Below are positions 1 to 24,831 of a DNA stretch of 24,831 nucleotides, in pieces. Each line of letters begins with the position of its first letter. The stretch's first letter is position 1. The notes beneath the pieces were generated by a model, which saw nothing but the letters and a program-made list of their open reading frames with translations, was not told where the DNA came from and did no database searches. Source of the DNA: a virus; IMG/VR virus record IMGVR_UViG_3300042691_006063, positions 1 through 24,831 of that record. The stretch is one strand, 5' to 3'. The translations under genes were made by a program, and so were the position numbers.

Positions 1-95
1 AGGCAGGGTTAACCCCTCCTGATAGCGCACGGGTGATAGTGAACAAAAATGGCACTTACGAGGACATGACCTGGGGCGAGTATGAAAAGCTTTGA
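1..95 (+). CDS. C-terminal end of an upstream gene (partial, unidentified)
   Basis: An open frame enters from the left edge (codons in the frame starting at base 3) and stops at TGA 93-95. The visible 30 residues end in NGTYEDMTWGEYEKL, a polar and acidic tail. It overlaps the next gene by 14 bases, which fits the tight packing of this phage. The product cannot be identified from so short a tail. A terminase or another cell-surface or sugar enzyme are both possible given the neighbours, but neither is supported by a motif. Confidence 0.6.
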   Translation, partial: AGLTPPDSARVIVNKNGTYEDMTWGEYEKL

Positions 96-759
96 GATTC
101 ATACACTTGCGTGGCCCAACACAGATGCACGCATCATGTCTGGGCACACAGACGTCATGGACAAACTGGGCCTGCAGGTCTGCTACACGCTCCAGCAGGT
201 AGACCACGGCGCGTGGATGGACAACGTGATAGCCCACAGCAAGGCAGATGTAGTCGGCTTTCTGGACGTTGACTGCATACCCACCAGCAAGAACTCAGTT
301 CCACGGGCGGTACAGTGGGCTGCAGACAACCAGAGCTTCGTCGGCATCGCCCAGGTCAGCAACCACATCCCGCCTGGAAGCCACATCTACGCAGCCCCTG
401 CCTTCTTCTTCATCTGGCGTGAAACCTGGGAGAAGCTAGGCCGTCCTACCTTCCAGGCAACACCGCACGGAGACGTTGCGGAGAACGTCTGCTACGCCGC
501 AGAACTCGCTAGAAAGCCCTACAAGACATTATTTCCAACCCACTATACCCACGCCCCCGACGAAGGCCTGTGGAGGCTCCACACCTACGGGCACTACGGT
601 ATCGGTACAGTCTTTGAAGGCGGTGTCTACCACCTCTACCAGAGCCGGATGCAGAAGAACATCGACCTTTTCTGCCAAGCCTGCGAGCAGGTTGTGGATA
701 ACCCAGATGGCCCGCAGCCCAGCGAACTGGGTGCTAACCAGCCTGCGTGGTCACTATGA
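82..759 (+). CDS. Glycosyltransferase-like protein (GT-A type, DxD motif)
   Basis: A 225-residue soluble protein. Residues 56-66 read ADVVGFLDVDC: a hydrophobic strand ending in D62-V-D64, the metal- and nucleotide-sugar-binding DxD motif of GT-A glycosyltransferases. A later HTYGHYGIG stretch (167-175) and GGVYHLYQS (180-188) supply histidines of the sort that complete the metal site in that fold. There is no signal peptide or membrane helix. The start has a purine-rich GGGGCGAG just upstream. In the family, such enzymes move a sugar from an activated donor. Here it sits between an unknown gene and the portal block, so it might decorate virion proteins, phage DNA or host surface sugars; this is inference. 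It could also be a nucleotidyltransferase-like relative. Confidence 0.62.
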   Translation: MKSFEIHTLAWPNTDARIMSGHTDVMDKLGLQVCYTLQQVDHGAWMDNVIAHSKADVVGFLDVDCIPTSKNSVPRAVQWAADNQSFVGIAQVSNHIPPGSHIYAAPAFFFIWRETWEKLGRPTFQATPHGDVAENVCYAAELARKPYKTLFPTHYTHAPDEGLWRLHTYGHYGIGTVFEGGVYHLYQSRMQKNIDLFCQACEQVVDNPDGPQPSELGANQPAWSL

Positions 760-1151
760 CGCCGCTATCTAAAGAGCAGCTGCGCGTCGAGATGGAGCGG
801 TTCCTGGCCGACGAGGACAGGGGCATCAGCGTCACCGTTTTTGCAGAAGCCTGCGGGTTGTCCAAGGACACCATCAACAAAGTGTTCTTGAGCCGCACCC
901 GCCCGCTCACAGAAATGGTGCAGGCAAGGGTAAACCGGGGCTACGCGGCTTGGAAAGCGGGGCTGCTCAGGACGATGAAGCGCCGCGACAACACGGTTTT
1001 TGCTGACTACCGCAAGAAACCAGAGGTTCCTATCCTGCCAAGCAGTAGGCTGACCTACGAAAACGGCAGTTTCCGGCTGAAAATCGGCCTGCAAAACAGG
1101 CACGACTACAGCAATCCGTCACTTAAAGAGCAACTCAGCAAAAGAGGGTAA
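756..1151 (+). CDS. Small HTH-containing phage protein
   Basis: 131 residues from ATG 756, which overlaps the previous stop as ATGA; a GTG three codons earlier is possible but less likely. Residues about 24-45 (SVTVFAEACGLSKDTINKVF) have the spacing of a helix-turn-helix, with Ala-Cys-Gly at the turn. The C-terminal third is basic and polar and ends in a KEQLSKRG tail. The placement just before the zinc-knuckle protein and portal recalls gene pairs I have seen in uncultured podovirus-like phages. A DNA-binding role is supported by the HTH. Whether it acts as a regulator, in packaging (small terminase-like) or otherwise is not decided by the sequence. Confidence 0.65.
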   Translation: MTPLSKEQLRVEMERFLADEDRGISVTVFAEACGLSKDTINKVFLSRTRPLTEMVQARVNRGYAAWKAGLLRTMKRRDNTVFADYRKKPEVPILPSSRLTYENGSFRLKIGLQNRHDYSNPSLKEQLSKRG

Positions 1152-1153
1152 AC

Positions 1154-1642
1154 ATGGCTGTACTGCACGACTACTTTTGTTCGCAACACGGGGTTTTTGA
1201 GTCTTTTTCCGAAAAATGCCCTATGAAACCCTGCAAAGGCGAGGTGTCAAAGGTGTTTCTCCAGCCTGTAGGCATCAAGTCAGACCGCACCAAGAAGGCT
1301 GACAAGGCGCTCAAGCAACTGGCGTCAGATTTCCAGATGACGGACATCAAAAGCACCCGTGAAGGCGAGCACCAGACCGGCTACATCAAACGCAACAACA
1401 ACATGACGGACAAGGAGCGGGAAGAAGCCCTCGCTGTTGCCGAGCAACGCCAGCCTCGTCCTGGTGACGCGGCAATCTGGGGCGGTGCAGGCGCAATTTC
1501 CATGAGCAGCGTCATGGGAGGCCAGTTCAAGCCCGTGGCTGACGAGCAAGTTAGCGTTTTGCCAAAATCTGTGGGAAACTTGACAGGCCCACGGACAGCG
1601 AGTTATATGGCTGACCACGAAAACCTGAAGATCAAGCCGTGA
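1154..1642 (+). CDS. Zinc-knuckle phage protein upstream of portal
   Basis: 162 residues. The N-terminus carries C9-x2-H12-x9-C22-x4-C27, a likely zinc-binding knuckle (start MAVLHDYFCSQHGVF). It is followed by a Lys-rich helical part (residues 40-70), then a flexible Gly/Met segment with no clear fold. ATG 1154 lies two bases after the previous stop, with AAAGAGG as ribosome binding site. Its stop overlaps the portal start as GTGA. I recognise the layout as a conserved unknown next to the portal in environmental phages, but no function is known to me. Possible roles are head assembly or nucleic acid binding; the knuckle supports the latter weakly. Confidence 0.65.
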   Translation: MAVLHDYFCSQHGVFESFSEKCPMKPCKGEVSKVFLQPVGIKSDRTKKADKALKQLASDFQMTDIKSTREGEHQTGYIKRNNNMTDKEREEALAVAEQRQPRPGDAAIWGGAGAISMSSVMGGQFKPVADEQVSVLPKSVGNLTGPRTASYMADHENLKIKP

Positions 1643-3267
1643 GAATCCCCTCCAACCCGGAAGATCGAGAAGCGTTCTACCTGGACATCATCAGCAAATG
1701 CATGGTGTCCAGGGAAAACCGCGCTGCTGACTACAACACGTTGCGCAGCTGGTACTTGTTTGGCAACGGCCCGGACGAGGCTCCGGCGCTGTACAACAAG
1801 ATCTTCCCGCACATTGACCAGTTGACGAGCTTCGTCTACTCGGCGGAAACCACGCGCTTTTCCATCACGCTGGGTGCGGCTGTCAACGAGCAGGAATACG
1901 CCAAGGTTCCCTCGCTGACGCGGATGCTCAACGACGAGTGGCTCAACAGCAATGCCGACCTGACGTTTGCCCAAGCCGTGTCGTGGAGCCTTGCCTACAA
2001 CAGCACCTTCATCAAGCTCGTCGCCAACAACGGTGTCCACCCGCACTTTGTAGAGCCACACTGCATGGGGGTTTTGCGGGAAGACATTCCAGGGCTGGAC
2101 AGCCAGGAAGCCGTTGTCCAGACCTACTACATCACGAAGAGCCAGCTGTACTCACAGTTGTACAGCCATCCCAAGCGCGAGCAGATCGTTGCCCGTCTCA
2201 ACGCGGTTCAGCATGACCGCACCGAGATTGCCAACGGCATCGAGCGCATCATGATCAGCCAAATTGACCCAACCCTGTACGGGAACGTCAATCTTGATCT
2301 GTCTGGCTTCAACCGCTACAAGGCTGAAGTTGCCGAGCCCACGGTTGAGATGACCGAGCTTTGGCTTTGGAACGACGAAATCAACGACTACCAAGTCGTG
2401 ACCAAAGCCGATCCAGACATCATCATCTACGACAGGCCCGGTGAAAGCCTGTGGATGAAAGGCGAGCTTCCGTTCATCCAGATCTGCCCCAACCCGGTTT
2501 ACGACTATTTCTGGGGGCAGGCAGAGGTACAGCGCCTAGTGTTCTTGCAAGGGCTGCGCAACAAGCGCATGACCGAGATTCTGGATCTTCTGTCCAAACA
2601 GGTCAGCCCGCCCACGGCGCTGATCGGCTTCACCGGCATCCTCGATGAGAAGAACTTTGCGCTCAACCGTGCTGGTGGCCTCCTTGCTACTGATATGCCC
2701 AGCGCCAAGGTGGAGAAGCTCGCTCCTAATATCCCGCAGGATCTGTTCCGCGAGATAGGCGAGATTGACGCCATGTTTGAGGAGGCCTCAGGCATCGTCA
2801 GCGTCCTGCAAGGCCGAGGTGAGTCCGGAGTCCGATCCTCCGGACACGCCAGCCAACTTGCTCGTCTAGGCTCCAGTCGCGCCAAGAAACGCGCCCTCGT
2901 CATCGAGGACAGCCTGGAAAAACTTGCCACCATGTACTTGAAAGCGTTGCGTTTATACAACCCGACGCATCTGAAAGATACCCACGGGACGCCCTTTATC
3001 GCCAACCAGTTCCCCGAGGACTTTGTGGTAAAGGTGGACGCGCACAGCAACAGTCCAATCTTCATGGAAGATCTGCGCTCGCTGGCGTTCAACCTGTTTG
3101 AGGCGCAAGTTATTGACCGTGAATCCTTGCTGGATCTGCTTGAACCTCCTATGAAGCAGCAGTTGAAAGAGCGGCTGAAGCAGATGGAAGAAAAACAGCA
3201 GCAACAGCAGCAGCAAGCACCCCAGCCCGCCGCTGGCGAGCAACCTCAACTTAGGCAGGTGAAGTGA
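1639..3267 (+). CDS. Portal protein
   Basis: 542 residues, the usual size for a podovirus portal. The portal forms the dodecameric ring at the head vertex through which DNA is packed and ejected. Support comes from the N-terminal segment with WYLFGNG and conserved aromatic spacing, a mixed alpha/beta body with repeated short strands (EMTELWLWNDE, ELPFIQICPNPVYDYFWG), a long helix GEIDAMFEEASGIVSVLQGRGE typical of the portal stem and wing, and a Gln-rich disordered C-terminus (poly-Gln, then Pro/Ala). The GTG start at 1639 overlaps the previous stop. The position directly before scaffold and capsid genes agrees. No fold-level search was possible, but other explanations are unlikely. Confidence 0.88.
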   Translation: MRIPSNPEDREAFYLDIISKCMVSRENRAADYNTLRSWYLFGNGPDEAPALYNKIFPHIDQLTSFVYSAETTRFSITLGAAVNEQEYAKVPSLTRMLNDEWLNSNADLTFAQAVSWSLAYNSTFIKLVANNGVHPHFVEPHCMGVLREDIPGLDSQEAVVQTYYITKSQLYSQLYSHPKREQIVARLNAVQHDRTEIANGIERIMISQIDPTLYGNVNLDLSGFNRYKAEVAEPTVEMTELWLWNDEINDYQVVTKADPDIIIYDRPGESLWMKGELPFIQICPNPVYDYFWGQAEVQRLVFLQGLRNKRMTEILDLLSKQVSPPTALIGFTGILDEKNFALNRAGGLLATDMPSAKVEKLAPNIPQDLFREIGEIDAMFEEASGIVSVLQGRGESGVRSSGHASQLARLGSSRAKKRALVIEDSLEKLATMYLKALRLYNPTHLKDTHGTPFIANQFPEDFVVKVDAHSNSPIFMEDLRSLAFNLFEAQVIDRESLLDLLEPPMKQQLKERLKQMEEKQQQQQQQAPQPAAGEQPQLRQVK

Positions 3268-3428
3268 TGGCCGCACAAAATGCAGGAATGATTGCCCCCA
3301 AAGCTGACCAGCCTCGGGTGCAAACCAGTGACCTCAAGCGACTAGATTCGATGCCGAGCTTGACATATCGGCAAACTGGTACTACAACCGCACCGCAACG
3401 GCAAGTGAGGAATTACTCACGACGTTAA
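3267..3428 (+). CDS. Small basic hypothetical protein (53 aa)
   Basis: ATG 3267 shares its A with the portal stop (TGATG), so it is probably translated by reinitiation after the portal. The 53 residues are polar and Thr/Gln-rich and end in a basic RQVRNYSRR tail, giving a strong positive charge. There are no cysteines or membrane segments and no recognisable family. It may be a portal-associated accessory factor, judged only from coupling. Confidence 0.55.
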   Translation: MAAQNAGMIAPKADQPRVQTSDLKRLDSMPSLTYRQTGTTTAPQRQVRNYSRR

Positions 3429-3439
3429 GGAGCAAAGAC

Positions 3440-3481
3440 ATGTACGGAATGATGAAGCGGGGCCGCAAGTCCCGTCGCTGA
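3440..3481 (+). CDS. Tiny Arg/Lys peptide (13 aa)
   Basis: Candidate mini-gene encoding MYGMMKRGRKSRR. A strong ribosome binding site (TAAGGAG, 3426-3432) stands 7 bases before ATG 3440 and no longer frame uses it. Seven of the 13 residues are Arg or Lys. It resembles in character the peptide at 3556. It could be a real DNA- or RNA-binding micropeptide, a leader peptide for the genes below, or a relic of a longer basic gene. Confidence 0.4.
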   Translation: MYGMMKRGRKSRR

Positions 3482-3555
3482 GATTCCCTGCAAAAGGGAT
3501 GGGGAATGGCTGCTCGCCCCTGTTTGAGTGGCCGCGTCTGTAAAGAGGTGCTGTC

Positions 3556-3591
3556 ATGGCTCGTCGTGGTCGCAAAGGCAAGCGCAAGTAA
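3556..3591 (+). CDS. Tiny Arg/Lys peptide (11 aa)
   Basis: Candidate mini-gene encoding MARRGRKGKRK, with AAGAGGTG (3543-3550) five bases before ATG 3556 and a TAA stop. Eight of 11 residues are Arg or Lys. It follows the 13-residue peptide by 74 bases that hold a short hairpin (3485-3499) but no clear gene. The shared RGRK core and the separate ribosome binding sites argue that both peptides are selected for. Proof of translation is lacking. Confidence 0.4.
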   Translation: MARRGRKGKRK

Positions 3592-3645
3592 TTGCGTTTC
3601 CAGCCTCTGGGGGCGGCTTGATAGCTCCCAACATACAATCAAGGT

Positions 3646-4089
3646 ATGAGCGTTCCTCCTGATCAGTTGATGGCAATGATGCGCAAGTCCCAGCCGGGGC
3701 AGGCGCAGCCTCCGTCTGAGCCCGGCGCTCAACCGCCAGAATCCGTAGTAGAAGCCCCTCCGATGGCTTCTCCGATGTCTACGCCTGAGCCCAAGCTCGG
3801 TAGTCGTGAAGGCGCGATGATCAATCTCAGCATGGCGCTGGATCTGATCGAACAGTCTTTGCCTGCGTTTGGCGCAAACTCTGATGAGTCGCAGAAAATT
3901 CTGCCCGCCATCCGTGCGTTGAATACCGTCATCGGCCCGCGTAAGAATCAAGTCAATGAATTGCAGCAGACGGAAATTCTTCAAATGCTGCAAAGCCTTC
4001 CCAAGGCGGGAGGGATGAGCCCGGAAGCTCGCGCTCTTTCTCAAGCCCCCATCCTCGGTATGCCGCCCGGTATGCCGCAACCCATGTAA
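3646..4089 (+). CDS. Pro/Met-rich head-region protein, unknown
   Basis: 147 residues. The first 50 are disordered and Pro/Gln-rich (QAQPPSEPGAQPPES). Residues about 58-115 form an amphipathic helical hairpin (MINLSMALDLIEQSLPAFG, then ILPAIRALNTVIGP). The C-terminus is again Pro/Met/Gly (MPPGMPQPM). ATG 3646 is the only start in frame after an upstream stop; AAGG stands unusually close (one base), so initiation may be weak. Lying between portal and scaffold candidate, it may be a head-assembly helper. No family is recognised. Confidence 0.65.
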   Translation: MSVPPDQLMAMMRKSQPGQAQPPSEPGAQPPESVVEAPPMASPMSTPEPKLGSREGAMINLSMALDLIEQSLPAFGANSDESQKILPAIRALNTVIGPRKNQVNELQQTEILQMLQSLPKAGGMSPEARALSQAPILGMPPGMPQPM

Positions 4090-4099
4090 GGAGTCCCTC

Positions 4100-4282
4100 G
4101 TGGAACTTTTTAAGCCTCGCGCCGCCGGTTCTATCCGTCAACCCACTTCTGACAACCAGAAGCACGGCAGCGTCATGAATCCCCCGCGTTACGCCCGTAT
4201 GGGTGGCCTCTCCACGGCTGGCAAGGTTGGTAAGACCGGCATGGCTGTGCAGAAGCCGGCTGACGGTCGCAAAGTCATCTGA
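4100..4282 (+). CDS. Small basic hypothetical protein (60 aa)
   Basis: GTG start at 4100 with a good ribosome binding site, TAAGGAG, formed across the stop of the previous gene (4087-4093). The 60 residues are Gly/Lys/Arg-rich and low in hydrophobics (for example GGLSTAGKVGKTGMAVQKPA), so probably disordered. It is the third small basic protein between portal and capsid, which suggests a shared role with DNA or the acidic scaffold; this is inference only. Confidence 0.6.
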   Translation: MELFKPRAAGSIRQPTSDNQKHGSVMNPPRYARMGGLSTAGKVGKTGMAVQKPADGRKVI

Positions 4283-4304
4283 TCAGGATAGGGGGTAGTT
4301 GATC

Positions 4305-4835
4305 ATGGCTTCTCTGGAAAACGTTTCTTCCGACGCACGCGACGAACTCGCGGCACTGGCGCGGCAGCTTGCCGAGCATCCCGAAACCCGCAAGGAGTTT
4401 CTGCGGATGACGAAGAAGGTCAAGCCTGACCTTCCCATTCCCGAACTGGAAATTGAGGAGTACACGACCAAGGCCGTGTCTGCTTCTCAGAAGAAGGTGG
4501 AGGAACTGGAAAACCGTCTGCGTGAGCGGGACGCCAGGGAAGAACTGGAAAAGCGTCGGCAGACGCTGATCAAGAAGGGTCTTGCCGCAGAGGAAGACAT
4601 TCCCGAAGTGGAGAAGATCATGCTTGAGCGCGGCATCCAGAACCATGAAACGGCGGCTGAGTATCATCAGTGGATGAAACGCGCTGCCGAGCCCACTCCG
4701 TCCGGGTACAACCCCAATACGCTCAAGAAGTTTGACCTGAGCAAGTACTGGAAGAACCCTAACGGTGCTGCCCGTGATGAGGCGGCAAAAGCGTTGCAGG
4801 ATCTGCGTCGTCCGACGCGTCCTATCGGTTTGTGA
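4305..4835 (+). CDS. Scaffold protein candidate
   Basis: 176 residues from ATG 4305, preceded by ATAGGGGG at good spacing; a TTG two codons earlier is less likely. The protein is almost all charged helix: residues 55-105 form a coiled coil (SQKKVEELENRLRERDAREE), followed by EDIPEVEKIMLERGI and a Lys/Asn/Arg-rich C-terminus (DLSKYWKNPNGAARDEAAK) of the sort that binds the inside of the capsid. Size, charge, coiled coil and place just before the capsid gene all match phage internal scaffolds, which guide shell assembly and then leave. Scaffold sequences diverge fast, so this rests on features and position. Confidence 0.72.
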   Translation: MASLENVSSDARDELAALARQLAEHPETRKEFLRMTKKVKPDLPIPELEIEEYTTKAVSASQKKVEELENRLRERDAREELEKRRQTLIKKGLAAEEDIPEVEKIMLERGIQNHETAAEYHQWMKRAAEPTPSGYNPNTLKKFDLSKYWKNPNGAARDEAAKALQDLRRPTRPIGL

Positions 4836-4844
4836 GAGGGTATG

Positions 4845-4866
4845 ACCGGGGCATGACCCCATTGGT
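4845..4866 (+). promoter_or_regulatory. Hairpin before the major capsid gene
   Basis: GGGG (4848-4851) pairs with CCCC (4857-4860) around a CATGA loop, and flanking ACC (4845-4847) can pair with GGT (4864-4866) across an ATT bulge; a TTTCTT run follows. It lies in the 46-base gap between scaffold and capsid genes, ahead of the capsid ribosome binding site. It could be a leaky terminator, an RNA-processing site or an mRNA-stabilising 5' end that sets capsid excess over scaffold. Confidence 0.35.
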
Positions 4867-4881
4867 TTCTTAGGAGCAATC

Positions 4882-5898
4882 ATGCCAATCGGTGGCGGTA
4901 TTCTTCCGGCAGCTGGTACTAACCAGTACACCGAGCTGACTTATGTCACTCGGCGAGCCTTCATTCCCAAGCTGGTCGTCCAGATCTACAACAGCACGCC
5001 GCTGATGGCTGCGCTGCTGGCGAACGCTCAGACGGCAAGCGGCGGTGTGTCCAGCGTGACGGTGCCCGTGCAGGGCGCTCAGTTCGTGAACGCGCAGTGG
5101 TCGGACTACAGCGGCAGCTTCGCGCAGCCGAGCGTCCAGCAGGGTGCGTACAACGCTGAGTTCAACCTCAAGCTCATGATCAGCCCGGTGCCGTTCCTCG
5201 GCATGGAAGGCGCTGTCCAGCAGGACGCCGCCATCATCCCGCTGATCGAGGCTCGGATGAACGATGCCACGAACGTCATGATGGACGCGATGGCGACGGC
5301 CCTGTACAACAACACCACCAACGCGCAGCAGTTCATTGGACTGCCCGCTGCGGTGGACGATGGTACGGGCACGGCCTCCTACGGCAACATCACCCGCTCG
5401 GCCTCCACCAACCCGTGGTGGCGCTCCAAGGTGTACGCGGCTGGCTCGGTCAACCCGACTCGCCAGAACATCCTGCAGTACATCTCTGGCACGGTGAAGA
5501 ACGGTGCTGAAGTCCCGACCTTCGCGGTCTGCGGTTTTGGCACCTGGACGCTGCTGGCTCAAGACTTTGTTGGTCAAGAGCAGTACGTCATCACGCCGGG
5601 TTCCGGGTTTGACGGTGATGCCAACGGCCCCCAGGCTGCGTTCCGCGCCCTGATGGTTGCCGGTGTGCCGGTTTACCCCGATCCGTACTGCCCCGAGGGC
5701 ACGGTCTACTTCCTGAACACCAACTACCTCTCGTTCTACGTGCATGAGCAGGGCAGTTTCGTGTTCACGGGCTTTGAGTCCACCCTGCCGAACTGGCAGA
5801 TCGGCTACGTCGGCGCTGTGCTGACAATTGCCGAACTGGTGAACACCAAGCCGAAGTCCATGACCAAGGTCACGGGTTACAACTCTCTCAGCATCTGA
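4882..5898 (+). CDS. Major capsid protein (HK97-like fold expected)
   Basis: 338 residues, the size of a HK97-fold shell protein. The N-terminus (MPIGGGILPAAGTNQYTELTY) leads to a helix, a segment rich in beta structure (SSVTVPVQGAQFVNAQWSDYSG) like the E-loop, a long Met-rich spine-like helix (LIEARMNDATNVMMDAMATALYNN), and a C-terminal P-domain-like part with VPVYPDPYCPEGTVYFLNTNY. The ribosome binding site TAGGAG is strong, fitting a highly made protein. The place after the scaffold and before decoration-like genes agrees. It has the highest GC of the window by eye. I see no protease gene, so head maturation without a phage protease is likely. Confidence 0.88.
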   Translation: MPIGGGILPAAGTNQYTELTYVTRRAFIPKLVVQIYNSTPLMAALLANAQTASGGVSSVTVPVQGAQFVNAQWSDYSGSFAQPSVQQGAYNAEFNLKLMISPVPFLGMEGAVQQDAAIIPLIEARMNDATNVMMDAMATALYNNTTNAQQFIGLPAAVDDGTGTASYGNITRSASTNPWWRSKVYAAGSVNPTRQNILQYISGTVKNGAEVPTFAVCGFGTWTLLAQDFVGQEQYVITPGSGFDGDANGPQAAFRALMVAGVPVYPDPYCPEGTVYFLNTNYLSFYVHEQGSFVFTGFESTLPNWQIGYVGAVLTIAELVNTKPKSMTKVTGYNSLSI

Positions 5899-5911
5899 AG
5901 GAGAAGCAATC

Positions 5912-6274
5912 ATGGCACTTGGCATGAACAAGATCTTGATGGCGAATGCTGCTGCCAACACGGCAGCGGCTTATTTGCAACCCGTGACGGTTGCGAGTAT
6001 CGGCGCGGGCAACACCACGCTGATGACGAACGCCAAGTTCATCCCGGCTGGTACGTACCTTTGGCCGCAGCAAGCGTCCAACGTCACCATTGAAATCAAC
6101 CAATACACGGGAACTGCAAACTCGTGGACGACGCTGATTGCCAACAACGTTGGCGGCAGCTTTGTGTCGGATGGTTTCAACGTGCGGGCCAACGCGGTGA
6201 CGGGCACTCAGTCCATCACCCTGTGGACGGTCAACGGCGGATCGGACGTTTCCGGCACGTTCAACGCAAGCTGA
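5912..6274 (+). CDS. Decoration-like capsid accessory protein
   Basis: 120 residues with a very good ribosome binding site (AAGGAG, 5898-5903). The chain is mostly short beta strands with Thr/Asn/Ala/Gly turns (NVTIEINQYTGTANSWTTLI, GTQSITLWTVNG), consistent with a small beta-sandwich. No cysteine, coiled coil or membrane segment. Directly following the major capsid gene, it is a candidate head decoration or stabilising protein on the outside of the shell. No specific family was recognised, so the role rests on position and composition. Confidence 0.62.
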   Translation: MALGMNKILMANAAANTAAAYLQPVTVASIGAGNTTLMTNAKFIPAGTYLWPQQASNVTIEINQYTGTANSWTTLIANNVGGSFVSDGFNVRANAVTGTQSITLWTVNGGSDVSGTFNAS

Positions 6275-6284
6275 GGAGGTTGAC

Positions 6285-6740
6285 ATGGCAAATGCCAACC
6301 GAATCGCGGCTTCTGGTCCGCAGGCTTTTGGCAACTTCCTGATTGCGTCAGGGATTGCCAACACGGCTGCGGCAAGCAACGTAGCGGGCGTGTTGCCCAT
6401 CTTGAGCGGTGGCCTTACCAACGGTGGTGCGGTTGCCAACTCTGGTGCGGTCATCATCCGGCGTGTGACGTTCTGCAACCCGAGCGGCAACATCAGCAAC
6501 GCCAACGTGTCGGTGCTGACCAGCAGCGACGGCAACAGCAGCAACGCGGTGGTGAGCAACTTTAAGCTCACGACCCTGAATGCCACCAACAAGTGGCAAG
6601 ACGGGAACATTGCGGCGACGTACACGACCACCGAAGTGACGGGTGATCAAACCTCGGCACTTTGGGTGGTGGTGGCGTCTGCTGGTGCCACGACCGGCAA
6701 CGTTCAGGTCAACGTCTACGGCGACGTCATCGTACCGTGA
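6285..6740 (+). CDS. Second beta-rich decoration/fibre-like head protein
   Basis: 151 residues with the strong ribosome binding site GAGGAGGT. The N-terminal 60 residues are Ala/Gly/Asn-rich; the rest is strand-rich (GAVIIRRVTFCNPSGN, SALWVVVASAGATTGNVQVN) and ends VYGDVIVP, an edge strand. The style and length resemble the preceding gene, and the pair may come from an old duplication, though the alignment is not obvious. Likely a head decoration or fibre. Its stop overlaps the next start (GTGA). Confidence 0.6.
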   Translation: MANANRIAASGPQAFGNFLIASGIANTAAASNVAGVLPILSGGLTNGGAVANSGAVIIRRVTFCNPSGNISNANVSVLTSSDGNSSNAVVSNFKLTTLNATNKWQDGNIAATYTTTEVTGDQTSALWVVVASAGATTGNVQVNVYGDVIVP

Positions 6741-7072
6741 CGACTGTCTATGTGACCAACGTAGGCGACTTCGACCATAGCGATAGCTATTGCGGATTCG
6801 TCTACAAGTTTCCTCGCGGCATCTCTGTGGAGATTCCGGTGGAGGCTGCCGAGAATCTTCTCGGGTTTGGTCATGACGACAAGACTGATTTCGTGGTGCG
6901 TCTGGGTTGGAGCAAAACCAGCCAGGACATGCCAAAAGCTCTTGAGAAGCTCGCTTGTTTGCGGGTGACGCAAGAGCCCGTGCAGAACCGCTCCCTACCC
7001 TCGGCGGTTGGCGCAGTATCCCTTCAGATCGCAAGGTCTGGGGGGAGAAAAGCCATTCCCAGGGTTGCGTAA
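6737..7072 (+). CDS. Hypothetical phage protein (111 aa)
   Basis: GTG start 6737 overlaps the previous stop; the frame extends upstream but this start gives coupling and a clean N-terminus (MTTVYVTNVGDFDHSD). It begins with beta strands and aromatic residues (SYCGFVYKFPRGISVEIP), then a short helix with AAENLLGFG, and ends in a basic, likely flexible tail (ARSGGRKAIPRVA). No known family. Between head decoration and adaptor genes, it may be a head-completion factor or virion protein. Confidence 0.6.
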   Translation: MTTVYVTNVGDFDHSDSYCGFVYKFPRGISVEIPVEAAENLLGFGHDDKTDFVVRLGWSKTSQDMPKALEKLACLRVTQEPVQNRSLPSAVGAVSLQIARSGGRKAIPRVA

Positions 7073-7084
7073 GATGGGTACGAC

Positions 7085-7930
7085 ATGGCAACGCTATCTT
7101 CCTACCTTACGGAAGTCAGGCGGCTTCTGCATGATGCCAACGCCAATTTCTGGTCTGACGCCGAACTAACCGACGCCATCAACGGCGGTCGGCAGAGGAT
7201 TGTCCGCGACACCGGGTGTTTGCGGACGATTCAGGTGTCGTACACCCCGCTAGGCGGGGACGGAAATGCGGCAGCGCAGTGGACGGCAGGAGCGTTGGTA
7301 ACGCTCAACTCCTACGTCTACAACAACATTTTCATCTACAAGGTGACGCAGGCTGGCATTCTTGGCAGCAGTGCGCCTCCGTACCCAAGCGGCTCTAACG
7401 TTTACCCACCCAGCACGCCGTTCACGGATGGCACGGCGCAGCTGACGTACTACGGGCCTGCAGAAATTATCTCCTACGCGAATCTTCCACAAGGTTCGCA
7501 GACGCTGGACATTCTGAACGTCAACATCTACTGGGGTAACACGCGACTACCTCTGCGTTACTTGCCGTGGACGAACTTCAACGCGCAGCTACGGTATTGG
7601 CAGAACTACATCGGTCGTCCGGTGTGCTTCTCCACGTTTGGGCAGAACCAGATTTACATCGGCCCTGTACCCGACCAGTCGTACACGGTAGAACTTGATA
7701 CCGTCATCCTGCCGACCGATCTGACTATCGGTTCACCCAACGTCACTGACCAAATCCTTGATCCGTACACCAGCCCGGTGAAGTTCTACGCTGCCTACCT
7801 TGCCAAGTACAAGGAACAGAGCTACGGCGAAGCAGAGATTTTTAAACAGGAGTACATGAAGCAGACGCAAGCTGTCCTGAACTCCGTGTTTACACGCAGA
7901 ATCCCTGACGCCTACAGTTCTACGTTCTAG
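7085..7930 (+). CDS. Head-tail adaptor with inserted Trp/Gly module
   Basis: 281 residues. The N-terminus (YLTEVRRLLHDANANFWSDA, then ELTDAINGGRQRIVRDTG) is the helical signature of podovirus head-tail adaptors (P22 gp4 / T7 gp11 type), which join the portal to the tail hub. The C-terminus (SPVKFYAAYLAKYKEQSYGE, then AEIFKQEYMKQTQ) is the returning long helix pair of that fold. Between them residues 65-124 form a module with W66, V72, Y79, Y85-K86-V87-T88, P98-P99 and D115-G116-T117, matching a small beta module common in phage virion and fibre proteins. The ribosome binding site is weak. The adaptor call is good; the module's job is unknown, perhaps surface display or sugar contact. Confidence 0.75.
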   Translation: MATLSSYLTEVRRLLHDANANFWSDAELTDAINGGRQRIVRDTGCLRTIQVSYTPLGGDGNAAAQWTAGALVTLNSYVYNNIFIYKVTQAGILGSSAPPYPSGSNVYPPSTPFTDGTAQLTYYGPAEIISYANLPQGSQTLDILNVNIYWGNTRLPLRYLPWTNFNAQLRYWQNYIGRPVCFSTFGQNQIYIGPVPDQSYTVELDTVILPTDLTIGSPNVTDQILDPYTSPVKFYAAYLAKYKEQSYGEAEIFKQEYMKQTQAVLNSVFTRRIPDAYSSTF

Positions 7931-7932
7931 TC

Positions 7933-10155
7933 ATGGCAGCGTCTGAACAGAAAAAATCCTACGCAGTCATCAAGAACTTCACTGGCCTTAACACTAAGGC
8001 CAACCGGACAGCTATCCGGGAAGAGGAGTTTGCGTGGCTGGAAAACGCCATGCCTATCGGGTTTGGCAGCATCAGGATCGTTCCTGCCCAGACGGCTGTA
8101 ACTGACACGGGGAATGCTGTTGCGTTCTCCAACACCGTCACCCTGCTGACGAGCGTCAACGTCAACAACAAGGACTACATCCTTGGGTTTCAGGACAACG
8201 GAGCGGCGCAGTACGTCGAGATGACAGGCGCTTCTACGGGTACACGGGGAAACATTGCCAGCAGCGGGACGTTCTCTACCGCCAACGTCAGTGCGGCTCA
8301 GTACAGCAACGAGCGGGTGATGATTGGCGACCCCAACAAGGGGTTGTTCACCTGGAACGGGAACACGCTGGTTGGTATCGGTTCTGTCGGCCTGATTGCG
8401 GTCACCAACCCAGGGTCAGGTTACACATTTCCGCCTACGGTGACGCTGTCTGCGCCTAACGACGCTAACGGCGTTCAGGCAACGGCTACAGCAACGATTA
8501 GCACCAGTGCTGGTGGCATAGCGGCCATCACCATCACAAACGAAGGCAGCGGGTATGCCTACGTTCCAACCGTCATCATCGGACCTCCCAACGATGCTGG
8601 CGGCATCCAAGCGCGTGCGGTGGCGACCATTTTGTCGTCCAAAGTCAGCGCTATCACCATTGTTGAGTCAGGTTCTGGGTACACCACCGCACCTACTGTT
8701 TCCATCATTGGTGGCGGTGGAACTGGAGCAAACGCGGCTGCAAACCTAGCATCTGGCATCGTCAACAGCGTCTTTGTCACTAACGCTGGAAGCGGCTACA
8801 CCACGCCTCCTACGGTGACGTTTTTTGACGGCAGCGGCACCAACGCGGCGGCTGTTGCCGAGCTTGTGACCTTTGAAAAAGGCACGGTGACGGTGTTTGT
8901 CACCAACGGCGGCAACGGGTACACCTCAACACCGACAGTCACGATCAGCGGGGGCGGTGGAGCCAACGCAAACGCTATCGCTATCGTGCAGGGCGGCGAG
9001 GTGGTGAGCATCATCACCAATCAGCACGGCAACGGTTACACCAGCAACCCGACGGTAACCATTACGGGTGGCGGCGGCAACAACGCAACAGCCAACGCTA
9101 TCGCTCTGCTGGACGAGGTGGTGGACGTTGCCACGTTTGGCGGGCGCACCTGGGTGGCCTACGGGCGGACAATTGCGTGGAGCGCGGCAGGCACCTACAA
9201 CGATTTCACGGGCGTGTCTGCGGGTTCGCTGACGCTGACGGACAGCACCCTGCACGGGAACATCCGGGCTATCTACAGCGCCAACAACTTCCTGTACATC
9301 TTTGGCGACGACAGCATCAACGTTATCAGCGACCTTCGGGTGGATTCCACGGGTCAGACGCTGTTCACCAACACCAACGTCAGCGCCAGCGTAGGCACGA
9401 AACGCATCTACGCCATCTTCCCGTACTTCCGGTCCATGCTGTTTATGAACGACTACGGCATCTATGCCTTGGTCGGCTCTACTACCAGCAAACTGAGCGA
9501 CCAGCTGGACGGCATTTTCCCGCTCATCGACTTCACGCAGCCGGTGTCAGGCGGTCAGGTGCTGATCTTCAACATCCTCTGCGCAGCCTTCTCTTTCACT
9601 TACACGGATGCCGTGCTGGGAGCAAGGCAAGTTCAGGCCGTGTTCTTTGAGAGGAAGTGGTTCCTGACGCAGCAGGGGGCGCTTTCCTACGTCACCAGTG
9701 CTCCTGTTGGCGGCAGCATCAACTTGTACGGCGACATTGACAAGACGTTGTACCGGCTATATGCCAACAGTTCAGCCAGCATCAGCAGCACGGTCAAGAC
9801 GGCTTTGCTGCCTATGGGCGACAACATCCGCACCAAACAGGCTCTGAAGTTTGGTATTGAGGCAACGCTTGCCAACAGCGCAACGCTCACAGTGACGGTG
9901 GACAGCGAGTCTGGCAGCAGCCCAAGCTACACCGTTCAAAACGCGGTGTCTTGGCTCAACAACTCAGGACAGGTCATTCCTTGGGTGAATAACAGTTCGC
10001 TGACTGTTGTGTGGTTGTACTCATCTGGATATGCTCTGTACAAGTCTGACGCGCAGCAGTACGGCAAGTATCTTGGGCTAACCGTTACCAGCACCAATCC
10101 CAATTTCACCTACAACACGTTTGAGTTTGAGCACGAACTCAGAGTGAGGTTCTGA
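7933..10155 (+). CDS. Tail hub / nozzle protein (P22 gp10-like) with GSGYT repeats
   Basis: 740 residues. The opening (KNFTGLNTKANRTAIREEEF, then AWLENAMPIGFGSIRIVP) is typical of gp10-like and T7 gp12-like tail hubs, beta-propellers that form the nozzle of short tails. Residues 396-740 continue propeller blades (GGRTWVAYGRTIAWSAAG, FLYIFGDDSINVISDL, MLFMNDYGIYALVGS) and a final beta domain. Residues 153-395 are an insertion of six repeats (separate entry) between LFTWNGNTLVGIGSVG and VVDVATFGGRTWVAYG, where relatives normally go straight from one blade to the next. It follows the adaptor by two bases with little ribosome binding site, so coupling is likely. Function as tail hub is well supported; the insertion probably projects outward. 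Confidence 0.78.
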   Translation: MAASEQKKSYAVIKNFTGLNTKANRTAIREEEFAWLENAMPIGFGSIRIVPAQTAVTDTGNAVAFSNTVTLLTSVNVNNKDYILGFQDNGAAQYVEMTGASTGTRGNIASSGTFSTANVSAAQYSNERVMIGDPNKGLFTWNGNTLVGIGSVGLIAVTNPGSGYTFPPTVTLSAPNDANGVQATATATISTSAGGIAAITITNEGSGYAYVPTVIIGPPNDAGGIQARAVATILSSKVSAITIVESGSGYTTAPTVSIIGGGGTGANAAANLASGIVNSVFVTNAGSGYTTPPTVTFFDGSGTNAAAVAELVTFEKGTVTVFVTNGGNGYTSTPTVTISGGGGANANAIAIVQGGEVVSIITNQHGNGYTSNPTVTITGGGGNNATANAIALLDEVVDVATFGGRTWVAYGRTIAWSAAGTYNDFTGVSAGSLTLTDSTLHGNIRAIYSANNFLYIFGDDSINVISDLRVDSTGQTLFTNTNVSASVGTKRIYAIFPYFRSMLFMNDYGIYALVGSTTSKLSDQLDGIFPLIDFTQPVSGGQVLIFNILCAAFSFTYTDAVLGARQVQAVFFERKWFLTQQGALSYVTSAPVGGSINLYGDIDKTLYRLYANSSASISSTVKTALLPMGDNIRTKQALKFGIEATLANSATLTVTVDSESGSSPSYTVQNAVSWLNNSGQVIPWVNNSSLTVVWLYSSGYALYKSDAQQYGKYLGLTVTSTNPNFTYNTFEFEHELRVRF
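8389..9117 (+). repeat. Six tandem GSGYT-type protein repeats (about 40 aa each)
   Basis: Within the tail hub, residues 153-395 hold six units. Each has a strand of the form VxxIxVTN, then a turn GSGYT or GNGYT, a PTVT strand, a Gly-rich or Asn/Asp loop (GGGGTGA, APNDANG) and an Ala-rich strand. The first two units carry PPNDAxG-type loops; the last four carry GGGG or GSG loops. The DNA copies differ at many codon positions, so the array is old or has diverged and is not a recent DNA duplication. Such repeats occur in many phage fibres and surface proteins. Confidence 0.85.
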
Positions 10156-10634
10156 TGCCAGTCGCATACACATTTGCCAGCCGTACCAGCAGCATCCCGC
10201 TGTCGGAATTGGACGCCAACTTTTCTACAGGCATCACGCTTGGCAACACCGTCATCCAGCTTGGGAACACTGTCACGCAGTTGAACCAGATGACGATGGT
10301 CAACCAAGTGGTGACCAACTATACGGAAACGTCAAACGCGGCCAACACTGGAACGGCTTATACCATTGACCTCGCAGCAGGTACGGTGCAGATTCTGACC
10401 CTGACGGGCAATTGCACCTTCACGTTCCCCACGCCAACCGCAGGAAAGAGCTTCCTGTTGCTGCTGAAACAAGATGCTGTGGGCGGCAGAACTGTGGTGT
10501 GGCCCAGCACGGTGAAGTGGCCCAGTTCTTCTGCTCCGATTGTTACCACTACCGCCAACAAGGTGGACAAGTACGTTTTCACCGCTGACGGAACGTACTG
10601 GTACGGCTCTAACGGCGGTCAGAACTACCTGTAA
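10155..10634 (+). CDS. Short tail fibre / fibre-anchor protein
   Basis: 159 residues; ATG shares its A with the tail hub stop, with GAGTGAGG before it. The N-terminus (MPVAYTFASRTSSIPLSELD, then ANF) is the short start commonly seen on phage fibres and their adaptors that attach to the tail hub. Residues 24-55 have a repeat-like helical stretch (TLGNTVIQLGNTVTQLNQM), probably a trimeric coiled coil. The C-terminal 90 residues (AGTVQILTLTGNCTFTFPTP ... TADGTYWYGSN) are a known fibre-tip beta domain style. Likely trimeric fibre or nozzle plug. Confidence 0.72.
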   Translation: MPVAYTFASRTSSIPLSELDANFSTGITLGNTVIQLGNTVTQLNQMTMVNQVVTNYTETSNAANTGTAYTIDLAAGTVQILTLTGNCTFTFPTPTAGKSFLLLLKQDAVGGRTVVWPSTVKWPSSSAPIVTTTANKVDKYVFTADGTYWYGSNGGQNYL

Positions 10635-10637
10635 GCC

Positions 10638-11099
10638 ATGTTTGCCGCAACAACTGCAGCCCACGCGCAGAACGCGGGGCCAACCAATTTCAGCGGAACG
10701 CTTGCCTCTTCCTCTTCTCCTTACGATTTTTCAGCGTCTGCGACGGTGACGTTTGAGTCTGACGGATCAATATCTGCATCTGTTTTCAATGTTTTCGGTC
10801 CTGCATCGATTGACACGGTGTCCGGCAACAACTGGTACTTTCCGAACACTGCAAGCATCGGAAACTCATACTGGGCTAAAGCAACCGTTACGTCTGGATC
10901 AACTCCTGCAGGAGCGCCTGTTGGCTCGTGGGAGTCGTTGTCTTCTCCGTTGCTTTGGGGCATTTATGTTGGAAATCCAGACCAGTCTGATGACACAACG
11001 ATAACCGTTCAGATTTCTAGTAGCCCAACAGGAACGCCTGTTGTTGCAAGTGGATCAATTCAAATTGCTGCACTTTCCGGCAACCTTTCACCACCGTAA
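10638..11099 (+). CDS. Beta-rich tail appendage protein, unknown
   Basis: 153 residues. The first 12 residues (MFAATTAAHAQN) look vaguely like a signal end but lack a basic start and hydrophobic core, so secretion is not supported. The rest is Ser/Thr/Gly-rich beta structure (SASATVTFESDGSISASVFN, TTITVQISSSPTGTP). No ribosome binding site is clear; it begins three bases after the fibre stop. Hand counts of several lines give roughly 45-48% GC, lower than its neighbours. Its place after the fibre gene suggests a second, exchangeable tail appendage. Confidence 0.55.
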   Translation: MFAATTAAHAQNAGPTNFSGTLASSSSPYDFSASATVTFESDGSISASVFNVFGPASIDTVSGNNWYFPNTASIGNSYWAKATVTSGSTPAGAPVGSWESLSSPLLWGIYVGNPDQSDDTTITVQISSSPTGTPVVASGSIQIAALSGNLSPP

Positions 11100-11100
11100 C

Positions 11101-11325
11101 ATGGACTACCAACTACTTTTCAATATGGCTGTCGGCCTTGCTGGCGTCTTTGGCGGGTGGGTGCTGAATCGCATCTATACGGCTATAGATCGTCTTGACA
11201 ACGATGTCCGAGCCATGCCGGAGAAGTACGTCTCAAAAGAAGACTACCGTCGCGACATCTACGAAATCAAGGACATCTGCAAGCAGATCTTTTCCAAGTT
11301 AGACACCAAGGCTGACAAGGAATGA
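11101..11325 (+). CDS. Membrane-anchored coiled-coil protein (74 aa)
   Basis: 74 residues from ATG 11101, one base after the previous stop. Residues about 4-24 (QLLFNMAVGLAGVFGGWVLN) form one membrane helix, followed by a charged helical tail (YTAIDRLDNDVRAMPEKYVS, then IYEIKDICKQIFSKLD), likely a coiled coil. Small anchor-plus-coil proteins of this shape are frequent in phages, some near lysis genes (XhlA-like or spanin-like), but here it sits between tail and internal virion proteins. It could help lysis or DNA entry. Its stop overlaps the next start (ATGA). Confidence 0.6.
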   Translation: MDYQLLFNMAVGLAGVFGGWVLNRIYTAIDRLDNDVRAMPEKYVSKEDYRRDIYEIKDICKQIFSKLDTKADKE

Positions 11326-11663
11326 ATCTTGATGCTCTCTCCTACGTTGAGTTTGGGAATGTTGATTCCCTGGGAGAGATGCTGTTTGAAAACGGGTTGC
11401 AGCACCAGTTGTTCCACAACATCCTTGCCGAGCGCGGAATTCTGGTGCCCAAGTACCCCATCATGGACGCCGATCCTGCCAACCTGGACGACTGGCTGTT
11501 TGTCCACAACCAAGAGCATGAAGTGCTGTCTACCGTGCTGAATCTGGACAACCCGTTCCGGCTGATGGATGCCGACTGGAATGTGGAGTCAGACTTCTAC
11601 GACTGGGTTGGATTGCACGCGGCTATCCATCAGCAGATCGTATCTGCGCTAAGGGTGCAGTGA
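11322..11663 (+). CDS. Acidic hypothetical phage protein (113 aa)
   Basis: 113 residues, coupled to the membrane protein by ATGA. Acidic, with several Trp, His and Asp residues (DADPANLDDWLFVHNQEHEV, then LDADWNVESDFYDWVG-like stretches, closing HAAIHQQIVSALRVQ). Predicted mostly helical by eye, no membrane segment, no cysteines. The recurring DxDW/DDW and the three separated histidines are suggestive of metal binding, but no family is recognised. Between membrane anchor and internal proteins, it may act with either. Confidence 0.55.
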   Translation: MNLDALSYVEFGNVDSLGEMLFENGLQHQLFHNILAERGILVPKYPIMDADPANLDDWLFVHNQEHEVLSTVLNLDNPFRLMDADWNVESDFYDWVGLHAAIHQQIVSALRVQ

Positions 11664-13867
11664 TGCCTGTAGGACGCGCAACATCTGGACTTTCGTTGGG
11701 TGGAGAGCCGACGGATGAGGACATTATGGGCCTCATCCAGCAGCAGTACGCACCTACACAGGCTGCAGCGCCTGCAGCCGCTCCCACGACGGGTGCTCCG
11801 TCGTTCATGCCTGTTGGTCAAGGCGCTCAAGTCGCAGACGCCAACACGCTTGGCCTGTTTGCCAACCCAAACGGAAGGTTTGGCAACACGTTTGCCCAGC
11901 TTGGATGGACTGGAGGCGACCCCGTCATTTACGGGCAAGAGGTTTATGGAGAAAACGGGGAGACTCGGCAGATTCCTATAGGCGTCACGCCTGAGTTTCA
12001 GCAGTTCGTGCAAGCCAACAACATCCAAATGGCTATGGAGCCTTTGGATTTTGGCGGCAGGATGACGCTTTCCGTAAACAACCAGCCTGTAGACCAGTAT
12101 CAAGACCGTGTAAACAGTTTTGAAAAAGTCATGAACGTGGTTGCTCCTATAGGCGCGACTTTTGTGTTGTCAATGGCAACTGCTGGAGCGGCTACTGCCG
12201 CTTTGACTGCTGCCGTGCCGGGTATTTCTACCGCGACTGCGACCGCTATCGGGCGTGCTGTAGCTCCGTCTATCGTTCAGGCGGCGCAAACAGGCAACTT
12301 CAACATCGAGCAGGCGGCTAGAAACGTCGTTGTCAACCTTGTTGCGCCAAGTATCGGTGCCGAGGCGGCTGCAACCGTTCAAGACACTTACGGTCAACTG
12401 ACCGGAGGTGTGCTGCCGCCCGCCGTAGAGCGTGCCATCAGCAACGCGGCGGCATCTGCTGCTGCTACGGCTATGCAACAAGGTGCTGACAGCAGCGATA
12501 TCGGCAGAAACCTGCTTGCTGGAGCAGTTTCCTCCGCTGTTGGCACTACTCTGAACAGTGCGGGCGTGGACGCGAGCATTTCTGCAGGCGCAGGCCGTGC
12601 TGCGGGCTCCTACATTTCTACCGGAAGCGGCGTACAGGCTCTAGTAGACGGCGTAACCCGTGGTTTGACGTTTGAACAGCAGCGTCAGGCTGTCCAAGAA
12701 GAGCGAAACGTTAGAAATATTGAACGAGCTTACCAAGATCCGTCCCGAGCGCTGGATGTTGTGTCTCCAGGCTCTGTAGAGCAGGCGGTCAGCAACATTG
12801 AGTCGCCTGCTGCTCAAGATTTGGTTACTTCTGCGCCTACGGTGCAGCAAGTTGAGACTGTCGGGCAAGCTCAAACTGGAGGCGTCACCGATCAGGACAT
12901 TCAGGCTGCAATCCAGCGAGAACAGGCCACACCTCCCGCTGCCACGCCTGCACAACAGATTCAAGTGACGGCTACACAGCCCTCCGTGCGGGCAGAAGAG
13001 ACGTTTTCCTCTGTTGCTGCCCCGACACCAGCGCCCGCACAGTCTCCTGTAGCGGCTCCAGCTGCTACCGCTCCTGTAGCGTCCACTACTCCTGCTGCAG
13101 CGCCAGCGCCTGTGCAGCAAGTTACGACTACTGGCGCACGAGAGCAGGTCGCAGAAGATCCGTTTGCTGGCGTTACGCAACCTCCTCCCGCACCTCCTGG
13201 GCGGGAAGGAGAGGTTCAGGCGGCGGCTCCTAAAACTGGTCGTGGAGTAGAAGAAACTCCAACTTTTACGGAGTCAATTCCTGTTACTGGCACGGCAGAA
13301 CCGGCCATGACAGACGAGGACATCTTTGCGTACTTAGACCAGTTGTACGCTCCTTCTTCTCCTCCTCCTGCCGCAGAACCGGCGCAACAAGTCACAACGG
13401 TTGGACAGCGACTTCCTCAAGAGGTTACGGTTACCGGAACTCCTCCAACCGCCCAGGACTTAGATACGGGTATCCGTTCTGGAGAAACTGGTCGTGTAGA
13501 TATTACTGGTCAGCGTCCAGCGCAAGAAATTACTGTTGTCGGCCAGCAGCCGACTGACGAAGACATCCTTTCATTCATCTCAGAACCTGCTGCAGAACTC
13601 GCTCCTGCACCATCTCCTGCTCCTGCCGCATCCTCACCAGCGGCGACTCCGGTGTACCCTACAGACATCTTCACCTACATAAATAGGGGGAGACAAACGC
13701 CTATGCCTGTAGCCAGATTAGCCGCTATGGACTACCCCATGAGTAGAACTATGGGCGTAAGCGGATTTGTTCCTGCTGGGGAATTGGAGCCTGGGGGCTC
13801 AACAAAACCTCGTCAATCCGTGTGGAACGAGGCATCATTGCGTCTTAAGGACGCGCTGGGGCTGTAA
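11663..13867 (+). CDS. Large Ala/Pro-rich internal virion protein candidate
   Basis: 734 residues from ATG 11663 (TGATG junction; AAGGG upstream). Residues 150-340 are small-residue, hydrophobic helices (VLSMATAGAATAALTAAVPG, VVNLVAPSIGAEAAATVQD) able to contact or cross a membrane. Residues 390-700 are disordered Ala/Pro/Gln linker. Within it TDEDI-type segments occur at 17-21, 409-413 (TDQDI), 550-554 and 631-635, and short QEVTVTG-like strands recur. The C-terminus is basic (KPRQSVWNEASLRLKDALGL). It is first in a row of large proteins after the tail genes, where podoviruses keep ejection proteins that leave the head with the DNA. The role is inferred from place and composition. Confidence 0.62.
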   Translation: MPVGRATSGLSLGGEPTDEDIMGLIQQQYAPTQAAAPAAAPTTGAPSFMPVGQGAQVADANTLGLFANPNGRFGNTFAQLGWTGGDPVIYGQEVYGENGETRQIPIGVTPEFQQFVQANNIQMAMEPLDFGGRMTLSVNNQPVDQYQDRVNSFEKVMNVVAPIGATFVLSMATAGAATAALTAAVPGISTATATAIGRAVAPSIVQAAQTGNFNIEQAARNVVVNLVAPSIGAEAAATVQDTYGQLTGGVLPPAVERAISNAAASAAATAMQQGADSSDIGRNLLAGAVSSAVGTTLNSAGVDASISAGAGRAAGSYISTGSGVQALVDGVTRGLTFEQQRQAVQEERNVRNIERAYQDPSRALDVVSPGSVEQAVSNIESPAAQDLVTSAPTVQQVETVGQAQTGGVTDQDIQAAIQREQATPPAATPAQQIQVTATQPSVRAEETFSSVAAPTPAPAQSPVAAPAATAPVASTTPAAAPAPVQQVTTTGAREQVAEDPFAGVTQPPPAPPGREGEVQAAAPKTGRGVEETPTFTESIPVTGTAEPAMTDEDIFAYLDQLYAPSSPPPAAEPAQQVTTVGQRLPQEVTVTGTPPTAQDLDTGIRSGETGRVDITGQRPAQEITVVGQQPTDEDILSFISEPAAELAPAPSPAPAASSPAATPVYPTDIFTYINRGRQTPMPVARLAAMDYPMSRTMGVSGFVPAGELEPGGSTKPRQSVWNEASLRLKDALGL

Positions 13868-14830
13868 ATGTCAGCAATCCGTGAACTCACCCGTCTGTCG
13901 CCCAACTATCGCAAGGTAGCCGCTCTGCTGCAAAGCAAGGGTCGGTATGGCGATACCTTGCTCGCTCACATCAACGAGCGGGAAGCCCAGATGCTCAAGG
14001 ATGCAGGCGGGGCAGGCACCATCAACCCTGATACGGGGCTGCTGGAGTTCTACGATCCATACATGGATGCGGAGAATATGCCTGCAGAGCAGAGTTTCAC
14101 GCCCGCAGAGACGTTTGCTGTCAGCGATACCGCACCCCAAGATTTTACATTTGCTGCACCGCAGCAATTTGACTACGGGTCGTTTTACAACCAGTACACG
14201 CCGCCTGAGATGCCGGCTCCTGAAGCGCCGCAGTTTCAGATGCCTGAAATGGGTCCGACGCCTATGGCTCCGGTAGAAACGCGGGCCATCCCACCTGACA
14301 TCCAGCGACCCGGTCTCTCGCCTGAAGGCAAACAGATGCTTACCCAGTTGGGGGTGGCTGGTTTGCAATCTCTTCCTGCCATCTTGGCGGCTAGGCGAGC
14401 GCAAGGGCAGACTCAGCAGTACACGCAGCAGCAGCGTGAGCTTGCACAGCCGTACCAGCAAATGGGACGGCAACTGCAGGCCCAGGCTCAGGCTGGACAA
14501 CTGACTCCGCAGGGCAGGCAAGCTCTGGAAGCCGCTCGTGCGCAGATGGCGCAGGGGCTGCAGCGCAGCGGTGGCTTGGGGGCGCAGCAGGCTTCTATCC
14601 AGCTGCAGCAGTTCCGGCAGAATCTCCTGCAGCAGCAGATGGACTACGGTCTGAAGCTCTCTGGTATCGGTGACCAGATCGCGCTGGGTGCCATCAAGAG
14701 CGGGATGCAGGCTGATCAGGTTGTGAACCAGATGACAGAGCGGTTTATGTCCAACTTGTTCCGTGGCATGTTGCCTCCGCAGCAGGCCGGACAGCCACAG
14801 CCGCAACCGCAGCCGCCTGGAGGTCCGTGA
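13868..14830 (+). CDS. Internal virion protein (Gln-rich, helical)
   Basis: 320 residues; ATG directly follows the previous TAA. The N-terminal 55 residues are helical, with a NPDTGLLEFYDP turn. Residues 60-140 are a disordered Pro/Phe/Met linker. Residues 150-290 are a long helical region rich in Gln and Ala (QQYTQQQRELAQPYQQMG, then GQLTPQGRQALEAARAQMAQ, RSGGLGAQQASIQLQQF) resembling a segment I recall from internal proteins of aquatic podovirus-like phages. The C-terminus is Pro/Gln-rich. Together with its neighbours it probably makes the ejectosome core that opens a path across the envelope. Confidence 0.65.
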   Translation: MSAIRELTRLSPNYRKVAALLQSKGRYGDTLLAHINEREAQMLKDAGGAGTINPDTGLLEFYDPYMDAENMPAEQSFTPAETFAVSDTAPQDFTFAAPQQFDYGSFYNQYTPPEMPAPEAPQFQMPEMGPTPMAPVETRAIPPDIQRPGLSPEGKQMLTQLGVAGLQSLPAILAARRAQGQTQQYTQQQRELAQPYQQMGRQLQAQAQAGQLTPQGRQALEAARAQMAQGLQRSGGLGAQQASIQLQQFRQNLLQQQMDYGLKLSGIGDQIALGAIKSGMQADQVVNQMTERFMSNLFRGMLPPQQAGQPQPQPQPPGGP

Positions 14831-16341
14831 TGGCTAACGGCTTGAACGTCGCGCTTGACCGGATGACCCCGGCACTGTTCCGTCCTCCTGCGGAACCTAA
14901 GCCTACGCCTGTTCAGCAGGCCAGCGAAAAGCTCACTGGCATTGAGGAAAAGCTCGGGCAAGCGCAGCAAAAGGCTGGAGAGTTTGAAGCCAAGAAGGCA
15001 GAGTTTTCTGCTACGCAAAAGGCGGCAGAAGCAGCTAAGGGCGCTGAATTTGTCAAGGCTGAGAGTGCTGCCATCTCAGGCTCCCAGGCCTACAAGGATC
15101 TGGAGCAAATCAACCGCGAGGCCGCGCAAGCCCGGTTCCAGCCTTCTCAGCGCACCATGCAGGAGAACGCTGCGCTGTTTGGGCTGATCAGCGTGATTGG
15201 GTTTGCCATCGGTGCTGGCGGCAAGTCCAACGCCATGTCTGCTATGTCTGCCATGAACGGGATGCTGGAAGGCGCTCGAAAAGGCGACATGGATCGGTAC
15301 AACAAAGAGAAGGATACGTTCAACACAAACCTGCGGGCGCTGACGCAAAAGTCTCAGTTGCTAGCTACCGAGGTCAAGCGCATCACCGACTTGGCTGCGC
15401 GTGACCGCGAGCAGGCTCGGTTGGAGTTCGCGTCCTTGCAGGCCAAGGAAGGCGCTGACTTTGTTCGGCAGTATGCCGACAGGTTTGGACTTCCTGCTAC
15501 CGTCAAGTATCTGGAGCAGCAAGCCAAGGGTGCAGAGCGGATGCTGCAAATGGCACTGCAGGCGGACGCCCGTGAGCAGGCTCGCGTGCAAGCCGAGCAG
15601 GCTCGCATGGAACGTGAGCGTGAGCGTTTGACTGCTCAGAGGCAATTGCAGGAAGAGCGCCTACGGTCGCAACGTGAGAACACTTTGTTGCGCCTTGAGG
15701 TTCAGAAAGATCTGGCAAAGCAACGAGCAGATGCCGTGGTCGCAAAGGGGGAAGCCAAGAGCAAGTTAGATAACAAAGACATTCGGCAGTTGGAAGCGTA
15801 TGACTCGCTTGCTAAGGGTCTGGAAGAACTGAAGAAGACCTTCAAGCCCGAGTACGCCGGTATGGGCATCGTGGGATTTGGTGCAGATATTGAAGCAGAA
15901 GCCATGCGCAGGCTTGGGGGCAAGGAGGCCGTTGACGCCATGTCGTGGTGGTCCAAGTATGCCCAGTTGCAAGCTCCCAGTCGTCACGCGCTGTTTGGCG
16001 CGACCCTTACCGGCAACGAGCTGAAAAACTATCAGGAATACACGGCCAAGCGGTCGGACTCGCCCGATTTTGTGCTGTCTTCGATTGATCAGCAGATTCA
16101 GCATTCAAAGGGTCAGGCAGAGCTGAAGCGTGACCTGTTCCGGGGCGCAAACAAGGAAGTGCCTGAAATCAAGGCGCGTGACTACTTCACCTCATTTGCT
16201 GGCCCTGCACAACCCGTCGCTGAGCCTGCTGCTACGCCTGCTGCCGCAACTTCTCAGCCAACTCATACGTTGAGGGGGAGGCCGATTGTTGTGCGAGATG
16301 GTAGGTGGGTGTTTCAAGATACCGGTGAAGAGGCTAAGTGA
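14830..16341 (+). CDS. Coiled-coil internal virion protein
   Basis: 503 residues from ATG 14830 (TGATG overlap; an in-frame GTG lies just before). Coiled coils cover about residues 30-100 and 150-330 (for example QARVQAEQARMERERERLTA). Between them is a small hydrophobic patch (ALFGLISVIGFAIGAGG) that could insert in a membrane. Residues 335-460 form a more globular helical part; a short C-terminal beta motif follows a Pro/Ala linker (TLRGRPIVVRDGRWVFQDTG). Position, length and coil content match podovirus ejection proteins. No lytic or protease motif is visible. Confidence 0.65.
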   Translation: MANGLNVALDRMTPALFRPPAEPKPTPVQQASEKLTGIEEKLGQAQQKAGEFEAKKAEFSATQKAAEAAKGAEFVKAESAAISGSQAYKDLEQINREAAQARFQPSQRTMQENAALFGLISVIGFAIGAGGKSNAMSAMSAMNGMLEGARKGDMDRYNKEKDTFNTNLRALTQKSQLLATEVKRITDLAARDREQARLEFASLQAKEGADFVRQYADRFGLPATVKYLEQQAKGAERMLQMALQADAREQARVQAEQARMERERERLTAQRQLQEERLRSQRENTLLRLEVQKDLAKQRADAVVAKGEAKSKLDNKDIRQLEAYDSLAKGLEELKKTFKPEYAGMGIVGFGADIEAEAMRRLGGKEAVDAMSWWSKYAQLQAPSRHALFGATLTGNELKNYQEYTAKRSDSPDFVLSSIDQQIQHSKGQAELKRDLFRGANKEVPEIKARDYFTSFAGPAQPVAEPAATPAAATSQPTHTLRGRPIVVRDGRWVFQDTGEEAK

Positions 16342-19241
16342 TGGGCGAAGAACTGCCACCTCTTCCTGCTGGCGCTCAACCTATTGCGTCTCCACCGCTC
16401 CCGCTTGGGGCAAAGGCCATTTCTGAGCAGCTTGCTCCACCCATGCCGGTTGGGGCAATACCTGTTGCCGGAGGAGTCCCTCGTCCTATAGGCCAGTTGG
16501 GATACCCGGAAGAGTCTCTCCAGCCATCCCGCCGCGAGCGCGTAGCCGAGGTTGGGAAAGCGGGTGGAATTGGTGCCGCGTTAGGTTTTGCCACACCTGA
16601 ACTCATGCGAGGTCTTGGCGCGAGTATGCGGGCTGTTCCTAGCGTTGCCCCCTACGCTGGTGCTGTGCAGGCTATGGGCGAGGCGTCCCGTGGTTTTGGC
16701 CCGCGTCTGGCACAAAGCCTCTATGGAGGTATTGGTGGTCTGACGGGAGAGACGGCTGGACAAATACTGGAAAGCAAGGGCAAGGGCGGTGCTGTTGCCG
16801 AGGCCGCTCGGTTTGGTGCGGGTGCAGGTGGACAATTGGCAGCAGAAGGGGCTGTAAGGTTTCTCAGCAACCGGGTTACTGGTCCGCTCATGTCAGCCGT
16901 GCTGAACCGCCTTCAGCCTGGAGTGGGTACGTTTGGAAGAATGCTTGGGCAGATGAGTGAGCCGGAGGCCGCTGCAGTTCCTGGGTTGACATTGAACGAA
17001 CGTCAGCAAGAGTTCATCCGGCAAAAGCTACTCTCTATCCGTGGGCGCGAGCGTGACCCTGCTGTTATCGAGCGTACCGAGCGGGAGATTTACGGTTTCC
17101 TGCGACAGGTAGCAGACGATGCCTTGCTGACCGCAGATAGCCAAGCCAGAAGCGCGTTCAACCAAGCCGACCAGTTGCTTAGAGATGCAGAGTCGGCAAC
17201 GGGTCAGATGAAGGCAGATTTGACGCAGCAGCTGGGGCGCATCTCGTCTCAGTTTGAGGCTTCTGCCATGCGCTTGGAGAAGTCTGGGCGGGACGCGGTC
17301 AAGCTCATCAACGAGCAAGCAGAACAGACGGCCAAGAACATTCTGGAGCGAGCTAGGCAGCAAGGCCCGGAAATGCAGCAGGCTGCTCAAGCCGAGGCTA
17401 ACGCCATCCGACAGCGGGCTGCTGATGATGTCAGGCAGCTAACGGAGACGCTGAACGCACGCATGACCCGTATGCGGGACGTGCGCGACCGTCTGCGTCA
17501 GACAGGTGTTCAGCGTGTTGCGACTGCTGAGCGTGAGGTTCGTGGTGTTGGCGAACAATTGACGCCGACAGATCTTGGAACCCGTATCCGCGAAGGGTTC
17601 ATGAACAAGATCAACGAACTCAAGGCCGTCCGAGAGTCAAACGTCACCAAGAACAAAGAAGCGGCATTTGGAGAAGCTAGGGCTAAAGAGCAGGCTGGGC
17701 AGCGATTTAACCAGACCAAGGCATATGGCAAGGCTGTTGAGCAGATCAACACTTCCTTGAAGAGCCCTGAAACCGGGCTTGCCAATGTTCCGTCTGGGGA
17801 GATCCGCAAGGAACTCACGCAGATCAAAGAAGCGCTGTCTCGCGGTATTCGCACGGAAACCACGGACGAGGCGGGCAACGTCATCATCAAGTACCAGCCT
17901 CTGAGTTTTGAGGCTCTGGAGGTGCTGAGGCGCAACCTGCGCGACAGGTCGTTTGGCCTGCCTGATACCGGGTACAGCGCTATCGGTCAGCAGCAGGCTG
18001 GCAAGTTGGCGTCGGCTATCGAGTCCATCCAGAAAGAGTTCTCGCCTGGGTTTGAGACGTACTTGGCGCAATACGCTGCTGACTCTAAGCCGCTCAACGA
18101 GTTCAGGAACAGGCTAGGCAAGTCCATATCGGGTGTGGCTGAGTACGACATGGCTCAGTTCCTGACTGACCCGTCTACGCTAGGAGCTGCTGCTTTTCGT
18201 TCTGCAGGAACGGTGCAGCAACTCATCGACACCGTGGGTGCCAAGGAGGCTGACAACCTCGCTCGGGCGTTTATTGCCGACAAGGTAAGGGGTGGGGCGG
18301 CAAAAGACGTTGCATCTGCGCTGGATGCCTCTCGTGATTGGATCGGCAAGTTTCCTGCGCTGCGCCAGGAGCTTGATCGGTTGGCTCAACGTGCTGGTGT
18401 TGCTGAATCAACGCAAGCGAGGCGAGAAAAACTTTCTAACGTCTTACGCACGAGGATTGGTTCTACGGCTGAAGAACTTGCCAAAAGGACTCGGGAACTT
18501 CCAGAAGCCGCTGCTGAAGCTGCGGCGACGGTTGAACGTAAGGCTGGTGAAGCGGCAGCAAAGGTGTTGCCTGCTGCCGAGAAAGAGGCGGCTGAGGTAA
18601 AGGGCAAGGCGGCTACTGCGGCTGCAGCAAAAGAAGCCGACGTTCGCGCTCAACTGGAGGCGCAGGCAAAGACAGTAGAGCGGCGTAAGACTGCGGTAGA
18701 AAAGGAAGCCGAGGGCAAGATTGCCGAGGCAACTCAAGCCGCTGAGGCTGGTGCAAAAGGCTTGCGTGAGGCTGGAGAAGGTGCAGTTACTGCGGCTAAG
18801 GCTCAAGAACAGTTGCTGCTGGGCAAGGATGTCAAGCCCGCTGCCCGTCTCAAGCAGATCATTGAGAACGTCGGCAAGCCTCAGTTTGCAACTGAACTCA
18901 GGACCGTCAGTGAGGCTATCCGTAGCTCTCCAGAGATGCGTCAGAAGTTTGAGCAGGCCGTTATCGAGCATGTTGCTGACAACTTTCAGCGTAGCCCCAA
19001 AGGCGGTGTGTCTGCAGCAGAAACCTTGTTCAAGAACTTGCGAGACGAAGGTTTGATTGACCCTCGCAAGGAAAAGGAAGTACTGGACAAGTTGCGAGAG
19101 GTAGCGGTTACGCCAGCCGACCTCAAGACTCGTCTCAGTCTCGCCCGTACTGCCGTGCGTGGCCTCATCATGTCTGGTGTGCGCGTAGGCGCGACAGCAG
19201 CTACCCCTAATTTTTCCAAACCAAAGGAAGAGCAGCCATGA
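16341..19241 (+). CDS. Giant coiled-coil internal/ejection protein
   Basis: 966 residues, the largest product here; ATG 16341 overlaps the previous stop (TGATG). The first 55 residues are Pro-rich (ELPPLPAGAQPIASPPLPLG). Residues 70-200 are Gly/Ala-rich small-residue helices (GGIGAALGFATPELMRGLG, SLYGGIGGLTGETAGQILE). Residues 220-420 and 700-860 are long charged coiled coils (ADVRAQLEAQAKTVERRKTA), separated by a mixed region around 430-680. It resembles in build T7 gp16-type tunnel proteins, but no transglycosylase motif (E-S-S and G-L-M-Q) was seen. It likely forms part of the DNA-ejection tunnel. Confidence 0.65.
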   Translation: MGEELPPLPAGAQPIASPPLPLGAKAISEQLAPPMPVGAIPVAGGVPRPIGQLGYPEESLQPSRRERVAEVGKAGGIGAALGFATPELMRGLGASMRAVPSVAPYAGAVQAMGEASRGFGPRLAQSLYGGIGGLTGETAGQILESKGKGGAVAEAARFGAGAGGQLAAEGAVRFLSNRVTGPLMSAVLNRLQPGVGTFGRMLGQMSEPEAAAVPGLTLNERQQEFIRQKLLSIRGRERDPAVIERTEREIYGFLRQVADDALLTADSQARSAFNQADQLLRDAESATGQMKADLTQQLGRISSQFEASAMRLEKSGRDAVKLINEQAEQTAKNILERARQQGPEMQQAAQAEANAIRQRAADDVRQLTETLNARMTRMRDVRDRLRQTGVQRVATAEREVRGVGEQLTPTDLGTRIREGFMNKINELKAVRESNVTKNKEAAFGEARAKEQAGQRFNQTKAYGKAVEQINTSLKSPETGLANVPSGEIRKELTQIKEALSRGIRTETTDEAGNVIIKYQPLSFEALEVLRRNLRDRSFGLPDTGYSAIGQQQAGKLASAIESIQKEFSPGFETYLAQYAADSKPLNEFRNRLGKSISGVAEYDMAQFLTDPSTLGAAAFRSAGTVQQLIDTVGAKEADNLARAFIADKVRGGAAKDVASALDASRDWIGKFPALRQELDRLAQRAGVAESTQARREKLSNVLRTRIGSTAEELAKRTRELPEAAAEAAATVERKAGEAAAKVLPAAEKEAAEVKGKAATAAAAKEADVRAQLEAQAKTVERRKTAVEKEAEGKIAEATQAAEAGAKGLREAGEGAVTAAKAQEQLLLGKDVKPAARLKQIIENVGKPQFATELRTVSEAIRSSPEMRQKFEQAVIEHVADNFQRSPKGGVSAAETLFKNLRDEGLIDPRKEKEVLDKLREVAVTPADLKTRLSLARTAVRGLIMSGVRVGATAATPNFSKPKEEQP

Positions 19242-19399
19242 AGAAGGAAACCTACGAAGAACGTGAAGCCCGCCGTGGTGGCGAGAACGAGGTTATGGGC
19301 TCTGAGAACGCCATGCGTGCCCAGCGCAGGGTGCAGCAGATGGATCGTCAGCAGACCCAGCAGATGAAGCGCCCAGTTCCCCGCAAGCTCAAGAGGTAA
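19238..19399 (+). CDS. Small highly charged protein (53 aa)
   Basis: ATG 19238 overlaps the giant protein's stop (ATGA); AAAGGAAG 5' of it lies in the Lys-Glu codons of that protein's tail. The 53 residues are Arg/Lys/Glu/Gln-rich, one helix (NAMRAQRRVQQMDRQQTQQM) ending in KRPVPRKLKR. The last two codons, AAG AGG, also serve as the ribosome binding site of the next gene. Function unknown; a nucleic-acid-binding role fits the charge. Confidence 0.6.
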   Translation: MKKETYEEREARRGGENEVMGSENAMRAQRRVQQMDRQQTQQMKRPVPRKLKR

Positions 19400-19402
19400 G
19401 CC

Positions 19403-19546
19403 ATGCCACTAGCTAAAGGCTCAAGCCAGAAGACCATCTCCAAGAACATTCGGGAGATGATGCGAGAGGGCACCCGTCCGCGTAAGCAAATCATTGCTAT
19501 CGCCCTGTCTACGGCTCGCAAGAGCAAGCGCAAGGACAAGCGATGA
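19403..19546 (+). CDS. Small basic phage protein (SQKTISKNI type)
   Basis: 47 residues with AAGAGG six bases ahead. The pattern SQKTISKNIREMMREG ... KQIIAIALSTARKSK matches a widespread tiny phage protein group (resembling DUF6496-like proteins as I recall), with a conserved N-I, a central Gly and an AIAL helix before a basic end. The C-terminus is KSKRKDKR. Function in the group is unknown. ATGA overlap with the following gene. Confidence 0.68.
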   Translation: MPLAKGSSQKTISKNIREMMREGTRPRKQIIAIALSTARKSKRKDKR

Positions 19547-19701
19547 AGCCTGGGCTGTACGCGAACATCCACGCCAAGCGAGAGCGCATCAAAGCCGGTA
19601 GCGGCGAGAAGATGCGCAAGCCTGGGGCTTCTGGTGCGCCTACGGCCAAGGCTTTCCGAGAGTCAGCCAAGACCGCCAAGCGGAAGGACAAGCGTGGCTA
19701 A
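19543..19701 (+). CDS. Small basic phage protein (GLYANIHAKR type)
   Basis: 52 residues, start coupled by ATGA; AAGGA six bases upstream lies inside the KRKDKR codons of the previous gene. The sequence GLYANIHAKRERIKAGSGEK, then MRKPGASGAPTAKAF, is a pattern I recognise from many uncultured phage genomes as a conserved small basic protein of unknown function. It ends KRKDKRG, nearly the same tail as its neighbour. No acidic or hydrophobic stretches. Confidence 0.7.
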   Translation: MKPGLYANIHAKRERIKAGSGEKMRKPGASGAPTAKAFRESAKTAKRKDKRG

Positions 19702-19906
19702 GAAGGCTAAGGGCATCAACCCAGAGCTTGAGAAGGCTATCAGCAAACTGCTGGAGCAGACGATGGCTGACGACTCTGTGAGCATCGCGGACAAATCCAA
19801 GGTGATCGACCGAGCCCTGAAACTGGAAGCACTGAAGGCCAAGCTGGATCAGGATGAGTGGGGCAGCGGGTTCTTTGGTGGTGATGACGAGGATGATGAC
19901 AAGTGA
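19694..19906 (+). CDS. Small helical protein with acidic tail (packaging candidate)
   Basis: 70 residues from GTG 19694, overlapping the previous gene by 8 bases, with AAGGA five bases ahead. It has a basic start (MAKKAKGINPELEK), two helices (KAISKLLEQTMADDSVSIAD, then SKVIDRALKLEALKAKL), and a strongly acidic flexible end (WGSGFFGGDDEDDDK). In T7-like phages the small terminase subunit is a short helical protein encoded next to holin genes late in the genome; the size, the acidic tail and this place are compatible. That is a hypothesis only, since no homology was seen. Confidence 0.6.
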   Translation: MAKKAKGINPELEKAISKLLEQTMADDSVSIADKSKVIDRALKLEALKAKLDQDEWGSGFFGGDDEDDDK

Positions 19907-19935
19907 TAGCATGATTACCCTTTAAGGGGGTATTC

Positions 19936-20154
19936 ATGGATGCAGCGAAGGTGTTGAGGCTTGCTCTTTCCGTGTTGTCAGAGCGGCTGCTGGTGATACT
20001 GGCGATGTCTATGACGTTTGGCCTTGCGTGCTGGAGCATGTGGGGGCCGAGCGTGGAGAGGGTGGTGACGCTAGCCATTTTCTGTGTGCTGGCGTATCTT
20101 CTTACCCGTCCTAGAAAGGAAAAGCAACGTGAAGACGATCAGGCAACTCAGTAA
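19936..20154 (+). CDS. Two-helix membrane protein (holin or lysis candidate)
   Basis: 72 residues with a strong AAGGGGG ribosome binding site. Two membrane helices (about 17-35, RLLVILAMSMTFGLACWSM; 41-57, ERVVTLAIFCVLAYLL) are joined by a short WGPSVE turn and followed by a charged cytoplasmic tail (RPRKEKQREDDQATQ). This is the build of a class II holin or small membrane accessory protein. A better holin match lies at 23418, so this one may be an antiholin, a second holin, or a membrane factor for another step. The next gene starts inside its tail. Confidence 0.55.
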   Translation: MDAAKVLRLALSVLSERLLVILAMSMTFGLACWSMWGPSVERVVTLAIFCVLAYLLTRPRKEKQREDDQATQ

Positions 20155-20338
20155 CGGCGAGCAAGAGCCTGCTGAGGCTATGCGTGCCCAGCTGCCGCAG
20201 GATGTGACTGCGGATATGAAGTGCTGGTATCCCGGTCAGCTTCCTAAGGGTGGCTTTCGTGCTGTCATCCCGATGGGGCCGAACAAGCAGAACACCAAGT
20301 TGAGCCCCACTTCTGGTGGCGGGAAGAAGGTGTACTGA
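20129..20338 (+). CDS. Small hypothetical phage protein (69 aa)
   Basis: GTG start 20129 with AAAGGAAAAG before it, overlapping the membrane protein's end by 26 bases in another frame. 69 residues (MKTIRQLSNGEQEPAEAMRA, single Cys in MKCWYPGQL), with a C-terminal Gly/Lys tail (SPTSGGGKKVY). Probably small, partly unfolded. No family recognised. It shares the operon with the beta-rich protein at 20340, which begins one base after its stop. Confidence 0.5.
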   Translation: MKTIRQLSNGEQEPAEAMRAQLPQDVTADMKCWYPGQLPKGGFRAVIPMGPNKQNTKLSPTSGGGKKVY

Positions 20339-20339
20339 G

Positions 20340-20669
20340 ATGAGCAGCGCAAACCCGTTTACCCCTACCGGGAACACCATTACGTTCACGGCCACCACGA
20401 GCCCTCCTGTGGGCGTACAAGCCGTTTCTAACGGCCTGGGAAGCATCCAGTACCTCGTGCAGAACGCGGGCTCTGCGGTAGTGTTTCTGGGCGTAGGAGC
20501 CAGCAACACTGCTGCGCAGGCTAACGCTGTGACGGTGACCTCTACTGGGCCTGCTATCCCCCTGTTGGCAAGCAGCATTCAGGTGCTGACGTTCCCGGCC
20601 AACTCGTTCTTCTCGGGGAATGCTGCTACTAGCAGCGTTGTGTACATCACGCCTGGAGACGGAGCGTAA
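20340..20669 (+). CDS. Beta-rich hypothetical virion protein (109 aa)
   Basis: 109 residues from ATG 20340. Strand-rich with Thr/Ser/Ala (NTITFTATTSPPVGVQAVS, VVFLGVGASNTAAQAN, SIQVLTFPANSFFSG); it looks like a small beta-sandwich similar in style to the decoration-like proteins after the capsid gene. I recall FLGVG-type small proteins from aquatic phages but know no function. Directly upstream of the receptor-binding protein, it could be its assembly partner or a fibre base. Confidence 0.55.
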   Translation: MSSANPFTPTGNTITFTATTSPPVGVQAVSNGLGSIQYLVQNAGSAVVFLGVGASNTAAQANAVTVTSTGPAIPLLASSIQVLTFPANSFFSGNAATSSVVYITPGDGA

Positions 20670-20671
20670 GT

Positions 20672-22996
20672 ATGCGCAAGGGTTTGGGTCGTCACAACCG
20701 CCGCAGTCCGGGGACGTTCAACCCCGGAGTGCTCTTCGCTAACGGCGAACAAGGCTTCTGGTACGACCCCACCGACATCCCGCTGGCGTGGCGGCGGAAT
20801 TTGCTCACTTACACGGAGCAGTTTGACAATGCGGCGTGGACGAAGGCTAATTCAACGATTACCGCCGATGCTGCGGTCGCTCCTGACGGAACTACGACAG
20901 CCGACAAGCTGGTTGAAAACACTGCAAACGCTATTCATTCGATTGGGCAAGGAAAAACATTTAGCGCGGGGACGTATTGCATTAGTGTTTACGCCAAGGG
21001 TTCGGAACGTACACGTTTAGAAATTGCAACGCAGCCAATGGACGTTGGTTTTGACCTTGCCAACGGAACCATTCTTTACGGGACTGGCGGAACTATTACA
21101 GCCGAGGGTAATGGTTGGTATCGCTGTGTTGTTGCTTTTACTCCATCTAGCAGCCTGAACACGGAAATTCGTCTTCTCAACGCAACCAGCCAACGCACCT
21201 ACACCGGCGACGGCACTTCCGGCCTGTTCATCTGGGGCGCTCAACTAGAACTCGGCTCCACCGCCAGCACCTACCAGCAGATCGTCACGCCTGAGATCAG
21301 CTTCCTTCAGTACCAGTCCCAGCCGGTGCTGTACCAAGACTCCGCAGGCACCACGCCCGTCACCGCTGTCGAGCAAGCCGTAGGCTTGATGCTGGATAAG
21401 TCGAAGGGGTTGGTGCTGGGGAGTGAGCGGATGGCCAACGGCACGTTCGCTTCTGGCACAACGGGATGGTCCTCATTCCAGGCCACGTTGTCCGCTGTCG
21501 GTGGATGGGGTCTTGCGACCTCAACTGTTTCAACTGGCGCGGCTCAAATTTATCAATCTTTTAATGCGCCTGCCTTAAACGGTAAGTGGTATTTGTTTTC
21601 TGCAAAATACCGTAACAAAACAAGTTCTGGAGCTGCCAGGCTAATTATTTACAATATTAGCGCAGGTTTTGCTTCAATTACCACAGTATCGTCCTCTGCC
21701 GCAAGCGGCACGCTTTCCTGCATCGGCTTTGTCCCGGCAACGGGAGACATGCAAGTTGTCTGCGAGTTTGCAACTAACGCAATCGGTGAGTCGATTGAAT
21801 GGGACGATGTTTCCCTGCGCGAACTCCCCGGCAACCACGCCTTCCAGACCTCCTCCACCAAGCGCCCGGTGCTGCGGGCGAGGTATAACCTGCTGACGTA
21901 TTCGGAGCAGTTTGATAATGCGGTGTGGACGAAAGGTAGCGCCACAATAACTGCAAATTCCGCAGTTGCGCCTGATGGGACGACTACTGCTGATAAGTTG
22001 GTTGAGAACACAGCATTTGGTGCGCATCAGGTTTTTGTATCTTTCACATTTGCAGTAAATGTTGCCTACAGTTGGTCAGTTTACGCAAAAGCCGCTGAAC
22101 GAAGCTGGATATGGGTTAACGCTCAAGATGGTTCTGATAATAGAACTTGGTTTGATTTGGCAAATGGTGCAGTAGGAACTAACTCGGCAGGCAATGCCGC
22201 AAGCATTACTTCTGTTGGCAACGGTTGGTATCGTTGCAGCGTTAGTAGAACCACAGCAGCCGCAAGTGGGTTTTTCGCGGCTGGGTTGGCAACAGCAGAC
22301 AACACTGCTACCTACACCGGCGACGGGGCTTCTGGTGCGTTTATCTGGGGCGCAGACCTCCGCCCCACCAGCCAAGCCACCGGCCTGATCGGCCCGACGT
22401 ACCAGCGCATCGCCGCAGCGACGGACTACGATGTGGTGGGGTTCCTGCCGTATCTGGCTTTTGAGATTGACGATGCCCTGACGACGAATAGCATTGACTT
22501 CTCCGGCACGGACAAGATGACCGTTTTTGCGGGCGTAAGGAAGTTGAGTGATGCTACGGATGCGCTATTGGTTGAGTTGAGCGTAAATGCTCCCATAAGC
22601 ACTCGGGCGTTTTACTTGGCAGCTCCAGAATCTGCGTCATTACTTTCGTATTCTTTTTTCGGGCTTGGTGCTGCTGCGGCTAGTCCAAACCAAAGGGCTG
22701 GCACGGCGCTGGCAACGTATCCAGCGCCGATTACAAACGTGTTGACCACAACGGGCGATATTCCCGGAGATCTGAACACTATTCGCGTAAATGGTATTGC
22801 GGGAACGTCTGCCACTGGCGATCAAGGCACCGGCAACTACGGCAACTATCCGTTGTTTATCGGCGCACGCAACCAGACATCGGTTTACTTCAACGGCTGG
22901 ATTTATTCGCTGATTGGTCGCGGGGCGGCTACAACCGCTGGGCAGATCGCGGCCACAGAGCAGTGGGTGGCCGGTAAGTCGGGGGTGCAACTGTGA
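20672..22996 (+). CDS. Modular receptor-binding / tail fibre protein
   Basis: 774 residues. A short basic head (MRKGLGRHNRRSPGTFNPG) leads to GFWYDPTD, then beta module A (residues 43-204), a linker (LYQDSAGTTPVTAVEQAVGL, then MLDKSKG), a second jelly-roll-like module (about 254-385, ending SIEWDDVSLREL), module A' (406-580), and a C-terminal domain (about 590-774) with lectin/LamG-like strands (IDFSGTDKMTVFAGVRKL, YFNGWIYSLIG). A and A' share NLLTYTEQFDNA-WTK, PDGTTTADKLVENT, GNGWYRC and TYTGDGxSGxFIWGA. These resemble carbohydrate-binding modules of phage receptor-binding proteins. GC drops sharply in module cores. Very likely the host-sugar-binding fibre or tailspike-like protein without an evident catalytic domain. 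Confidence 0.75.
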   Translation: MRKGLGRHNRRSPGTFNPGVLFANGEQGFWYDPTDIPLAWRRNLLTYTEQFDNAAWTKANSTITADAAVAPDGTTTADKLVENTANAIHSIGQGKTFSAGTYCISVYAKGSERTRLEIATQPMDVGFDLANGTILYGTGGTITAEGNGWYRCVVAFTPSSSLNTEIRLLNATSQRTYTGDGTSGLFIWGAQLELGSTASTYQQIVTPEISFLQYQSQPVLYQDSAGTTPVTAVEQAVGLMLDKSKGLVLGSERMANGTFASGTTGWSSFQATLSAVGGWGLATSTVSTGAAQIYQSFNAPALNGKWYLFSAKYRNKTSSGAARLIIYNISAGFASITTVSSSAASGTLSCIGFVPATGDMQVVCEFATNAIGESIEWDDVSLRELPGNHAFQTSSTKRPVLRARYNLLTYSEQFDNAVWTKGSATITANSAVAPDGTTTADKLVENTAFGAHQVFVSFTFAVNVAYSWSVYAKAAERSWIWVNAQDGSDNRTWFDLANGAVGTNSAGNAASITSVGNGWYRCSVSRTTAAASGFFAAGLATADNTATYTGDGASGAFIWGADLRPTSQATGLIGPTYQRIAAATDYDVVGFLPYLAFEIDDALTTNSIDFSGTDKMTVFAGVRKLSDATDALLVELSVNAPISTRAFYLAAPESASLLSYSFFGLGAAAASPNQRAGTALATYPAPITNVLTTTGDIPGDLNTIRVNGIAGTSATGDQGTGNYGNYPLFIGARNQTSVYFNGWIYSLIGRGAATTAGQIAATEQWVAGKSGVQL
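20798..21283 (+). repeat. Receptor-binding module A (first copy)
   Basis: Residues 43-204 of the receptor-binding protein. It shares with the second copy the N-terminal LLTY-EQFDNA, the TTTADKLVENT strand, FDLANG, the GNGWYRC strand and the TYTGDGxSGxFIWGA closing motif, with a different centre. Confidence 0.8.
21887..22411 (+). repeat. Receptor-binding module A' (second copy)
   Basis: Residues 406-580 of the receptor-binding protein, homologous to 43-204 at the ends but with an unlike, AT-rich middle and a longer loop before the TYQRI end. Codons differ often, so the duplication or acquisition is not recent. Confidence 0.8.
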
Positions 22997-23421
22997 GCGA
23001 CGTTTTCAGGACCTTAATAGTCGAATCCGCCGACGTAGACCTAGCCCGCACCATCGCGGCCACGCTGGACCCGGCGCACAGCCAAGGCATGTGGGAGACG
23101 CCTCTGAGCTCCACGGGCGCCGAGCCTGCCACGCACTACATCAGCACGGGCTACATCGGTGAGGGCTTCGCGGCTCTGGTGCCGTTGGCAACGTGGGCGC
23201 AGGAGGGCGATCCGCCTGAGTGGGTGCAGACCGAGTACGAGCCTGGGGACAGCTTCACCGTGCTGGCGCTGTGCGAGCAGGCTGGGCTTGAGATTACCCT
23301 GGAGCAGATCGAGGACCTGTTCGCCACCTCCGATGTGACCGCGGAAGATCCGTGGGTGGCGCTGGGTCGGTTGGGATTGAAGATTGTGACGCCGGTTGAT
23401 CCGGTAGAGGAGCAAGTATGA
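22993..23421 (+). CDS. Conserved phage protein after receptor-binding gene
   Basis: 142 residues from GTG 22993 (GTGA overlap with the fibre stop). The start MSDVFRTLIVESADVDLART, the strand PATHYISTGYIGEGFAALVP and the tail TSDVTAEDPWVALGRLGLKI match a conserved small phage protein I recall from environmental podovirus genomes, often between fibre and lysis genes. Acidic, two domains by eye (alpha/beta start, helical end with LEQIEDLFATSDVT). No function known; it could be a fibre chaperone or a virion component. Confidence 0.68.
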   Translation: MSDVFRTLIVESADVDLARTIAATLDPAHSQGMWETPLSSTGAEPATHYISTGYIGEGFAALVPLATWAQEGDPPEWVQTEYEPGDSFTVLALCEQAGLEITLEQIEDLFATSDVTAEDPWVALGRLGLKIVTPVDPVEEQV

Positions 23422-23585
23422 ATGCAACCATCATTACCGCTGTTGTGCGGCATGTCCTGACTGCTCTTGCAGGAGGGTTCTTCGTTCAGTACGGTGTGGA
23501 CGGTGACACGCAGAACGCTATCGTCAGCGGTCTGTCTGCTGTTGCCGGTCTAGGCTGGTCCGTCTGGGACAAGCGTGGGCGATGA
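23418..23585 (+). CDS. Holin (Pam3-gp28-like)
   Basis: 55 residues, coupled by ATGA. Two hydrophobic helices (TAVVRHVLTALAGGFFVQYG; NAIVSGLSAVAGLGWSVW) separated by a short acidic turn (VDGDTQ) and a basic C-terminus (DKRGR). The RHxLTALGG... plus a closing AGxxWSxWDK pattern matches the Pam3-gp28 type of small phage holin. Holins open the inner membrane to time lysis. The next gene, an endolysin, begins inside its stop codon, the classical cassette order. Confidence 0.8.
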   Translation: MNATIITAVVRHVLTALAGGFFVQYGVDGDTQNAIVSGLSAVAGLGWSVWDKRGR

Positions 23586-24001
23586 TAAACAGCCGCAAGC
23601 TGGAAGACCTTCACCCAGCCGTCAGGAGGCGCGTAGAGGCGTTTCTGGAGGCTGCTAGGGGTGAGGGTATAGATCTGCTGGTGACGAGCACCTATCGCGA
23701 TCTAGAGTCCCAGGCGGCTCTCTACGCGCAGGGCAGGACGGCACCGGGAAAGATCGTCACCAACGCCAAGCCTGGGCAGAGTTGGCACAACCACAGGTGT
23801 GCGGTAGATGTCGTGCCTCTGCGTGCTGGGAAGCCTGTCTGGAGCGACAAAGACCTGGTGTGGCAGCGCGTGGGTGAGCTTGGCGAGCAGGCTGGTCTAG
23901 AGTGGGCTGGGAGGTGGACTCGGTTTCGAGAATTCCCGCACTTCCAGTACACGGGTGGTGCTACGCTGGCGCAGTTGCAGCAAGGCTGGATACCGTCGTG
24001 A
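23582..24001 (+). CDS. Endolysin, M15-type peptidoglycan peptidase
   Basis: 139 residues. It carries the zinc peptidase motifs of the M15 (VanY / L-alanyl-D-glutamate endopeptidase) family, such as the T5 endolysin: TSTYRDLESQAALYAQGR (35-52), S67-W-H69-x6-D76 in SWHNHRCAVDV, a GLEWAGRW strand (105-112), and the second zinc His, H120, in EFPHFQY. The usual Gly three after the first His is Arg72 here. It cuts stem peptides of the cell wall. No signal peptide or wall-binding domain, so it depends on the holin for release. The start overlaps the holin stop as ATGA; a GTGA overlap links it to the next gene. Confidence 0.87.
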   Translation: MINSRKLEDLHPAVRRRVEAFLEAARGEGIDLLVTSTYRDLESQAALYAQGRTAPGKIVTNAKPGQSWHNHRCAVDVVPLRAGKPVWSDKDLVWQRVGELGEQAGLEWAGRWTRFREFPHFQYTGGATLAQLQQGWIPS

Positions 24002-24228
24002 GCAAGAAGTTTCCGAATCTCAGTGTTGGCAGAGGCGAGAAGTTACCTGTCTCGCAAGGCGCTGGGTTGACGGAAAAGGGTAGGGCCAAGGCCAGAGCAG
24101 TAGGGCATGACCTGAAAGCCCCTACTAAGGACACCTCCAACCCTCGGCACAAATCGTTCTGCGCAAGAAGTCGAGGCTGGACTGGAGAGCGCGGGAAGGC
24201 CGCTAGACGGCGCTGGGGCTGTCGCTGA
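23998..24228 (+). CDS. Small basic phage protein (SQGAGLT / SFCAR type)
   Basis: 76 residues from GTG 23998, GTGA-coupled to the endolysin. The pattern EKLPVSQGAGLTEKGRAKA ... KSFCARSRGW ... RRWGC matches a widespread small phage protein family (DUF6321 as I recall) with two cysteines and conserved Trp. Here the part between SFCAR and the RRW-C end appears shorter than usual. Strongly basic. Function unknown in the family. Its last 26 bases overlap, tail to tail, the - strand methyltransferase. Confidence 0.68.
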   Translation: MSKKFPNLSVGRGEKLPVSQGAGLTEKGRAKARAVGHDLKAPTKDTSNPRHKSFCARSRGWTGERGKAARRRWGCR

Positions 24229-24742
24229 GTTTCTGCATAGCAAGCTGGTAGCCTCGCTCCAGAAGCTTGTACTTGCCTTGTAAGCAGTACAGGAAGGCGT
24301 CTACGGCAGGCTTGACGGTGTCTCCACCGCCGTAGTCATCGAAAAGCATGATGCCTTCTGGCCGTAGTAGGTGCCAGCAGTTCACGGCGTCAAACAACAC
24401 ATCTGCTGCCTCATGACTGCCGTCTATGTAGATGAAGTCAAATTGCCTTTTCTGCCCAAGCAGAAGTGGCAACACCTTGTCTGACTTGTTTAGGCAAAGA
24501 TGAACGTACTGCGAGTCCTTTTTTACCTCGTAGACGTTGTCATGCCAGATGTTGTAGCCCTCTAGGTTCAGAGGATCTATGCAGATGATGGACCCGTCTT
24601 CTGGCAAGAACTTATCCAGCATCCAGCAGGTAGACATCCCTTCGTAGACACCTATCTCCAGCACGGTGCGGATGCGTGTTTCCTGCTTGATCTTCTCAAA
24701 CGTCGGGATGTTGGCGCTGAACCAATCCTGGCTGAACTTCAT
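24203..24742 (-). CDS. SAM-dependent methyltransferase (class I, Methyltransf_24-like)
   Basis: 179 residues on the - strand. Motif I is VLEIGVYEGMST (27-38), the SAM-binding glycine loop; SIICIDPLNLEG (51-62) is the acidic loop holding the ribose; FDFIYIDGSHEAADVLFDA (101-119) and LLRPEGIMLFDDYG (125-138) are the later conserved strands with Asp/His of the Methyltransf_24 and cephalosporin-hydroxylase-like group. The family methylates small molecules or sugars in many surface polysaccharide clusters. Start ATG 24742 has AGAGG in a hairpin loop. It is the only gene here on this strand, suggesting a separate transcript and perhaps transfer as cargo. Substrate unknown. Confidence 0.78.
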   Translation of the reverse strand: MKFSQDWFSANIPTFEKIKQETRIRTVLEIGVYEGMSTCWMLDKFLPEDGSIICIDPLNLEGYNIWHDNVYEVKKDSQYVHLCLNKSDKVLPLLLGQKRQFDFIYIDGSHEAADVLFDAVNCWHLLRPEGIMLFDDYGGGDTVKPAVDAFLYCLQGKYKLLERGYQLAMQKLSDSPSAV

Positions 24743-24757
24743 CTACAACCTCTGTAG
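24743..24757 (-). promoter_or_regulatory. Hairpin presenting the methyltransferase ribosome binding site
   Basis: On the - strand CTACA pairs with TGTAG around a 5-base GAGGT loop, directly against the ATG. The loop holds most of AGAGG. Five pairs are modest, but the exact placement is unusual and could tune translation. Confidence 0.35.
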
Positions 24758-24778
24758 TCCAGAATCTGTGACCGTTCC

Positions 24779-24812
24779 CGCACTCCCTCTGCCTAGCAGG
24801 AGCGAGAGTGCG
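24779..24812. repeat. Inverted repeat / stem-loop
   Basis: CGCACTC (24779-24785) and GAGTGCG (24806-24812) form a perfect 7-base inverted repeat; inside, CTGC and GCAG (24789-24799) make a second stem around CTA. No T-run follows on either side, so a simple terminator is unlikely. It lies upstream of the methyltransferase on the - strand; an operator or RNA structure is possible. Confidence 0.4.
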
Positions 24813-24831
24813 CAGAACGTGTGTCCAGGCC

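Follow-up and report, generated by a model that had tools for sequence, protein, structure and literature searches.

Tail hubs of the podophage family examined here carry an insert of GxGY repeat units in the propeller, and these units come in even numbers: two, four or six across 403 distinct hubs. Two units most likely fold together as one domain, which would explain the even counts, because inserts assembled from pairs cannot have odd ones. For the six-unit form a nested arrangement, [U1[U2 U3]U4][U5 U6], is probable on thin support, with a new domain lying within the hairpin of an older domain. The main interest lies in this rule of parity and nesting rather than in the presence of repeats.

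The window, by which we mean the whole 24.8 kb stretch of the virus record (IMG/VR IMGVR_UViG_3300042691_006063), encodes a portal, a capsid protein (PHROG 9953), an SU10-type adaptor, the hub, a fibre-like gene and an M15/VanY peptidase. The portal–capsid–adaptor–hub–fibre order is that of podophage hubs, with SU10_adaptor just upstream of the hub and the fibre-like gene downstream, and the adaptor should be the docking partner of the hub. The features discussed are the following, where U1 to U6 are the repeat units and bit scores are from a unit HMM built from relatives.

7085..7930, + strand: adaptor (connector) protein; Pfam SU10_adaptor, E = 3.8e-11, above the family cut-off
7933..10155, + strand: tail hub/nozzle protein, 740 aa; ORF, AF2 model, fold matches to nozzles and BFVD match
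7954..8097, + strand: segment before blade 1; AF2 strand pattern, by analogy with SU10/T7 nozzles
8137..8259, + strand: propeller blade 1, residues 69–109; four-strand group, AF2 model
8290..8376, + strand: propeller blade 2, residues 120–148; four-strand group, AF2 model
8386..8517, + strand: U1, residues 152–195; 58 bits; predicted first half of domain A
8518..8646, + strand: U2, residues 196–238; 45 bits; predicted first half of domain C
8647..8763, + strand: U3, residues 239–277; 50 bits; predicted second half of domain C
8764..8883, + strand: U4, residues 278–317; 54 bits; predicted second half of domain A
8884..9000, + strand: U5, residues 318–356; 66 bits; predicted first half of domain B
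9001..9117, + strand: U6, residues 357–395; 52 bits, U5–U6 covariation ladder; predicted second half of domain B
9118..9801, + strand: propeller blades 3–7, residues 396–623; five four-strand groups, AF2 model
9808..10137, + strand: segment after blade 7; AF2 strand pattern
10155..10634, + strand: tail-fibre-like gene, 159 aa; PHROG 9017 tail fibre, E = 6e-12, and neighbourhood comparison

Elsewhere in the window, a 774-aa tail protein (20672–22996; PHROG 5939, E = 2e-52) contains a segment starting RRNLLTYTEQFDNAAWTKANSTITADAAVAPDGTTTADKLVENTA twice, near residues 41 and 404, possibly an internal duplication of a binding domain. A 967-aa ORF (16338–19241), for which the Pfam matches are weak and of coiled-coil type only (PhaP_Bmeg, apolipoprotein), is a candidate internal or ejection protein, and the M15/VanY-type peptidase (23582–24001) is a probable endolysin.

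Structure modelling identifies the 740-aa ORF as a podophage tail hub or nozzle of the P22 gp10/T7 gp12 type. The AF2 model, based on 103 aligned relatives, has a mean pLDDT of 87.9 (approximately 92 across the repeats) and contains a platform, seven blades and the insert; a single-sequence AF2 model with a pLDDT of 34 was discarded. The best 28 PDB fold matches (Foldseek) are podophage nozzles or hubs without exception, including those of cyanophage A4, Pa223, SU10, T7, HRP29, P-SCSP1u and Sf6, the crAss001 muzzle and P22 gp10 (PDB 8u10, E = 3.5e-10). The top BFVD match, at 54% identity, is named ‘Bacteriophage P22, Gp10, DNA-stabilising’. The original prediction of a gp10-like tail hub is therefore borne out by the fold matches and the name of the BFVD match. 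At the sequence level a search of the hub against the PDB gave no match, and the similarity to the P22-type stabilisation protein, which covers hub residues 399–513, is marginal by BLASTP (E = 0.002) and reaches E = 1.6e-4 with a probability of only 50% by profile comparison. PHROG matches of the hub carry the names baseplate wedge, tail fibre and head protein; these names stem from the shared repeat and are hence uninformative on hub identity. In GenBank, a podophage hub containing four units of the GxGY type (MW202753, 9314–11302; L083) is annotated ‘baseplate wedge initiator’, probably because of the repeat that it has in common with cyanophage gp7.

In our own reading of the AF2 strand list, the seven four-strand groups span residues 69–109, 120–148, 396–434, 446–483, 495–520, 539–579 and 584–623, with platform stretches flanking them on both sides, and in the model the repeats separate group 2 from group 3. 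Because seven other four-strand groups account for the propeller, the repeats are an insertion and not themselves blades, and the original claim that they interrupt the hub between two blades holds in the model. Six consecutive units of approximately 40 aa occupy residues ~152–395 of the translation of 7933–10155 (window 8386–9117), and the 45–66 bits that the unit HMM gives to each place all six beyond chance; translation and HMM together confirm the six predicted GSGYT units. Each unit follows the pattern G-x-G-Y-(T)-x2-P-T-V and has three strands in the AF2 model. The expected Gly-rich loop after this pattern is found in U3–U6, whereas in U1 and U2 its place is taken by a ‘PNDAxGxQA’ loop, and the C-terminal end of U4 is a conserved TFxxGT linker. 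The array appears to be old, given that direct repeats among the DNA copies of the units are only 64–73% identical and that Tandem Repeats Finder reported nothing on the DNA encoding them.

Domains at this position are known from other nozzles. In SU10 gp17, blades 2 and 3 are separated by four Ig-like nozzle domains (PMC9509320), in crAss001 gp44 the IG1 domain lies between the same blades (PMC10172136), and the nozzle tip of T7 gp12 exits at the opening of blade 3 (PMC6702177). The assumption that a tail hub is normally compact therefore fails for nozzles in general. It does describe P22 gp10, a compact protein of 471 residues: the P22-type stabilisation protein, aligned with the hub, shows no insert at the blade 2/3 junction, and a P22-type relative (P0002) has ~20 residues at the insert position. 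The closest parallel in layout is SU10 gp17 (PDB 7z47), a fold match with a seven-bladed propeller and platform and an SU10-type adaptor adjoining, in which the extra domains likewise follow the second blade. The sequence identity of that match is only 9%, however, and the SU10 domains have no reported internal repeat, whereas in the window hub family each domain would consist of two GSGYT units with one, two or three domains per hub. The ΦcrAss001 muzzle gp44 (PDB 7qol) is also a fold match; it differs by having a single IG1 domain and a very large crass domain, and GSGYT repeats are not reported for it. T7 gp12 (PDB 6r21) shares the seven-bladed propeller, the platform and a nozzle-tip domain that leaves through the ‘bottom’ opening by blade 3, but its tip is a single barrel without a repeat array. 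The inserted domains may have an Ig-like fold; each unit pair has six strands, with an antiparallel ladder of pseudo-twofold symmetry, and sequence searches of the PDB and Pfam gave no match. Profiles of the unit and of the pair found no sequence relative in the PDB. An FCCH-like barrel, the name on one nozzle-like BFVD match, was considered for the unit pair; Pfam gave no such match and it is kept as a lead only.

We collected relatives from IMG/VR scans, a genome scan and two GenBank records, which yielded 573 hubs (403 distinct) whose insert region is complete; nine incomplete ORFs were left unclassed. The insert lengths of the distinct hubs fall into classes of 84–85 aa (n = 61), 163–179 aa (n = 261) and 244–254 aa (n = 81), corresponding to 2, 4 and 6 units. 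No insert with an odd number of units or with none was found among the 403 hubs, a sample seeded from members of the hub family, so that odd forms could remain unsampled. Apparent inserts of 5 or 7 units were regex artefacts caused by extra GxGY motifs within loops, and the shortest apparent insert (18 residues, L410) belongs to a frameshifted six-unit hub. Copy number thus does differ between relatives, as had been predicted, but it is not free to vary: it stays at 2, 4 or 6 despite at least 10 changes by parsimony on an insert-free tree, at least 6 of them forced by supported branches. The sequence itself should not hinder slippage by a single unit, given that neighbouring units are slightly more alike (44%) than next-nearest units (41%). 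One pair of hubs with 86.5% identical flanks (L424 and L448) differs exactly by U2+U3, placed at the U1/U4 hairpin. Four hub genes from the genome scan (L164, L165, L166 and L167) lie in MAGs assigned to Bacteroidetes, Saccharibacteria, Balneolaceae and a beta-proteobacterium; as these are four unrelated phyla, they are likely phage contigs mis-binned into MAGs.

Covariation independently marks the pair as the unit of construction. In a mean-field analysis with our own script, at a small depth of effectively ~50 (4-unit), ~20 (6-unit) and ~137 (pooled pairs) sequences, the signal in 4-unit inserts is concentrated in the U1–U2 and U3–U4 blocks, and U2–U3, U1–U3, U1–U4 and U2–U4 are near background. 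In half-sample tests of the 4-unit form U1–U2 always ranked within the top two blocks, and U3–U4 did so too in 5 of 12. When the pairs are pooled, an antiparallel ladder lies at i+j=35 and includes both (6,29) and (29,6); an out-of-register control showed no such ladder. The presence of both positions implies that strand 1 of each unit adjoins strand 3 of the other, giving a pseudo-twofold closed domain. Two units (six strands, ~85 aa) would accordingly pack antiparallel into one closed β-domain, of which the two-unit relatives would have one and the four-unit relatives two, domains A and B.

In the six-unit form, domain C (U2+U3) would sit inside the central hairpin of domain A (U1+U4), and domain B (U5+U6) would come next. 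Compared with 6-unit hubs, the units of the 4-unit form correspond to U1, U4, U5 and U6 at 59, 61, 58 and 52% identity; U1 is thus retained as the first unit, and U2 and U3 are the ones missing according to the orthology matrix and the L424/L448 alignment. A tandem order, (U1U2)(U3U4)(U5U6), was our first expectation, but linker lengths, AF2 turns and covariation fit the nested order better. Linkers have 17 residues at known within-pair junctions and 19 at the between-pair junction, and the 6-unit linkers are 19 (U1–U2), 17 (U2–U3), 19 (U4–U5) and 17 (U5–U6). In the AF2 model the U2/U3 and U5/U6 turns are 2 residues long and those at the other junctions 4–6, and the covariation ladder of the 6-unit form is strong for U5–U6 (1.76), next highest for U2–U3 (0.67) and negative for U1–U2 (−0.26) and U3–U4 (−0.14). 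Two observations count against nesting: the U3–U4 linker is 17 and not 19 residues in the 35 hubs, of 80, in which it is measurable, and in a 6-unit transfer test U1–U3 (z = 3.7) scores above U1–U4 (z = 2.2). The U1–U4 pairing is consequently the weakest link of the nested reading. That nozzles lengthen in general by a quantised nested rule, in which a whole two-repeat domain enters the central hairpin of an existing domain and odd numbers are forbidden, is a tentative proposal about which we are more doubtful than confident.

Could the even counts instead be a historical accident, produced by lineage-specific 2 to 4 and 4 to 6 events and inherited within clades without any structural rule? 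The two-unit forms do make up one clade, and the additional units of six-unit hubs are orthologues of one another in different clades, which would allow a single gain followed by recurrent loss or exchange. The number of changes forced by well-supported branches, the change between hubs as close as L424 and L448 and the independent covariation signal all speak against this, and we consider it very unlikely. As for function, the original prediction was a repeat-built arm that could bind sugars or other virions; in a fuller version of this alternative the sugars would be those of the host, and copy number would tune the reach or avidity of the exposed arm. By analogy with SU10 the insert would be exposed at the distal side of the tail, the GxGY unit is also present in PHROG tail-fibre families, and the C-terminal propeller is better conserved than the insert in more than 90% of comparisons within the 4- and 6-unit forms, which leaves room for some surface selection. 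The variability of the insert nevertheless only equals that of the N-terminal flank in all three forms (identity 58.9, 66.0 and 77.7% for the insert versus 61.3, 69.3 and 79.9% for the flank), and copies are limited to 2, 4 or 6. No carbohydrate-binding family in Pfam matched the hub or the insert at useful scores, and nothing was found in support of sugar or virion binding. The unit also occurs, with clear HMM matches, in cyanophage baseplate-wedge, head-closure, fibre and other virion proteins (for example the gp7-like baseplate wedge of P-SSM4; PHROGs 701, 708, 5342, 19630 and 460), which are long baseplate, fibre or head proteins rather than podophage hubs; these matches suggest a generic virion building block. 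The cyanophage arrays have 2, 6 or about 8 units with divergent end units counted, a loose fit to parity, and they were dropped as proof of it because the counting is not clean enough.

A separate fibre gene also weighs against the arm. In a neighbourhood comparison of 327 relatives, the gene 3' of the hub belongs to a single fibre family in 324, and its product has between ~160 and ~570 aa, with the window copy among the shortest. Variable receptor binding would be assigned more plausibly to this variable-length fibre than to the insert, and we regard a binding arm as quite unlikely. The same fibre gene favours a different possibility, namely that the insert is chiefly a dock anchoring that fibre rather than a channel tip. 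Nozzle domain 4 of SU10 contacts the short tail fibre (PMC9509320). The main dock elements of T7 and SU10 are, however, located elsewhere in the nozzle (PMC6702177, PMC9509320), and although median fibre length differs between hubs with 6 (374), 4 (244) and 2 (230) units, the spread within each class is wide. A role chiefly as a dock therefore seems unlikely to us. The similar rates of evolution of insert and N-terminal flank, together with the separate variable fibre gene, favour a structural nozzle tip or fibre seat over a sugar-binding arm.

For this nozzle-tip reading, the domains would emerge through the opening between blades 2 and 3 of the propeller, like the nozzle domains of SU10. The hub is presumably a hexamer, as a hexamer on a dodecameric adaptor is a trait of podophage hubs (P22 gp10, T7 gp12 and SU10 gp17), and six copies would surround the tail channel. 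In that position the inserted domains most likely form or lengthen the distal nozzle, touch the neighbouring subunit, hold the fibre that the next gene encodes and change their arrangement upon binding; refolding upon host binding to lengthen the tail is a trait of SU10-type nozzle domains. We infer nozzle extension and fibre seating as the likely roles of the insert, and consider it reasonably probable that the account holds as a whole, with the units as paired, even-numbered nozzle-tip domains, nested in the 6-unit form, that build the distal nozzle.

These hubs represent a repeat family in which one folding domain corresponds to two sequence repeats, and the strict parity across hundreds of natural variants provides a simple, testable account of how the length of a tail tip changes. 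It also gives a structural role to the GxGY unit, which is widespread in cyanophage virion proteins without a solved structure. If the nested rule is true, the tail-tip length of a large group of uncultured phages would change in steps of whole domains, from one to two to three.
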